Of a stretch of DNA of 64,000 bases, positions 1 to 64,000 are shown piece after piece (position 1 is the stretch's first letter; the number at the start of each line of letters is the position of its first letter). The stretch is from Dechloromonas hankyongensis (GTDB lineage Bacteria; Pseudomonadota; Gammaproteobacteria; Burkholderiales; Rhodocyclaceae): positions 1,054,001-1,118,000 of the forward strand of contig NZ_JAKLTN010000002.1 of NCBI RefSeq assembly GCF_022012295.1. Reading direction: 5' to 3'. The notes beneath the pieces are model-generated. The model saw only the letters and a list, made by a program, of their open reading frames with translations, was not told where the DNA came from and searched no databases. The position numbers and the translations under genes are program-made.

Positions 1-1
1 G

Positions 2-634
2 GCCAACGACGAGATCACCAACGACGTGTCGGAAGTCTTCAAGCAGCTGACCGGCCTGGGCAAGGCGCGCACGTTGAAGCACCTGTGGCAGGCCCCGTTC
101 ACACTGCAGCAGAACGTCGTCGCCGGCATCCAGGCCGAAGCGGAAACCGCCAGGGCCGGCGGCAAGGGACGCATCGTCGCCAAGATGAATTCACTGCTCG
201 AACCGGAAGTGATCGATGCCCTTTACCAGGCTTCGCAGGCCGGCGTCGAAATCGACCTCATCGTGCGCGGTGTGTGCGCCCTGCGTCCGGGCGTCAAGGG
301 GCTGTCCGACAATATCCGGGTGCGCTCCATCATCGGCCGCTTCCTCGAACACCACCGCATTTTCTATTTCCTGGCCGGCGGCAAGGAAACGGTCTATCTG
401 TCCAGCGCCGACTGGATGGAACGCAATTTCTTCAAGCGCATCGAGCTGGCCTTCCCCATCCTCGACCCCAAGCTGAAGCGCCGCGTCATCACCGAAGGCC
501 TCAAGTTCTATCTGGCCGACAACCAGCAGGGGTGGGAAATGAACAGCCAGGGCGTCTATCAGCGCCGCCGCTCGCCGCGTAGCAAGCCGCACAATGCCCA
601 GGGCGAACTGATGGTGACGCTGGGCGGTGTCTGA
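2..634 (+). CDS. ppk: Polyphosphate kinase 1, C-terminal part (gene starts before the window)
   Basis: Ppk1 polymerises the gamma-phosphate of ATP into inorganic polyphosphate. Only the last ~210 residues are inside the window; the frame is open from base 2. The sequence shows the conserved C-terminal domains: the stretch GRIVAKMNSLLEPEVIDALY, then EIDLIVRGVCALRPGVKG and YLSSADWMERN. The last block belongs to the phospholipase-D-like C2 domain that forms part of the active site. I considered a phospholipase D proper and rejected it because the whole stretch matches Ppk1. It ends normally before the DUF2242 lipoprotein on the same strand. Identification is from memory of the family and is quite sure. 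Confidence 0.93.
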   Translation, partial: ANDEITNDVSEVFKQLTGLGKARTLKHLWQAPFTLQQNVVAGIQAEAETARAGGKGRIVAKMNSLLEPEVIDALYQASQAGVEIDLIVRGVCALRPGVKGLSDNIRVRSIIGRFLEHHRIFYFLAGGKETVYLSSADWMERNFFKRIELAFPILDPKLKRRVITEGLKFYLADNQQGWEMNSQGVYQRRRSPRSKPHNAQGELMVTLGGV

Positions 635-705
635 GCTTTCCGGGTCAGCCAAATGCGGAGTGGCGCGTTAAGATAGCCACCCGCATTGACACCCCCCGCC
701 GCCTG

Positions 706-1218
706 ATGTTCCGCTCCCGCCTCCTTCGCCTGTCCGCCGTCGCCACCCTGCTCGCCGTGGCCGGCTGCTCCACCGCACCGGCGCCGGTGTACCGGCTGGA
801 GAGCTTCGAGGCCGAGACGCCCTTCCAGTACCACAGCGACCTGCCGCCACTGGTACTGTGCGAATACGGCAAGCGCGCCCTGCTCAGCCAGGCCTACGAA
901 GTCGATGCCTCGGTGCCGAGCAATATCCGCGGCTCCAAGTTCTTCCAGCCGCAGGCCGAGCAGCAAGTACAGCTGCGCATTACGCTGACCTGCATGGGCA
1001 CCGGCCGCGACACGACCATCTACGCCAACGCACTGCAAACCCGCTACGAATTGAAGGCCGGCGGCAGCAGCACCGGCCTGTCGGTCAGCGGCCTGGGCTC
1101 GATCTCGGTCCCCTGGCCGACTGACAAGAACTCCCTGGTCAAGGTCGGCGAGGAAACCATAGCCGATGCCGACTTCTACCGCCGGCTGTTCGTCCTGATC
1201 GAAAATCTGGCGGAATAG
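706..1218 (+). CDS. DUF2242-like lipoprotein
   Basis: 170 residues. The N-terminus is a lipoprotein signal: basic start, hydrophobic stretch, then LAVAGC with Cys at about residue 21, so the mature protein should be lipid-anchored in the envelope. The body (cysteines at CEYGKRALLSQ and LTCMGTG, then SLVKVGEETIADADFYRR) resembles the DUF2242 lipoproteins of betaproteobacteria, whose function is unknown. It stands between ppk and a convergent small membrane protein gene. Family assignment is by eye; lipoprotein nature is well supported. Confidence 0.8.
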   Translation: MFRSRLLRLSAVATLLAVAGCSTAPAPVYRLESFEAETPFQYHSDLPPLVLCEYGKRALLSQAYEVDASVPSNIRGSKFFQPQAEQQVQLRITLTCMGTGRDTTIYANALQTRYELKAGGSSTGLSVSGLGSISVPWPTDKNSLVKVGEETIADADFYRRLFVLIENLAE

Positions 1219-1363
1219 CGGCACTAACGGCGCGCGGCGCGGCACCGCGTGCTCCCTATCAATAGCCGGAGTGCCGCTGGGTCAGAGCGAAAGCAGGGCC
1301 GGCTGAACACATTTCTGGCCAAGCCGGCCGGGCCCTACGCCCGGATACTGGCTTGCCTGACGC

Positions 1364-1543
1364 TCAGGACTGACGGGAACGATCGTCCGGCGTAAGGAAG
1401 AGGCCGACGCCAAGGGCGATCAAGGCCAGCGGCCACCATTTGCGGATCAGAGCGACCAGGTCGAGTTCCAACAGGTCGAGATTGACGCCGAGCGCGATGG
1501 CGCCGATGACGATCAGGGCGATGGCGGCGAAGTGGCCTTTCAT
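1364..1543 (-). CDS. Small two-helix membrane protein (59 aa)
   Basis: The frame encodes MKGHFAAIALIVIGAIALG at its start and ends in TPDDRSRQS. Two hydrophobic segments (residues ~5-20 and ~38-50) flank a short LDLLELDLVALIRKWWP linker, a pattern like the LiaI/LiaF-type membrane hairpin found in many small proteins. It starts 17 bases after the stop of relA on the same strand, so it could be co-transcribed with relA. Function unknown. The composition and tidy hairpin topology argue that it is a real gene. Confidence 0.65.
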   Translation of the reverse strand: MKGHFAAIALIVIGAIALGVNLDLLELDLVALIRKWWPLALIALGVGLFLTPDDRSRQS

Positions 1544-1559
1544 GCGGACTCTCCGATGA

Positions 1560-3782
1560 TCAGGCGCGGCGGACGCCGACCACGCCTTCGACTTCGTGGA
1601 TCAGCGTCAGCGTGCGCTGCAACTGCTGCAGGTTGGTGATCTCGACGGTGAAGCTCATGTGCGCCTTGCTCTGCTTGGATTGGGTATTGACGCCGACCAC
1701 GTTGAGCTTTTCGCGGGTGAAGATTTCCGAAATGTCGCGCAGCAGGCCCTGCCGGTCGTGCGCATCGACCACGATATCGCAGGCGAAGACGCCGGTGGTC
1801 TGGATGCCCCAGTCGGTCTCAATGACCCGTTCCGGATGCAGCGCCGCCAAGTTGGCAAAGTTGGGACAATCCATGCGGTGTATGGAAATGCCCTTCCCGC
1901 GCGTGATGAAGCCCTGGATTTCATCCGGCGGCGCCGGCTTGCAGCAGCGCGCGAGCTGGGTGAGCAGCTTGTCCACGCCGACGATCAGGATGCCCTGGTT
2001 GCCTTCGACCGGCTTGGCGGGCTTGGCCACCACCGCATCGGGCAGCTGCGTTTCGGCGAGCAGGTCGCCGCCCTTGGCCACTGCCTGGAACTGCCGCTGG
2101 TTCAGGTCGCCACGAGCCGCCGCAATGTACAGGTCGTCGGCCTTGGCGAAGCCCAGCTTGTGCGCCAGTTCCTCGATATTGGCCCCGGTCTGCCCGGCGC
2201 GCTGCAATTCCTTGGCGATCAGCCCCCGGCCTTCGGCCAGCGTTTCTTCCAGCGCCAGGTTGGAGAACCAGGCGCGTACCTTGACCCGGGCACTCTTGGT
2301 ATGGATGTAGCCGAGCGACGGGTTCAGCCAGTCGCGCGACGGCCCGCCGTGCTTGGCGGTGACGATCTCGACTTCCTGTCCGGTTTCCAGCGCGGTGTTG
2401 AGCGGCACCAACTGGCCGCCGACCTTAGCGCCGCGGCAGCGGTGGCCGAGATCGGTATGCACGCGGTAGGCGAAATCGACCGGGGTCGAGCCGGCCGGCA
2501 GGTCGACCACCTTGCCCTGCGGCGTGATGACGTAGATCGTCTCGTCGAGCGCCGCCTGCTTGTAGTGCTTGACCCAGTCCGAACTGTCGGCGACTTCGTC
2601 CTTCCAGGTCAGCAGCTGGCGCAACCAGGCGATCTTCTCGTCGTAGTTGTCCTCGGCGCTGCGCTTGGTGCCTTCCTTGTAGCGCCAGTGGGCGGCGACG
2701 CCGAGTTCGGCGTGCTTGTGCATGTCCCAGGTGCGGATCTGGATTTCCAGGCTGCGCCCGTCCGGGCAGCGCACGGCGGTATGCAGCGAGCGGTAGTAGT
2801 TGCCCTTGGGATTCGAGATGTAGTCGTCGAATTCCTTGGGAATCGGCAGCCACAGGTTGTGCACGATGCCGAGCGCGGTATAGCAGTCCTTCAGGTCGTC
2901 GACGATGATGCGCAGGGCGCGCACGTCATAGACCTCGGAGAACTCGACGTCCTTCTTCCGCATCTTGTTCCAGATGCTGTAGATGTGTTTCGGCCGGCCG
3001 TAGATCTCGGCCCCCATGACGCCCGACGCTTCCAGTTCCTGACGCACCCGGGTCACCGCATCGACGATGAACTGCTCGCGCTCGCTGCGCTTCTCGTCGA
3101 GCATCTTGGCGATTTTTTTATAGACGTCGGGATGGATGAAGCGGAAGGACAAGTCCTCCAGTTCCCACTTCAGTTCCCAGACGCCCAGGCGGTTGGCCAG
3201 CGGCGAATACAGTTCCAGGGTTTCGCGCGCCACCTGGACGCGCAATTCGTCCGGATTGGCGGCATAGAAGCGCAGGGTCTGCGTCCGGCTGGCCAGGCGC
3301 AGCAACACGACGCGGATGTCCTCGACCATGGCGAGCAGCATCTTGCGCAGCACTTCCACCTGCGCCTTCATTTCGGTCGGATTGACCTCGCCGGCTTCGA
3401 TATTGGTCGCCACGAAGCCCTTGGTAATCGGCCGCAGCTTGTTCAGGCGCGAAATGCCATGCACCAGATGCGCCGCCGGCTTGCCGAAGCGCTCCTCGAT
3501 ACGGGCGATGCCATGCTCGTCATGGGACGGGATGGCAAAGAGCACCGCGGCGATGCGCGATTCGACATCGAGCTTGAGCCCGGCGATGATCACCGCCATG
3601 CCCAGCGCATGCGACCAGATGCGCTCGCCGCTGCCCAGAGTACGCTCGCCGTAGGTCTCCCAGGCGTATTCGACGGCACCCTTCAAACGTTCGGCATCAG
3701 CCGGGGGAAGCCCCTCGCCCAGAGTGGCGAGGAACTGCTCGAAATCGCTCAGCGCAGCGACGGAATGGACGACGGAAACCAT
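1560..3782 (-). CDS. relA: RelA, (p)ppGpp synthetase
   Basis: 740 residues, the usual length. It transfers pyrophosphate from ATP to GDP/GTP on starved ribosomes. Order of domains: a degenerate HD hydrolase domain (residues ~45-150; where SpoT has HDxxED this protein has FAIPSHDEHG, so hydrolase activity should be absent), the synthetase domain (~240-370, with YDVRALRIIVDD and EFDDYISNPKGNYYRSLHT), a TGS domain (~400-460), the zinc-finger/conserved-cysteine region (LARCCKPAPPDEIQGF) and a C-terminal ACT domain. The lost HD motif makes RelA rather than SpoT/Rel the right name. It is divergent from the DMT transporter gene, sharing a 150-base upstream region. Confidence 0.94.
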   Translation of the reverse strand: MVSVVHSVAALSDFEQFLATLGEGLPPADAERLKGAVEYAWETYGERTLGSGERIWSHALGMAVIIAGLKLDVESRIAAVLFAIPSHDEHGIARIEERFGKPAAHLVHGISRLNKLRPITKGFVATNIEAGEVNPTEMKAQVEVLRKMLLAMVEDIRVVLLRLASRTQTLRFYAANPDELRVQVARETLELYSPLANRLGVWELKWELEDLSFRFIHPDVYKKIAKMLDEKRSEREQFIVDAVTRVRQELEASGVMGAEIYGRPKHIYSIWNKMRKKDVEFSEVYDVRALRIIVDDLKDCYTALGIVHNLWLPIPKEFDDYISNPKGNYYRSLHTAVRCPDGRSLEIQIRTWDMHKHAELGVAAHWRYKEGTKRSAEDNYDEKIAWLRQLLTWKDEVADSSDWVKHYKQAALDETIYVITPQGKVVDLPAGSTPVDFAYRVHTDLGHRCRGAKVGGQLVPLNTALETGQEVEIVTAKHGGPSRDWLNPSLGYIHTKSARVKVRAWFSNLALEETLAEGRGLIAKELQRAGQTGANIEELAHKLGFAKADDLYIAAARGDLNQRQFQAVAKGGDLLAETQLPDAVVAKPAKPVEGNQGILIVGVDKLLTQLARCCKPAPPDEIQGFITRGKGISIHRMDCPNFANLAALHPERVIETDWGIQTTGVFACDIVVDAHDRQGLLRDISEIFTREKLNVVGVNTQSKQSKAHMSFTVEITNLQQLQRTLTLIHEVEGVVGVRRA

Positions 3783-3932
3783 AGGGCGTAATTATAAGAC
3801 CGATCGCATCGCGCTCCATGCCGACAAGCGCACATTCGCCCCTCGGGTCTTCCCTAGTATTCTGTTGCGCCATTCGCTGACCAGCCAAGCCCGGCTTGGC
3901 GCCACGGGCGCTTCAGGCATAATCGGCCGACC

Positions 3933-4817
3933 ATGAAGAAACTGTCGGCAAACCCCTACCTGCTCCTCACCCTGACCGTGCTGTTCTGGTCGGGCAACAT
4001 GGTGATCGGCCGCGGGGCGCGCGGCGACATTCCGCCGCTCAGTTTCGCCTTCTGGCGCTGGCTGATCGCCTTCGTGCTGATCGTGCCGCTGGCCCTGCCC
4101 CACCTCCGGGAACAGTGGCCGTTGCTGAAGAGGGGCTGGAAACCGCTGCTCGTGCTCGGCGTGCTCGGGGTCGGCGGCTACAACACCTTTGCCTACCTGG
4201 CCCTGCAGAACACGACGGCGACCAACGCAGCGCTGCTCAATTCCTTCGTCCCCATCGCCACCATCGCCATCTCCTGGGCCTTCCTCGGCAAGCACCTGCG
4301 CCGGCCCGAGGCCATCGGCGTCCTCATTTCACTGAGCGGCGCGCTGACCATCGTGTCGCACGGCGATCCTGCCGTGCTCGCCCGCCTCAACCTGAACGTC
4401 GGCGACGTCTGGATGCTGGTGGCGGTGCTCGACTGGGCCATCTATACCGTCGCCCTCGCCTGGCGGCCGGCCGGCGTGCATCCCATGCTGATGCTCGGCA
4501 CGACGGTGGCCATTGGCCTGGCCACGCTGGCCCCGGCCTATGCCTGGGAAATGGCGCAAGGCAAGTTCATCAACGTCCACGCGGGATCGCTGGCCGCCCT
4601 CGCCTACGTCGGCATTTTCCCGAGTTTCGTCGGCTACATCTTCTACAACCGCGGTGTCGCCGAAGTCGGCGCCAACAAGGCCAGCCTGTTCATCCACCTG
4701 ATGCCGGTCTTCGGCACCCTGCTCTCCTTCCTGTTTCTCGGCGAAATTCCGTTCTGGTACCACTACCTGGGTATCGGCTTGATCTTCACCGGCATTTGGC
4801 TGACCATGAAGAAATGA
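3933..4817 (+). CDS. EamA/DMT-family inner-membrane transporter
   Basis: 294 residues with about ten hydrophobic segments arranged as two repeats (start LLLTLTVLFWSGNMVIGR; second repeat from about residue 150), the usual layout of the drug/metabolite transporter superfamily (EamA). The substrate cannot be told from the sequence. The stop codon overlaps the start of mtfA by ATGA, so the two genes should be translated as a pair. Confidence 0.88.
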   Translation: MKKLSANPYLLLTLTVLFWSGNMVIGRGARGDIPPLSFAFWRWLIAFVLIVPLALPHLREQWPLLKRGWKPLLVLGVLGVGGYNTFAYLALQNTTATNAALLNSFVPIATIAISWAFLGKHLRRPEAIGVLISLSGALTIVSHGDPAVLARLNLNVGDVWMLVAVLDWAIYTVALAWRPAGVHPMLMLGTTVAIGLATLAPAYAWEMAQGKFINVHAGSLAALAYVGIFPSFVGYIFYNRGVAEVGANKASLFIHLMPVFGTLLSFLFLGEIPFWYHYLGIGLIFTGIWLTMKK

Positions 4818-5578
4818 TCGGTCTGCTCGACAAATTGCGCGGCAGGAAGACGCCCCGGATCCCGGACGATCTGTGGGCGGCCATTGTCACGTCGATCCCC
4901 TTTCTCGACGCCCTCGACCACGAGGAACAGCAACGGCTGCGCGACCTGGCCGAAACCTTCCTCGGCAGCAAGGAATTCACCACAGGCGGCGGCCTGCAGC
5001 TGACCGACGAAATCTGCGTCTCCATCGCCGCCCAGGGCTGCCTGCCCATCCTCAACCTCGGACTGGGCGCCTACCGCGACTGGGTCGGCATCATCGTCTA
5101 TCCCGATGAATTCGTCGTCCCCCGCAACCAGGAGGACGAGAACGGCGTGGTGCACGAATACGACGACGTGCTCGCCGGCGAAGCCTGGGAAGGCGGTCCG
5201 CTGATCGTTTCGTGGCACGACGTGAAAATGGCCGGCGACGGCTACAACGTGGTGATCCACGAATTCGCCCACAAGCTGGACATGCTGAACGGCGACACCG
5301 ACGGCGTGCCGAAGCTGCACAGCGGCATCGCCGAGAGCGAGTGGCAGATGGTGTTTTTGGCCGCCTACGACGATTTCTGCCGGCGCGCGGACAGCGGCGA
5401 GGAAACCATCATCGATCCCTACGCCAGCGAGTCGCCGGGCGAATTCTTTGCCGTGCTGTCGGAGAGCTTTTTCGAACTGCCGGACGTGGTGGCCGACGAG
5501 TACCCGGACCTCTACGCGCTGTTCAAACGCTACTATCGTCAGGATCCGCTGGCCCGCCTGCGCCGGCCGAACACGTAG
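4814..5578 (+). CDS. mtfA: MtfA-type zinc metallopeptidase (M90)
   Basis: 254 residues. The start is the ATG in the ATGA overlap with the upstream transporter gene. The zinc-binding motif HEFAHKLDMLNG lies at about residue 150 and a downstream E-rich helix (SPGEFFAVLSESFFELP) supplies the usual third ligand region. In enterobacteria MtfA is a cytosolic peptidase that binds Mlc and so influences sugar uptake; whether that partner exists here is unknown. The 3' end overlaps the convergent histidine kinase gene by 56 bases, which is unusual but both frames look genuine. Confidence 0.88.
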   Translation: MIGLLDKLRGRKTPRIPDDLWAAIVTSIPFLDALDHEEQQRLRDLAETFLGSKEFTTGGGLQLTDEICVSIAAQGCLPILNLGLGAYRDWVGIIVYPDEFVVPRNQEDENGVVHEYDDVLAGEAWEGGPLIVSWHDVKMAGDGYNVVIHEFAHKLDMLNGDTDGVPKLHSGIAESEWQMVFLAAYDDFCRRADSGEETIIDPYASESPGEFFAVLSESFFELPDVVADEYPDLYALFKRYYRQDPLARLRRPNT

Positions 5579-8500
5579 CCCGAGCGGGCGGATTCCGCCC
5601 CAGGCTGTCGAGAACCTTGCGAAACAACACCTCGGGATCGACCGGCTTGGCCACGAAATCGTTCATGCCGGCCTCGAGGCAACGCTCGCGATCGTCGGCG
5701 AAGGCATTCGCCGTCATGGCCAGGATCGGTATCTGCTGCCCGTGCGGCAACTGGCGAATGCGCCGGGTGGCTTCCAGGCCGTCCATCACCGGCATCTGCA
5801 TGTCCATCAGGATCAGGTCGTAAGGCAAGGCATCGACCCGGCGGACGGCTTCTTCGCCATTGCCGACCAGGTCGACGTGCAATCCGGCCTCTTCGAGCAG
5901 GAGTTGGGAAATTTCCTGGTTGACCGGCTCGTCTTCGACGAGCAGCGCCCGGGCACCGGCATGGAGACTGCGGATCAGGCTTTCGGCATCGCACTGCGCA
6001 GCGTTTTCCGGCGTGTCCTCCGCCGCCGGCCCCCCGTTCGCCAAGCGTGCGGTGAACCAGAAGACGCTGCCCTGCCCGAGCTGGCTGTCGGCCCCGGCAT
6101 CGCCCCCCATCAGCTGAGCCAGCTGCCGGGTGATGGCGAGACCGAGACCGGTGCCCTTGTACAGGCGGGTCGTCGAACTGTCGGCCTGTTCGAAGGCCTG
6201 GAACAGGCGGGCGAGAACTTCCGGCGCGATGCCCGGGCCACTGTCGGCAACCTCGAAACGAAGCACGACGCCGTCGGCATCGCTCTCGACGACGCGTACC
6301 CGGATATCGATATGGCCGCGCTCGGTGAATTTGACGGCATTCGAGGCGTAATTGAGCAGGGCCTGGGTAATGCGCGTCGCATCGCCCTGCAGCCGCCCGG
6401 GCACGGCAATCAGTTCGGACGAAATGGCGAGCCCCTTGCCGCGGGCCATTTCGCCAACGATGGACGACACGTTGGCGACGATCTGCGCCACGTTGAGCGG
6501 CGCCTGTTCGATCCGCAGCTTGCCGGCATCGATTTTCGACAAATCGAGGATGTCGTTGATCAGGGCGAGCAGATGATTGGCCGAATGCTCGATCTTGACC
6601 ACGCACTCGCGCTGCCGGCCGTCCAGGCCGCTGCGCCGGAGCAGGTGGAGCATGCCGATGATGCCGTTCATCGGGGTACGTATCTCGTGGCTCATGTTGG
6701 ACAGGAAGGCCGCCTTCGAGCGGGCCGCCTCGTTGGCGGCATCCCTCGAAACGGCCAGTGAGGCGTTGGCTTCCTGCAGCGCCGCCGTTTTGCTGGCCAC
6801 CAGTTCCTCGAGATGCTCGCGATAGGCTTCCAGCTCGCGCTGCAGTTGCTTCTTCTCGGTCACGTCCTGCTTGATGGCCAGGTAGTCGGTAATCCGGCCG
6901 TCGGGCTGGCGCACCGGGGAAATGATTTCCGACTCGATGAAAATCTCGCCATTCTTGCGCCGGTTGGTCAGTTCGCCGACCCACACCCTGCCCGCCCGCA
7001 GGGTGGCCCACATCTCGTCATAGACGCCGCGCGGCGTCTGCCCGGCATTGAGCAGGCGCGGATTGCGGCCGATCAACTCGTTCCACTCGTAGCCGCTGCT
7101 CGTCATGAAAGCCCGGTTGACGTATTCGATATTGCCGTCGACATCGGTGATGCAGATGCCTTCCGGACTCTGCTCGACGGCCTGGTGCAGCTTGGCCAAC
7201 TCCTGCTCGGCCGCCTTGCGCTGGGTGATGTCGCGGGTCACCGCGAGGTGCGCCGTGATCCGCCCGTGCGTGTCGCGCATCGGCACGGCGTGGGTTTCCA
7301 TCCAGCGGCGGAAACCGCCGAGGCCGATGATTTCGAATTCCAGCGTTCCCGATTCGCCGGCGAAGACGCGGCGATTCAAGGCCATGAAGGCCTCCCGGTG
7401 CTCCGGGGCAACCAGATCGATCACCGGAAGACCGGCCACCTGCGCCATCGAGTCGGCCCCGATCATCATCAGGCCGGCCTGATTCATCTGCAACAGGGTA
7501 CCGTCCTCGCCGACCAGCTTGACGCACTCCGGCTCGGTATCGATGATGGTTTTGAGTTCCAGCTCGCGCTGGGCCAGCGTTTCCAGCGCCCGCTTGCGTT
7601 CGCTGATATCGCGCGACGAGGCGACAAGGAAGGACTGTCCATCCAGTTCGAGGCCGTGGCAACTGACTTCGACATCGATCAGGTGGCCGGCGCTATGACG
7701 ATAGCGGGTTTCCAGGCGCAGTGTGGCACCCGGCTGATTGAGGCGGCCCATTTCCTCCTGGATATTGACCCATGAGTGATTGGCGTCGATGGCATCGATC
7801 CGGACCTTGCCGATTTCCGCCCGCGCCATGCCTAGCATGTCGAGAAATGCCGGATTGGCGTCGACGACCGTGCCCTCGGCATCGAGCACATGGATGCCGT
7901 CGGTCGCGGTATCGACCAGGGCCTGCTTGCGCAGAATGGTGTCCCAGTCCCGGCGCTGGACTTTCTGGTACCACCACAGGCCCAGACAGGCCAGCGCGGC
8001 AATGCTGAGATAGACGGAAAGCCAGATCATGGCCCGCTGGCGCCAGCCAGCGAACATGGCATCGGTATTGCGGCCGACGGCAATGACCAACGGAAAATCC
8101 ATGTCCAGTCCGGGCGGCTGGATGGTGCGCAAGGCCATCAGGCGATCCTCGCCAGTGGCGACGGAGATGCCGGTCAGGACGTTGTCACGGTTGCCGCTGG
8201 CCATGTGGTGCGAAAAAAAGGAGCCGGGTACCGCCAGATTCTTGCCGGCCTGCCCCGGACGCAAGGGCGCCATGATGATCTGGATGCCGTTGCCGTGCGT
8301 GAGCGACGTCCACATGTCTTCGGTGTACAGCGTACGTTCCAGCAACTGACCGATGAAGGGCATGTCCATGGTGGCCATGGCGACGCCGGCAAAGCGGCCT
8401 TCGCCGTCGAGCAGCTTGCGCGAAATGGTAAAAGTGTAGTCGCCGAACACCGTCTGGAACGGCGGCGAGACGATCCGCGTTTCGCCGCTCGACGCTTCGG

Positions 8501-8894
8501 CGGCGGCGCGGAAATAGTGACGGTGGGCGAAATTCTGGCCGATCAGGTCGGCACGGTTGGAAGACAGGACGCTGCCATCCGGCCCGGTGAGCATCAGGAT
8601 ATCGGTGCCGTGGCCGAGCTTGGCCAGCTGGCTCAACTGCTGGCTGGCCGTCTGCCAGCCGTCGCCCGCGGCCGACCGGCCGGGCGCTCCCTGGATCATG
8701 GCCTGCAGCAACTGATCGACGCCGCGTAGCCGCCGCTCGATGATGTCGGCCGAGATCGCCGCGAGATTGGACAGGTGCACGCGCTCTTCCGCGGCCTTGA
8801 CGCTATGCGAGTCGTGGACGTTGTAGCCCATGACTCCGGCCAGGACGACCAGAAACGCACACAGCAACTTCCACTGGGTGTGGAAGACCCTCAT
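5523..8894 (-). CDS. Membrane hybrid sensor histidine kinase with PAS domains and receiver
   Basis: 1123 residues. An N-terminal membrane helix, a periplasmic sensor region (~30-270, likely dCache/CHASE type), a second helix near residue 290 (WLSVYLSIAALACLGLWW), three PAS domains (~320-690), a HisKA domain with the phospho-acceptor in SNMSHEIRTPMNG, a HATPase_c domain (GTGLGLAITRQLA) and a C-terminal receiver (LVEDEPVNQEISQLLL, phospho-Asp in LILMDMQMPVMDG). No Hpt domain or dedicated response regulator is seen next to it. It starts behind a GGGAGGAGA ribosome binding site. Signal and output are unknown. Confidence 0.92.
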   Translation of the reverse strand: MRVFHTQWKLLCAFLVVLAGVMGYNVHDSHSVKAAEERVHLSNLAAISADIIERRLRGVDQLLQAMIQGAPGRSAAGDGWQTASQQLSQLAKLGHGTDILMLTGPDGSVLSSNRADLIGQNFAHRHYFRAAAEASSGETRIVSPPFQTVFGDYTFTISRKLLDGEGRFAGVAMATMDMPFIGQLLERTLYTEDMWTSLTHGNGIQIIMAPLRPGQAGKNLAVPGSFFSHHMASGNRDNVLTGISVATGEDRLMALRTIQPPGLDMDFPLVIAVGRNTDAMFAGWRQRAMIWLSVYLSIAALACLGLWWYQKVQRRDWDTILRKQALVDTATDGIHVLDAEGTVVDANPAFLDMLGMARAEIGKVRIDAIDANHSWVNIQEEMGRLNQPGATLRLETRYRHSAGHLIDVEVSCHGLELDGQSFLVASSRDISERKRALETLAQRELELKTIIDTEPECVKLVGEDGTLLQMNQAGLMMIGADSMAQVAGLPVIDLVAPEHREAFMALNRRVFAGESGTLEFEIIGLGGFRRWMETHAVPMRDTHGRITAHLAVTRDITQRKAAEQELAKLHQAVEQSPEGICITDVDGNIEYVNRAFMTSSGYEWNELIGRNPRLLNAGQTPRGVYDEMWATLRAGRVWVGELTNRRKNGEIFIESEIISPVRQPDGRITDYLAIKQDVTEKKQLQRELEAYREHLEELVASKTAALQEANASLAVSRDAANEAARSKAAFLSNMSHEIRTPMNGIIGMLHLLRRSGLDGRQRECVVKIEHSANHLLALINDILDLSKIDAGKLRIEQAPLNVAQIVANVSSIVGEMARGKGLAISSELIAVPGRLQGDATRITQALLNYASNAVKFTERGHIDIRVRVVESDADGVVLRFEVADSGPGIAPEVLARLFQAFEQADSSTTRLYKGTGLGLAITRQLAQLMGGDAGADSQLGQGSVFWFTARLANGGPAAEDTPENAAQCDAESLIRSLHAGARALLVEDEPVNQEISQLLLEEAGLHVDLVGNGEEAVRRVDALPYDLILMDMQMPVMDGLEATRRIRQLPHGQQIPILAMTANAFADDRERCLEAGMNDFVAKPVDPEVLFRKVLDSLGRNPPARATCSAGAGGPADPDDSSV

Positions 8895-8996
8895 CGCTCG
8901 TCTCCTCCCGCCTGATGGCTTTTTTTATGAATTTTGTATCACTATAGCGGAAATCTCGAAATTATTCGGCCGGTTGCACCTGTTTTGTCCCGCGAA

Positions 8997-9764
8997 TCAG
9001 GCACCGATTTTCCCAATGAAGGCGGACAGCGCCGCCAATACCGCCGCCTCCTGGTCGCGATGCGGTGAATGGCCGCAGGTGGGCAGCTTGAGCAGTTCGC
9101 TGCCCGGCACCTGTTCGGCGATGACATCGATCTGGTGCATCGTCGCGTATTCGTCGTCCTCTCCCTGAATAGCGAGCACCGGGCACTTGATGCGCGGCAG
9201 GTAATCCTCGATGTTCCAGTCGCGAAATTCCGGCGACAGCCAGGTATCGTTCCAATCGGCGAAAACCAGGGGCGTCCGCTCATGGTGATAGCGCGCCAAT
9301 TTCGTCGGCAGATCGGTCGTCGCCCAGGCCGTGCGGGCCTCGCGGATACCGGCCAGCGTCACGTCCTCGACGAATTCGTGCGGCGCCATCACGGCGACGC
9401 CGCGCGGCACGTCCGGAAAGGCGCCGGCAAAGATCAGCGCGATGCTGCCGCCGTCGCTGTGGCCGACCAGCACCGGCCGTTCGATGCCGAGTGCCGCCAG
9501 GAAGGCTGGCAGCATCTCCTCGCCTTCACGGTGCATGTAGCGGGGCGTGCGCGCTTCCGGGTGGGGTTCCGATCCGCCGTAGCCGGCGCGCGACCAGACG
9601 ACGACGCGGCAGCCGGTGGCGGCGGCCAGCTTTTCCGGGAAATGCCGCCACATGGCGACGCTGCCCAGCCCCTCGTGCAGCAGCAGGATGGGTGGCCGGT
9701 TATCAGTGGTGGCGGGGTAATCGCGATACTCGAGTTTCAGGTCCAGGACGGTAATGTGTTTCAT
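8997..9764 (-). CDS. Alpha/beta hydrolase
   Basis: 255 residues of the alpha/beta-hydrolase fold. The oxyanion region is LLLHEGLGSVAMWR, the nucleophile elbow is GHSDGGS (Ser near residue 99) and the late His is in LPTCGHSPHRD. The acid is probably the Asp in IQGEDDEYATMH. It starts in an ATGA overlap with the upstream second hydrolase, so the pair forms an operon. Substrate unknown; the family includes esterases and C-C bond hydrolases. Confidence 0.87.
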   Translation of the reverse strand: MKHITVLDLKLEYRDYPATTDNRPPILLLHEGLGSVAMWRHFPEKLAAATGCRVVVWSRAGYGGSEPHPEARTPRYMHREGEEMLPAFLAALGIERPVLVGHSDGGSIALIFAGAFPDVPRGVAVMAPHEFVEDVTLAGIREARTAWATTDLPTKLARYHHERTPLVFADWNDTWLSPEFRDWNIEDYLPRIKCPVLAIQGEDDEYATMHQIDVIAEQVPGSELLKLPTCGHSPHRDQEAAVLAALSAFIGKIGA

Positions 9765-10615
9765 GCGCTCAACAGAAAATCGCGGACGACGCCGATCTGG
9801 TCGTCCGACTGGAACATTGGGGCGTGGCCCACGCCGGGAATTTCGGCCAGTTTGGCGCGCGGCCCGCGGCTGCCCATGGTCTGCCAGGTGTCACGCGTCA
9901 GCAGGTCGGACTCCGCCCCCCGGATGGCCATGGTCGGACAGGCGATCTGGTCGTAGATCGGCCACAGTTCGATATCCTTGTCGCCGAAGGCGGCCTTGAA
10001 CGGCTCGGCGATGCGCGGATCGTAACGGAAGGCCCAGCGGCCATCCGGACGCTGCACGACGCTGGTTTCTGTCAGGTGGTACCACTGCGCCTCGGTCAGC
10101 GGACCGAAAGGCAGGCTGACGAACTTGACGAAGTCCAGCGCTTCGTCGAAGGTCGCCCAGTCCGGGTCGGTGCCGACATAGGTGGCGATGCGCTGCAAGG
10201 AGTCGACGGTGATCAGCGGCCCGACGTCGTTGAGCACCAGCTTGCGGATCGGCGTTCCCTCCTGGGCGGCTAGCGCCATGCCGATCAGCCCGCCCATCGA
10301 GGTGCCGACCCAATGCACGCTATCCACGTTGAGGCGGGCGATCAGGGTCACCATGTCGGCGACGTATTGCGGAATGGCATAGCCGGCCGGGTCGCGCAGG
10401 CGGCCGCTCAGGCCGCGCCCGACCACGTCGGGGCAGATCACCCGGTAATGCCCGGACATCGCAGTGGCCAGCGCATCGAAATCGCGTCCGTTGCGGGTCA
10501 GGCCATGGACGCAGATCAGGACGCGCGGATTGTCGCGGGCGCCCCACTCGGTATAAGCCATCCGGTGCAGGCCCGACGGCCCGATGCATTGCACGGTTTG
10601 TTGAGTGAATTGCAT
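9761..10615 (-). CDS. Alpha/beta hydrolase
   Basis: 284 residues. The frame is open further upstream, but an AAGGAG ribosome binding site just ahead of the ATG at 10615 fixes the start. Motifs: CVHGLTRNGRDFDALA near the N-terminus, nucleophile elbow GTSMGG, and the late His in IPGVGHAPMF. It overlaps the next hydrolase by four bases. It begins 25 bases after the comEC C-terminal fragment ends, so it sits at the tail of the old comEC transcription unit. Substrate unknown. Confidence 0.87.
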   Translation of the reverse strand: MQFTQQTVQCIGPSGLHRMAYTEWGARDNPRVLICVHGLTRNGRDFDALATAMSGHYRVICPDVVGRGLSGRLRDPAGYAIPQYVADMVTLIARLNVDSVHWVGTSMGGLIGMALAAQEGTPIRKLVLNDVGPLITVDSLQRIATYVGTDPDWATFDEALDFVKFVSLPFGPLTEAQWYHLTETSVVQRPDGRWAFRYDPRIAEPFKAAFGDKDIELWPIYDQIACPTMAIRGAESDLLTRDTWQTMGSRGPRAKLAEIPGVGHAPMFQSDDQIGVVRDFLLSA

Positions 10616-10640
10616 GGTCATCTCCTTCCCCGGAAATGTA

Positions 10641-11546
10641 TCACCGGCCATGCCAATAACGGCGATGTTCTTGCCGCCAGGCGGAAATAGCCGGCCGCGA
10701 CTCATCCAGCAATATGCGTACCGCACCATCGCGGTCGGTCCGCCAGATGCGCGCGCCCATGGCCTCGTAGCGAGCCAGGACTTCCGGCTTGGGATGGCCG
10801 AAGCGGTTGCGGTAGCCAACCGGGACAACGACCTCGCCCGCCCCCACCGCGCGTAGGAAAGCCGGCGTCGACGACGTTTTCGAGCCATGGTGCGGGACCA
10901 GCATGAGGTCGGTGGCCAGGGCCTCCGGATAGCGAGCGAGCAAGGCGGCCTCGTCGGGCGCCTCGATATCCGAGGTCATGAGCATGCTTTTCCCGCCAGC
11001 CTCGACGCGCAGCACGCAGGACAAATGGTTGGGCTTGGCCTCGCCGGCATAGGCCTCAGCGCCCGGATGCAGCATCTCGAAAGCGACGCCGTCCCATATC
11101 CACTTTTGGCCGGCGACACAGCGTTCGCCGACCGAGCCGGCGACCGACGAGCGGACCGCGTCCACCATCAGCGCCGACAGGACCGATGCCGTCCCGCCCG
11201 AATGGTCGGTGTCGCGATGCGTCACCACCAGCAGGTCGATGCGCGCCAGTCCCTGCGCCCGCAGATAGGGCACCACCACCCGCTGCCCGGCGTCCGACTC
11301 GGCGCTGTACAGCGGCCCCGGATCATAGACCAGGGTGTGCTCCCGCGTCCTGATCACGGTCGCCAAGCCCTGCCCGACATCGAGCACGGTAATCCACGCC
11401 GTGCCGGGCGGCGGCTTTTCCACCGGCCAGAACAAGGCCGGCACCAGCAGCAGGCCGCCTAGCCAGCGCCCCGGATAGCCGCGCGGCAGCAGGCAGACGG
11501 CGACGCCCACCCCGGCCGCCAGCGCCGCCCACAACGGCGGTGCGGG
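10641..11546 (-). pseudogene. comEC: comEC fragment 3 of 3: C-terminal metallo-beta-lactamase-like domain
   Basis: ComEC is the inner-membrane channel through which DNA strands enter during natural transformation. This piece holds the last two membrane segments (after PAPPLWAALAAG) and the beta-lactamase-fold domain (ITVLDVGQGLATVI, VTHRDTDHSGGTAS, LMLVPHHGSKTSS). The coding frame is interrupted at the GCGGG target duplication by the left end of element A. Joining base 11541 to the other side of the transposon gives the codons for VWVAPAPPLW, exactly in frame with the middle fragment. The piece could at most be translated as a separate domain. Confidence 0.93.
11542..11546. repeat. Target-site duplication of element A, left copy
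   Basis: The five bases GCGGG lie directly outside the left terminal TGTCACTAA. The same five bases lie directly outside the right end at 31710-31714. A 5-bp duplication is what Tn7 and Tn5053/Tn402-type transposases produce. Removing one copy plus the element restores the comEC frame. Confidence 0.9.
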
Positions 11547-11604
11547 TGTCACTAAACGAGTACGCATTCCGGGCCAGATGGTCAATTGCGTACCGCATTT
11601 CGGG
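11547..11604. repeat. Left end of element A: terminal repeat plus two subterminal repeats
   Basis: After the TGTCACTAA tip come two similar direct repeats, GTACGCATTCCGGG (11560-11573) and GTACCGCATTTCGGG (11590-11604), spaced 30 bases apart. A related sequence occurs at the right end in inverted orientation (GTAACCATGCCGGAATGG read on the minus strand, 31696-31679). This layout is typical of TnsB binding sites in Tn7-like ends. Confidence 0.75.
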
Positions 11605-11839
11605 TGAAGATCCACAAGCTATTCCCCATTCGCAGGGACGAACCAAGCATATTCGTGCCCCTTGCCGGCAATGAGGCCGAATTCATGCCGTGTGTCGGTC
11701 TACTACGTTGCCGCAGATGTGGAAACCCTGTAAGCCTTATTGGACAACTCCTATCGCAACCGGGGCTGATTTCCCAATGTGTTGCACATTCTCTTGCAGG
11801 TGGCTGGGTACCTTTCGTCTCCTCAATTCTCGAGGTGAT

Positions 11840-12529
11840 TCAACTCGCCACCCACCGATCCCCCCATAAGCCATCTAGTAGTGTTCCGTTTGACACATTT
11901 AGGTAGTCGTTCAACTTCGCGCAATATCTTGTTAGACAGAGACGCTGAGCTAACTGTACATGCGCACACCATTGGTAATCGTTGCGAACCTCTTCCCAGG
12001 CATCTGGATAGAAGTTCGCCGTTACGGCTTCTATCAACAAAATTAAATCCATGGGCGGATGCGCCCAGCGGGGCTCTTTAATCGGCATGTCTAACGCACG
12101 ATCATCGTGTGCATGGCCCCCAAACTGCAGATGGTAGAGTGGCCCATGCTGAATGCTGCCATCAGGTTGCTTGTTAGCTTGATCGAAGTGCCACCTGTGT
12201 ATTCTTGCAGAATGCTGGTACCGCAACTCCAGCGAGATATCTAGTCTCCGGATAGGCGGTAGCTTTTCAATTGAGTCGTCCACCGAGACACCATCAACCG
12301 AAACCACTGGGTTATAAACATCTTGATGTCGATCAGGGCAGCCCTTGAACACCAATCCTTGTTCATGTGCGACGGAAAATGACCATGACTTCTTATCTCC
12401 TTGATTTCGCAATGCGCTGTCAAGCTTATACACAGCATCATAAGAGGCCTGATCAAGAACTCCCATACTTATAAGTTTGTCGCATATAAACCTTACGGCC
12501 GTTGCCATCTCCTTCGCCGTTGGCACCAC
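11840..12529 (-). CDS. Hypothetical protein (229 aa), partner of the upstream truncated gene
   Basis: I do not recognise this protein. The frame is open upstream to 12565, but a GTG at 12529 directly after the stop of the upstream gene, behind AAAGGGGA, is the better start; the two genes are then translationally coupled. It is acidic, rich in His, Trp and Asp in its middle (HSARIHRWHFDQANKQ, FGGHAHDDRALD), with no membrane segment. AT content is higher than in the chromosomal backbone. Together with the gene at 12531-13481 it looks like a two-gene cargo unit. Confidence 0.6.
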   Translation of the reverse strand: MVPTAKEMATAVRFICDKLISMGVLDQASYDAVYKLDSALRNQGDKKSWSFSVAHEQGLVFKGCPDRHQDVYNPVVSVDGVSVDDSIEKLPPIRRLDISLELRYQHSARIHRWHFDQANKQPDGSIQHGPLYHLQFGGHAHDDRALDMPIKEPRWAHPPMDLILLIEAVTANFYPDAWEEVRNDYQWCAHVQLAQRLCLTRYCAKLNDYLNVSNGTLLDGLWGDRWVAS

Positions 12530-12530
12530 G

Positions 12531-13481
12531 CTATTCCCCTTTAATTTTCCCTTTCCGTACCGCATCTTCGACCGGCTTATCTAAAGCGTCGATTCTCATA
12601 TCCGTACGATCAATATGCCTATCCTCTTGGATGCAGTTGAAACAAATCCGGCGGCGCTCTACTAGAGGACCACTAAGTTGTTCATGAACGGCTACCGAAT
12701 GCGCCACGAGAGTGGCGCGCTCGCAGATCGAGCACACATGGGTGATCCGTTCATTGGTTGAATTGCTCCACGCAGACTTTGCGGGCTCAAAAGCGTAGCC
12801 GAATTTTTTTGCGAGGATGGCTGTCCGTTCTTGCGCAGTAAAGCTATTCACGACACCGCCCAACCACTCTTCTAGCGCCGTCTCCACGGTTAACCTCCAC
12901 CACATCGATCTGAACCCACAAAATACCCCGGAGTAGTGCGCACCTAATCGCCGAAGTTCATCGAAAATTAGTGCCTTGCCGGCATCGCCGGCCTTTATTC
13001 CACATCGCGCAAGTACCGTTAGCTCGTCAATGAGAATGCCATTTCGGTTGATTAGTCGTTTCAGCAGGAATCTCGCGAAGATGTGCGGAATCTTAGTCGT
13101 TGCCGCCAAGTCATGAATTTCCTGATGATTTATTAAGTACTCACGTCGTTGGTCCAGACCAAAAATTTCGAATAGCTTTTCGTTGTATGGCCGCAGTTCA
13201 AGCAAGCGGGCATAACCCTCGGTTAACGCATCTAGCTTTCGCTTTTCCTCGTCAGCGTCTTTGCGCGCTGTCTTTTTGATGATGTGATCGAACAGGTCGT
13301 GCGCTGTCTTCTCCGGGTGAAAGTACTCCCGGATTTTTTCTTCCGCGGAGTGAAGCACAATGGGGAAATCTTGGTTTCCGTCATCGCTGGCCAAATCTCG
13401 TAGATATTGAGCAAGCGTCGAGGCCTTATAGCTAACCAGCAGTTCCTGCATTGCCTGCGCGGCAACAACGTCGCCCTGCAA
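12531..13481 (-). pseudogene. Hypothetical zinc-finger protein, probably 5'-truncated
   Basis: The frame encodes ~316 residues and ends with a Cys pattern: CSICERATLVAHS then RRRICFNCIQEDRH (residues ~240-285), a likely zinc ribbon. No good start is present: the only candidate is a TTG at 13481, and upstream the frame meets a TGA within eight codons. At that very place the opposite-strand TnsB-like frame also begins abruptly. I infer that both genes lost their 5' ends in one rearrangement, although a TTG-started functional protein cannot be excluded. Function not recognised. Confidence 0.55.
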
Positions 13482-13493
13482 AAACCTCGCTCG

Positions 13494-14195
13494 ATGTCGA
13501 AATCACATGACCCTAGGGAATTGTCGGTCTGGACCTTGCCGGAGTTTCGGGAGGCCTTCGAGGCTTATCTCGATAAGGTCTACGGTGAAATGGAACACTC
13601 TGCACTCGGCATGTCGCCGAAGCAAGCAATGGCGATCGGTTTGGCACAGTCAGGGCTGCGTCGGCATACCTTGATCCCCAATACCCACGACCTGTTGATC
13701 ATGTGCCTGCCGTCCACACCCAAAGGAACGGCCAAGATTGATCCCAGCCGGGGCGTGAAGATCGGCTACATCTTCTACTGGTGCCCGGCCTTCAAGAACC
13801 CAAAGCTCGCCGGTAGCGACGTTCCGGTCCGCTACGACCCCGACGACAAGTCGATGGCGATCGCCTGGCTCAAGGACCATTGGGAAACCTGCCAATCCGA
13901 ATATGCCGACCATTTCCGTGGCCGTACAGAGAAGGAAATCGAACTGATCACGCAGGAAATCACGGCGCAGAACAAGCTTACCGGCAAGCGCCGGACGATC
14001 AACGCATCGCTAATCGCCAAGCACTTGAGTAGCACGCACGCCACGGAAAAGGTCCTTCAGCAACGCCTGCGCGATAACGAAACCCATCCTGCCTCCAGAC
14101 CCAGTCATCCGGCTGCCAAACCGACCCGGTCCGAACTCGACGCCCTGGAAGATTCCTACTGGGCTAGCTTCAAGAACAAGATTTTGGGAGATTGA
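13494..14195 (+). pseudogene. TnsB/TniA-like transposase, C-terminal fragment
   Basis: About 233 residues (TnsB proteins are usually 550-700). What is left is the Mu-transposase C-terminal region: HDPRELSVWTLPEFREAF, HSALGMSPKQAM, and the beta-barrel stretch VKIGYIFYW...DVPVRYDPDD. The DDE catalytic domain and the end-binding domains are missing. The fragment begins at the junction with the divergent truncated gene. It ends one base before the TnsC-like gene, as in intact tnsB-tnsC operons. The fragment still holds the C-terminal part that in Tn7 contacts TnsC, but it cannot catalyse transposition. Confidence 0.8.
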
Positions 14196-14196
14196 C

Positions 14197-15351
14197 ATGA
14201 ACAACACGCACATCCACCCTTTCCCGATCGAATTGCTCGACGCCACTATCGAGTCACGCGTCAAATACTTCCGCAACTTCTACATCGATCATCCGAACCT
14301 GCAGTGCTGTTATGAGCATGCCATGTCGGCTATCAACAGTGCTTGCGGACCCAAGATCGTACTTGTTACCGGGCCGACAGGCGCTGGAAAGACGACGCTT
14401 GCCCGAAAGATCTACAAGGCATTGCAGAATCAATATCGCGACCAGATGGAGAAGGAGCCCGGCACCGTTCCGGTAGCTGGATTCAACGCCATTCCCCCCA
14501 ACGGAAGTTCGTTCAACTGGAAGGATTTCTATGTTCGTCTGTTGGAAAGGCATGGCGACGTCCTGACCAATCGAAAAATGCTGATTCCACGCCAGCACGA
14601 TCTCTTCGAAGGCATGTCGGCGCCCCTGCCGATCGAGCGTTCGACCACTGAAGCATTACGCCGTGCAACGGAGAAAACGCTGCAGAACCGTAAAACCAAG
14701 GTTCTGATCATCGACGAGGGGCACCACATCCTGATGGTCAACGATCCCAAGCGCCTTGAATTCCAGTTCGAAGCGCTGAAGTCGCTGACCATTGAGTCCA
14801 ACGTCGTGATCGTCCTCGTCGGCACCTACAAATTGCTGGCCATTCGCGATCAAAGCGGGCAATTAGTGCGTCGCAGCGAAATCGTGCATTTTCCGCGCTA
14901 TCGCTCTCAAATCGAAGGGGAGCTCGAGAATTTCACCCTGGCGCTCAAAGAATTGATGGGCCAACTGCCACTGCCGCCCCCCCCCATTATCGACAACAAA
15001 ATGGCTCAGTATTACTTTGCCAAATCCGCGGGCAGCATCGGTATCCTGAAGGATTGGCTTGCGCGCTGCCTGGAGTATGCGCTTATTCGAGGCAAGCGGA
15101 CTATTACCCGCGAGTTCGCAGAGGAGTTCGCCCTCTCGAACAAAAGCCTGATTACGATCATTGATGAAGCTATCGACGGAGAAATTGCGCTGGAGGATAC
15201 GAGCTTCGACGCTGTCAGAGCCCTTTTGTATCGCATAGGATCAGGAAAGATATCGGCCCCCTCCAAACAGCCTGCAACGAAGAGGCCAGCAAAGGTCGGG
15301 GAACGCAAACCGACTCGGGACAAGACAGGAGACGATCATGGAAAGCGTTGA
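14197..15351 (+). CDS. TnsC/TniB-like AAA+ ATPase
   Basis: 384 residues. Walker A is GPTGAGKTTLA (residues ~58-68) and Walker B is KVLIIDEGHHI (~167-177), with an arginine-rich sensor region after VGTYKLLA. In Tn7-like elements this ATPase bridges the target selector (TniQ/TnsD) and the transposase and controls target immunity. The start lies one base after the TnsB fragment behind GGGAG; the 3' end overlaps the TniQ start by 14 bases. The C-terminal ~40 residues are basic and low-complexity (KQPATKRPAKVGERKPTRDK). Confidence 0.87.
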   Translation: MNNTHIHPFPIELLDATIESRVKYFRNFYIDHPNLQCCYEHAMSAINSACGPKIVLVTGPTGAGKTTLARKIYKALQNQYRDQMEKEPGTVPVAGFNAIPPNGSSFNWKDFYVRLLERHGDVLTNRKMLIPRQHDLFEGMSAPLPIERSTTEALRRATEKTLQNRKTKVLIIDEGHHILMVNDPKRLEFQFEALKSLTIESNVVIVLVGTYKLLAIRDQSGQLVRRSEIVHFPRYRSQIEGELENFTLALKELMGQLPLPPPPIIDNKMAQYYFAKSAGSIGILKDWLARCLEYALIRGKRTITREFAEEFALSNKSLITIIDEAIDGEIALEDTSFDAVRALLYRIGSGKISAPSKQPATKRPAKVGERKPTRDKTGDDHGKR

Positions 15352-16711
15352 TCTCTCATTCTTACCTGAATTCTCTGGATTCGATAACTTGCCGGATATT
15401 CCTCCCAGAAGCCGGTTGTTCTCACTGGAACCAATTGGGATCGGCACGCCAATGTCCGAGGGGCTGAAGTCCTACATCATTCGGCTGGCAGAAGCCTACT
15501 CGATCAGTCCTCGCCGATTGATCCGTGAGGAGTTCACCAAATTCGCTCCCGAGCTCGCCAATTACCGGTATTTCGGTCCAACTAAGTATGCAATCGCGAT
15601 CGATGGGCTCTATCGGTATAGCGAATTATTTGCAAGGTCCGTTGAAAACCTATGCGGGTTACCGGAAGCGAGAAACCTAACGCTACAGCCTCTAAACGCC
15701 CTGTTGCCTTTCACAGGGGTCGGCATGTGTGCCCCAAGGTGGTGTTCGAGTTGCTATGCCGAGATGCGCGAATCCCGTCAACAACTATATCAGCCTCTGG
15801 CATGGTCACTTGATCTCTACCATGTCTGTCCTAGGCATGAGAAAACCATGGTCGACCGATGCCCGTCATGCAACAAACTCCAGTATTTGATTCCGCGCAT
15901 CCCAATGATCGGGTATTGCTGCTATTGCGGCACATGGATGGGGAAACCACTCAACAAATCCCCACCAGCAACGTCTTTTGAGTTATGGGTGTCTACGGCA
16001 ATCGGTGAAATCATCGCTGAACTCTCCAAGCTCGGCAATCTGGCCACTCGCGACCGATTTCTAAGGCAGCTCATGGAGGCCGTCGATTGTTTTGCGGATG
16101 GCGGCCGCCGGGAGTTTTGCAGGCGAATAGGACTACCGGACGCAGCTTTTCAAATTTGGATTACCGGTGGTAAGCGGCCATGCCTCGCTCGCTGGTTAGA
16201 AATATCCTATGGACTAGGTATCGGCCCTGTCAGATTTCTCGAGGAAAAGTTCGCGTCAGTTTCCGAGACAACTGTTCTTCGCAAACTACCCTACGCACTG
16301 ACTCCTCGAGCCAGTAGCCCGCAATTGACTGCAGCTGAGCGACATGCAATCGAAGTTGAGTTGACTTCAGTAGCGGAAGCCGGCAGTGGGGCTTTTTCGG
16401 TCACTGCGCTAGCCGAAAGGCACGGACTGGCACGCCGCCATTTGCAATCCCTCTGGCCGGATCAGTGCCGAAAAATAAGCGCTGACTTCAAGGAAAATGC
16501 AAAAATCCAATGGAACGAAAAACGCGCACAGCAGTGCAGAATTACGAAGGAAACCGTCAATTCATTGCTGGAGCGCGGTCTCTATCCTAGCCAACGTACC
16601 ATGCAAAATGCTCTGAATCGCTTCGGATTGTCCTTGGTAAATCCGGCCATACGAGATGCCTACAAACAGCAACTATGGGCAAAGCTCTTGGAGAACAATG
16701 GCAATTCGTAA
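15338..16711 (+). CDS. TniQ/TnsD-like target-selection protein
   Basis: 457 residues. The N-terminal half shows the TniQ pattern: GLKSYIIRLAEAYSISP, then paired zinc knuckles CAPRWCSSCYAE (~130), YHVCPRHEKTMVDRCPSCNK (~160-180) and CCYCGTWMG (~194). The C-terminal half contains helix-turn-helix-like segments (ALAERHGLARRHLQSLWP), as expected if it reads a specific target sequence. The known role of this family is to bring TnsC and the transposase to the target site. Its presence fits insertion at a chosen site in comEC, but specificity is inference. Confidence 0.85.
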   Translation: MESVDLSFLPEFSGFDNLPDIPPRSRLFSLEPIGIGTPMSEGLKSYIIRLAEAYSISPRRLIREEFTKFAPELANYRYFGPTKYAIAIDGLYRYSELFARSVENLCGLPEARNLTLQPLNALLPFTGVGMCAPRWCSSCYAEMRESRQQLYQPLAWSLDLYHVCPRHEKTMVDRCPSCNKLQYLIPRIPMIGYCCYCGTWMGKPLNKSPPATSFELWVSTAIGEIIAELSKLGNLATRDRFLRQLMEAVDCFADGGRREFCRRIGLPDAAFQIWITGGKRPCLARWLEISYGLGIGPVRFLEEKFASVSETTVLRKLPYALTPRASSPQLTAAERHAIEVELTSVAEAGSGAFSVTALAERHGLARRHLQSLWPDQCRKISADFKENAKIQWNEKRAQQCRITKETVNSLLERGLYPSQRTMQNALNRFGLSLVNPAIRDAYKQQLWAKLLENNGNS

Positions 16712-16733
16712 AATTTTCGGAGAGGAGACCAAC

Positions 16734-16952
16734 ATGAAACGAAAAAGCGGATACCAATCCAAAAAGATCGCTATGACAGTAGTCGCCCCGAATGAACGGA
16801 TCCGTCGAATGCAGAGCTATCTCGCAAGAACTGAAGAGAAGTTCAAAGAAGTGTTGCAACTGACAACGCACCTTGGTACTGAGGCTAATGGTGTATTGGC
16901 TGGCCCAGCCAAGCGCAACAAAAAGCAATTTCTGCCGTTTGACGATGAGTAG
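16734..16952 (+). CDS. Small basic protein (72 aa) in the tns operon
   Basis: It starts at an ATG behind a strong GGAGAGGAG site, 22 bases after tniQ, and ends six bases before the exonuclease gene. The sequence begins MKRKSGYQSKKIAMTVVAP and contains a probable amphipathic helix (RRMQSYLARTEEKFKEVLQL). I do not recognise a family. Operon position makes it a candidate accessory factor of the transposon rather than random cargo. Confidence 0.6.
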   Translation: MKRKSGYQSKKIAMTVVAPNERIRRMQSYLARTEEKFKEVLQLTTHLGTEANGVLAGPAKRNKKQFLPFDDE

Positions 16953-16958
16953 TAAACA

Positions 16959-17456
16959 ATGGTCACGCTACTTTTCTTCGACTGTGAATTCACCGATCTG
17001 AGCAGTTCCGCATCGTTGATCTCAGCAGGCTTTATTAGCCAATCAGGCGAACAATTTTATGCGGAACTGTCCGACTACCCGGAAGACTCCTGTAATGATT
17101 TTGTGAAGGCAGCGGTTCTGCCCTTACTATCGCTGCGCCCGATTTCAACTGCTGACTTCATTTCGTCGCTGACTGATTGGCTCAGCTACCGGGGTGAAGA
17201 TTTCCTGTTCATCGCCGATTCAGATTGGGATCAGAAGGTACTCGCCAAGACCTTCGCCTCGATTGGCAAATCCATCCCTGACAATTGGTGGTTCCTAAAA
17301 ACGCCAGACAACTTCACCAATGGCATGCAACGCTGTTTGTTCAATGACGAAATGGCGGCGTTCTTCCTGCGCCATCGTGACCTGAAGCCACACCATGCTC
17401 TGGCAGATGCCCAAGCAATTCGCAGTGCGTATTTGCGCGCTGAGTCAGGATATTAG
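16959..17456 (+). CDS. DEDDh-type 3'-5' exonuclease
   Basis: 165 residues with the three exonuclease motifs: FFDCEF (Asp8, Glu10), IADSDWDQKVL (second Asp) and HHALADAQAIR (catalytic His and last Asp near residues 146-150). This matches RNase T/DnaQ-like and Rv2179c-like small exonucleases acting on RNA or single-stranded DNA. It follows the 72-residue gene by six bases and is probably the last gene of the tnsB-tnsC-tniQ operon. Its role there is unknown; end trimming during transposition or a defence-like role are both possible. Confidence 0.75.
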   Translation: MVTLLFFDCEFTDLSSSASLISAGFISQSGEQFYAELSDYPEDSCNDFVKAAVLPLLSLRPISTADFISSLTDWLSYRGEDFLFIADSDWDQKVLAKTFASIGKSIPDNWWFLKTPDNFTNGMQRCLFNDEMAAFFLRHRDLKPHHALADAQAIRSAYLRAESGY

Positions 17457-17489
17457 ACTGCAGCCTTAAGCACGTACAGGCGACTGTCG

Positions 17490-17678
17490 TTATTTTTCAT
17501 CCCAGACAATAGCAATGCCGGTTCCCGCCAAGGGCTGCCGCGAAACATATTCCAAACAGGTTGCAGGATGATCTGCGGCCCGATACTCCAGGTGCGCGCT
17601 ACATGCGACCACTGTCGGGTCATCGCGTAATTCGAAAGCATGATCGCAATCGATACAGACTGGCTCGGGTTTCTGCAT
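17490..17678 (-). CDS. Small Cys-rich protein (62 aa)
   Basis: Begins MQKPEPVCIDCDHAFEL behind an AAGGGAATAGG site. CxxC near the N-terminus followed by later single cysteines (VVACSAH, PATCLEY) suggests one bound zinc ion. No family recognised. It is convergent with the exonuclease gene. Confidence 0.5.
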   Translation of the reverse strand: MQKPEPVCIDCDHAFELRDDPTVVACSAHLEYRAADHPATCLEYVSRQPLAGTGIAIVWDEK

Positions 17679-17906
17679 TACCTATTCCCTTTTTCCCAAA
17701 GCATATTGAAACAGGCATTTGGCGACTCGCCGGCAATAGTCTACTAAGGCCTACGATCTGCCTGACTCTGATGGCAAGAGGCAACAATTTGGTCTTTAAC
17801 ATCATGCAAACAATGTAACGGATAGCCTTGCTGGCCAGCGTTCACCGCGCTTTAGCGTTGTACGTCGTGACAAGTATGCCTTAAAGGCGAATCGTGCAGA
17901 CTTAAT

Positions 17907-18200
17907 TCACTCGTGGGCATAGACCAACACAAGCTTGAAGCCTCCAAGGCGAGAAGACAGGAGCCAACGCACATAGAGATAAAGAAAGAAGGCGCCAGAT
18001 ACTAAGCCTGCCATTCCGGCAACCGCGGTGCCAACTGACTTTGGGACGCCCATAATGGCAAAAATAAAACCGATGACGCCACCGATTAATGCGCCAACGA
18101 TTGTTGAGCCAAGGGTTACGAGTATGCCCCGCCAGAAGAACCCCCAACAGATGTTAGCTTTTGAAGACAAAGGGAGCTCTTTGATTTCCAGTATGTTCAT
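17907..18200 (-). CDS. Small integral membrane protein (97 aa)
   Basis: Starts at MNILEIKELPLSSKANICWG and contains three hydrophobic segments (WRGILVTLGSTIVGALIGG, VIGFIFAIMG, and SVGTAVAGMAGLVSGAFFLYLY), ending RLGGFKLVLVYAHE. No family recognised. It lies 50 bases downstream of the DUF805 gene on the same strand, and the pair may form a small membrane-protein operon. Confidence 0.6.
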   Translation of the reverse strand: MNILEIKELPLSSKANICWGFFWRGILVTLGSTIVGALIGGVIGFIFAIMGVPKSVGTAVAGMAGLVSGAFFLYLYVRWLLSSRLGGFKLVLVYAHE

Positions 18201-18250
18201 GACAATTGCTGTGCTTTCGAAATAAGAATAGCCGTCTGATAGCGAACGTA

Positions 18251-18565
18251 TCAGAACCGGTTCGGTTCCTCCGCCTCCTTGGCAGACCAATAGGCCAGCA
18301 GCAGCCAGCCAATGATGGGGATGAAATAGAGCAATTGCAGCCAGCCGCTTTTGTTGACGTCGTGCAGGCGCCGGCTCCCAACCGCTAGGCTCGGTAACAA
18401 GGTGGCGAGTGAAAACAGGCCGGAGAGCTTGCTGCTGACAATCTCGGCCGCAATAGTGGCGAGGATGACGAACAAGCTCCACCACCAGAATTCGGAACGT
18501 GAAGCACGGCCGGAAAAGTCCGCGTATTTGGCAAAACACGCCGCAATGGATTCAAAAAATGTCAT
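18251..18565 (-). CDS. DUF805 family inner-membrane protein
   Basis: 104 residues from the second ATG (MTFFESIAACFAKYADFSG). The signature FSGRASRSEFWWWSLF, hydrophobic segments and VGSRRLHDVNKSGWLQLLYFIPIIGW-type pattern (read in pieces) are those of DUF805, small membrane proteins of unknown function. The end (AKEAEEPNRF) is the usual charged tail. Confidence 0.85.
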   Translation of the reverse strand: MTFFESIAACFAKYADFSGRASRSEFWWWSLFVILATIAAEIVSSKLSGLFSLATLLPSLAVGSRRLHDVNKSGWLQLLYFIPIIGWLLLAYWSAKEAEEPNRF

Positions 18566-18585
18566 GGCTTGGTGTCCTGCCATTA

Positions 18586-18762
18586 CTAAAATTGGTTGAG
18601 ATAGGTGATTACGCCGTTCCCTGCCGTATCGATGGCGCCCATCAACCAGCCTGGGGCACTTTCGTCGAATCCGCCCATTCGCATCGTATCTTCAGCCGAC
18701 CAGCACGTCAGACTCATTACGGCCAGGATCAATAGCAAAATCTTTCTCAGACAATTCATCAT
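18586..18762 (-). CDS. Small secreted protein (58 aa)
   Basis: Starts MMNCLRKILLLILAVMSLTCWS, a clear signal peptide, then a ~35-residue acidic, glycine-rich mature part (DTMRMGGFDESAPGWLMGAI). It sits 20 bases upstream of the DUF805 gene on the same strand. Function unknown; a lipobox is not convincing. Confidence 0.5.
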   Translation of the reverse strand: MMNCLRKILLLILAVMSLTCWSAEDTMRMGGFDESAPGWLMGAIDTAGNGVITYLNQF

Positions 18763-18976
18763 CCCATTCCAACTCGGAAAAATTGAATTGTCTGCTGCGG
18801 CCCACGCACCAGGCAATTAGACCAAAGTCATAGAGCAGTCTCCGAAAGAATAGGTCGTTCGATGACTTGAGAAGGGAATGATTGTCAGCAACCATGACAA
18901 CATGGCATTGCTCCGCTTGATACCTGCCATCAGAATGCCGTCTTCCGAAAAACAACGCGTTGGCATGCGATGCCTG

Positions 18977-20156
18977 CTAAACGCACAGTGCTTCGATTGG
19001 CAACGGACGTCCCAGTAGATATCCCTGCGCCTTATTGACCTTTAACTCTCGCAAGGCTTGGAGTTCGGCGTCAGTTTCGACCCCTTCGGCAACAATTTTG
19101 CTGCCCGTCTCCTCGGCAAACCGAATGAGGGCAGCAGCCAAAGCGCGGCACCCCGTGTCGGTATCGATTTTCCGGATCAGGCTCACATCAAGTTTGATCA
19201 CGTCCGGTTGCAATTTGAGAATGTGACGAAAACTGGCAAACCCGGCGCCAGCATCGTCTACCGCCAATCGTAAGCCCCGTCGCCGCATGGGCTCAAGTAT
19301 GGCGGCGATCGGGGAATAATCGCTGACGGAGGCATGTTCGGTAACTTCCAAAATCAAGCGCTCGAACGGATATCCTTCCAGAACGGAGGCCACGGAACCC
19401 TTCAACAGGGTTTCAGGCGAGACGTTGAGTGAAAGGTAGGCGTCTGGGGGAAGGCGGGCCAGTCCCTGCAATGCCTTCTTAATCACAGCCAATTCCAGTT
19501 CTTCCTGAAGGCCGACCACTGCTGCTTCATTGAACCATTGGTCGGGCGTGCGCACCGGTTCGGCCGAAAACCGCGTCAGCGCCTCGTAACCGACGATCTT
19601 GTTCTGGGCGACATGGATAATCGGCTGGTAGACCATAGTGAAACGCTCTCCGTCAAGCACAGCTCGAAGGCGAGTGACGAGTTCGTTGCGGACCTCGTCC
19701 TCGGACACCTGGCGCTCCAAAAGCTTGCCGGCCACCTCGGCAAAAAGCCGCATCGCCCGGATATCGCGTTCATTAAAGGTGCTATCGGGATAAGTGCTGA
19801 AGCAGCAAAACGTGCCGTAGATCTGCCCGTCCGCGAATCGGATTGGGACGCTCAGGTGGGCGCCCACCGGCAATGCTGTCGTTACCGGCAATGTCAGTGC
19901 CTCCGGGTTTTGCGTTGCGTCGCAGATTAGCTCAGGCAGACGGCCGTCAGTCACACGCTGGCAATAGCTTTCTTCCAGGGGATCCGAGGCGCCAACGCAC
20001 AGAGGTACGGCACCCTCTTGAGAATCCACGTAACGAAAGACGCGCCGTCCGTCTTTGAACTCGGAGATAAAAGCCACCTCCATGCCGAGCATGGGTGCGT
20101 ACCGAGTGCAGCGTTTCCATTACGATTTCATGGGAAGAACGATAGTTGGCGGTCAT
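18977..20156 (-). pseudogene. GAF-EAL cyclic-di-GMP phosphodiesterase, frameshifted near the 5' end
   Basis: EAL domains hydrolyse cyclic di-GMP. The main frame (from 20092) carries a GAF-like domain (VAFISEFKDGRRVFRYV) and an EAL domain: YEALTRF in place of EALLR, ILEVTEHASVSDY, LAVDDAGAGFASF and KIVAEGVETDAE, so catalytic acids look present. A second frame from 20156 (MTANYRSSHEIVMETLHSVR) looks like its natural N-terminus. Deleting one base near 20090 joins them as SVRTHLGMEVAF, the expected GAF start. The gene is therefore probably broken by a one-base insertion, though translation from 20092 could make a slightly short protein. Confidence 0.75.
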
Positions 20157-20199
20157 ATCAATCCTTAGTCCATGGCGCGATGCGTCCATCATAGCGCTA

Positions 20200-20767
20200 C
20201 GAAAGCGAAAACGCAGCGCTCTATGAAGGGCAAATATCCCAATGCCGATTGATTTGTACTGCCGGATAGCTGAGTGACTGCAGCTACCGAATTCCCTTTC
20301 GAATCTCCGCCTGAATAGCTATAACTGGCCGAGAGCACGTATTCACATCCAGCCCGATACCTGCCATCCATAGGGACAGATGGCGAGATTAAACATAGCC
20401 GGCCCCCGGATGCGATGAGCTTTCTGCAGATAGATTCGAATGGCCCAGATATTTTTCCGCTCAGCGGCGGTTTATGCCCGGCCAGTTTCCCCTTGTTTCA
20501 AGGCTTCCGAGAATGAGCAGACTACCTGCCACACTCCTTGTTGTTGATCGGCGTCTCAGTGTTCTGTCAAACCGGGAACGGCACGTTTCGGGCTGGTTAG
20601 GAATACGAGGTCCGGCCTTCGTGTCCGGTGCCGCCTTACGCTGCTGACGATAGCGGCCATTAACCACCGTCAGCGGTTGAACGGCAGATATCGGCACCAT
20701 TAGCCACTGGCACATCAGTTACCCATTGCGAAGCAGTGATTTGCGCATGCAACCATGCGGGGCCTAC
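20200..20767. other. Non-coding stretch without recognised features
   Basis: 568 bases between the EAL gene and the next small gene. I see no convincing reading frame, RNA gene or repeat. It may be debris of past insertions. Confidence 0.4.
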
Positions 20768-21058
20768 CTATAGCGAAGGACTAAGGTAGGCGACCCGTTG
20801 TCCAAACAAAGGTCTGTCTGTGTAACCGTACCATATCCCGAATGCCGTACTTTGCCCTACCAATCGACACTGCACACCGGTCACAGCGATGCCATCGCTA
20901 TAACGAATGACTTGGCATCTGGCAATCTCTCCTTGTTCAGCGAGGGTGGCAAGTGCCACATGTACATCGAAGAGTGCGAGGCCTGTCTGTGCTGAGAGCT
21001 CAGTATCAAGCATTTGGCCGTACTTTTTCAAACAATCGAAAACCATTGAGGTATGCAT
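20768..21058 (-). CDS. Small winged-helix-like protein (96 aa)
   Basis: Starts MHTSMVFDCLKKYGQMLDTE; the segment LSAQTGLALFDVHVALATLAEQGEIARC reads as a winged helix (recognition helix and wing) as in small regulators of the FaeA/MarR type. The C-terminal part contains CRLVGQSTAFGIWYG. Family not firmly recognised. Isolated gene with unassigned neighbours. Confidence 0.55.
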   Translation of the reverse strand: MHTSMVFDCLKKYGQMLDTELSAQTGLALFDVHVALATLAEQGEIARCQVIRYSDGIAVTGVQCRLVGQSTAFGIWYGYTDRPLFGQRVAYLSPSL

Positions 21059-21330
21059 ATTAAATTTTCTGCGGGATTAATCTTGGACCAGGTGGCAGGG
21101 CGCCAAGATTATCGCGATGATCGAATCCGGTCTGTCGGAATGATCCGTTCGATGTATAGGAATACACCGACTTGGCGATTCACCGCTTTAGACTTTCTTT
21201 ATATGCGGGAGATGGCAGCTTGGGGATCTTAAAGTCGTCATCCGATCAGTAAACTTAGTGGCCGGAAATATCAGGGCAGGCAGTGAATCACGCCCCCCAT
21301 GCGTAGCAGAGCTTTGAGCACGGTGCCCAT

Positions 21331-21546
21331 GCCAACGAAACGATCAGAGCGATCTATTTAGCCAGCCTCGGCATGGCGAAACAGTTGGGAATGGAAGCGG
21401 TTGCCGAAGGGGTCGAGGACCTGACCGACTGGAATTTCCTATGTGAGACAGGTGGCGATCTGGCTCAGCGTTATTTCATCGCGCGGCCAAGGCCGGCTGT
21501 CGATCTAGCGGACTGGATAGCGGCTTGGCAAGCCCCCAATGTGTAG
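21331..21546 (+). pseudogene. EAL-domain remnant (C-terminal end only)
   Basis: The frame reads LASLGMAKQLGMEAVAEGVED...GDLAQRYFIARPRPA and then stops, which is the last ~70 residues of an EAL phosphodiesterase (AEGVE and the GCDxxQGYxxxRP block, here GGDLAQRYFIARP). There is no start codon and nothing of the rest of the domain upstream. It is a relic of another cyclic-di-GMP gene, distinct from the one at 18977-20156. Confidence 0.75.
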
Positions 21547-21635
21547 GTTTTGCTCCGACCGGATAACATGACATTCGTCATATCAGTTAGCTGGCCAACA
21601 GGCTAAAATCGGACAAAACATCCTCGCATAACGCC

Positions 21636-21731
21636 ATGGTTCTGGATATCGCCCTTTATCTCGTCATCCCGGTCATTCTAGCGATCGCTGCAATTCTCAT
21701 GCTCGCCGAAACGGTGTGGCGCAGTAAATAG
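21636..21731 (+). CDS. 31-residue single-helix membrane protein
   Basis: Encodes MVLDIALYLVIPVILAIAAI followed by LMLAETVWRSK: one transmembrane helix and a short basic tail. It stops one base before the hemerythrin start, so it is probably translated together with it. A membrane-anchored microprotein that works with the hemerythrin is inference. Confidence 0.5.
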   Translation: MVLDIALYLVIPVILAIAAILMLAETVWRSK

Positions 21732-21732
21732 C

Positions 21733-22113
21733 ATGAACAAAAACCTCCTGCTCGGTGCGCCGCATATCGACCATCAACACAGTGAGTTATTCCACTCGTT
21801 CCAACGTCTGCTGTCGATTGCCCCTGGCGAGGAGGCGATTGCCGACGCACTCTCCCGCCTGACCAACCTTATCCATGAACACTTCCAGTCAGAAGAAAAG
21901 TTTATGGCCGGGATCAATATGCCGGACGTGGAGATGCTCGATCACGTCAAAGCTCACGGTCAGATCATTGAGGACTTGACCGCGATCCATCTTGAAACGA
22001 TGTTTGGCATGGGAGTGCCGTTCGAAGAGATCGTCAACCGTGCGTCTATCTACGTAAATCAGCACATCATTGAATTTGATCTTGGCCTGAAGGCGTACAT
22101 CGGGAAGCAATGA
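21733..22113 (+). CDS. Bacteriohemerythrin-like di-iron protein
   Basis: 126 residues, the usual single-domain length. The di-iron ligands are visible: HIDHQHSELF, LIHEHFQSEEKF (His and Glu), DHVKAHGQ and HIIEFDLGLK (His and Asp). Such proteins bind oxygen reversibly and serve oxygen delivery or sensing. Here it is cargo among signalling genes and could supply an oxygen input to them; that link is inference. Confidence 0.88.
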   Translation: MNKNLLLGAPHIDHQHSELFHSFQRLLSIAPGEEAIADALSRLTNLIHEHFQSEEKFMAGINMPDVEMLDHVKAHGQIIEDLTAIHLETMFGMGVPFEEIVNRASIYVNQHIIEFDLGLKAYIGKQ

Positions 22114-22190
22114 AGGAACACGATTCATTCTGGATGACGCCATTGCCTATTGAATCCGCCCATCTTTAGCCGATGAACGTCTGAGATAAC

Positions 22191-22433
22191 TTAGGCAGCT
22201 TTTGCTTCGGTTAGGGCAAGGGTGGAACTTGAATCGACGGAATCTTTGAGGCTGCCGCTGGCGTGGAATGTGACAACCCGACAGGCAGAAATGGTCACCC
22301 CTTCACCAGTTTTCGGATTGCGTCCAGGGCGCGCGGGTTTGTCGCGCAAGGAGAAGACGCCGAACCCAGCCAATTTGACTTCCTCCCCACGTACAAGGCA
22401 GTCGGAAATTTCGTGAAAGAAGGCGTCGACCAT
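22191..22433 (-). pseudogene. IHF/HU-family DNA-binding protein, N-terminally truncated
   Basis: The frame [20 protein letters not shown] then [21 protein letters not shown] matches IHF-alpha, including the DNA-intercalating [10 protein letters not shown] arm. Family members start about 20 residues earlier (a KAEMA...REAK helix); here a TAA stands in frame eight codons upstream, so helix 1 is missing. The C-terminus is extended with a Ser/Ala tail. Likely non-functional or a dimerisation-impaired variant. Confidence 0.7.
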
Positions 22434-22517
22434 CGGGTATGCAGGTTGCTGTCGTTAATCCAAAGATTCGTAATTTCGTGTATTCCTGAATGCACAGCAT
22501 AAAGAACTGGGACGTCG

Positions 22518-23375
22518 ATGAAGATTCTTTCTTGGAATATTAAGTGGGGCTGTGGATGCGATGGCATTGTTAGCCTTCCACGTATAGCTGGCGTGATTCG
22601 CGGCGTGGGCGATTGTGACGTCATCTGTTTGCAGGAGGTCGCCATCAATCACCCCGGCTTGCGCGGCTCCCAAGGAGAAGACCAGGTGGCTCTCTTGCAG
22701 GATGCCTTTCCGGGCTACTCCGCTCACTATGGCATTGCCAGCGACCTTCCCAGTGAAACCACCAGCCGGCGGCAATTCGGAAACCTGGTACTTTCCCGGC
22801 TACCGGTGATGCAAGTCTTCAGACACTCGCTTCCATTCCCCGCTGAACACGGGGCTCTCGGCATGCCTCGAATCGCCTTGGAAGTAGTCGTTGCTGCCGG
22901 CGAAATGCAATTGCGAGTTACCACGGCCCACTTGGAGTACTACTCCCGCGTCCAGCGCAAAGCACAAGTCCGCCAGCTCCGCGCGATTCATATGGAAGCG
23001 CTATCGCAAGCCGCAAACAAGAGCGATACCCGCGACCTCGACCCGCCTTTCCAAGGCCCATTTCGCCCAGTGTCGAGCATCTATTGCGGGGACTTCAACT
23101 GTGAGCCAGGGGCTGCTGAACTCGCTTATCTGACCGAATCCGCCGGTAACGATGCATCGCGACTGATCGACGCATGGTCCATTGCCAACCCGGACACACC
23201 AAATGCATTCACCGTCGGTCTCAATGTGTGCTCATGGCCTGACAGAGCCTATTGCTGCGACTACTTCTTCGTCTCACCAGACCTCCGTGGCTGTGTCAGG
23301 CAAGTCACGGTCAATCAAGACACGGATGCGTCCGACCATCAGCCGATTCTTCTCGAGTTAGCAGTAGCAAACTAA
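22518..23375 (+). CDS. Endonuclease/exonuclease/phosphatase-fold protein
   Basis: 285 residues of the EEP superfamily (DNase I-like, Mg-dependent phosphoesterases). Motifs: MKILSWNIKWG (Asn), CDVICLQEV (catalytic Glu), TTAHLEYYSR (His), IYCGDFNCEP (Asp-Asn) and the terminal TDASDHQPILLEL (Asp-His). No signal peptide. Substrate (nucleic acid, lipid or small phosphoester) cannot be told. Confidence 0.87.
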   Translation: MKILSWNIKWGCGCDGIVSLPRIAGVIRGVGDCDVICLQEVAINHPGLRGSQGEDQVALLQDAFPGYSAHYGIASDLPSETTSRRQFGNLVLSRLPVMQVFRHSLPFPAEHGALGMPRIALEVVVAAGEMQLRVTTAHLEYYSRVQRKAQVRQLRAIHMEALSQAANKSDTRDLDPPFQGPFRPVSSIYCGDFNCEPGAAELAYLTESAGNDASRLIDAWSIANPDTPNAFTVGLNVCSWPDRAYCCDYFFVSPDLRGCVRQVTVNQDTDASDHQPILLELAVAN

Positions 23376-23758
23376 ATTGATTTGGCAGAATGCACGTTTC
23401 GGCAATCGCTGACCCTGGAAATCTCCGAGCAAACCGAGATATAGCTATAGCGCAGTACTGCCCCTGCTCGTACCGTCTTGGCGCGGCTGGGGCAAAATGA
23501 TCAGACCACGGGTGCCTGCATCGTAGGTGTGAAGGTACGCATCACTCGCCAGCGTATGGTCGGAAGAATCGCCCGACACAGTGGTGCAGACATAGCAGCC
23601 GGAGTAACGACCGGCCGCCTGTGGCTACCGCTCCAGCTCCCCGACGGCAGCTTTCGGAAAGACAATGGATACGCGGCCTTCTGCAGGCGCGAAAGGCAGA
23701 CAACAGCGTAGGAACCATTATTTTTTGCCTGAGCCTAATTGGCTTTTGGAGGTGCATC
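23376..23758. other. Non-coding stretch without recognised features
   Basis: 383 bases upstream of the GGDEF gene. Open frames on both strands are short and lack family resemblance. It probably contains the promoter of the GGDEF gene, but I cannot point to convincing -35/-10 boxes. Confidence 0.35.
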
Positions 23759-24835
23759 ATGCCTTCAGCTAAGGTAATTTCCTTTCCTGCCCGCCAATTG
23801 ATCGCTTTCGCCCGGGATTTACTCCAAGCTGCGGATTTGGCATCCATCGTCGAACAGGTGGGGCCCACCATGAAGGAGCTCCTTTCACCGGATAGCGCGT
23901 TGATCGTCGCCAAGATCGAGGGAAACGACTTTGCCGCAGCTTTCGGCTGTCGCGGAACGGTGGTTCCTGTTCACGTCGCCCAGGACCTATTTGCTGTCGT
24001 TCAAAACACGCCCCGCGATGGGGGTCGAATTATCCTTCCGGATGTTGAATTACCCCGAACAGCTGAAAGAGATGCCGGACTACGCGGAAGCATCCTGTCG
24101 ATTTCTTTCCCGTTGGAACAACCGTGGGGAACATTGTCGGTGCTGTGGCAGAGCGTGCAGGAGGCTAGCCGACTGGAGGTTTGTGAAGAAATCCTGGGCG
24201 CGATGGCCGAATTGACCGGAGCGGCGATGGGCAACATCGTGAACAAGATGATGCTCGAAGAAAAAGCGGCCGCGACCGAGGAAGTGTCCAAGGCCGTCAC
24301 CGAAGAACTCGTTCAGGAACTGAAACGAAATGAGTTGGAGGTACGTGAAAAGCACCATGTGGCCATTACCGACGTACTGACTGGCTTGCTCAACCGCCGT
24401 GGATTCTACGAACGTGCCGAGCAGGGATTGCGGTTGGCCCGAAGACAAGGGATCGAGTGCGCGGTGATTTACGCCGACCTGGACGGCCTGAAGGGCATCA
24501 ACGATAAATATGGGCACGTCGCGGGGGATGCCTGCTTGCGGGCTGCCGCCCAGGTGTTTCAGGACTCGTTTCGCGAAAGCGATGTCGTAGCGAGGTTGGG
24601 AGGCGACGAATTTGCCGCATTTTCCATGGATGCGACGAATACCGAGGTTATCGTTGCACGGTTGGTGCAGAAGGCGAATGAGTCCTACGAACTGGGTGAG
24701 TTGACGCATCCCGTGTCATTCAGCATTGGTGTGATCGGGTGCGACCCGGCCAGCGAGCAGCCGCTAGCCGAATTCCTGTCCATGGCCGATCAAGCCATGT
24801 ACGAGCAGAAGCGGAAAAGGCGGCACAAGCATTAA
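23759..24835 (+). CDS. Diguanylate cyclase with N-terminal GAF-like sensor
   Basis: 358 residues from MPSAKVISFPARQLIAF, preceded by GGAGG. The N-terminal ~170 residues look like a GAF-type sensor, then a coiled coil (EEKAAATEEVSKAVTEELVQ) and a GGDEF domain: DVLTGLLNRRGF, YADLDGLKGINDKYGH, and the active site ARLGGDEF. An inhibitory RxxD site (RESD) stands five residues before GGDEF, so product inhibition is likely. It should be an active cyclic-di-GMP synthase. Cytosolic. Confidence 0.9.
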   Translation: MPSAKVISFPARQLIAFARDLLQAADLASIVEQVGPTMKELLSPDSALIVAKIEGNDFAAAFGCRGTVVPVHVAQDLFAVVQNTPRDGGRIILPDVELPRTAERDAGLRGSILSISFPLEQPWGTLSVLWQSVQEASRLEVCEEILGAMAELTGAAMGNIVNKMMLEEKAAATEEVSKAVTEELVQELKRNELEVREKHHVAITDVLTGLLNRRGFYERAEQGLRLARRQGIECAVIYADLDGLKGINDKYGHVAGDACLRAAAQVFQDSFRESDVVARLGGDEFAAFSMDATNTEVIVARLVQKANESYELGELTHPVSFSIGVIGCDPASEQPLAEFLSMADQAMYEQKRKRRHKH

Positions 24836-25257
24836 ACACAGGCCGAGAAAGGTGGAGCCAAACAAATGGCCTGTCTTAGCCGTGAACACTGCCGCCTTCA
24901 TGATTGCCATGCCTGTGGCACTACTGACACCAAGTCTCGCTCCGAACTCATTTCCTTCTTCGTCGCAAGCGGTTCGGGATCGCTTTGCCGGCGTCGCCAG
25001 CCCGCCGTCTGCTTACTTTTGCACGCCTCATACCACCGAGCCACGCCAAGGGTGGCCTCTGCCAAGAGGGGCGGTGTTGAGCGAGTGCAAATAGGCACAT
25101 GGGAAAGGAGATGGCCAATGCCATTCGCTCTGAGCAAACAAGCCGCCGTTGCGTAGTCTCTGCTGGCTACTGGAACAACTGCCCAAGGCGCCTACAGGAC
25201 TCACACTATCTGGACGGCACGAGCATCGTAATCGGCTGTAGGCAATACTTAGTCATT
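24836..25257. other. Stretch without a supported gene
   Basis: 422 bases. Two overlapping plus-strand frames of 80-96 codons exist (from 24852 and 24866) but neither has a ribosome binding site or family resemblance. Left unassigned. Confidence 0.35.
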
Positions 25258-25689
25258 TCACCCGATTGCCACCTTTATCGGCTCCGAGATACCGCAAACC
25301 GCGACGCCCACTTCTTCGGGGCCTTCGCAATTGGCAACGTCAGCGAGCGCCAGGATGCCGACCAAATGCTTGTCTCGATTGACGACGGGCAGGCGATGTA
25401 GCTTGATTTCGCCCATATTTCGCGCCACGTCCGAGATTTCGATATCGTCGAAGCAGTACTTGATGTCGGAACTCATCACTTCGCGTACCTTGGTACTGTC
25501 TGGCGCCTTGCCTCGGGCGATTGCACGTACCGTGATATCGCGGTCAGTAATCATGCCTACCAGTTTGTCGTTTTCGCTGACGGGCATACAACCGATGTCG
25601 CAATCGGCCATGATCCGGGCGACCTCACACAGGCTTTGATTCGGGTTTGCGACTACTACATCGCGGGTCATTGCTTCACTTACGCGCAT
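25258..25689 (-). CDS. CBS-domain pair protein
   Basis: 143 residues from MRVSEAMTRDVVVANPNQS, with an AAAGGAG site upstream. Two CBS motifs: CEVARIMADCDIGCMPV...KLVGMITDRDITVRAI and SDVARNMGEIKLHRLPVVN. CBS pairs bind adenine nucleotides and act as sensors or regulators. It is convergent-free and stands next to the histidine kinase; partner unknown. Confidence 0.88.
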   Translation of the reverse strand: MRVSEAMTRDVVVANPNQSLCEVARIMADCDIGCMPVSENDKLVGMITDRDITVRAIARGKAPDSTKVREVMSSDIKYCFDDIEISDVARNMGEIKLHRLPVVNRDKHLVGILALADVANCEGPEEVGVAVCGISEPIKVAIG

Positions 25690-25986
25690 GGCTGGACTCC
25701 TTTCGTACATCAATGCAATTCATGCTGTTCCCCCACAACCAGCAAATCGCATTCCCAACGATGGCAACAGCAGCAGATCGCATTCCATCACCGCTCGCTG
25801 GTCAATTGCTGATGCGCATTGATGTGCAAATTCCGCCTGTCCCTGCACTATTTACCGGCTCATCGACAATGGCACGTCCAATTGAGTAAGCGCCGCTGCT
25901 TTTTTCGAGAACTGAGAGTTGTTTCCTAGCTAGCGAGTCATGACATTTAGAATACTCCCCTCCATTTTGCACATTCCTGACCCCGG

Positions 25987-28596
25987 ATGACTAAACAACC
26001 TGCTGCAAGATATTTCGCGATGGCATGTGCATTGACTTTCGCCACAATTCTCCGGGGCTTACTCCTCCCATCCGAGGACGGACTTCCGTTTCTGACCTAT
26101 TACCCGACTCTCATCATCGTTGCCATTATCTCGGGCGTTGGACCTAGCCTGGTTTTTATCGGTCTGTCGGCAGCCGCAGGAAATTATTTCTTTCTTCCAC
26201 CGCATGAGCAGTTGTCGTTTGGTAGTACGGAGTCTATTGCCTGCGCCACCTACGCTCTATTCAGCGGTCTCATTGTGTGGGGAATTTCCGCATACCAGCA
26301 GAGAATAGGACGTCAGGCAGCGCTGCTTTCACAGACGACCGACACGCTGACCAAAGCCCAACAGATAGCCCAGCTTGGCAGTTTCGAATGCGACGCGCAA
26401 AGCCAGACGATTACCTGGTCCGAGGAGGAATATCGCATCTACGGCCTCGACTCGACAAGCCCCGCGCCGTCCTACCGCGACATGCTGGCCCGGTGTATCC
26501 ATCGCGACGACGCCGCCCATCTCGACCAAGTTTTCACGCAAGCGATACAAACCTCGTCGGTGTATGAACTCGAGCACCGCATCGTACGTCCCGATGGCAG
26601 CATCCGCTGGGTCTATGACCGCGCCCATCCCTATTTCGACGACCGGGGCCAACTGTTACGCTATATCGGCACGACCTTGGATGTCACCGATCGAATCAAG
26701 GCCGAAGCAGCGCTCCGCGACTCGGAAGAGCGCTTCCGCGCCCTGCTTACGGCCAGTACAAACGTGGTCTATCGCATGAGTCCCGACTGGTCGGAGGTGC
26801 ACATACTCAGCGGACAGGAATTCATTCCTGATACCGTGAAGCACAGTCGGAACTGGCTGAACAAGTACATTCCCCCGGAAGATCAGCCTCCGGTACTCAT
26901 GGCCATCAACAAGGCGATCGAGGACCGGAACATCTTCGAGCTGGAGCATCGTGTGATCCGTGCGGATGGCAGTCTGGGGTGGACTTCATCACGAGCCATT
27001 CCGATCCTGGATGATAAAGGGACGATCACCGAGTGGTTCGGCACGGCGACCGATATTACGGTACGCAAGCGGGCTGAGGTCGCTGTGATAGAGGCTGAAC
27101 GGCAGCAGCGGCACCATCGGGAATTTCTCGAGTGTGTGATTGCCAATGCCGGATCGTGCATCTCAGTGGTAAAGGGCCGTGAACTGCGCTATACCATGAC
27201 GAATCCCCAATTCTTGCTCACCACGAATACCGAGAATATTGTGGGCCGGACTTACCGCGAGGTATTTCAAGAGGCGGCGGGCACTGGGGCCGAAGCTCGC
27301 TTACTGCAGGTGTTGGCGACCGGAGAGCCTTGGCATGTGGAGTCCTATCCAGGGCCCATTCCCGGCAAACCCGATGCGATCTGGCAGGGACGCATTGTTC
27401 GCCTGCCAGAAATTGAGGGGGAAGAACCTTGCCTGCTAGCAGTCACTTGGGAAATTTCTGCCATCAAGAAGGTGGAGAATGCATTACGGGATGCTCGTAA
27501 TGAAGCTCAAAGTGCCAACCTGGCCAAATCACGCTTCCTCGCAGCCGCCAGCCACGATCTGCGTCAGCCCCTTTCGGCGCTCTCGATCTATGCCTCCACC
27601 CTCCAGCATCACGTGGGGCCAGATGGACGCGCCATGTTGTCGAATCTGGGAAAGTGTGTCGAAAGCCTGAGTGAACTGCTTTCCGACTTGCTGGATCTCT
27701 CGAAGCTGGAAGCGAAGGTAGTGACGGTCAATGTACAGGACTTTGCGCTCGAGGAAATTTTGAAGCCGCTGGCGGCTGCCCATAGTCAAGAGGCAAACCT
27801 TAAAGGCCTTCGCCTCCGCTGTCGCGCTACGCCATGCTATGTGCGTTCTGACCCCGTACTGTTGCGCCGGATAATCGCCAACTTCCTGGCTAACGCTGTC
27901 CGATACACGGAACGGGGCGGCGTGCTTGTGGGTTGTCGGCGCCACGCAGGCAAACGCTGGCTGGAAGTCTGGGATACCGGCATCGGAATTCCACCAGACA
28001 AGATACCGGAAGCCTTCGTTGAGTTCACCCAGTTGGACGACCAGGCCCGAACCCGTGGTAGCGGCCTGGGCCTTGCGATTGTGGCCCGCATGGCCAAATT
28101 GTTGGATTTGGAGGTCCGCGTGGCGTCTCGTCCTGGCAAGGGGTCGCTTTTCGCCATCGAGTTGCCTGCTGGGCAAGCGTCAGCAGTCCCCTTAGTATCC
28201 GAATACCATCCCATCAACGAGCGTTCACTGTGCATCGCATTAGTCGAGGACAACATGGACGTCCGGGAGGCCCTCGTGCTGGGACTGCAAAATCTTGGGC
28301 ACCGTGTCCATGCTGCTGCCAGCGGGCCTGCCTTGCTGGAAAAATTGGACAGCGATCTGCCGGACATTGTGATATCCGACTACCGTCTATCTCATGGTGA
28401 GACGGGCTTCAATGTCATTGAGCGCGTACGCCAGCTGGCGGGCGACGAACTGCCGGCTCTGCTTATTACCGGGGATACCGATCCAGCCCTTGTCAGCAGT
28501 ATGACGGCACGCGGCATCGTTGTTCTGCACAAGCCGATTGATCTGGAAACGCTGATGGCCTATGTCGAGGATGCAACGGCGCCCGACATGGCATAG
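25987..28596 (+). CDS. Hybrid sensor histidine kinase (DUF4118, PAS, HisKA, receiver)
   Basis: 869 residues. N-terminal membrane region with the DUF4118/KdpD-like pattern (FLTYYPTLIIVAIISGVGPS, NYFFLPPHEQLSFG), two PAS/PAC modules (~110-235 and ~245-365), a third PAS-like region (~375-500), HisKA with FLAAASHDLRQPLSALS, HATPase (SGLGLAIVARMAKLL) and a receiver (LVEDNMDVREAL; Asp in DIVISDYRL). The layout resembles kinases that pair with LuxR-type regulators; no such regulator is present nearby. Confidence 0.9.
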   Translation: MTKQPAARYFAMACALTFATILRGLLLPSEDGLPFLTYYPTLIIVAIISGVGPSLVFIGLSAAAGNYFFLPPHEQLSFGSTESIACATYALFSGLIVWGISAYQQRIGRQAALLSQTTDTLTKAQQIAQLGSFECDAQSQTITWSEEEYRIYGLDSTSPAPSYRDMLARCIHRDDAAHLDQVFTQAIQTSSVYELEHRIVRPDGSIRWVYDRAHPYFDDRGQLLRYIGTTLDVTDRIKAEAALRDSEERFRALLTASTNVVYRMSPDWSEVHILSGQEFIPDTVKHSRNWLNKYIPPEDQPPVLMAINKAIEDRNIFELEHRVIRADGSLGWTSSRAIPILDDKGTITEWFGTATDITVRKRAEVAVIEAERQQRHHREFLECVIANAGSCISVVKGRELRYTMTNPQFLLTTNTENIVGRTYREVFQEAAGTGAEARLLQVLATGEPWHVESYPGPIPGKPDAIWQGRIVRLPEIEGEEPCLLAVTWEISAIKKVENALRDARNEAQSANLAKSRFLAAASHDLRQPLSALSIYASTLQHHVGPDGRAMLSNLGKCVESLSELLSDLLDLSKLEAKVVTVNVQDFALEEILKPLAAAHSQEANLKGLRLRCRATPCYVRSDPVLLRRIIANFLANAVRYTERGGVLVGCRRHAGKRWLEVWDTGIGIPPDKIPEAFVEFTQLDDQARTRGSGLGLAIVARMAKLLDLEVRVASRPGKGSLFAIELPAGQASAVPLVSEYHPINERSLCIALVEDNMDVREALVLGLQNLGHRVHAAASGPALLEKLDSDLPDIVISDYRLSHGETGFNVIERVRQLAGDELPALLITGDTDPALVSSMTARGIVVLHKPIDLETLMAYVEDATAPDMA

Positions 28597-28941
28597 CCAG
28601 CGATGGAAGGTGGAATACTAAAGTTGCTCGGAAGTCGCGTTCAGTACCTTCGCTACCTCATTGAGAATTGCGTTGAGTTTTTCCAGGGCGGATACCGGGA
28701 TTGATACTCCGCAGTAGACCGACTGAGATTTTCCTGACCCAGACGGGCTGCGATTTAGCTCAGGGCCATCCCATCGGATCTACCGGTCTGGATTGGCCTG
28801 ACAAGCCTTGGTGCATAAACTTGGTGCCGGTCAACACGGTGGCTCAGGCGAACGCAAGAATAAGACGTAGATGCCAAGTTTAAGACGGTTACGAAAACCG
28901 TTGCAGCCTTGCCCGCTAGTTCCTTCCGGCGTCGTACTGGG
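28597..28941. other. Non-coding stretch without supported gene
   Basis: 345 bases between convergent kinase and GGDEF genes. A short minus-strand frame ending in KVLNATSEQL hints at the tail of an XRE-type helix-turn-helix protein, but it is too short and has no start. Left unassigned. Confidence 0.3.
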
Positions 28942-31041
28942 TCAGGCCACAGTGACCTTATCTCGCCCGGTCGTTTTTGCTTCGTAGAGGGCGCTGTCCG
29001 CACGCGCTAGCAAGGTCTTCAGATCGTCATCATCGGCTTGGGCTGTGGCAATTCCAATGGATACCGTCAGGTGTACAGGTTCATCTTTCCCGACATCGAC
29101 CTCAGTGGTGGCCACCGCCTGGCGCAAGCGTTCGGCGACTTGTAGCGCCTGGCTGCTTTCAGTTTCAGGGAGTACTACGGCAAATTCCTCGCCGCCGATT
29201 CGGCCAACAATGTCCCAGTCTCGCAAAGCATGGCGACTTATTTCGACCAGCGATTGCAAGGCGACGTCCCCGGCATGGTGGCCGTACGCATCATTGACCT
29301 GCTTGAAGTGATCAATGTCCAGCACCCAGAGCGAGAGGGCCTGATGATAGCGTCGACAACGAGCGAATTCAGCCTCGGCCATGGACAGGAAGTGGCTGCG
29401 ATTAGCGACCTGGGTCAATGGATCGGTTTGCGCCTCATGCTCCAACGTTGTCAACTTAGCTAGCCACTCGGTCGTGTCGAGGCCGACGCCAACCAGATAG
29501 ATTGCTTCACCGACCTGAAAGCGGCGGGCAGACATGTTGAACAGGCGAACGCCCCGGTCATGGGTAATTAACCGTAGGTCAGCTTGGGCAATTCCTGTCT
29601 CGAAGGCTTTTTGCATGGCCTTGGCGGCCAGTTGTCGGTCGTCTTTGTGAATGCTCAGCAAGGTGGGCTGACCTTGCAGTTCGCTATTGCTCAACCCGGT
29701 AAGGCGACTCAGATAGCTGTTCCAGCGGAAATAATTGCCATCCAGATCCATGACATAGAACGCGCCAGGAACGCTCTCGATCAGGGCGTCGGAAAAGGCT
29801 TTCTCTTGGACAAGGGCCGATTCGGCGTTGCTGCGGTCCGTAATGTCAAAGCAAAAACCCGCCGCGTAGGCAACTCCATCAATCTCGAAGCGACGTGCAC
29901 TCTTCAGATAGATTCGGACTCCCTTCGTAGGGTTGGGCACGCGGACTTCCATCTGCGCGTGACCAGTCGCAAAGACTGTCAGGAACTTGACTGCCGCCAA
30001 TTCGCGGTCATCCGGATGAATGGTCGTCAGAATTGAAGCACCACGCAATTGATCGTCACTCAGCCCGGTTTCCGTGCGTAAGCAACTATTCCACTTAATC
30101 AGATTGCCATCCTGGTTGATCATGAAGAACGCCCCCGGAGCACTTTCGATTATCGTGTCCGAAATCGTTTTTTCACGGATCAAGTCTTTTTCGAGGGTCG
30201 TCTTCTCGGTCTGCTCCAGCCAGAAGCTGGCGACATATATCGCCCCGTCCATCTCGAATCGGCGAGCCGACAACAGATATGTTGATGGGGCGAGATCTGC
30301 GCACTTCAAAATGATCTCAGCCTGCACTTGGCCAGTCTCGAATGCCTCTTCGAGTTTCGCCTCGGCGTATTGTTGATTGGCTTCAGGCAACAGGGACAGA
30401 AACGAAATACCTTCCAAGTCCGTATCCGACTTTTGGAACAAATCGTTAAGGTCGCTATTCCAGTGAATCAGCCGATATTGTTCATCAATCACCAAGAATA
30501 CCCCTGGTGCGCTGCCGACTACAGCCGCAAGAAAAGATGCTCTCATCTTTTCCTCATCGGCTTGCTTCTTACGAACAGTAATGTTCTCCAACAAATGCCG
30601 TGAATACCAAAATTCACCGGAAGGTCGGTAAGCCGAGAGGTCATGAGTCAGGAAAACATCCCCGTCATCGGTGGTGATTTCCGACTGCATTTCTTGCACT
30701 GAACTGGTGAGGGCCTGAACACAATTCTGGAGAGGTGCAGCCACTGTTTTGGGAAACACTTGCCAATAGGGCTGGCCAATGATTTCTTGCATTGGAAGCC
30801 GCGCATACCTTGCATATGCCTCGTTGCAGCGCAGGATCCTGAATTGCTGATCGTGGACAAAAACTGGGTCACTAATCTGATCGAAAACAGTCATCCACTC
30901 ATAAGACGCCAGTTCCCGCCCTTCCGTGCGTGGTTCAACACTGCTTGCCGGAAGCAGAGTTTCCTTGGAACAGGGCCATGCAAGTGAGCTTTTCCCGGTT
31001 TTGGCCTGAGACAGTACTTGCTTTTTGTGGCGTTTGATCAT
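28942..31041 (-). CDS. Multi-PAS diguanylate cyclase
   Basis: 699 residues from MIKRHKKQVLSQ. Four PAS-type repeats can be followed by their recurring motif (FFMINQDGNLIKWNS, FYVMDLDGNYFRWNS and similar), then GGDEF: DPLTQVANRSHFL, VLDIDHFKQVNDAYGH and the active site GRIGGEEFAVVLPE. An RxxD inhibitory site (RDWD) stands five residues before GGEEF. No membrane segment, so cytosolic. Expected to make cyclic di-GMP in response to unknown small-molecule or redox signals. Confidence 0.9.
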   Translation of the reverse strand: MIKRHKKQVLSQAKTGKSSLAWPCSKETLLPASSVEPRTEGRELASYEWMTVFDQISDPVFVHDQQFRILRCNEAYARYARLPMQEIIGQPYWQVFPKTVAAPLQNCVQALTSSVQEMQSEITTDDGDVFLTHDLSAYRPSGEFWYSRHLLENITVRKKQADEEKMRASFLAAVVGSAPGVFLVIDEQYRLIHWNSDLNDLFQKSDTDLEGISFLSLLPEANQQYAEAKLEEAFETGQVQAEIILKCADLAPSTYLLSARRFEMDGAIYVASFWLEQTEKTTLEKDLIREKTISDTIIESAPGAFFMINQDGNLIKWNSCLRTETGLSDDQLRGASILTTIHPDDRELAAVKFLTVFATGHAQMEVRVPNPTKGVRIYLKSARRFEIDGVAYAAGFCFDITDRSNAESALVQEKAFSDALIESVPGAFYVMDLDGNYFRWNSYLSRLTGLSNSELQGQPTLLSIHKDDRQLAAKAMQKAFETGIAQADLRLITHDRGVRLFNMSARRFQVGEAIYLVGVGLDTTEWLAKLTTLEHEAQTDPLTQVANRSHFLSMAEAEFARCRRYHQALSLWVLDIDHFKQVNDAYGHHAGDVALQSLVEISRHALRDWDIVGRIGGEEFAVVLPETESSQALQVAERLRQAVATTEVDVGKDEPVHLTVSIGIATAQADDDDLKTLLARADSALYEAKTTGRDKVTVA

Positions 31042-31660
31042 GGCAGACACACCTTTGGTTAGGGCGTAGAACCGGCAACCTTCCCTTCTTCTGACAAAAG
31101 AGTGCAACCGTACATTGGCGTTAGGCGTCGATAGCGTGAGAGTTGTTCAAACAAGCCGATGAGCCGTTTGGCACGGCTCAGACCGTTGACAATTCAGTAG
31201 AAATAGCCTTCACCTATTTCCATGAAATGCTCGACAGTTCGTTGCAGCTGGCTATCCGGCTGCGCTAGATTATTGGAGAACTGCGGGAATAGCGTTTCCA
31301 GTCTTTCGGAACCGTGAATTTTAGAATGGCGTAAGGCGCATCCGCCATGGCAACTAATGTAACGAGAACTGCGGCTCCGAATGCCTTATATTGCCTTGTT
31401 CTGGTGACCGGCTGCTATTGCCTTCTATATTGGGCTGCTGAATAGCAACTTTAGAATCATTCAACCGGCAGGTAAGGGTTGGGGGCCGTCTCCCAGGCCG
31501 GCAAAAGAGCAAACCTCCGTTGCTAAGCTGCCTCGAACGACTGCTGATCGATAAATATCAGCCGCTCACGCGGTGCCGGCTGTACGTCCGCAAAGGCCGA
31601 AGAGCGGTAATTTGAGTTCTTTTTTTTGGCAGGCCGGAAGGCATTTGCGTGCCTCTTTCT
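31042..31660. other. Non-coding right arm of element A
   Basis: About 620 bases without a supported gene. A minus-strand frame ending near 31194 (tail HFMEIGEGYFY) has protein-like composition but no start codon, so it may be a relic. The last ~30 bases before 31709 form the right transposon end. Confidence 0.35.
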
Positions 31661-31678
31661 TTCTCAGGCATAACCGTT

Positions 31679-31709
31679 CCATTCCGGCATGGTTACCCTC
31701 TTAGGGACA
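31679..31709. repeat. Right end of element A
   Basis: Terminal TTAGGGACA (31701-31709) is the inverted partner of TGTCACTAA at the left tip, with one mismatch in the first eight bases. CCATTCCGGCATGGTTAC (31679-31696) is the inverted counterpart of the left subterminal repeats. Confidence 0.75.
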
Positions 31710-31714
31710 GCGGG
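31710..31714. repeat. Target-site duplication of element A, right copy
   Basis: GCGGG, identical to 11542-11546, directly outside the right transposon tip. Confidence 0.9.
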
Positions 31715-32365
31715 GGCCACCCAGACCGGCCAGGTGGCGCAATAATCCAGGAACAACATCAGCCAGGCGAGCACCCGATGGGCCAGCGCCAGGATTGGCC
31801 ACCACGGGATCAGCGCGCCGAGCAAAGCCAGCGGCGTGACGATGAAACTCACCACCGGAATGGCCACGGCATTGGCCAGCGGCGACACCAGCGAAAACTG
31901 CTGAAAAACGAGGAGCAGGATGGGCAGCGAAGCGAGCGTCGCCGCCCACTGGACGACACCCCATCCATGCAGCTTGTCCCGCCAGCCTACCGCCTCGCCG
32001 ACCCGGGCCGAGCCGACATAGAGCAGGGCGCCGACCGCGCCGAACGACAGCCAGAAACCAGCAGCCAGAACTGACCATGGATCCCAAATGAGGACGACCA
32101 GCAGCGCCAGAGCCAAGATGCGACTGGCCGCGACGATGCGACCCGACAGCATGGCCGCAGCGGCGACCATCAGCATGTACAGCGTGCGCTGGGCCGGCAC
32201 GGCAAAGCCGGCGAGCAGTGAATAAATCAGGGCCGCCACTATACCTGCTGCCAGCCCGGCCTTCTGTGCCGGCCAGCGCAGGGCCAGGGCCGGTACCCGG
32301 CGCCAGCCGAAGGACACCAGCCAGCCGAGCATAGCCGCCACCATCGTCACATGCAGGCCGGAGAT
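31710..32365 (-). pseudogene. comEC: comEC fragment 2 of 3: central competence membrane domain
   Basis: The piece starts with the last base of the shared GAT core (read ATC), giving ISGLHVTMVAAMLGWLVS, the conserved beginning of the Competence domain, and runs through several membrane segments to WPVWVAPA at the GCGGG duplication. It joins in frame to fragment 1 on one side and fragment 3 on the other. It has neither a start nor a stop of its own; the stop seen at 31664 lies inside element A. Confidence 0.92.
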
Positions 32366-32389
32366 ACTGATTTTTTATCTATTAAAACG
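32363..32389. other. Left attachment junction of element B
   Basis: The comEC sequence ...GGCCGGA is followed by GAT (32363-32365), then element sequence ACTGATTTTTTA and the arm TCTATTAAAACG (32378-32389). The right junction has the same GAT next to the inverted arm CGTTTTAATAGA. This is the layout expected of attL/attR made by a large serine recombinase: a tiny shared core and inverted arms coming from attP. Confidence 0.8.
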
Positions 32390-32578
32390 CTTTTCTTGAT
32401 GAGTACCGGTTGCTCAGGGAGAAACCGAAGACTCCGAGCTACTCTCAAATTATTCCTTTACTGAGCAAGTAACCAAGCTCCTCAGCGGACCGAAAAACAG
32501 TAGCAACCTTGAGACAAACCATTCCAGCAGCCTCCTCGTGATGTAGCATTTCAGCAAAACAAACAGCATTGCACTCCC

Positions 32579-33694
32579 TTGAGTATCAAACCCCTTCCCT
32601 CGTTCGGTCGTGCCGGACGCCCGCGAAAAGTTGAGTTTTCCGATCTGTTTCTCTGGGACTCGGCAATCGAGCTTGAGCTGACCGGCGTTTCCATCTCGGA
32701 GCTAATGGGAGAGGACAACCCGGCGATGCTTGCGCTGTACCAGGACACACGGCGCAAGAAGAAGATCAGTCTGGAACGGGCCAAGGCGGTTTTGCCATCA
32801 GCAATGGAAAACCTCGGATTTCCTTGGGCTGACGAATTCTCGAAGGCGCTTGATGGCCAGGACTCCCAAGTTGGAAACTTGGGATCATGGCGAAGCTACA
32901 TTTACGGATGCTCGAAGAAAGGTGACCAATGGCCACCCAAGCTCAATGCCATTGCGCAGCACTATGTAGACGTTGAGGAAGCCCTAAAGGAGCCGACCAA
33001 GGCTTGGGTCGAAAATGATCTAGCCAGGTGCGCTGACCTACTCGAAGCTGCCCCAATCATGGTCATGTACTTGTGGCCGGGGGCGGTCGAACGACTGCGC
33101 AATGCAGCAACTATCGAACAGCTCACCGGTTTGAGAGCCATGGTGATGATTGAGCTGATGCTGAATTTGATCGCAGCAATTGACGCTCAGGTGACCGTAG
33201 ATGATCTCTCTGCTAAGCCAGAATTTGACGGTCTGTTCCCCGATCTCTCGGCAGAACAACTAAGTGAGCCAAACGCCCTGTTCTTTGACTGGCTAGCCGA
33301 TTACACGGGTACTGGTACCAACCTGGCCAGCTTCATCCCTCAGATCAATAAGGCTGCGAAGGACTTCGATATTGGCTCCGCCAAGCGACAGCTTCGGCGC
33401 TGGAAAAGCGGTGAGGCCTTCCCTTCACTCGATGTGCTCGATGCGATGTTCCGCAAGCTCTATGGCGACAAGGCCAAGGAGAAGGGAAATCCACGGCGCA
33501 AGGACTGGGGCTTGAGCTGGTTTAAAGCTACAGCGACCAGGAGGATCAATTTCATGATGGGGATCATCGGCCCACTGAGTCGGTTCCGTGAGCCGGTATT
33601 CCCGTTTGGCTTCGAGACAGTCGAAGACTGGAGAGCAAGCCGCTACCTGCACTGGTACAGGTATTGGCTCCCCCTCCTCAAGCCTGCCGACTGA
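32579..33694 (+). CDS. Hypothetical protein (371 aa) with C-terminal HTH-like segment
   Basis: I do not recognise it. The start is a TTG (MSIKPLPSFGRAGRPRKVEF) without a good ribosome binding site, so the start is uncertain. The middle is helical (MVMIELMLNLIAAIDAQVT); residues ~270-300 (AKRQLRRWKSGEAFPSLDVL) resemble an XRE-type helix-turn-helix. It is the first gene inside the left end of element B and is convergent with the small basic protein gene that starts one base after its stop. Confidence 0.7.
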   Translation: MSIKPLPSFGRAGRPRKVEFSDLFLWDSAIELELTGVSISELMGEDNPAMLALYQDTRRKKKISLERAKAVLPSAMENLGFPWADEFSKALDGQDSQVGNLGSWRSYIYGCSKKGDQWPPKLNAIAQHYVDVEEALKEPTKAWVENDLARCADLLEAAPIMVMYLWPGAVERLRNAATIEQLTGLRAMVMIELMLNLIAAIDAQVTVDDLSAKPEFDGLFPDLSAEQLSEPNALFFDWLADYTGTGTNLASFIPQINKAAKDFDIGSAKRQLRRWKSGEAFPSLDVLDAMFRKLYGDKAKEKGNPRRKDWGLSWFKATATRRINFMMGIIGPLSRFREPVFPFGFETVEDWRASRYLHWYRYWLPLLKPAD

Positions 33695-33865
33695 TTACTT
33701 CTTGCCGCCCGTAGAACCCTTGCCTGTTCCGCCGCTCTTCGCTGCAATGCTTTGAGCCTTGGCAGCAAAACTGCCAGCCGGAATCTGACCACCGTTGCTC
33801 TTGGCGGTGGCGCTGGTGATACGGCTAACGGCGGCTGCATTAAACGGGGTGCCTTGCTTTCTCAT
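33695..33865 (-). CDS. Small basic Ala/Ser/Gly-rich protein (56 aa)
   Basis: Begins MRKQGTPFNAAAVSRITSAT behind an AAGGAG site and ends STGGKK. Proteins with the same start (MRKQGTP...AAARIQSATA) are common on plasmids and integrative elements and have no known function. It supports the mobile origin of this stretch. Confidence 0.75.
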   Translation of the reverse strand: MRKQGTPFNAAAVSRITSATAKSNGGQIPAGSFAAKAQSIAAKSGGTGKGSTGGKK

Positions 33866-34018
33866 GGTGTTGCTCCTTGTTGGTTGTGCCGGTGTTGGCG
33901 ATACGGATTCTCATACCGCTCCGGGTTCTGCAAGGAGGACAGGGTTTGTCCGTAAACCGTCTGGCTGACCCTGATGCCGATGGGCTATAGTGCTCGTTTT
34001 CGCACTTCCTACAGCAAC

Positions 34019-34468
34019 ATGGAAACCCTCGACGGACTCGCCATCTCCGGCCCTCTCTATCTGATCAGCGCAACGCAGGCCTGCAACCTTTGCGGCAAAG
34101 AAAACACCATTGCAGCCTTGGCCACGAAGGATCTGATTGACCCTGACGAACCTCAGGAAGAAGGCGATGGCTACTTGCTAAGTTACATCGCAGACATGCC
34201 TGCCGATATTCTGGATGCAGTCACGAAACGCCACCCCAACTTTGAGATTCGCCACAGCCTGACCGCCGAGAGCGACTATTACATGACGATATGCGAGTGC
34301 GGCGGTCACTACGGCGACCATTACGTACAAAAGCAGATTCTCAACCAGGCTTTCCGGGCGCCCGGCGAACTCCAGATCGAAAAGCTGTTCGACACTGGCA
34401 ACTGGACAATCCCCTGTGGCTACAGCCCGAACTTGGAAGTTGGTAATTTGCTGGATAGCCAAAGGTAA
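34019..34468 (+). CDS. Putative zinc-binding protein (149 aa)
   Basis: Start chosen at METLDGLAISGPLYL; the frame is open upstream. Two Cys clusters, CNLCGK and CECGGHYGDHYV, suggest a zinc site. The family is not recognised with certainty. It ends four bases before the CoiA-like gene and is probably co-transcribed with it. Confidence 0.65.
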   Translation: METLDGLAISGPLYLISATQACNLCGKENTIAALATKDLIDPDEPQEEGDGYLLSYIADMPADILDAVTKRHPNFEIRHSLTAESDYYMTICECGGHYGDHYVQKQILNQAFRAPGELQIEKLFDTGNWTIPCGYSPNLEVGNLLDSQR

Positions 34469-34471
34469 GCA

Positions 34472-35402
34472 ATGAGCAACGCAACGATCGTCTGGGCCAA
34501 CGACCTCAATGGTGTCGCACGCTATATCTTGGAAGTGCAGACAGGCCTCGACTGCAATTGCGTTTGCCCTGGCTGCGGTGCCCGGCTTGAGGCGGTCAAT
34601 GCTCAAAACCGGTACTGGAAGAAGCGTCCGCACTTCCGCCACTACCAAGCACCAGAGCTTGATGACTGCGCAGCGAGCGCCGTTCTGACGGCTGCCAAAG
34701 AGATCGTTAAAACGATCACCGAACTGAAACTCCCCTCATTTGAGGCTATCCAGGAAGTCGAAACGCCGTCTGTGCCAGAAGATTCGTCTTCGTCTGGTTG
34801 CCACGGCAAGGCGGTCATCGAATCCCACTGAACCCGTCATGGGCGAAATTGCCATCGATTTGACGGACGCTGTTCTCCAGACGGCTGACCCCGAAACGCT
34901 TCGGGAGCACATCACGCTAACAGGCTCGGCAAGAAGGTGGTGCCATTTTGCCGATGCCCAAGCTCTGGAAAAGCTGGCACTGGCCGATGCAAACGCCCAA
35001 TGGGAAACGTTCGTAGCGAGGACTCCAGCCCCGCCCCCGGAGAACAAGTTCCAGTCTGTTGTTCGACCAGAACCCAAGCTCTTCCCACCTTCTCAATCGG
35101 TAAAGCAACACATCCCAGTCAGTGACATGGCTGGATCCCTTCGATCACTAAATCGTCGTGACAAGGTTGTGCGCTGCCATTGGTGCGCAAGCCCTCCCGA
35201 TACAAGCAAATGGGGGGCGCTGATCCCAACGTGGAGAGCGATGTTTGGTGATCAGTATTACGACTTACTTGATGCAGCAATGACAGCCCGTGATGCCAAT
35301 CAGGATGCAACCGACGCACTGACAGCCACAGCCAACACTTACGGCTTCTCTCCTCAGGCTATTGCGGGGCTTTGGTCTGCCGCGCAGATTGCTGTACGTT
35401 GA
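34472..35402 (+). pseudogene. CoiA-like protein, split by a frameshift near 34829
   Basis: The first frame (34472-34831) has the N-terminal CoiA-like pattern CVCPGCGARLEAVN and RPHFRHYQAPELDDCAASAV, typical of a zinc ribbon leading into a nuclease-like domain. The continuation MGEIAIDLTDAVLQTADPET lies in another frame (to 35402), without a ribosome binding site before its ATG at 34839. Skipping one base at CACTGAACC joins the two (...IESHEPVMGEIAID). A CxxC (CHWCASPPD) occurs in the second half. CoiA is linked to competence in Gram-positives; here it is simply a mobile-element relative. Confidence 0.6.
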
Positions 35403-35582
35403 AAAGCCGAAAACTCGACATATCGTTTCTGACAGCTGGTCGCCAAAAGCAGGGCTATATGCAGCAGCATCTACGCAACATCAGCCTGCCATTGCAAGCA
35501 ACGTTTTCAGACAAAATTCCCGCTACACGAAAGTTTTATTGATACAATTCCCGCCATTGGAAATAACGCGAGGAATTCTTGC

Positions 35583-36248
35583 ATGAGCACCGTATCCGCC
35601 ACTGAGAACAAAGAGCTCGAAAAGCTCATCGTAGAACATGTCCCACGTGACGCCCTAATGGCTTGTGAGGATGCGTATTACAGCGGGGACTTGAAAGGCC
35701 GCCAGCACTCAGCAATTTTCCTCTCTGGCCACAAGCCATCTGCGGCAGGCCAAAACAAGCACTTTTTTATCAACGAATCATTCCATGAAGCTTTGCAGGT
35801 ACATGGCGCTGATCCAACTCCGCTCCGCGGCACCCGCTTGGTCTTAGGCCGATTCGGCATCTTCAACATCGCCAGACTCAATGTGCCAGGACACAAATGG
35901 GTGAACCTGCGGCGTAGCGCCACACGTAAGAAGCTGGCCGAACTGAACACCCACATTGAGAGGAAGTACGTCCAAGGCGATCTGTTTGCAGCCCCTCGCG
36001 ATGTAGCCCAAGGCACTATCTTTATCGTCGGGGTAATGGATGGTGCAGACGAAAATGGCATTGCTCAGCTGACGCAAGTCTTGGTCGCGCTCCCTGCCCC
36101 CAACTTGAAGTCTTGGCTGTATATCAGTGCAATTGCAGACTTCCTCAGCCTCTACGATCAACTCGACGTAGAGGGGCAACCCGATAACGCCGTACCCACA
36201 CTCAAGGTTCAACCAAAGAAGCAAACTGGCGATGACCAAAGGAATTAA
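35583..36248 (+). CDS. Hypothetical protein (221 aa), partner of the ImmA/IrrE protein
   Basis: Starts MSTVSATENKELEKLIVEHV behind GAGGAATT. The family is not recognised; the middle (LRGTRLVLGRFGIFNIARLN) looks like a beta-rich globular domain. The 3' end overlaps the XRE-ImmA/IrrE gene by 17 bases, so both should act together, perhaps as a toxin/regulator or defence pair (inference). Confidence 0.7.
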   Translation: MSTVSATENKELEKLIVEHVPRDALMACEDAYYSGDLKGRQHSAIFLSGHKPSAAGQNKHFFINESFHEALQVHGADPTPLRGTRLVLGRFGIFNIARLNVPGHKWVNLRRSATRKKLAELNTHIERKYVQGDLFAAPRDVAQGTIFIVGVMDGADENGIAQLTQVLVALPAPNLKSWLYISAIADFLSLYDQLDVEGQPDNAVPTLKVQPKKQTGDDQRN

Positions 36249-37443
36249 TGATCTCCAGCCTGCGCGACTTGAACAAGCGCTTTCAGCACGTGGCCTTACA
36301 AAAGGGCAACTTGCAAGCCTTGTCGGTGTAGCAGCATCTACCGTCACGAAATGGTGCAAAGGTGACCAATCTCCAGAATCGGAGACATTTGATCGCTTGG
36401 CATCGGTCCTTAACCTGCAACCGGAATGGCTTACCCGCCCCATGCTGCAACCCGTAACTCCACCGCTCTACCGGAGTAACGCGTCAGCACTGAAATCAGC
36501 ACGAGCCAAGTTAGAAGCGCACACCGAATGGGCACAAGAAACAGCGCTATTACTTAGCGACTACGTGGATTACCCTAAACTGAACCTACCCGAGCGTAAC
36601 TTCACCGACCCGGAGCAAATCAGTAATGAGGACATTGAGTCGGCGGCCGAAGAGTGCCGAAGAATGTGGCAGTTGGGGAAAGGACCTGTTCAGAATCTAG
36701 CTCTCGCGGCAGAAAGCGCCGGGATCATCGTTGTCCGACAGGAAACCGAAGTATCTGTTATCGAAGGTTTGTCGGCGTGGAGCGTCCCTCTACATCGTCC
36801 TGTCGTGCTTCTGTCAGCAGACAAGGCCAACGCGTTTCGCAGTCGTTTCGATCTAGCTCACGAGATAGGCCATCTCATACTTCATAAACACATACCAAGA
36901 ACGGACGAGCGAGATAGATACAATCAAATGGAAAAACAAGCGCACCGATTTGCAGGTGCGCTGTTACTTCCGGCCGAAACTTTCGCAATCGAGGTACGCA
37001 TTCCGCCTAACCTCGACAACTTGTTAATCTTGAAGCAGCGCTGGGGTGCATCTGTCGCAGCCATGATGATGCGCCTTCACGCACTTGGACTCCTCAGCGA
37101 TGATGAAAAGCTGGCGCTTTTCAAGCGCCGTTCCGCTCGCTGGGGTTCTAAGGCAGAGCCAGGGGACGACAAGTGGGAGCCAGAAGTACCCCGTCTGCTG
37201 CGCCGAACGGTGGAGCTTCTGGTTAGTGAAGGTATCTTGGCAGCGGAGGGAATGCCACGCTATCTCGGCTTATCCCCTCGTGATATCGAAAAACTGTGCC
37301 ATCTTCGCGAGAACTACTTTGCGACTCCCGCAGAAGTAGTTGAGCTGGCAACCTTGCGTGGAGCACGAGGATCAGATCAGGCAATGCGCGTATCCTCCAA
37401 CAACCAAGCAGAAGTTGTAGCCTTCTCAAGGTTCAAGAAGTAA
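36232..37443 (+). CDS. XRE helix-turn-helix plus ImmA/IrrE-type metallopeptidase
   Basis: 403 residues. An N-terminal XRE-type DNA-binding domain (GQLASLVGVAASTVTKWCKG, residues ~24-45) is followed by a gluzincin domain with HEIGHLILHKH at ~210-220. The ImmA/IrrE family cleaves repressors in response to stress or DNA damage; the ICEBs1 ImmA example derepresses the element. Fused XRE-ImmA proteins are common beside toxin or defence genes. A strong terminator follows at 37511. Confidence 0.85.
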   Translation: MTKGINDLQPARLEQALSARGLTKGQLASLVGVAASTVTKWCKGDQSPESETFDRLASVLNLQPEWLTRPMLQPVTPPLYRSNASALKSARAKLEAHTEWAQETALLLSDYVDYPKLNLPERNFTDPEQISNEDIESAAEECRRMWQLGKGPVQNLALAAESAGIIVVRQETEVSVIEGLSAWSVPLHRPVVLLSADKANAFRSRFDLAHEIGHLILHKHIPRTDERDRYNQMEKQAHRFAGALLLPAETFAIEVRIPPNLDNLLILKQRWGASVAAMMMRLHALGLLSDDEKLALFKRRSARWGSKAEPGDDKWEPEVPRLLRRTVELLVSEGILAAEGMPRYLGLSPRDIEKLCHLRENYFATPAEVVELATLRGARGSDQAMRVSSNNQAEVVAFSRFKK

Positions 37444-37510
37444 TTCACCAATCGGCAATGGTGCCTTAAGCATTTGGCCACCCACCATTCAACAAGTCTA
37501 TTGATTCAAA

Positions 37511-37543
37511 GAAAGCCCGCCACGTTTGGCGGGCTTTCTTTTT
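37511..37543 (+). terminator. Rho-independent terminator
   Basis: GAAAGCCCGCC and GGCGGGCTTTC form a stem of about eleven pairs around ACGTTT, followed by a T run. It lies 68 bases after the ImmA/IrrE stop and ends that transcription unit. Confidence 0.88.
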
Positions 37544-37609
37544 GCCTGTTTCTATTACGAAGCAGGCCGCATGAGTATGCTGCTAATAGAACACTCGGGA
37601 GCAAGAGCC

Positions 37610-38683
37610 ATGGACATCCGTTGCCAAGATCTTTACGAAGCAGTTTGGGCCAAGCCTGTTCGAACGCTAGCAAAAGAATGGGGGCTCTCAGATGTTGGTC
37701 TCGCAAAGGCATGCCGAAAACATGGCATACCACTCCCGCCGCTGGGGCACTGGTCAAAGATCGCTGTCGGTCGTGGGATGAAGCCCCCTCAGCTCAAAGG
37801 CAATTCGGAGAGCATGATTACGATCCAAGGAACACCATCGCTCAAGAAGGCCAAACTGTCGGCCGAAGGAAAAACGAAGCTAAAGCCAGCCTTAGCAACT
37901 ATTTTTCCCGAACAAACAACGTTGATGTCAAAGCTGGCCAAATGGACCCAGAAAACAGATAAGGCTCTGCACCGAAAACCTGATTCAAGTGGCTTTGTTA
38001 GTAGCTGGAAGGAAACATTTCGTGTCTCTGTCTCCGAAGCCCAAGTATCAAGGGCCATCGGGCTTCTCGACAAGATTGAGAAAGCACTAACCGAAGGAGG
38101 AATGGCCTGGGACTTTGACAAGAAGGGCCAATATGTTGTCGGAAGGATGTACGGGGAGACGGTCTCCTTTGAGCTAAAGGAGCTTTACAAACGTACCGAA
38201 CACATCGAGAAGCACCCAACCAGTAGCTGGCTGGATCGGAAGACCTACACCTACCAATTTCTTGGCGACTTAACGTTTCGCATTGATGGATATTACGAGG
38301 GAAGAAAGTCCTGGTCTGACGGCAAGACTCAGCGCATTGAAGAAAAGCTACCGGAAATTATCGAAGGGCTGTTAGCAGCGGCAGAATCAATGCGACAACG
38401 CACTCTTGAACGTGAGGAACAGTACAAGCGCTGGGAGGAAGAAGCCAGGATACGCGCTGAGAAAGAACGAATCGAACGGGAAGAAAAGGCATTTTTCGAT
38501 GCCACGCTAAAAGAAGCTCAGGACTGGAATCAAGCCAATCTGATCCGCGACTACGCAACACATCTTCGGAGTCTGATATTGGATAACAAAATCGAACTAA
38601 CCGAGGCCGGAGAACAGTGGCTTTCCCGCATTGAGAATGCAGCAAGAAAGCACGATCCGGCGTTCAGGCGCCTATCACTATAG
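37610..38683 (+). CDS. HTH-containing protein of unknown function (357 aa)
   Basis: Start at MDIRCQDLYEAVWAKPVRTL. The first ~45 residues (LYEAVWAKPVRTLAKEWGLS, then DVGLAKACRKHGIPLPPLGH) are a helix-turn-helix motif that I know from many mobile-element proteins of this size. The rest is charged, with a long coiled coil (residues ~285-330, EREEQYKRWEEEARIRAEKE). Probably a DNA-binding accessory or defence-linked protein; function unknown. Confidence 0.75.
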   Translation: MDIRCQDLYEAVWAKPVRTLAKEWGLSDVGLAKACRKHGIPLPPLGHWSKIAVGRGMKPPQLKGNSESMITIQGTPSLKKAKLSAEGKTKLKPALATIFPEQTTLMSKLAKWTQKTDKALHRKPDSSGFVSSWKETFRVSVSEAQVSRAIGLLDKIEKALTEGGMAWDFDKKGQYVVGRMYGETVSFELKELYKRTEHIEKHPTSSWLDRKTYTYQFLGDLTFRIDGYYEGRKSWSDGKTQRIEEKLPEIIEGLLAAAESMRQRTLEREEQYKRWEEEARIRAEKERIEREEKAFFDATLKEAQDWNQANLIRDYATHLRSLILDNKIELTEAGEQWLSRIENAARKHDPAFRRLSL

Positions 38684-38757
38684 TTGCAACAACTTCTAAA
38701 AATCGCATTCCAATGCCATCTGCTAGGATTACGCCAATTCAATAAAATCACTTTGCC

Positions 38758-39297
38758 ATGTCCGAAGCCAGCGACGTATTCGCCCAGTCCATCTCCGATG
38801 CAGAAAACCTGCTCGCCCACTTCAACGCACTGAACACCCAGCCTCCTCCACCAGAAACAGAGGTCCTGAAACGGGCTGGATTGATCATGGCCATGACCGC
38901 ATGGGAGACGTATGTCGAGGATCGTGTAATGGAAGCAGCTACAGCACGGCTTCAAGGCTTGCACGACAGCTCCATTGGCAACTTCGTCAAAGGAAAGCTG
39001 AATGAAGAAATTAAGCGATTACACAACCCAACCTCCGATAAAACCATCCAACTTTTCCGTGACTACGCCAACGTCGATCTGACCGAAAAATGGAGTTGGA
39101 ACAACTTCGACCCGAAGACAGTTCGCGAACGGCTGAACCAATACATGAAACTCCGTGGAGATGTAGTTCATCGATCAAGGACGATCACCTCAGGCCCTCC
39201 GACTGCGCACCCGGTAACCAAAGAAGACCTGCAAAAAGTTATCCGCTTTCTCAAGGCGCTCGTAGCTACGACAGAAGCCGCCTTAGACAACGCATAG
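38758..39297 (+). CDS. HEPN-domain protein (RiboL-PSP type)
   Basis: 179 residues, all-helical. The RGDVVH signature (R-x4-H, residues ~132-137) is the HEPN ribonuclease motif, and the N-terminal AWETYVEDRVMEAA helix matches RiboL-PSP-HEPN proteins. HEPN domains are often RNases in toxin-antitoxin and antiphage systems. No obvious nucleotidyltransferase antitoxin lies next to it. Confidence 0.78.
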   Translation: MSEASDVFAQSISDAENLLAHFNALNTQPPPPETEVLKRAGLIMAMTAWETYVEDRVMEAATARLQGLHDSSIGNFVKGKLNEEIKRLHNPTSDKTIQLFRDYANVDLTEKWSWNNFDPKTVRERLNQYMKLRGDVVHRSRTITSGPPTAHPVTKEDLQKVIRFLKALVATTEAALDNA

Positions 39298-39319
39298 ATC
39301 AACAGGGAAACATCACAAA

Positions 39320-39790
39320 ATGCTTCGACTATTTGCTGCCCTGCTCTTATTGCTTTCGTCAAATATATGCTTTTCGCAACAACAGGAAATCACCTTCACA
39401 GCAGGCGACCAAAAATGGGCCGTAAACTCGACTGCCATTGCGAAAATTCACAAGACAGGCCCATTTCTCAACATCCTGTTCAAAAAACTGACGATGCGCG
39501 TCAACCCCGATTACAAATTCGCGCCGCTCAAGGTACTCAGCTACAAAGTCGGCGTTGCCTACAAAAAACCAGACGGCCAATGGGACATTCTGCGCTGGTC
39601 AGAACCCACCAAACCCGGAACCTTGATGTCTCCAGGACAAACTCGGCTTATAGAAAACCAGAAAGCAGTCATACCAATTGACGGCATTCCATCGCTAAGT
39701 GACAAGTGGCTGGTTATTTGTGTTGAGACGGAGTTAACCAACCACAGCGTCGGCACAAACTACTCGCACGGCTCACCTGGATTGAATTAA
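39320..39790 (+). CDS. Secreted protein (156 aa)
   Basis: A signal peptide is clear (MLRLFAALLLLLSSNICFSQ). The mature part is beta-rich (ITFTAGDQKWAVNSTAIAKI, QTRLIENQKAVIPIDGIPSL). The family is not recognised. It starts 22 bases after the HEPN gene and ends at a bidirectional terminator. Confidence 0.65.
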   Translation: MLRLFAALLLLLSSNICFSQQQEITFTAGDQKWAVNSTAIAKIHKTGPFLNILFKKLTMRVNPDYKFAPLKVLSYKVGVAYKKPDGQWDILRWSEPTKPGTLMSPGQTRLIENQKAVIPIDGIPSLSDKWLVICVETELTNHSVGTNYSHGSPGLN

Positions 39791-39823
39791 AAAAAACCCA
39801 CCTGATTTCTCAGGCGGGCTTTT
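39791..39823. terminator. Bidirectional rho-independent terminator
   Basis: The arms CCCACCTGA and TCAGGCGGG (one mismatch) around TTTC have a T run on the plus side and, via AAAAAA, on the minus side. It serves both the secreted-protein gene and the polymerase/helicase operon. The natural end of the helicase frame (39835) lies 12 bases before it on the minus strand. Confidence 0.82.
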
Positions 39824-39834
39824 CAATCGAGCGA

Positions 39835-41244
39835 CTATGCAGCAAGAGGTATTGCATCGTTTGCCGCTCCCTCTGCAGGTTTCACGGCAGGCAGATCAAC
39901 AACGTGCGCGGAGCGTTTATTCAGGATTTCCTCCCCAGCGGGAGACATCTTCACACACCAGTAATCCTAGCCATTCGAGCGGGTTTTCGCGAATCCCATC
40001 TGCTTCAAACGCTTGCCGAGGACGATATTGTTCTCAGCCTTGACCCCGAAAGCACTCGCCCACGTCGTGTAGAGCTTGTACAGAGCGGCAGGCTGCATGC
40101 CCTTTTCGGTACAGCGAACCAGTGCCTCATCGGCGAACATCTTGATCTGGTCGGAATCCTCCCGATACTGATCCGACGCAGCCTTCGATGAAGCCGGAAC
40201 CACGAAATACTTGCGGTCCCGCAAAGATTTCAACCCACGAACAGCCACGGCAAAAATGCCGTCCAACTCAGCCGAAAGCTTGGCAGGCAGGTTCATATCC
40301 ATTTCGTCAGCGGTGAAATTACGGTTGAACCGGATCATCACCAAGCGGCGGAAAAACGCATGGGTAACATCGCGCAATTTCGGCAAATGGTTGGTGGCGA
40401 GCATGATGCGCGTGGTCGGGATGAAGGCAAACGGGCGCTCGTACTTGCGCTCGGCCTCGACCATGTCACCGCTCACGATCTGCTTAAGCACCCCGTCATC
40501 CATCACCGTGTTCTCATTGATCTCGGAACTCATCAGCAGCAGTTTTCCATCCAGTTCGGCCAGCGCACGACGATTACACAAGCGCTGGATCGGTGCGCTG
40601 TAGACGTTTTCATGACCGACTAACTCGGCCATCAGCTTCAGCAAAACAGACTTGCCGTTACCGCCATCCCCAACGCAGACGACAAATTTCTCGAAGCTGG
40701 TATCAGGAATCAGGCAAAGCCCCATCCATTCACGCATGAACTGGATTTTCTGATCGCGGTCGTCATCATCACGAAACACGTCGCTCAGGAACTTCTCGAA
40801 GACCGGTGCTTGTGCGTCCGGGTCCCAATCAACATTGCGGCCAGAGCGCAGATGCATCCTGGGATCGTGCTGAACAAGCTGATACGTCGTCATATCGAGC
40901 GCACCGTTTTTGAAGCAGACGAAGTTGTGATTCGGCTTGAAGTCGCTACCCTTCACCACGCAAGTAGTCTTCAGCATAGCGAATAGCTCGCGCACGTATT
41001 TGGTTGCAGCGCCAGAACCAAAAAACTCAGTGATCGAACGCAGAATATCGGCCTGTTCATCCTGATCGACCCAGTAGCCGCTCGAATACGCCAAAAATCC
41101 GTTGTGCAGATACACGAGGCCGCCCGGATAGTATTTGCTGAGGAATTCCTTAACGGCGTTAGTTGCAGTTTCAGGAACCGGCCAGCCGGTAGCCATTGGT
41201 TCGGTGCTGGTTGAGGTAGTGGCGATGATTTCATTGTTTTCCAT
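39835..41244 (-). CDS. SF3 (P4/D5-type) replicative helicase, with in-frame TAG near its C-terminus
   Basis: The translated protein is 425 residues (stop TAG at 39969-39967). Walker A GDGGNGKSVLLK (~190), Walker B LDGKLLLMSSEI and motif C FIPTTRIMLATNHLP identify a superfamily 3 helicase of the phage P4 alpha/D5 kind; there is no primase domain. After the TAG the same frame continues for 43 codons (DYWCVKMSPAGEEIL...) to 39835, right before the terminator, so an ancestral Lys/Gln-type codon was probably lost. It directly follows the polymerase gene (11 bases) and should unwind DNA for it. Confidence 0.88.
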
Positions 41245-41255
41245 GATTTGCTCCC

Positions 41256-43913
41256 TTAGTTAATTGCAATAAATTTTTCGATTTCGATGTTCGGGAACCC
41301 TTCCACAAGCAGCGTTTTCAGTTCCGCTGTACGAGGCGTCAATGGCACTGCGTGCTCAATGAATTTCGACCGCACGGCGTTTTTCACTTCACTATCTTTT
41401 GTCGGATAACCACGCTCAGTAAGCCAGGCAGCCAACTCGGGATAGGTCATGGTTTTGATCAATCCACAGAGGCCTTGCGTGTAGGCACGCAAGAACAAGC
41501 GGCGGAACACATCCGTGATGCCGCCGCTTGTGGGCCTAATTCCAAAACTCCGCCCGCAACCATTGGTCAGGCGATCCCGTACCAGCGCAAACTGGTAGTG
41601 ATCCTCCCAGTCATTGAAATCACCGAGGGTTTTCAGGCAGTGTTTTTCCCGCCAGCCATCGAATACGGCCCGTGCGCGCTCAAACTCCGCCAAGTCATTC
41701 CATGGCACGCTAGTCAGCGAAAGGTGCTCTCCGTCAGCAACAGAAATTTCGAGCGGATCAAGCAAGCGGCGCTTGAAGTCGAACTCAAGGTTCAGCCTCG
41801 ATTGCCGAGTCAGGCGAACAACATCGGCATCCTTTACCCACTGCTCACGAAATGGCGTGAAAGGCCGAGTAATAGTCATGTCACCGGGGCAGCGATTCAT
41901 GAACAAATCGACCATGAAATCGTTGTGCAAGGCAGATTCAACCTGCGGCGACACACCAGCTTTTGCGAGAATGAATGGGTCGCTCTCGAACGGGATAGCC
42001 GTGAGCTGGCCACGAGTTTTCATGGCAATCAGCTGACGCACACGATGCTTGCGTTCCAACATCTTGCTGCCAGGAGCAACACGCTGACAGAGCGTCTGAA
42101 AACGCTTCGCCATCGGCCCATTCAACGCCAACTCGGACTCGTCGGCATCCGTGATGAAACCGTCTGTCGTGGCGCTAATCACATTGCGATGCGGAGGGAT
42201 TCCAGCAATTTGCTCGCTGAGAACAGCGCGAACGAAGCCCGTCGTATGTGCTGCGATGGCGGCATTCGTCAAAATGGAATGAGGCAGTTCAACACTCTTC
42301 ATCCCCTGAGAGTCGAAGACCGTCTTTGCCTTCAGGCCTTGCGCTGTTTTCCCGTACAGGCTGTTTCCGAGGAGCTTGGAGTACAGCTCAAAGAGGGAGC
42401 CTTTGACGAACGACTTCCGGAGCGAGCGGATGTGCATCACGTACGGCTCGAACAGCCGGTTATCACCCTCACACCACGGGAAAATAACGCCGTGCAGAAT
42501 GTCGAGCTTGCAGCCGAGATTCAGAGCCACCTCAATCTCTGGTGCTGTGCAATACGACAGCCCCGTCAGGGGATAAACCAGCCCGCCATGTGAGTTCCGC
42601 ACAGGCATCGAGGGAAACCGAGTGCCCTTCGGAAAGGCGAACCGCACATAGGCAAACCCGAGGACATGACCGACAAAATCCTGTGGGTTGCGGGAGTACC
42701 AATACCTGTCGTAGTCGATATGGCGCAGATCAACCATGCCCGTTGTATAGGCTCCAGCCAGATCGAAATCGTTGAAAACGCCGATTGTCGTTGGGCCAAA
42801 GGCATAGCACTCATTGCGACCGCCGCTGTAGCAACTGGCAATGAACGGTTCATTGATCGCCCGCATCGGCGAGGGAGATTTCTCGGTTTTCGTTACAACC
42901 CGTTCCCTCGTCGAATTCCAGTAGGTGCTGGAGCCCTCAGTTACACCAAACGCCGCATTGAAATCGACTTGGCTATCTTTAAGCGTCTTCGTGAAGATGC
43001 GAACTGCCAGGCTGCTAGCAGTCGCAGGTAGCGAACGCTTCCCGGCATGCTTTTCAGCGAAATCGAGCAGGTGCAGATAAAACCGGACAGCGATTTCGGA
43101 GTCGCGAAGACCGTATTTTTCGAATGCATGCTTATTGCCCTGCAACAACAGGTCCATCCGTTCCTTGAGATAACCTTCCGGGAGTTCAAGCTTTGGCAAG
43201 TCCAGCCAATCACCGATTTGAGCCAGCGATGTACCCATCGCTACGTGGCCGCCAGCATCAACGAAGCGGACCTTCAAGGTGCGGAACACCCCATCACGAT
43301 CTGTCGCCAAATAGGTTTGGTTGTTCAGCAGGCCATCAAGATCATCCACTTCTGGTTCCAAGAGCACAGAGCTTTTCACCGAAGAAACACGGCCACCGAC
43401 ATTTTCCAGGGCTTGCTTGAACGACACGAGATCGCCAAACGCCTGCAAGTCGATGCGCAGGAAAAAGCCAACCAAAACGACATGGTTCGGCCATTCAAGC
43501 ACCACGCCACGATCCATCGCCTCCTGGATCAGATCGAAAATGATCTTGCAGAAGTGCGGGCGCTGGCTTTTCTCTGGGCCACTCGGATAGACAACCCGCT
43601 GCATCACGCCACACTCACCTACCAGATAAAACTGGAGGCTCAAGATGACGTTGTCGCGCTCTTCATCACCCGGAACGAATTCCGAATCGAAGCCGATATA
43701 GACGGTCGGCCCCTGCCCCTTCTGAGGCTTTCCAGGATCAGCAGCAGTATCGTCAAATTGATTGTCAATTAGCTGTTCCCAGCGCTTTAACTTTGCCTCG
43801 ACATCCTCTTCGATCAAAGGCTCGAAACAATAGGTGTAACATTCCGGTACATATTCCCCTTCCAGCGACTTGCACCAGGTTTCCTGGACAGGAATTTCAG
43901 TCATGTTTTGCAT
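41256..43913 (-). CDS. Family B DNA polymerase, pipolin (piPolB)-like
   Basis: 885 residues; the ATG at 43913 has GGAG seven bases upstream. 3'-5' exonuclease: Exo I FDSEF (~77), Exo III YGLRDSEIAVRFY. Polymerase: motif A NDFDLAGAYTTGM (~383), motif B LLGNSLYGKTAQG (~515), motif C ATTDGFITD (~579; TTD replaces DTD, keeping one Asp as in protein-primed-like PolBs). At ~630 there is MKTRGQL where most family B enzymes have KxY; to my memory KTRG is typical of primer-independent piPolBs. No terminal-protein gene is nearby, which also fits piPolB. Confidence 0.85.
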   Translation of the reverse strand: MQNMTEIPVQETWCKSLEGEYVPECYTYCFEPLIEEDVEAKLKRWEQLIDNQFDDTAADPGKPQKGQGPTVYIGFDSEFVPGDEERDNVILSLQFYLVGECGVMQRVVYPSGPEKSQRPHFCKIIFDLIQEAMDRGVVLEWPNHVVLVGFFLRIDLQAFGDLVSFKQALENVGGRVSSVKSSVLLEPEVDDLDGLLNNQTYLATDRDGVFRTLKVRFVDAGGHVAMGTSLAQIGDWLDLPKLELPEGYLKERMDLLLQGNKHAFEKYGLRDSEIAVRFYLHLLDFAEKHAGKRSLPATASSLAVRIFTKTLKDSQVDFNAAFGVTEGSSTYWNSTRERVVTKTEKSPSPMRAINEPFIASCYSGGRNECYAFGPTTIGVFNDFDLAGAYTTGMVDLRHIDYDRYWYSRNPQDFVGHVLGFAYVRFAFPKGTRFPSMPVRNSHGGLVYPLTGLSYCTAPEIEVALNLGCKLDILHGVIFPWCEGDNRLFEPYVMHIRSLRKSFVKGSLFELYSKLLGNSLYGKTAQGLKAKTVFDSQGMKSVELPHSILTNAAIAAHTTGFVRAVLSEQIAGIPPHRNVISATTDGFITDADESELALNGPMAKRFQTLCQRVAPGSKMLERKHRVRQLIAMKTRGQLTAIPFESDPFILAKAGVSPQVESALHNDFMVDLFMNRCPGDMTITRPFTPFREQWVKDADVVRLTRQSRLNLEFDFKRRLLDPLEISVADGEHLSLTSVPWNDLAEFERARAVFDGWREKHCLKTLGDFNDWEDHYQFALVRDRLTNGCGRSFGIRPTSGGITDVFRRLFLRAYTQGLCGLIKTMTYPELAAWLTERGYPTKDSEVKNAVRSKFIEHAVPLTPRTAELKTLLVEGFPNIEIEKFIAIN

Positions 43914-43983
43914 TTGATTGCTCCAAAAAAAGGGGTAATGGATCAACCACTACCCCCTAGGATCAGTACTTTTTAAATCCAGC

Positions 43984-44217
43984 TTACTGTTCGAGAAAAC
44001 TCCAATCAGGCTGGCTGGTCCCCATCCCAGGCTGCGTGTGTTGAATTAGGATTTGGCGCACCTGTTTTGCCTTTTCAGCGTCCTCGACCCGAATCAATGT
44101 GAGAAAGCGGCGCTGACTGTCCAAACAAAGAACGCCCTTACCGGGACTGAGTGAGATTGAGGCGACAGTGCTCATGTCCAGTGCGTCGCCGGTCGGAAGT
44201 AAAGTGAGTTTTGCCAT
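43984..44217 (-). CDS. Small protein of the replication operon (77 aa)
   Basis: Starts MAKLTLLPTGDALDMSTVAS; beta-rich N-terminal half (KGVLCLDSQRRFLTLIRV) and a charged helix. The family is not recognised. It lies between the polymerase and the 152-residue gene on the same strand, so it belongs to the replication operon. Confidence 0.65.
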   Translation of the reverse strand: MAKLTLLPTGDALDMSTVASISLSPGKGVLCLDSQRRFLTLIRVEDAEKAKQVRQILIQHTQPGMGTSQPDWSFLEQ

Positions 44218-44240
44218 GTTAGAAACCTCCAATGGTTGAG

Positions 44241-44699
44241 TTATGCGGCAGCTTCGAGAGGAGAGGGATCAAACGTCGCGTGTTGATCCGAAAAATCCTG
44301 CTCGCTAATTTCTTTGATCGTGAAACTGACTTTGCCCGGAAGCTTCGAATCGAATACGGCATCGCAGGACCAGTACGGATATTGGGAGATGGCCGAGATT
44401 GCGCCACAAGCTGCCCGAATCTCTTCACCCCAGGTCTCTTCAGACATTTCCCCCTTATTGATGGTGTAGTTAAGGAATGCGCAAATCGAGACGAGGCACG
44501 GCATAACAACCTCATCGCTAATCTCATCCGTGGGCATATCAGGAAAATAGTCGTGAATAAAATCCTTAATTTGATCCATCGTCGGAACTGCTGCCATGAG
44601 CCCAGCAATGGCAGAATCCTGAATCCAAGAGGGGTTATTGGCTTCACGTGCTACGAAGATTCCTCCGAAGCGAGTGAATTGATTGGTTTGTTGATGCAT
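44241..44699 (-). CDS. Hypothetical protein of the replication operon (152 aa)
   Basis: Starts MHQQTNQFTRFGGIFVAREA behind AGGAGAAAC. Acidic and mostly helical (MDQIKDFIHDYFPDMPTDEI). No family recognised. Same strand and tight spacing with DUF5131 upstream and the 77-residue gene downstream. Confidence 0.65.
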   Translation of the reverse strand: MHQQTNQFTRFGGIFVAREANNPSWIQDSAIAGLMAAVPTMDQIKDFIHDYFPDMPTDEISDEVVMPCLVSICAFLNYTINKGEMSEETWGEEIRAACGAISAISQYPYWSCDAVFDSKLPGKVSFTIKEISEQDFSDQHATFDPSPLEAAA

Positions 44700-44732
44700 T
44701 TTGTTTCTCCTAGGTTTATGTGATTGGTATGT

Positions 44733-45521
44733 CTACTTGCAGAATCCGATCGGGAACTCGTCCCACGTACGACCATCAAGTTCGCGAACAGGCTTTTTGT
44801 GGCTCGACCCAACCTGCTTGATGAAAAACGGCAGATCGTTTGCCAGGGAAAAATCGCGAACCTGACGAGCCCAATTGAGGTCGAGGGGGCGGGCACGCTC
44901 CGTACCCGTTTCAGAACCGAGTACCACCCAATCCACATCTTCGTAACCGGTCAGGTCAATCGGCCCGAGCATCGGCTCGATCATCACGAAGCGATGGCCT
45001 TGAACGCGAAGCAGATGCGGAAGGCGCTCATCGGCCAGCGTTTGGTTTTCGACCGAAACGCCGCAAGCGATGTAGGGTGGAACTCCTTGCGGATAGCGCT
45101 GTTCAAGAACATTCGCCATACGCTCGGCACGTTTTGTCCAAATGATGTATTTGGTGTTGTCGGTAGCGCGTTGGAATTTTGCGTGGCAGAAATTCTTTTC
45201 CTCACGCTCACGGGCAACTTGATCGACCACGTCGAGAACACGGCAGATGGTTCCGTCAGAAAACTTGTCCCAGAACAGATCGCCGTGCTGAATTACACCG
45301 ACGATGCCTTTTTTTGGACGCAATTTCGCAGGATCGAAGCGAGCCTCAAGTTCGGTCGGCTCGCCTTCTGTGACGGACTCTGGTAGGTTACCGAGGCGGA
45401 TTTGCCAGGGCATGATGCCGTCAAGCCACCAGCAATCACGGCAACCAGCGGAATAGCGCTGGCAGCCGATGACCGGATTCCAGTCGGAGGTGAGGATGTC
45501 ACCGGAGTTGTGTTTTGCCAT
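44733..45521 (-). CDS. DUF5131 (phage Gp37/Gp68) family protein
   Basis: 262 residues. The N-terminal signature DWNPVIGCQRYSAGCRDCWW with three clustered cysteines, followed by VIQHGDLFWDKF and WVVLGSETGTERARPL, is the Gp37/Gp68 family known from phages and mobile elements. The Cys cluster recalls radical-SAM proteins, but the activity is not established. The start has AAGGAGATATGAC directly upstream. Confidence 0.85.
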   Translation of the reverse strand: MAKHNSGDILTSDWNPVIGCQRYSAGCRDCWWLDGIMPWQIRLGNLPESVTEGEPTELEARFDPAKLRPKKGIVGVIQHGDLFWDKFSDGTICRVLDVVDQVAREREEKNFCHAKFQRATDNTKYIIWTKRAERMANVLEQRYPQGVPPYIACGVSVENQTLADERLPHLLRVQGHRFVMIEPMLGPIDLTGYEDVDWVVLGSETGTERARPLDLNWARQVRDFSLANDLPFFIKQVGSSHKKPVRELDGRTWDEFPIGFCK

Positions 45522-45542
45522 GTCATATCTCCTTGATACACA

Positions 45543-45556
45543 GGGGCCTAGGCCCC
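45543..45556. repeat. Perfect palindrome GGGGCCTAGGCCCC between two operon genes
   Basis: 14-bp perfect palindrome in the 51-base gap between the 156-residue gene and DUF5131. There is no T run, so it is not a classic terminator; it could be an operator or an mRNA hairpin that tunes expression of the downstream genes. Confidence 0.55.
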
Positions 45557-45572
45557 CACATGGATTAATTGA

Positions 45573-46043
45573 TTAGGCAAAAACCGGAGCGAAGGCCTGT
45601 TCGACACGACGCTTGTATTCCTCAGCATCGAGGATTTCCATTTCGGCTCCTTCGACATGGAATACCGGGTGAAGGCGATCAACCTTGGCGCTCCAGTAGT
45701 TCGACTCGAGAAGAGCGCAGACCAAATAGACAGGCTTCACGAGCGCATCAAGGGCATCTTGATAGGGCATCTCTTCAACAGCTTGGCAAATGAAATAGAG
45801 CATCACGCCCGCTGCGTTGTCCTCGTTGAAATCGGACATGAGCTCATTCACTTTCGCGTCGCCATCCGGCAGAGAACTGATCCACTTTTTGACAACAGCA
45901 AAGGCATCAGCCTTTGGCATCGTGACGTTGCCGACATAGCAAGGATCAAGAAGATGACGCTCGCCCGTCGCATCGGTGATTTCGATGAGGCCGCCGAACT
46001 CGTTAGTGGTGATAGAGGTAGAGGTGTTGTTAGTGGTGGTCAT
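45573..46043 (-). CDS. Hypothetical protein, first gene of the replication operon (156 aa)
   Basis: Starts MTTTNNTSTSITTNEFGGLI. No family recognised; acidic, with a helical middle (LYFICQAVEEMPYQDALDAL). It is the promoter-proximal gene of the six-gene minus-strand operon that includes DUF5131, PolB and SF3 helicase. Confidence 0.65.
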   Translation of the reverse strand: MTTTNNTSTSITTNEFGGLIEITDATGERHLLDPCYVGNVTMPKADAFAVVKKWISSLPDGDAKVNELMSDFNEDNAAGVMLYFICQAVEEMPYQDALDALVKPVYLVCALLESNYWSAKVDRLHPVFHVEGAEMEILDAEEYKRRVEQAFAPVFA

Positions 46044-46144
46044 GGTTCAAGGCTTTCGTAAAGAATTAAAAGGTTTGGTTTTGTCGGCCCGATGTTGCTG
46101 AACCGATTGACCGCACTTTATTGATCTTGACGACATGCGCATAT

Positions 46145-46179
46145 TTGCAACACAATTAACACCAATTAATGCGTTGCAA
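46145..46179. promoter_or_regulatory. Palindromic operator candidate between divergent operons
   Basis: TTGCAACACAATTAA and its near inverted copy ending GCGTTGCAA span 35 bases in the ~150-base gap between the replication operon (minus) and the regulator-like gene (plus). The arms TTGCAAC/GTTGCAA are perfect. Position just upstream of the AGGGA site of the plus gene suggests control of both divergent promoters, or a replication initiation site. Confidence 0.6.
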
Positions 46180-46192
46180 TAACCAGGGAACC

Positions 46193-46816
46193 ATGGACAA
46201 GCACCAACTGCTGTATGAGTGGGCAAAACGAACCGTCAAAGCCAGTGATTCAGGGGATTTGTCGCATTTGTTCACCAGCACAAATGTCCCGTTCGATCAG
46301 TGGATGTCTGAGAACAACAAATTCCTTGAAGACCTGAATGACAAGCTGATTGGATTCAGGATCATCGAAAATGAAGAGGAATACCGAGAATGGTACTTAC
46401 CGCCCGAGGACTACGATCTCGACCTCTGTGTGTTCATCGATATGAATGTGCCGAAGGATCAACTCCTCAAACAGTTCAGACGGCTACTGAAAGAGCACCA
46501 TCCAGGAAAAGCTGGAAGACCGAGGCACCGGAGCTATTCTGAATTTGAATGGTGTGAAATATCGGGAAAGACAACTCTCGATACCCTGGAATTGATGTTG
46601 AAGGTCTATGACCTGAGAGAAACGACAAGTCTGCGGCTGTGGCAGATCGCCGAAAAGCTGAAGATGAATCCAAGCAAAGCCACCAAGAAGACCGATACCC
46701 GTGGCGTCCTTGTAGAGAAGAAAGCGATATTAAGTTCAACGGTTAGCCGCTATTTGCAGTGGGCGAACAAGTTGATGAAAAATCTCGAAGAAGGTAGATT
46801 CCCGAAGTACCGATAA
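46193..46816 (+). CDS. Putative helix-turn-helix regulator or replication protein (207 aa)
   Basis: The start at MDKHQLLYEWAKRTVKASDS follows AGGGAACC; an ATG eight codons upstream would overlap the palindrome. The C-terminal third (LRLWQIAEKLKMNPSKA, then STVSRYLQWANKLMKNLEEG) is a helix-turn-helix. Divergent orientation from the replication operon makes it the best candidate for the element's repressor or initiator; this is inference. Confidence 0.68.
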   Translation: MDKHQLLYEWAKRTVKASDSGDLSHLFTSTNVPFDQWMSENNKFLEDLNDKLIGFRIIENEEEYREWYLPPEDYDLDLCVFIDMNVPKDQLLKQFRRLLKEHHPGKAGRPRHRSYSEFEWCEISGKTTLDTLELMLKVYDLRETTSLRLWQIAEKLKMNPSKATKKTDTRGVLVEKKAILSSTVSRYLQWANKLMKNLEEGRFPKYR

Positions 46817-46874
46817 ACCCCGCCCCGTGTAGGTTTCCCCACGAGCACGCCTTCCGGCGACGAAGACAGATTCC

Positions 46875-47141
46875 TCAGTAATCTTCTGCCAGCATCACGG
46901 TGGTGTAGCTCCTGTCCCATTCCGTGATGACGTAGAAACTCACGGCGTTTATCGTGTAGCTCGAAAACACCCGCCCCTCGGACTGGATAGCCAAATCGTT
47001 CAAGGCTTGGTCGGCTTTACATAGATCGCCATCGTCACCACTGGCATGGCGTTCGACGAGTTCGGTCAGATTGACCCCGTGCTGCTGTGCGTAGTTAAGG
47101 CAATTCCGTGCAACGACGACTTGGCCTAATGAAAACAGCAT
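46875..47141 (-). CDS. Conserved plasmid/ICE protein of unknown function (88 aa)
   Basis: The pattern HASGDDGDLCKADQALNDLA and VITEWDRSYTTVMLAEDY is that of a small protein family met on very many plasmids and integrative elements (HASGDWGDLC...ITEADRSxTTxLLPEDY). Its function is unknown. Confidence 0.8.
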   Translation of the reverse strand: MLFSLGQVVVARNCLNYAQQHGVNLTELVERHASGDDGDLCKADQALNDLAIQSEGRVFSSYTINAVSFYVITEWDRSYTTVMLAEDY

Positions 47142-47292
47142 GGCTTTTTCTCCTCAGACGTTGGTTGATTTCAACCCTTAGCGTCTGATGGATCGGCACG
47201 TTCCGGGCACCGAAATATTTTCTGGCTATGCCGTTGCCCGAACTGTGGATCGGTTGGATGGTGCCCCTGTGGTCAAGAGAAAGGCACCAACG

Positions 47293-47487
47293 ATGTACAC
47301 GCTAACAACCGATCAGAAGCAACAACTGGTGGAAATCCTAATCGATGATTTCGGAGAAGGAATGGAGTTCGACGACTTCACCGATGCCCTGCTCGGCTTG
47401 CTGGATGACATCGCCGGATTCGAGACCGCCCCGCAATCCGTCGTCGACAAACTAACTCAGCAAATTTGGAGGAAATATCATGGATAA
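47293..47487 (+). CDS. Small acidic protein (64 aa)
   Basis: Start at MYTLTTDQKQQLVEILIDDF; very acidic, helical. It overlaps the next gene by eight bases, so the two are co-translated. Function unknown. Confidence 0.55.
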   Translation: MYTLTTDQKQQLVEILIDDFGEGMEFDDFTDALLGLLDDIAGFETAPQSVVDKLTQQIWRKYHG

Positions 47488-47776
47488 GACCGCAGCCACG
47501 TCCGAAAATACCACCGCAGCCGCTGCTGCCCAGCCGAAGAAGATCGATCTGGGAAAAGCAGCCATCAAGGAGGCCATTGCCAAGGGCAAGGCCATCATCA
47601 AAGAAGGCAAGAGCAAGGCCGATGCCGCGATAGCCATCTTCGAAGCCTTGAAGGATGAAGAAAAGGAAGTGGTGGTCGCCGCCTTCGTCCAGGGTGCGAC
47701 GCTCACCGAAAAAGGCGCTGTCACCTACTGGTACAACTGCCGTCGCAAAGCAAAGAAAGCCGCCAAACCAGCATGA
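47480..47776 (+). CDS. Small Ala/Lys-rich basic protein (98 aa)
   Basis: Starts MDKTAATSENTTAAAAAQPK, followed by a lysine-rich helix (AIKEAIAKGKAIIKEGKSKA) and a basic C-terminus (YNCRRKAKKAAKPA). Likely nucleic-acid binding by composition. It is paired with the acidic 64-residue protein upstream, which could be its partner. Confidence 0.6.
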   Translation: MDKTAATSENTTAAAAAQPKKIDLGKAAIKEAIAKGKAIIKEGKSKADAAIAIFEALKDEEKEVVVAAFVQGATLTEKGAVTYWYNCRRKAKKAAKPA

Positions 47777-48010
47777 CCCCGTAGGATGTGGCTAAACAAC
47801 TGAGGGTCATCGTGGATGTGATTCCAAGATCACATCCTTCTTGGGAAAATACTTCGTTACCCTGCGCGGATTCCTCTCTCGAGAAAGCCTCTCGCCTTAG
47901 CAGTGATTGATCGGGGATAATCATCGGCTGCGCTGTGGGGGGCCACAGACTATGTATCACACGAGTCTCTCAAATAAAGGGGCTCGGTTCAGTAGGATCG
48001 AGGGAACGTC

Positions 48011-50281
48011 TTGAATTCGTTGCTAAAACACCTCCGTTATGAGTTCGCTACAGCGATAGCGATCCCATCTTCTTCTATCGCATTCGATTCAGACTATGAA
48101 AATCGCTGCGAAGCACTCGTAACGTACTTGTCCAAGTATGATCTCTTGCCGCTGCCAGTGCGCGAAAAAGCATTCTTCTCACATGTCAACAAGAAGTTCA
48201 AAATCAATGCCCATTACTTAGCCGCGTTCTACGAACGCGGGGCCAAGCTCGGCAAGACGTTTAACTATCATCAGAAGGTCGCCATCCAGGAAATCTTTGA
48301 CCGGGAGGAACTCTTCGGTTTGAGCCGTCTATTGGATGACTTCAGTATCGATACTGAAGTATGCGAGACGCTGGCCGCTGCCGCCAGATGCTCATGCCGT
48401 AATGACACGCTCGAGCATTTGCACCTTGAACTAAAAGCTCCTGCGAAACTTAGACGCGAAGTAGGCGAAAGAGATGTGCGAACTGAGATTCTGAAAGCGC
48501 TCTTCGCATCGTTCCTATGGGGAAGTCTTCCTCAGCGAGATATGCATCGATACTTCGATAGCGACTTTAATGAGGAAGGCTATTGTGAGCGATTTTGGGA
48601 TGAACTTCAGCGCCGCACACCACGGCTCTTTCACCGTGACTCGGCTCTTCATTACATCGTCATTGATGAGACCTGGTGTTCGCACTTCCAAGACTATATA
48701 TCGCTTCAGGGCGCAGTGTTGCGACAGGTGCGAGAGAGCTATGTATCGTTGAACAATTACGGCTACTTGGCTGTCATGATCAAGTCGGCATTAGTAGGGC
48801 GACGCGATCACTCATGGGAACTGGCCGCTGACGTGTCGCTTTTTGCAGAAAAGCACGTCGAAAAAACTCTTGACCGGGGTTACTTTCGATTCGACAAGAT
48901 ACGCTCTACGACAGTAGCGCACATTCCGGACCTCGATTTGGGTGAAGCGCGGTTTGAATTGGTTAACGAGGGATTCACGTATCGGGACTGCTTTGTACTT
49001 GAACGGCCGACAGGAGAGGTAAATCAACTTCTGGTCTTTCAGAAGAACCTTCGGGACGAAACAGCCGTTCCTTGCCCTACGTGCAGGTCGAGCCAGATCG
49101 AAGGCAACTCTTACCCCAGCCTGGGTGTGAAGAGTTGGGAATGCTGCAATGCGCTTTGCCCAGACCGAAGCAAGTACAACCGCGGAAAGAGGTACTCATT
49201 CCGCGGGCTAACAATGCAACAGGCCCTCGACGACGAGAGTAACGACATTCCGGCCACATTCGTTCGCAAGTGGCGGAGGGATGTTGTTGCTATAGAAGAT
49301 GATTCAGAGGTGTTGGAACATCTCCTACGCCACTATTCAATGTCAGGTGACGGCGTAACGGTACTATCCAGTCGTCCTGAAGTTTTCAAAGCAACGCTCG
49401 GGCGACAAGTATCTTCCGATCCGCTCCTAACGAGTCCGAGCAGCGATGATGCCGCGTGGTTTTTTAACGCGGCATTCTTCAAACGATATGGAGTGCCAAC
49501 CAAAGCAATTGAACCCGTTACTCTAAACAATCTCGGAAACGATGAACTTAACGTCTTCTGTGGCGACTCACGGCAGGTCCTTTTATCAATCGGTGAGGAT
49601 GTTATCGATGGTGCGGTAACCTCCCCTCCGTACTATAACGCAAGAGAATATTCTCAATGGCCCAACATGTACTGCTACTTGCAGGACATGTTCGAAGTAA
49701 ACGCGCAGGTTTTCAGGGTGCTAAAGCCTGGAGCCATTTATTACTACAACATATTTGATTACTTCGATAACGAAAATATTGTTGCACAATCGGCCATGGG
49801 CCAAAAGCGGCTCATTCTTTCTGGCTATACAGTTGATCTATTTCGAAAAATTGGATTCCAGTGCTTAGGAAATATCGTATGGGATAAAGGGGAAATCGAA
49901 GGAAAGCGAGGGTTCAATGCCGGAAATTTCTCACCGTTCTACCAGTCCCCCTTCAACTGCTGGGAACATGTCCTCGTATTCCAAAAGCCTGGAAGCGAGC
50001 CTGCCCCATCCAAGACGGGAATACTTCGTGCCAAACCTGTAATCAAAATGGTTCGGGGTAAAAATGTTCATGGACATACCGCCCCATTTCCAGAAGAGAT
50101 ACCACTGCTCTGTATGGAAACGACACCCAAAAACGGACTAATCCTCGATCCATTCGGGGGAAGTCTGACAACGGGACGGGTTGCCGTCGCGTATGGGCGA
50201 AGGGCTATCTGCATCGAGCAAAGCCAAGACTATTGTGACCTCGGGCTGAAGCTCTATCACGAAGGTAACAAAATCATGTAA
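48011..50281 (+). CDS. DNA methyltransferase (class beta, TSPPY) with long N-terminal extension
   Basis: 756 residues; start is TTG (MNSLLKHLRYEFATAIAIPS). The methyltransferase sits at the C-terminal end: motif IV TSPPYYNAREYS (~536) comes before motif I-type LDPFGGSLTTGRVA (~711), the beta order typical of N4-cytosine or N6-adenine enzymes. The first ~500 residues are unusual and include a zinc-ribbon-like stretch (CPTCRSSQIEG ... CCNALCPDRSK, ~355-380). It is convergent with the HNH nuclease gene (13-base gap), suggesting a restriction-modification pair with the extension as specificity domain. Confidence 0.85.
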   Translation: MNSLLKHLRYEFATAIAIPSSSIAFDSDYENRCEALVTYLSKYDLLPLPVREKAFFSHVNKKFKINAHYLAAFYERGAKLGKTFNYHQKVAIQEIFDREELFGLSRLLDDFSIDTEVCETLAAAARCSCRNDTLEHLHLELKAPAKLRREVGERDVRTEILKALFASFLWGSLPQRDMHRYFDSDFNEEGYCERFWDELQRRTPRLFHRDSALHYIVIDETWCSHFQDYISLQGAVLRQVRESYVSLNNYGYLAVMIKSALVGRRDHSWELAADVSLFAEKHVEKTLDRGYFRFDKIRSTTVAHIPDLDLGEARFELVNEGFTYRDCFVLERPTGEVNQLLVFQKNLRDETAVPCPTCRSSQIEGNSYPSLGVKSWECCNALCPDRSKYNRGKRYSFRGLTMQQALDDESNDIPATFVRKWRRDVVAIEDDSEVLEHLLRHYSMSGDGVTVLSSRPEVFKATLGRQVSSDPLLTSPSSDDAAWFFNAAFFKRYGVPTKAIEPVTLNNLGNDELNVFCGDSRQVLLSIGEDVIDGAVTSPPYYNAREYSQWPNMYCYLQDMFEVNAQVFRVLKPGAIYYYNIFDYFDNENIVAQSAMGQKRLILSGYTVDLFRKIGFQCLGNIVWDKGEIEGKRGFNAGNFSPFYQSPFNCWEHVLVFQKPGSEPAPSKTGILRAKPVIKMVRGKNVHGHTAPFPEEIPLLCMETTPKNGLILDPFGGSLTTGRVAVAYGRRAICIEQSQDYCDLGLKLYHEGNKIM

Positions 50282-50294
50282 TTGCGCTTAGTCT

Positions 50295-51503
50295 CTACGT
50301 CTGAAGTATGAACTCAACAGTAGTTGCCTGATCCGGCACAGCGTCGAATAGTTTCTTTCCTCGAGCAGTTGGACCCAGCGCTGCGCTCTTGGTCCGGGTT
50401 CCTTGTACCCAAGAAATCGATGCTGTAGCTTGAGCGTCGATAAGCCATGTTGCCATGATCTTCATCCCACGCGGTGGGAGCTTGTTAATCTGTGCACCAT
50501 TTCCAGAATCTGAGCCCACAGTGGCGGCCAGGTCCCCTTCAACAGCCACTTCGTCGAGTGTTTCTATGTCATGCAGGATCTCAGACGCTGACGGAGCATC
50601 AGGCGCCACATCAACATTAAGCGAGGCTTTATTGCGTTTCGGCGGCGTATACGCAATCGCAAGGCATTCGGCACCTTCATCTGGGAAGTAGTGAGAGAAC
50701 GGTAGGCTCTCAACGCGAAATCGCATTGCCTGAAACCGGACAATGCCGCCGCCATTCTCGTGGCAAGCAACGACGAGAAGATGCTGCGATGCAAGCGCTC
50801 TCTCGAAAATTACTGTTGCAGTGTCCACGTCTGGAACTTCATCAGCATCCCACGACCGCGTGATTCCACCATCAGGCCATTGCAAGATGTTGCACTGCGA
50901 AAATTCACCATCAAGGAGGTAGTTTGACGAACCGTTGTGTTGGAGCCAATGGGCCATTGCCCATCCCTCCTGCATCCGGACATCTGCCATTGTCATTCCG
51001 TAGATACGGCACATACGGATGAAGTCACTGAGCGTTCGAGGCCTAAAGCTAAACAGAATCCACATTAGAGCTGTCTCAGCAGTCAGATGTGTCTGACCGC
51101 CGAATTCATGCGAGGGTCTCTTGATAACATTACAGCGTCGGCAGCGAAGAACCATATTCTCAATGTAGTCCGCGTCCAACGGGTTGTCGTGAGACTCACG
51201 TGGAATGTTGTGGTCGGCTTGTAGTTCGAGTCGCGTACCACAGTCCCGGCATTTTCCATCCTGGGTATAGAACCAGTCCATGACTTTTGCCATGACATTA
51301 CCCTTGCCGTACCTTAATTTGAACCCTTCAGATGAAGCGAGACTCGTCCCTACTTGCGACGGATTCATGTGCCCCAGAGTTAGGGTAGTAATCTGTTTCC
51401 ATGTGAGTAGCCCATCGGAGATTAGACGCGACAACAACGCCTTCCATTCCTCATCGCTCCACTGCTCATCGTTGAATTTGAACGCTGCCATGTTGCCTTC
51501 CAT
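50295..51503 (-). CDS. HNH endonuclease, putative restriction enzyme of the adjacent methyltransferase
   Basis: 402 residues from a start at 51503 (the ATG at 51491, MAAFKFNDEQWSDEEWKALL, is the alternative). HNH core at ~84-130: CRDCGTRLELQADHNIPRES then ENMVLRCRRCNVIKR, i.e. paired CxxC with the His-Asn-His scaffold. The remaining ~270 residues are not recognised and could carry recognition. Convergent orientation with the methyltransferase is common in type II systems. Confidence 0.78.
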   Translation of the reverse strand: MEGNMAAFKFNDEQWSDEEWKALLSRLISDGLLTWKQITTLTLGHMNPSQVGTSLASSEGFKLRYGKGNVMAKVMDWFYTQDGKCRDCGTRLELQADHNIPRESHDNPLDADYIENMVLRCRRCNVIKRPSHEFGGQTHLTAETALMWILFSFRPRTLSDFIRMCRIYGMTMADVRMQEGWAMAHWLQHNGSSNYLLDGEFSQCNILQWPDGGITRSWDADEVPDVDTATVIFERALASQHLLVVACHENGGGIVRFQAMRFRVESLPFSHYFPDEGAECLAIAYTPPKRNKASLNVDVAPDAPSASEILHDIETLDEVAVEGDLAATVGSDSGNGAQINKLPPRGMKIMATWLIDAQATASISWVQGTRTKSAALGPTARGKKLFDAVPDQATTVEFILQT

Positions 51504-52272
51504 GCTGAGATGGAAGGATTATTTCAGAAATGCGCGCAGGACAATGAAGTATTTTCTCAAGGAGGATGTTTCAACAATAGGCAGACCAGCAGCGCCTGAA
51601 GCATAAATACTCTTGTCCAGCGTCGAGACAAGCACGAATACAAGCAAATAGACGACTCAGCCAGCCATACCCTAACTGACTGGCAGTGATGGGAACAGAT
51701 TGCGTGGAGCCGCAATAACGAGCCTGCCGTGTGAAGCCGGTTAAAGTTTCAGCGATGCCGTGTGGATGGCGTCGATGATGTGTCAGCTTGGGAATTACGC
51801 TTGAACTTTTCATCCACGATACGTATTACACCGCCAGCAATGGCAGCGCAGCGAACCCGACAGGAGTTGTGCGAGTTGGTCTAACTCATACGGGGCAGTT
51901 CCCCGCCCCCGGTTGCAAGAAAAAAAGACCTGATTTGCGAGTGGTGACGAAGCGAAGCTGAGGAACAACCGCAAATCACGTGCAAAGCACGCAACAATCG
52001 AATGGTATCCACCGACAACACCGGCAAGATGCAAGGTTTCGGGATTGTGTTCATTTTTTCCCGCTCAGCGATGGCATTTCCTGCCTGAATTTGATGCCAT
52101 ACATTCGCCTTCGGCGACTGATCGAGATGGGGAATTTCGTCGCGCTTCGCTGCTCCGAATTCACCCACTCGATGGCCTCTTTCCTCACATGTATTTCTCG
52201 ATGATTGGCGTTGCCCCAGCCCGGTAGGTCATGGATGGTCTCCATGTAGATCACCTGAATTGGACCTAAGTC
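51504..52272. other. 769-base gene-free region with several hairpins
   Basis: No supported gene. It contains a cluster of inverted repeats: CGGGG-CAGTT-CCCCG type hairpin near 51891-51905, TGATTTGCG/CGCAAATCA (51931-51939 and 51970-51978), CGTGC-AAA-GCACG (51979-51991), ATGGCA/TGCCAT (around 52069-52098) and TCGCC-TTC-GGCGA near 52107. It lies directly upstream of the tyrosine recombinase. It could be an attachment/recombination site, a replication origin or a structured RNA. Confidence 0.5.
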
Positions 52273-53343
52273 ATGAGCATCGTTAAGCGAGGAAATAGCA
52301 AGTACTGGTACATGCAATTCCAGTTCAATGGGCAGACCTATATCCGCTCCACCCGAACCACCAGCAAGAAAACAGCAGAGCAGATGGAGGTCGAATGGAA
52401 GGCCCAGCTACATGCACAGCAATATCGAGGTAGAAAGCCACGGATTTTGCTGGCAGATGCATTCCAGCAATACAAGGTATCAAAGAAGGGAATTGCCAGC
52501 TACGCCAATTTGCTTGCCCACGAAGCCGTATTGCTCCGCCTGCTCCCGTTGAAGAAGTACATCGACGAAATCACGGCACATGACCTGGAGCGGTTCAAGC
52601 AAGCACGCATTAACGAAGGCGTAGGTGCGGAAATTATCAAGTATGGGTTGCTATTGGTTCGTGGCACATGGAAATTCAGCAAGAAATTGGGCTACCAAGT
52701 CAGCGAACTTGAATTTCCCACCGTGAAAATTCCGAAGGTGCCATTGCGCTACCTGAGCAGCGAGGAGGAAACACGCCTGCTTAGCGAATTAGCCCCTAAC
52801 CGGGAAGGCGCCGGCCTGAAACCAAGGGCTGAGCGCAGCGAAGAACTGAAGCGGGTCATGCAGGACGCCTACGACCTCGTGATTTTGCTGCTTGATACCG
52901 GCGCTCGGTATAGCGAAATTGCCAATATCGAATGGCAACGCATAGACCTCGCAGAGAAAGCAATTTACCTCTGGCAGTCAAAGGTAGAAAACGAGACGGT
53001 TTTGTACATGACCGACCGGGTATTCGACGTGCTTTCTCGCCGGGAAAAAGGAAAGACCGGCCCCTATGTCTTCAGCAATCGGGACGGCGAAGCCCGTGGT
53101 TACTGCACCCAGTCAATCCGCAAAGCAATTTTACGGGCTGGATTACAGAGGTGCCGAGTGCATACCCTGCGCCACACCCTCGCCTCTCGCCTTGTCCAGA
53201 ATGGAATGAGCGTTTACGAAGTGCGCGAAATCCTCGGCCACAGCGACATCAAGACCACCATGCGTTACGCCCACCTTGAATCCCGTCAGGTGACATCAAA
53301 GGCGCGTGACGTAATCAACCAACTCAACCAACGCAACGGCTAA
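52273..53343 (+). CDS. Tyrosine recombinase / phage-type integrase
   Basis: 356 residues. N-terminal AP2-like arm-binding start (MSIVKRGNSKYWYMQFQFNG), SAM-like core-binding domain (~60-150), and catalytic residues in GARYSEI (Arg ~211), HTLRHTLASRL (His-x-x-Arg ~296) and GHSDIKTTMRYAHL (His ~322, Tyr ~331). It may be the original integrase of a nested module or a second recombinase of element B; E. coli pipolins are known to carry tyrosine recombinases. Confidence 0.9.
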   Translation: MSIVKRGNSKYWYMQFQFNGQTYIRSTRTTSKKTAEQMEVEWKAQLHAQQYRGRKPRILLADAFQQYKVSKKGIASYANLLAHEAVLLRLLPLKKYIDEITAHDLERFKQARINEGVGAEIIKYGLLLVRGTWKFSKKLGYQVSELEFPTVKIPKVPLRYLSSEEETRLLSELAPNREGAGLKPRAERSEELKRVMQDAYDLVILLLDTGARYSEIANIEWQRIDLAEKAIYLWQSKVENETVLYMTDRVFDVLSRREKGKTGPYVFSNRDGEARGYCTQSIRKAILRAGLQRCRVHTLRHTLASRLVQNGMSVYEVREILGHSDIKTTMRYAHLESRQVTSKARDVINQLNQRNG

Positions 53344-53357
53344 TCACGGAAATCACC

Positions 53358-53543
53358 ATGCCACTTTTCGAAGTCAGATTCAGCGTCTATCGCCAAAATG
53401 AGCCAGGCAAAGCGACCATCGGCAGCAGCCTAACCTCTGGTCTGACGACTACAATCCAAGCCAACAACAGGGGCCAAGCAAGAGCGATGATCGAGGCCCA
53501 GTACGGGAAAAACTGCTCGGTGCATGGGATCAGGCCGTTGTAG
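53358..53543 (+). CDS. Small protein (61 aa) downstream of the integrase
   Basis: Starts MPLFEVRFSVYRQNEPGKAT, 14 bases after the integrase stop. Looks like a small beta-alpha fold (TTTIQANNRGQARAMIEAQY). Function unknown. Confidence 0.55.
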   Translation: MPLFEVRFSVYRQNEPGKATIGSSLTSGLTTTIQANNRGQARAMIEAQYGKNCSVHGIRPL

Positions 53544-53559
53544 CAATACGGCCCGCGCC

Positions 53560-53826
53560 TTAAACGAGTTCCCGATCTCTCATTCGGTATAGCAATTCGA
53601 CGGGGTGAATCTGATACACCCCTTCGTCAACTCGGATGGTAAAGCGCCGATAGCCAGCAGTCAGTGCGCCCATCTCTGAATTGGCAAGAAAGGTATTCAG
53701 GTAGTTCTCGGAGTAGTCCGCTCCGAACTTGGCTTTCAGTTCGGCGACTGAAACGACAATGCCTTTGCCAAAGGTGCCATCGATAACGGCATCCAGTACA
53801 ACAGTTCTAAGCGACTCATCGGCCAT
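53560..53826 (-). CDS. Hypothetical protein (88 aa)
   Basis: Start at MADESLRTVVLDAVIDGTFG; the segment VAELKAKFGADYSENYLNTF resembles a winged-helix DNA-binding fold. No family recognised. Convergent with the small gene after the integrase. Confidence 0.55.
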   Translation of the reverse strand: MADESLRTVVLDAVIDGTFGKGIVVSVAELKAKFGADYSENYLNTFLANSEMGALTAGYRRFTIRVDEGVYQIHPVELLYRMRDRELV

Positions 53827-54059
53827 GCTTGTAAACACCTGTCATTGGATAATCCAACGATGATACCAGTGTTGGCTGCATGAACCGGCGAGTCAGCGCA
53901 TAGTCCCTGTTCCACTGTAGTCAGCATCCTTCGGATTCATCAAACGGGCAACACCATCCGAGGGCACGGATGGACTACTGTGTTTCCGAAACCGTTTTTA
54001 CTAACTGGATTCCAGTTTTTCCTGATCGGGCGAAGGCCAATCGCCCTGTGTGATAGCGA

Positions 54060-54242
54060 TCATTCGGTAGTACGAGCGGGTGACGAGCTTGTGGAAGTCG
54101 CACGCAGTTGCTGCTGCGCCTTCAGCATCTTCAAGCGAGCCTGAGCGGCCTTCGCGACATCAGCTTGACGCTTGGCGTTCTTCTTCAAGCGTTCAGCGTT
54201 TCTCTCCATACCCGACAGGTCAAATAGTTCAGCAAGTTTCAT
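54060..54242 (-). CDS. Small basic coiled-coil protein (60 aa)
   Basis: Start at MKLAELFDLSGMERNAERLK behind GGAGACAACC. Highly charged single helix (KKNAKRQADVAKAAQARLKM) with a Ser-rich tail. Function unknown. Confidence 0.5.
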   Translation of the reverse strand: MKLAELFDLSGMERNAERLKKNAKRQADVAKAAQARLKMLKAQQQLRATSTSSSPARTTE

Positions 54243-54419
54243 GGTTGTCTCCGTTAGATTGTTCAACGGTATTTATCCTGACAACCAAGTGGGGCTGGAA
54301 GTCGGCAAGGCGATGAGCGTTGCCGACAGTCATGGGCCAAGAGACAGTCAGCGGCACAAAGCCAAGACTGTTTGCCAGCATTAATGCGGTCAATAAATCT
54401 GACAAAGCTGGATCACTTC

Positions 54420-54450
54420 GAGGACGCCTTTTCGGTGTCCTCTTCTTTTT
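54420..54450 (+). terminator. Rho-independent terminator candidate
   Basis: GAGGACGCC and GGTGTCCTC pair (one G-T) around TTTTC and are followed by TTCTTTTT. Plus-strand orientation. Confidence 0.65.
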
Positions 54451-54652
54451 CAGCCCCTACGACCACGGTGCGAACCTGTATGGGTTTATGACGTACCTCG
54501 AAACCGCCACGGAAACCAAGGGTTTAGAAGTCGGACGAGAATACTGGGCAGGCTTCTGTGCCAGGACGCGGCAAATTTCAGCCTCAGTGAAAGTAGAGAC
54601 GGCATGTAAGCCTTGGCGCTATGGCAAAGCTGTCGTTCAGCCTTCGAGCACA

Positions 54653-54682
54653 GGGAAGCTTAGCCGATAGGCTAAGCTTCCC
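54653..54682. repeat. Perfect 13-bp hairpin
   Basis: GGGAAGCTTAGCC, loop GATA, then GGCTAAGCTTCCC. No T run on either side. It lies 13 bases after the stop of the HNH gene (minus strand), so it may stabilise or end that mRNA, or be a recombination site. Confidence 0.6.
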
Positions 54683-54695
54683 ATGCAACAAAGGG

Positions 54696-55523
54696 TTAGT
54701 CTTCATCAAGCACCGAAAAGTCGAGATTGATGATGATTTGAGACAGATCGATCTTCTCCTTTTTGCAAAAGCGCTTGATATCTACCCACAGAGGCCATCC
54801 AGAAGATGGCGATGCTATCCCAACCATTTGAACACCGAAGTCATTGGTGTCATTGTCATACGTAAATCCATGATCGTCCAAGATGGAAAAGCACTCCCTC
54901 AATTCACCCGGCGCGAGGTTAGTGGCCTGCTGCACTTCAGGAACTGAAACCTCCAGAGAGTCTGAGAAGCGTCCCTTCTTTCCTCGATTTACGAGAATTA
55001 GGAATAGCCCTCGTGAAGGTATAGGCACCTTCGCAAGCTTGATTGTTACGCGCTTCAATTCTTTCAATGCATCAGCTAGTTCCTCGTCGGAATTTCCCCA
55101 GCTGAGCACTTGATCAAGTTTTTTGAGATCCTTCGCAAAGACCGGTTCTGTCAGCGTCGTGTGGTCAGTTACGGTCTGAAGCATAGAGCCGATGACATCA
55201 GAAAATAACTTCTCGTGTTCTTCCTTAATTCGCTTCATGCGATCTACAGGGAACTTCAGAACATCGTCCGTTTCTACGTGATGGTCATAACACATGAGAA
55301 CTAAATTGGACGGGTGTCGCCGCTGCTCGTTTGTTTGATGCTTGTTAAAACGCTCGCCGCCAGGTTCAGCTGCCTCGATGTGGCAAATATGTCCAACAAA
55401 GACGCCCTTCGCGTTGAATAAAGCCTTATTGCATCCCGGAAACGCACAGCGATTGCCGGATTTCAAATAAAGCTCCCTCACTGTTTCACGCGTTGGAGCA
55501 AGTCTCTTCGGTATCTCGGGCAT
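54696..55523 (-). CDS. HNH-type nuclease-like protein (275 aa)
   Basis: Start MPEIPKRLAPTRETVRELYL. N-terminal zinc/HNH-like domain: NRCAFPGCNKALF, GHICHIEAAEPGGERFN and NLVLMCYDHHVETDD (residues ~24-90). The C-terminal half is helical with a winged-helix-like segment (VPEVQQATNLAPGELRECFS). Proteins with this N-terminal domain occur in antiphage islands. It is the last of three same-strand genes following the serine recombinase. Confidence 0.75.
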   Translation of the reverse strand: MPEIPKRLAPTRETVRELYLKSGNRCAFPGCNKALFNAKGVFVGHICHIEAAEPGGERFNKHQTNEQRRHPSNLVLMCYDHHVETDDVLKFPVDRMKRIKEEHEKLFSDVIGSMLQTVTDHTTLTEPVFAKDLKKLDQVLSWGNSDEELADALKELKRVTIKLAKVPIPSRGLFLILVNRGKKGRFSDSLEVSVPEVQQATNLAPGELRECFSILDDHGFTYDNDTNDFGVQMVGIASPSSGWPLWVDIKRFCKKEKIDLSQIIINLDFSVLDED

Positions 55524-55714
55524 TGGAGGATCTCATGTGAAGGCTACTGATATAGGCGCGGTATTGCTCGCTAACCCCGGACCGCCATATCGCTTGAAAC
55601 CAGGATTGTGATTGGCTTGCAGAGAATTGAGAGCAAATGCCATTACCATTGAAAAGTCGAAAAAGCAGCATCCGAATACGTTAGCATAAAGCGGCGCTTT
55701 GAGTAGCAGTGAGG

Positions 55715-57028
55715 CTATGCCTCCTCAGGCTGCGGCACAAGGTAACCGGCTCCATTGGCCGTTAAGAGTGCATTGAGGTTCGTTTCATCGACTATTGCAG
55801 CCTTCTTCACATTTTCAATAAAAAGCCCATAGCCATGAGCACCAGGGAGGTCAGCCCCTGTTTCCTTTGGCATTCGAATGATTCGTTCGATATCTTCGGT
55901 CGACAGACACGAGAACAGGGGCAACACCGCTTTGCTAAATACCTCGTTAGCTCGATCCCATGAGCGCACTTGGGAAAGAAAATGCATTGCCTGCTCCTTA
56001 GCGTGTGTGCGAAGGCCGTGTGAGCTGATAGCCTGAGCCAGCTCATCAAATGTCAGCGTGCTGACACGCTGTTCTACAGCAGGTTTAAGTCCACCGAGCT
56101 GGGCTAAGTCCTCAAGTCCGCTCATAACATCACCAGCCGGCCCTTCCTTGATGAAACAAACAACTTTGTCTTTAGATGTTTGTTCCAAAACGGCCCATGC
56201 AGATTTCACATAAGTGACAAGGCACGCTGCTCCAGGAAACCGGCTATCCGGGACATCTCGGATAGCCTTATTCAGCTGTTTTCGCAATCTGTCTTCGCTG
56301 AGTCCAGGGTACAACTCAAAGGTCGCGTTCACAGCCGCCACAACCTGTCTCTTGTAGAACAATGGATCAGTGTCTGTGAGAAATCCAAATATCAATTGGT
56401 CGATGAACCCCCTGACAAGGGCCTCCGTCGCATTCTTAAGGCCGGAGTTTTGCAATTGGGCTAGGGCTTTTTTGTCGTCAGTCGGGAAATATGCAGAACT
56501 TACAAGTGCCTTTAATTCGGCGAGAGCCGCCCTACCTTGAACTGGCGGTTGCGCCAGAACATGCACGACAGCATTTCGGATATGAACACGAGCTTGTTCT
56601 GCAGAAGGCTGGTAAGGAATGCCGACGCGTTGGAATGACGGATGCGCGCATCTATGTCGGTCTTCTCTCAGCCGCCTGAGATCAATAAACTGGTGGGGAT
56701 CAAAGAACTGAAGTCGGTCGAGACATGTTTCAAGAATCTCCCTCTCGAATTCGAGAGCGCTTTTGATACCGGAAGGGTTGTTTTGCTCAATCTGCTTTAT
56801 GTAAGTTTCGTATTTTGCTTCTATAGTTTTCGCGGTCGCGTCACCGGCAACAGCGAGTTCTCTTATCTTGTCGATTAGATCGAAGACGACGGCGATCCAC
56901 GTACTTACTATTGATGCACGGTAAGCACCTGCTCGATAGCACTGCATCGCCTCAGCGATGTAGTCCTTCGATTGTTCCGAGCGACAGCGAACTGATAGCG
57001 CTTCGATATCTGCGAGACTCTCGATCAC
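55715..57028 (-). CDS. Large helical protein with HEPN-like motif (437 aa)
   Basis: Starts MIESLADIEALSVRCRSEQS. The N-terminal domain (YRAGAYRASIVSTWIAVVFD, then REDRHRCAHPSF at ~122-133) has the R-x4-H signature RHRCAH of HEPN ribonucleases. The remaining ~290 residues are helical and not recognised. It sits between two HNH-type genes on the same strand; a combined defence function is inference. Confidence 0.72.
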   Translation of the reverse strand: MIESLADIEALSVRCRSEQSKDYIAEAMQCYRAGAYRASIVSTWIAVVFDLIDKIRELAVAGDATAKTIEAKYETYIKQIEQNNPSGIKSALEFEREILETCLDRLQFFDPHQFIDLRRLREDRHRCAHPSFQRVGIPYQPSAEQARVHIRNAVVHVLAQPPVQGRAALAELKALVSSAYFPTDDKKALAQLQNSGLKNATEALVRGFIDQLIFGFLTDTDPLFYKRQVVAAVNATFELYPGLSEDRLRKQLNKAIRDVPDSRFPGAACLVTYVKSAWAVLEQTSKDKVVCFIKEGPAGDVMSGLEDLAQLGGLKPAVEQRVSTLTFDELAQAISSHGLRTHAKEQAMHFLSQVRSWDRANEVFSKAVLPLFSCLSTEDIERIIRMPKETGADLPGAHGYGLFIENVKKAAIVDETNLNALLTANGAGYLVPQPEEA

Positions 57029-57151
57029 AGTGACCTTTCTTTGAGATACGGTATTTGGACCGCTTGTGGCTGGTTTTCGCCCGTGATGTTACCCGCATAA
57101 CAGCCGGTTGTGGCCGACTTGGAACCCCTCATACGTTGGCATTTGATAGAT

Positions 57152-57856
57152 TTAGAAACTTCGGAAGACCTCGGACCGGTGGAATTCCATATAAATTTCA
57201 TTCTCAGATTTAAGGGCGACCCGCAACTTCGGCTGAATGCCAAGTTTTTCAGGCTCGGACATCTGAGGGGAAACTTTTATCTCCCCATCTTTCTCGAACG
57301 TTATGAGTCCAGCATCAAAAGCTCTATCGAGGTTCGGGATAAGCAGTAAGCCATTGAATTTGTCCATTCGCTCAGCATTGGACGAGGCACGCCATGGCTT
57401 GATATGCGAAGCGACAAGGAGATTGCAGTCCGTGAAGCCGGTAACTGAACACCCTCCCCACAATCCGATCAGGCGCTGCCTAAACGTACCTTGACCTATC
57501 CGGGCTTTGACGAGGCTATTCTTCTCGGTCATAGAAATACTGGGATCGGCAATGATCGTTTCGATATCCGACTCGATATCACTATCGAACCCTTCCGAAA
57601 GGTATTCCGCATATTTCAGCAGCGCACTACTATACATGTGATGACCACGCTCGTTGCGTTCGTGGAAAATCGGCAGCTCACGAATCTGCTTCGAGATTGA
57701 CTCAAACTGAGTCCGACTCCGAATCGCGGTTAAAGGCCCTTCAAGCAGCCCATTGTCCATACCCCACTCTGTCAAAGCTCCTTTAATTGCTCCGTCATAC
57801 TTGAGCGAGGTAGATGCAGAGAGCCCCTTGTGCAACATCCAGTCTTCAAAAATCAT
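57152..57856 (-). CDS. HNH endonuclease (HNH_2 type, restriction-like)
   Basis: 234 residues. The C-terminal part is the HNH_2 domain: IGQGTFRQRLIGLWGGCSVT, LLVASHIKPWRASSNAERMD and NGLLLIPNLDRAFDAGLITF (residues ~115-185). It is known from many orphan restriction endonucleases. No companion methyltransferase lies next to it; the nearest is at 48011. Confidence 0.82.
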   Translation of the reverse strand: MIFEDWMLHKGLSASTSLKYDGAIKGALTEWGMDNGLLEGPLTAIRSRTQFESISKQIRELPIFHERNERGHHMYSSALLKYAEYLSEGFDSDIESDIETIIADPSISMTEKNSLVKARIGQGTFRQRLIGLWGGCSVTGFTDCNLLVASHIKPWRASSNAERMDKFNGLLLIPNLDRAFDAGLITFEKDGEIKVSPQMSEPEKLGIQPKLRVALKSENEIYMEFHRSEVFRSF

Positions 57857-58350
57857 CGCAGAAACGCCTCATCAAATTCGGTGTAACAGTGCGGTACACA
57901 TACCCCATCCCGTGACCTACACCGGGCCAATCGACACAGACAAGCTTCTCCAGTATCTCCATGGTCTACCAAGTGTGACAAATCGACAACGAGGGATATA
58001 TGTCAAGTTCCGTACTCTGGGTACCCTGAAAGATCAACAGTTGCCGGAACCCGAATACTGTTGCCCGTAACAGTTTCTGGAGGGACAGTGGCGATAATGG
58101 GGATGGGTGCCACATTCCGGAGGCCCGATGTCATTCAAAAGGTCTTGGCCAAGCATCTCACACTGCTCGCACTATTGGCCGGAAACCATTATTTCATGCG
58201 GGTTTCAAGGCTATTGGCAAGCCATCCACCATCCCACTACGACCCCACACTGATCCACCGGGCAGTGGTCCCGCAAAGCACAAACACCGTCCGTTTCGAC
58301 GCTGTCCATGATGGAAGGTAGCGAAACCCGAATTCTCGAATTGGCATGAC
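57857..58350. other. Non-coding stretch without recognised features
   Basis: 494 bases between the HNH_2 gene and the serine recombinase. Two short plus-strand frames (ending 58070 and 58321) look like chance. Nothing else seen. Confidence 0.4.
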
Positions 58351-60156
58351 TTAATCAGCCAAGGCCTCTGAGGGCTTGAAAACCTTGAAGGCCAAGCTCT
58401 CGAACAGCATGGGGATATCCCATTCAGTAGGCGGCGGCGATTTCTGGTCGAGGACTTTCCCGGACGACAGAACCGTTCGATGTTCGCCATTGTGGAATTC
58501 GAGCATGAGCATCTTGTTCTTCTTGTTGGGCTGAGCGTCGAGCTTGGCACACAACGCCTTGACCGTTTCATCGTCAAACTCGTCCGAAGCGATCAAGTCT
58601 CGCCGATAGTTCTCGATTTCTTCCTCGGAATACCACCGGCCACCGGGATAGGTTGCAATCCGCTTGATGACTCGCTTGACAGCTTCGGACAAGCGGATGC
58701 GCAGCAGATGCAACTCATCACCCTCCAAGCTTTCAAGTTGCTGTAGCAATGCAACGATCAGGTTTTGCTGGACCGAGGCATCTACCCGCGAATTTGTTAG
58801 GCGCAGTATTGTTTCTTCCGATTGTCTCAACTCGTCATTCAATCTGCCGAGCTTGGCTTCATTTGCCGTCATCCGATCAATAATCAACTGGGAAGGCTCA
58901 GCCAGTGAGCCGCTTTCCAATACGTCTAGCAAGGTCTGGTTGCGGTTATTCACATCAATGATTTCTTGCTTTATCCGCTCGTGGCGCTGCATCTCGGCAT
59001 TGAGTTCAATTTCACCACGCCGATCTACACCAAGCACCTGAGAGAGATCGACGGCTTTGCAGAATTTCAACACCAACTGCTCGAAATCGTCGTAAGTCCA
59101 TTGGATGTAGTTGCACTTGATACCCCGGCGAGCATTGCTACACGCCACGTATTTCCTTTCACTGTGGTTGCCGCTGAGTCGTTTTCTCATGGAGCCACCC
59201 ATATTCATCGGCCCGCCGCAGTATCCACAGCGCAGCAATCCGGAAAACAGATTGCTCAGTTGTTTGCCCTTGCTAACACCACCGCGAGTACGCCGCGCTT
59301 TTCGGGCTGCCGTCACCAGCAACCATTCTTCTTTCGACATGATCGCCGGATAGTAATCCGGTATTTCTTCGAGTTCTGTCTCTTCCCCGTCTCGTTGTTG
59401 CTTCAGCTGCAACGCGCCATAAACGGAGACGCTATGCAGTATTTTCTCAACATAGGAGTTTTGCCAGCCATTCGATTTCGTCGAAAAAACCGGCACACCT
59501 TCCTTATTGAACATTTTGACGATGGTTGCTCCACCGACGCCATCCATAGACATCTTGAAGATGCGCCGCACAACCTCTACACGCTCAGGGATGAATTCAA
59601 AACCCTTTTCGTCAGCAGTCGGCCTCAACCAATACGGACCGCGTTTCGTCAGGCGTTTGTTGGCAATATTTTTCCGCTTGGCATCCCACGAAGACCGGAT
59701 GCGGTGACTTTTCATCGCGGATTCTTCGTTGGCTCGGCTCATGATCACGATGGACATGATCAGGCTCGACCAATTTTCATTCACCTTTTCGTAGCTATAA
59801 ACCTGCTCATCAGCCAGTGTGACGACGGTAATTCCAGCTTTCAGGATGCCCATGAATATATGCAGTGCATCCATCACCTTGTCCCGTGACAGTCGATCCA
59901 AGCTCTCCACAAGAAGAAAAGACCCTTGAGGAATTCGTTTCTCCTCAACCAATCGCAGGAATTGGCCTAAAGCCCCCTTATTGAGATTGGATCGGTCAAA
60001 CGCAGACATACCGAGATCGCTCAGGTTCAACTCGGTATCGAGGTCCAAACCATGCTTTGCCGCATACTCCACGGAAAGCTTCGTTTGACGGGCTACTGAA
60101 TCGCCTCGTTGCTGTTTGACACTTGAAAATCGAATGTAGGAGTAAGCCTTAGGCAT
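58351..60156 (-). CDS. Large serine recombinase (integrase of element B)
   Basis: 601 residues. Resolvase domain with catalytic Ser11 in YIRFSSVKQQ, ESLDRLSRDKVMDAL and the recombinase domain (GPYWLRPTADEKGFEFIPER...), then a zinc ribbon (LLRCGYCGGPMNMGG, YVACSNARRGIKC; ~315-350) and a long coiled coil (residues ~385-470). This is the full architecture of phage-type serine integrases, which join attP to attB unidirectionally. It lies ~130 bases inside the right junction of element B, as integrases usually do. Confidence 0.93.
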   Translation of the reverse strand: MPKAYSYIRFSSVKQQRGDSVARQTKLSVEYAAKHGLDLDTELNLSDLGMSAFDRSNLNKGALGQFLRLVEEKRIPQGSFLLVESLDRLSRDKVMDALHIFMGILKAGITVVTLADEQVYSYEKVNENWSSLIMSIVIMSRANEESAMKSHRIRSSWDAKRKNIANKRLTKRGPYWLRPTADEKGFEFIPERVEVVRRIFKMSMDGVGGATIVKMFNKEGVPVFSTKSNGWQNSYVEKILHSVSVYGALQLKQQRDGEETELEEIPDYYPAIMSKEEWLLVTAARKARRTRGGVSKGKQLSNLFSGLLRCGYCGGPMNMGGSMRKRLSGNHSERKYVACSNARRGIKCNYIQWTYDDFEQLVLKFCKAVDLSQVLGVDRRGEIELNAEMQRHERIKQEIIDVNNRNQTLLDVLESGSLAEPSQLIIDRMTANEAKLGRLNDELRQSEETILRLTNSRVDASVQQNLIVALLQQLESLEGDELHLLRIRLSEAVKRVIKRIATYPGGRWYSEEEIENYRRDLIASDEFDDETVKALCAKLDAQPNKKNKMLMLEFHNGEHRTVLSSGKVLDQKSPPPTEWDIPMLFESLAFKVFKPSEALAD

Positions 60157-60169
60157 GACGGCATAGCCT

Positions 60170-60287
60170 TGTTTTTATAGCGTGACGTCATTATACGAAT
60201 GCTTACGTTTTTATAGCTACTAGATCGAGCTTTGATGTCTATTAAAACGTAACTTCAGGCCGAAATACGTTTTAATAGACATTTGAT
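60170..60287. repeat. Right attachment junction of element B with inverted repeats
   Basis: ATGTCTATTAAAACGTA (60235-60251) and TACGTTTTAATAGACAT (60266-60282) are a perfect 17-bp inverted repeat around 14 bases. Two degenerate copies (TTGTTTTTATAGCG near 60170 and ACGTTTTTATAGCT near 60206) lie closer to the recombinase gene. The core GAT (60285-60287) then joins comEC. The left junction carries one copy of the same motif. These are likely recombinase binding sites, and their position in front of the recombinase gene suggests autoregulation. Confidence 0.75.
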
Positions 60288-61046
60288 GCTCATCAGATGG
60301 GTCGTTCCGGTCCGGCTGAAGGTTGTCCATAAATCCCCCTGAATGGCTTTCTGGTCGCCGACCGTCAGGGCAACGAGGACACCGGCGAACGGGTAGACCG
60401 CCTCGGGCAAAATCCGGGCGAACGATTCGCGCACGGCGAGACGCATGCGCTCGATAGCGTAGTCAGGCCGCCACACCATGGCGGCCAGGCGTTGCGGCGG
60501 ATCAGCGCGGATGTAGCCGGTGGCTCGGATATTTCGTTCAAGCAGCCAGGCTTCGTAGTCGAAAACCCCGGGATTGGCGTTGCCATGCGGCCGCTTCAGG
60601 CGGACCGTGAATTGCCAGCGCTCGCCAGGGCGGACGGCCAGCGGTTCGCTGCGTTCGCCATCGCGCCGTCCTTGGTACGACGAAAGCATCAGGCGGGCGG
60701 GTACCACGGCGCCGGCCGCAACCCGGACGACATCGAATTCGAAGCGGGTGCCACCGGAAAAGTCCTGCGGCAGGCCGGCGACGACGCCCACCACCTCGAC
60801 ATCGCGCCCCTCCCACTCCGCGCCAAGATGATCGGCGAGGCGGATTTCGGCCCGCCAGGCGGCCCAGGCAAAGCCGATGATGAGGCAGCCGATCCCCGCC
60901 AATATCCGTGTCGGCCCGTTCCGCCGCATCAGGCGCGGCAGGACCAGCAACAGGCCGCCCGCCAGCCAGCCGACCCAGGCGGGAAGCTCAGGCTGCATCT
61001 GCAAGCACAGAATGCCGGCGGCAAAGGCGAGGATATTCAGTCTCAT
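60285..61046 (-). pseudogene. comEC: comEC fragment 1 of 3: N-terminal part
   Basis: Start at MRLNILAFAAGILCLQMQPE (61046; the frame is open further upstream). It contains the DUF4131/OB-fold region (VEVVGVVAGLPQDFSGGTRF) and the beginning of the Competence domain (VLVALTVGDQKAIQ, then TGTTHLMSI), where element B interrupts the gene. Read through into the element it would gain KCLLKRISA and stop at 60255. Without the channel and the C-terminal domain it cannot transport DNA. Confidence 0.93.
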
Positions 61047-61174
61047 GCCGACATCATCCCGGAAAGTACGGGCGACGACAAAGGCGCGAAATGAAGATGA
61101 ACCCGAAGCCCCTGGCTCAACTCTGAACACTAGCCCCGAGCATCTCCCGCTGGGCTTTCCAGGATAATGAAGGC

Positions 61175-61711
61175 ATGCGTCGGACCCTGAAAAAATACCT
61201 GCCGGATCACGCGAGCATCCGTGACAACCGCTGGCTGCGGCCGTTCGCCTCGTCGCTGCTGCATCCGCGGCTGTGGCACCTGAACCGCCATTCGGCGGCC
61301 GGCGCGGTGGCAGTGGGACTGTTTTGCGGCCTGATTCCCGGGCCGTTCCAGATGCTCGGTGCTGCGGTCTGCGCCCTGGTCTTTCGAGTCAATCTGCCGC
61401 TCGCCCTGCTCGTCACGCTGTATACCAACCCCTTCACCATCGTGCCGCTCTATCTGGCCGCCTACCAGATCGGCCGGCTGGCGCTCGGCGAAAGCAACGG
61501 CTTCCTGGCACCGCCCGATTTCGATGCGGCGAATTTCATGGAGTGGACCGCCGCCATGCAGCAGTGGATGCTGGCCGTCGCCAAACCGCTCGGCAGCGGA
61601 TTGGTGCTGCTGGCGATCGGTCTGGCGATTGTCGGTTACTTCGCCACGCGCGCGGCGTGGCGAGTCTGGCTGATCGCCGCCTGGCGGCGGCGCAAGGCGC
61701 TCAGGTCCTGA
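61175..61711 (+). CDS. DUF2062 membrane protein
   Basis: 178 residues. The DUF2062 pattern is clear: [39 protein letters not shown] and three hydrophobic segments. Function unknown; in betaproteobacteria it often neighbours comEC and lolCD. It overlaps the convergent chemotaxis gene by 11 bases. Confidence 0.88.
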
Positions 61712-63716
61712 AGCGGGAAGTGGCGCTGGTCAGCGTGTGGGCCAGGTTGCGCAAGGTTTCGGCAGTATCCACGTTGGAAGCCACCGCGACATTGTTTTCC
61801 TCGGCCATCTGGGCGATACGTTCGACGCTCTGGGCAATTTCCGTGCTCGCCGCAGCCTGCTCGCGCAAGGCCACGGAAATCTCGGACACCGCCTCCAGCA
61901 CGTGGCGCGACTGAGACTGCACCTGGCTGATCGCATCGCCGGCCATCTGGGCCTGATGGACCCCCGCCGCGACGCGCTCGACACCTTCCTTCATGCTGGA
62001 GACGGCGGTCGAGGTACCGGACTGGATGGCACCGATCATGCCGGAAATCTCCTGGGTGGACTTGGCAGTACGCTCGGCCAGCTTGCGCACCTCGTCGGCG
62101 ACCACCGCGAAGCCGCGCCCGGACTCACCGGCCCGCGCCGCCTCGATGGCCGCGTTGAGGGCAAGCAGATTGGTCTGGTCGGCAATGTCCTTGATGGTAT
62201 CGACAATGGCGGAAATCTGCCCCGAGCGTTGGCCCAGCGCCTCGACGGCGGCGGCGGACTGGTTGACGGTCTGGGCGATCGCCTGGATCTCCTCGACCAC
62301 GCCGAGCACGATGCGCTCGCCTTCGGCCGCCATGTCGTCCGAGCGGCGGGAAGCGTCCTGAGCCTCCTGGGCATTCTTGGCGATATGGTCGATGCCGACC
62401 GTTGTCTGCTCGACGGCCGCTGCCATGCTCGACGCTGAGTCGCTCTGCGCCGAACTGCTGGCGGAAATCTGCTGGCTCGACGACGCCACCTGTTCGGAAG
62501 CCACGTTGATGCGCTGGACGTCGCCCAGCACGCCGCCCAGCAAGCTACGGAAGGCAGCCGCCATGTCGTTGAAGTCCTTGCCGGCGGCGTGCAGTTCATC
62601 GTAACCGTCGTTGTCGAAATGCACCGTCAGGTCACCATCGGCCAGACGGCGAGCGCCCAGGGAAAAGTTGTTGACGCTGTTGATCACCGAGTAATACGTG
62701 CCGATGGCCAGATAGCCGACGAGCAGGGCTACGACAACAGCCAGCCCCATCTGGAAATAGAGCAGGCGCTGGGCCTCGGCCGCCCGCTTCTGCAATTGCT
62801 GCTCGAACTGCGGAATCAGGTTTTCGTACATGACCTTGTAGCCGAGATCGATGACCTGGGTGGCCTGCTTGAAATAGTCCTCCGACGCGGTGGCGAATTT
62901 TTCGCTGAGGATATCGTCGCGCACCAGGGCAAACAGCTGCTGCGAACCGTCGGCAAATTCCTTGGCCGGCCCGGCGAGCGAGCCCTGCAGTTCCGGCGCG
63001 AAGCGCATGACCTTGTCGAGATTGACGCCCTGGGCATGCAGGGTGGCCGACATCTGTGCCAGTTGCGAGGCGAGGTCGATGCGCATCTGCGGCGCCAGCT
63101 CCTTCTTGGCCAGGACGCCGGTTCCGCGAGCCCGGGTGATGCCCAGCGGTTCGAGCATGGCCGGCATCTTGGTAATGACCGTATCCATGAAATAGTAGGT
63201 ATCCATCGCCGGATCGAGCGTCAGTTCGTACTCGTCAGCCACTTCGACCATGAGCTGCAGCATCTTGGCAATCATCTGCGAGTGCCGCTTGATGTTGTCC
63301 GGCCCTGTCCAGTTCAGGCCCTGCCCACGGATGTCTTCCCAGTCCTGGCGGATCGCCTTCCACAGCGGGGCCTCGCGCAGCTTGGCCGGCAGCGCGGCAT
63401 CGGTCGCGGCGACGGCATCGACGACTTCCTTTTCCTTGGCCGCGCGCTTGTCCTTCATCGCCTCATTGCCGTTGATCACCCCCGAGGACAGGCCGCGGTG
63501 CTGCTGCATGAACTGGGTCGTGCGATTGAGCGGCTTGATGATCTGCAAGCCGTCCAGTTCGTTCTGGGCCGTCTTGATATCCCGGCTCAGCGAGGAAAAG
63601 ACCGAATAGAGCAACACCAGCATGACCACGGTGATGGCCGCCCCGAGCAACAGGAATTTGCTGCTGTAGCGGAGACGGTTCATCAGCGCTACGGCCGGTG
63701 AAAATAGAACTTGCAT
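61701..63716 (-). CDS. Methyl-accepting chemotaxis protein
   Basis: 671 residues; start [20 protein letters not shown] behind GGGGGAAGG. Membrane helix ~22-45, a large periplasmic helical sensor with an NIT-like opening ([17 protein letters not shown]), second helix ~330-350, a HAMP domain and the signalling domain with hairpin tip [19 protein letters not shown] and [17 protein letters not shown]. The typical C-terminal CheR-binding pentapeptide is absent. Confidence 0.92.
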
Positions 63717-63794
63717 TTGCCTTCCCCCCACATTGCCCAAACGGACAATTTTATTAAATAGCCCGATTATCAGAAATCGGCCACATGACGTACG

Positions 63795-64000
63795 CTATCC
63801 AGCCAATACGCCGTCATTCAGTTTCAATACCCGGTCCGCCCTTGCCGCCAGTTGCTGATCGTGCGTCACCAGGATCAGACTGGCCTTTTGCAAACGTACC
63901 CGATCGATCAACAAGCCAAATACGATTGATGCCGTATGACTATCCAGATTGCCAGTTGGTTCATCGGCCAGCAGGCAGGACGGATTGCTGACCAAGGCCC
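63795..64000 (-). CDS. lolD: ABC transporter ATPase, LolD-like, C-terminal end (gene continues past the window)
   Basis: The last ~67 residues: Walker B with [16 protein letters not shown] and the switch His in [20 protein letters not shown]. The sequence and the neighbourhood with DUF2062 and comEC fit LolD, the ATPase of the lipoprotein-release complex LolCDE. Another exporter ATPase of the same subfamily (MacB type) cannot be excluded from this short piece. Confidence 0.8.

Follow-up and report, generated by a model that had tools for sequence, protein, structure and literature searches.

The window analysed here, a stretch of 64,000 nucleotides of the Dechloromonas hankyongensis genome, contains two convergent genes separated by 13 bp. 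The first of these (48011..50281, plus strand) encodes a methyltransferase (MTase) of 756 aa, as judged from its open reading frame and Pfam; the frame is uninterrupted and its TTG start codon at 48011 is preceded by the sequence GAGGGA. The second gene (50295..51503, minus strand), also uninterrupted, encodes an HNH nuclease of 402 aa, which may instead be 398 aa long, since a better upstream sequence (AAGG) is found at the ATG at 51491 (residue 5). Both genes lie within a stretch (~12 to 60 kb) of about 49–57% G+C in surroundings of 61–65% G+C. A serine recombinase is encoded at the right edge of this stretch and a tyrosine integrase adjoins the pair, and therefore the pair is probably carried by an integrated element. 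No tRNA genes were found in the window.

In the MTase, the Pfam domain N6_N4_Mtase was recognized at residues 532–744 (E 1.2e-20), in agreement with the first-pass annotation, which had placed the methyltransferase domain in only the last third of the protein. No further Pfam match was found in the 756 residues (residues 1–531 included) at E ≤ 0.1, which means that Pfam gave no sign in the extension of a nuclease or helicase domain such as Type IIG enzymes carry, and the window MTase is the only protein of the assembly that matches N6_N4_Mtase. A structural model of the protein was obtained with AlphaFold2 from the family alignment described below (mean pLDDT 85.3, pTM 0.86), and another of residues 1–430 alone (mean pLDDT 87.7); matches in the fold searches spanned residues 509–756 with the whole model and 208–430 with the shorter one. 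With the whole model, the C-terminal part of the protein (residues 505–756; 49523..50278, plus strand), referred to below as the active copy, matched beta-class MTases with Z up to 21. Its catalytic motif TSPPY (residues 537–541; 49619..49633) precedes the AdoMet motif I DPFGG (residues 713–717; 50147..50161), which is the beta-class order, with motifs IV–VIII before X/I. By its motifs the protein is predicted to be an intact site-specific DNA methyltransferase, and PADLOC and Pfam assign it to the Type II kind. The methylated base is probably cytosine N4, a guess made from TSPPY, since SPPY is described as a motif common to most bacterial N4-cytosine MTases (PMC8885841).

A single-sequence scan of the genome contigs revealed no relatives of the window MTase. 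A full-length relative from the same phylum (G126, 42% identical) was reached through the PADLOC model PDLC03236. A two-sequence profile then retrieved 22 loci in genomes, of which 21 are full-length and the remaining one (L041) matches over 59 residues only, as well as four viral loci, one of which (L042) is full-length and intact. Under the standard genetic code the family comprises 24 intact full-length members, the window MTase counted; one divergent phage copy, which uses another code, is added to these. By their record titles the 24 originate from Bacteroidetes, actinobacteria (Nocardioides and Demequina), proteobacteria, Firmicutes, Desulfobacterium and Ardenticatenales, and cultured strains with a relative include Duganella rivi FT55W and Salinicola halimionae CPA60. 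The catalytic and AdoMet motifs are intact in 24/24 full-length members. In addition, a weak match to DUF6581 (E 0.003) was obtained with one of the 24.

Six sub-profiles taken from the family alignment were run against every ORF in the collected loci. The same order of blocks was found in all 24 members: N-terminal 1, N-terminal 2, zinc ribbon, mid, catalytic and AdoMet. In the window MTase the zinc ribbon, delimited by profile search, alignment and conservation, occupies residues 346–430 (49046..49300, plus strand), and its four cysteines (C355, C358, C378 and C383) are invariant in 24/24 relatives, which bears out the zinc-ribbon-like block noticed earlier in the front of the protein. The zinc-ribbon profile also identified eight viral loci (two on one contig and two more with identical proteins), in which the order is catalytic block, zinc ribbon, AdoMet block. 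In these viral MTases (six distinct proteins) the ribbon is located between motifs VIII and X, i.e. in the usual place of the beta-class target-recognition domain (TRD). The distance from EH (end of motif VIII) to GH (motif X), counted identically in both sets, is 102–104 residues in 7/7 viral proteins (6 distinct), as against 34–43 residues in 24/24 family members and 34 in the window MTase (residues 654–687; 49970..50071, plus strand). It follows from the position of the ribbon in the viral enzymes and from the EH–GH spacing that the window ribbon is homologous to a TRD and that this TRD is absent from the corresponding place of the active domain. Among the single-copy zinc-ribbon forms sought in bacterial genomes, none was found in 299 genomes of one phylum (a search run without a positive control), and in the phylum of the window the matches, in 2 of 299 genomes, were members of the family itself.

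No TRD was therefore found in the active domain at the place expected of the beta class, between motifs VIII and X, which holds 34–43 residues, with the ribbon lying in front; such a length is no proof that the active copy is without a TRD, since short TRDs exist, that of M1.HpyAVI being given as ~30 residues in PMC5173035, and the active copy of the window MTase may have a very small one. As far as sequence comparison goes, the specificity part appears to be joined to the N-terminal side of the methyltransferase. If the zinc ribbon does act as the TRD, 24/24 members have the permuted arrangement known as epsilon, with the TRD first and the catalytic and AdoMet parts following in this order. 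Amino-MTases have been grouped into six such orders, alpha to zeta, in the accounts given in PMC5867850 and PMC3036652.

The sequences on both sides of the ribbon resemble a beta-class MTase in sequence and fold. Residues 207–345 (48629..49045, plus strand) can be read as a degenerate catalytic half in which PPY is absent at the expected place, and residues 431–475 (49301..49435, plus strand) to an eroded motif X/I (LLRHYSMSGD), in which DPFxGS is absent after GDxV. When a profile of the extension was compared with the viral enzymes using hhalign, window residues 224–450 were aligned with viral residues 40–269 in one continuous match (E 6e-32), which takes in the strands of motif VII/VIII ahead of the ribbon and, behind it, the beginning of motif X/I (consensus EMLIRHYSLxGD), with most of the score coming from the ribbon. 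Taken alone, the motif X/I flank (425–508) reached a score equalled by 0/300 column-shuffled profiles and the catalytic flank (205–345) one equalled by 1/300, the latter with a weak hhalign probability of 12–25%. The N-terminal half gave no signal against the active copy of the same protein (168/300 shuffles reached the score).

Further similarity was provided by the divergent phage member. A stretch of phage contig L043 (that of L045 is identical) reads as one frame of 845 codons if TGA is translated as glycine (table 25), and TGA makes up 146 of the 215 glycine codons in the long plus-strand frames of this contig. The protein has the family order (N-terminal block 2, zinc ribbon, catalytic, AdoMet), with a weak mid block (E 0.0045) and 39 residues in the TRD place; N-terminal block 1 was undetected in it. 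Its N-terminal half is 38% identical over 170 columns to the active viral enzyme L066 (BLASTP within a six-sequence set, E 2e-28), in an alignment that starts at motif VII, crosses the ribbon and reaches motif X/I. With this member included in the profile, the score of each flank was reached by 0/200 shuffles.

At the level of structure, residues 207–430 are closest to TTHA0409 (VIA-align Z 9.7 over 131 residues, rmsd 3.5, chain residues 37–209), described in PMC5173035 as a putative beta-class N4-cytosine MTase. The fold matches of this range are mostly methyltransferases, the next being MboIIA (Z 8.6), BceJIV (7.5), and CcrM and PvuII (both 7.4). Non-MTase matches were obtained on residues ~211–348 only, with the IF3 C-domain (Z 8.8, above MboIIA) and Alba (7.6), and for this reason the fold match has to be regarded as little above a common alpha/beta arrangement. 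In Foldseek the best E-value was 4.5e-3, and no match below 0.001 was obtained in the viral library. These scores, together with the 1/300 shuffles of the catalytic half, speak for a rival explanation, in which the ribbon TRD was moved forward by domain shuffling instead of duplication and residues 207–345, unrelated to MTases, form a DNA-binding alpha/beta domain (IF3-C or Alba-like), without any dead copy. We consider this explanation unlikely, because the match to active enzymes extends past the ribbon on both sides and in order, the best structural match is TTHA0409 with its TRD part included, and a remnant of motif X/I is present in the mid block. Residues ~207–475 thus look like a degenerate second beta-class MTase copy carrying the TRD. 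The earlier statement that the front of the protein belongs to no known family has consequently to be given up for this region and retained, as far as Pfam and profile comparison go, for residues 1–205 (48011..48625, plus strand), which are all-helical in the AlphaFold2 model, have no Pfam match and, over residues 1–200, show a profile signal at chance level (145/300 shuffles reach the score).

The HNH partner matches PF01844 at residues 85–128 (51120..51251, minus strand; E 7.3e-5), and C85, C88, H98, N116, C121 and N125 are invariant in 25/25 aligned homologues, so that its active site is predicted to be intact. Its long C-terminal part (residues 200–402; 50298..50906, minus strand), already described as unrecognised in the first-pass annotation, matched no Pfam model over ~200 residues; a comparable extension is present in 9/25 aligned homologues, while the other 16 end 10–28 residues after W186. 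No restriction-enzyme model of Pfam, NCBIfam or PADLOC matched the nuclease, and no match to it was found in the plasmid (E 1e-5) and phage collections. A weak match to PtuB of Septu (E 1e-4) was observed; of the neighbouring proteins, eight among the ORFs there were scanned for an ATPase like the PtuA that accompanies the HNH protein in Septu, and 0/8 matched an ATPase family.

A homologue of this nuclease is encoded beside 24/24 full-length MTases, upstream and divergent in 15 loci and downstream and convergent in nine, with the nearest gap not exceeding 375 bp; each of two Nocardioides loci contains two HNH genes. It was found in 0/89 other MTase loci (0/8 viral beta-type zinc-ribbon loci, 0/70 other viral MTase loci and 0/11 further MTase loci), many of which have short flanks, and MTases without HNH could be under-sampled, as the family was collected with catalytic-domain patterns. 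The distances among the MTases and among the HNH proteins are correlated (Mantel r 0.77 over 23 loci, a value reached by 0/999 permutations); the HNH gene of L020 is interrupted by the contig end and was excluded from this test and from alignment A3. When five genomes were searched completely, the HNH matches proved to be confined to the MTase locus in each of them (5/5), and a search of the phylum of the L024 genome returned 1/296, the one already known. The pairing, its restriction to this family among the loci compared and the correlated distances indicate that the two genes most likely constitute a Type II-like restriction-modification pair, as the first reading of the sequence had supposed. 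That the HNH gene is instead of the homing type, travelling beside an orphan methyltransferase, is very unlikely: a solitary homologue does occur in phage contig L062, without a family MTase in the locus, and no HNH was detected in the 17-kb locus of the L043 phage MTase, but the pairing holds in 24/24 loci and in both gene orders with correlated distances, and no insertion into another gene was seen in the window.

We regard it as probable that the locus encodes a Type II-like restriction-modification pair and that its MTase consists of two fused duplicate copies between which the work is divided. The ancestor, a beta-class enzyme whose TRD was a zinc ribbon, would have been duplicated head to tail and the copies fused. 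Copy 1 (~207–475) would then have lost the PPY catalytic and DPFxGS cofactor motifs and kept its TRD, and copy 2 (505–756) would have kept catalysis and AdoMet binding and lost its TRD. The zinc ribbon of the dead copy would read the site, the live copy would flip and methylate the base, and the adjacent HNH enzyme would cut unmarked DNA at what may be a shared target. A published model derives permuted MTases from duplication and subsequent truncation (PMC5944983). It is decidedly improbable that the active copy reads its own site by a very short TRD and that the extension serves some other purpose, for instance dimerisation or the holding of the nuclease, for although a TRD of the size given for M1.HpyAVI (PMC5173035) would fit, the extension holds the homologue of the TRD of its relatives, with invariant cysteines.

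The fused-duplicate reading can be extended to a frozen permutation intermediate. The protein would then be a covalent pseudo-dimer whose dead copy acts as a built-in specificity subunit for both the live copy and the HNH enzyme, so that one TRD would direct marking and cutting. We put this forward tentatively and think it rather doubtful. It is a bolder proposal that the HNH enzyme depends on the MTase for its specificity; in 16/25 homologues no more than 28 residues follow the conserved core, but some small HNH enzymes have a specificity of their own.

The architecture had been suggested as possibly a new one, with the specificity part attached to the methyltransferase. The attachment was supported, the ribbon being a TRD homologue, whereas uniqueness was not, as there are 24 members and PDLC03236 (MTase_II, 912 positions), which matches 24/24 of them (best E 8e-102), has the same order as the window MTase, with the zinc ribbon (415–569) followed by the catalytic domain (648–895). 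This model is a label for a Type II methyltransferase only and names no partner, TRD or dead copy. At E 1e-20 it matched 3/398 and 6/299 genomes, with the zinc-ribbon stretch found only in G000, G126 and G451; its first ~400 positions matched nothing at E ≤ 1e-20. The model also matches the Thermotoga maritima control genome. The viral zinc-ribbon MTases (L066, L067, L069, L070 (identical to L071), L073 and L075) share with the family a homologous catalytic domain and the zinc-ribbon TRD, but they are single-copy, have the TRD between motifs VIII and X and are without an HNH homologue in the locus.

In the proposed division of labour, the window MTase would be similar to a covalently fixed Mod dimer of the Type III enzyme EcoP15I, one subunit of which is reported to recognise the DNA while the other methylates it (PMC4490356). 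In EcoP15I, however, the Mod subunits are distinct chains and there is a Res subunit driven by ATP, whereas the window encodes a single chain together with an HNH protein. The Type II system MhoVII, from Mycoplasma hominis, is described as having an MTase formed by the fusion of two; judging by the title of that report (PMC12898733), both parts are active 6mA methyltransferases, in contrast to the window MTase, in which one copy looks dead. The permutation-by-duplication model as presented in PMC5944983 concerns C5 MTases that end as single permuted copies, whereas remains of the first copy are kept here. In the literature searched, mostly outside subscription papers, no description of the dead-copy layout or of the HNH partner was found.

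The Staphylococcus saprophyticus plasmid NZ_CP054439.1 carries a partial MTase that is 39% identical and has 35 residues where the TRD usually lies; its gene is convergent with that of an annotated BstXI-family REase. BstXI, suggested by this plasmid as the parent system, was rejected because M.BstXI, which is composed of M and S subunits, is of a Type I-like kind (PMC4335341; see also the account in PMC3874165). No similarity between the BstXI-family REase and the window HNH was detectable (L016 was searched at E 0.01), and the plasmid search with the window HNH returned nothing although nine records hold BstXI-family relatives.

As the partner nuclease matches no restriction-enzyme model of the three collections, such pairs are probably missed by annotation. 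The domain order of amino-MTases varies among classes, and duplication followed by loss is a proposed route to this variation. If the proposed history is true, a widely scattered family that has retained both copies, the dead one with the recognition domain and the live one without it, would be comparative evidence for this route, and its MTase would be a single-chain version of the split between recognition and methylation known from EcoP15I.

The window contains an island of low G+C at positions 12000–60200 (about 49–57%, as against 61–65% outside it), which ends with a large serine recombinase gene on the minus strand (58351–60156). Within the island lie a tyrosine integrase gene (52273–53343) and, in addition to the HNH nuclease gene studied here, two HNH-like genes, one weak (54696–55523) and the other at 57152–57856. 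At 39967–43946, a gene for a D5/primase-like helicase adjoins one whose 896-aa product is a type B DNA polymerase, of the type found in organelles and viruses, and this adjacency suggests that the island holds a phage- or plasmid-like replication module. An imperfect palindrome, CTATTAAAACGTA ... TACGTTTTAATAG (60238–60277), is located immediately outside the serine recombinase gene and is possibly part of an attachment site.

Homologues of the HNH partner also occur alone or doubled. A viral contig (L062, 5980–6552) encodes a solitary 190-aa homologue at a locus without a family methyltransferase, while in two Nocardioides loci (L023 and L025) the methyltransferase gene is followed downstream by two HNH homologues, one long and one short, which possibly form a heterodimer.

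Two identical phage contigs (L043 and L045) read TGA as glycine (genetic code table 25, listed for SR1/Gracilibacteria); in the long plus-strand frames of L043, TGA constitutes 146 of 215 glycine codons. Both encode a divergent family methyltransferase, and no HNH gene was detected in its 17-kb locus. Staphylococcus phage PG-2021_1 (MZ417323.1, 12617–13540) contains a full-length match to the viral single-copy methyltransferase L070 with 50% identity, and therefore the single-copy form is present in some phages, where, speculatively, it perhaps protects against restriction systems such as the pair studied here.
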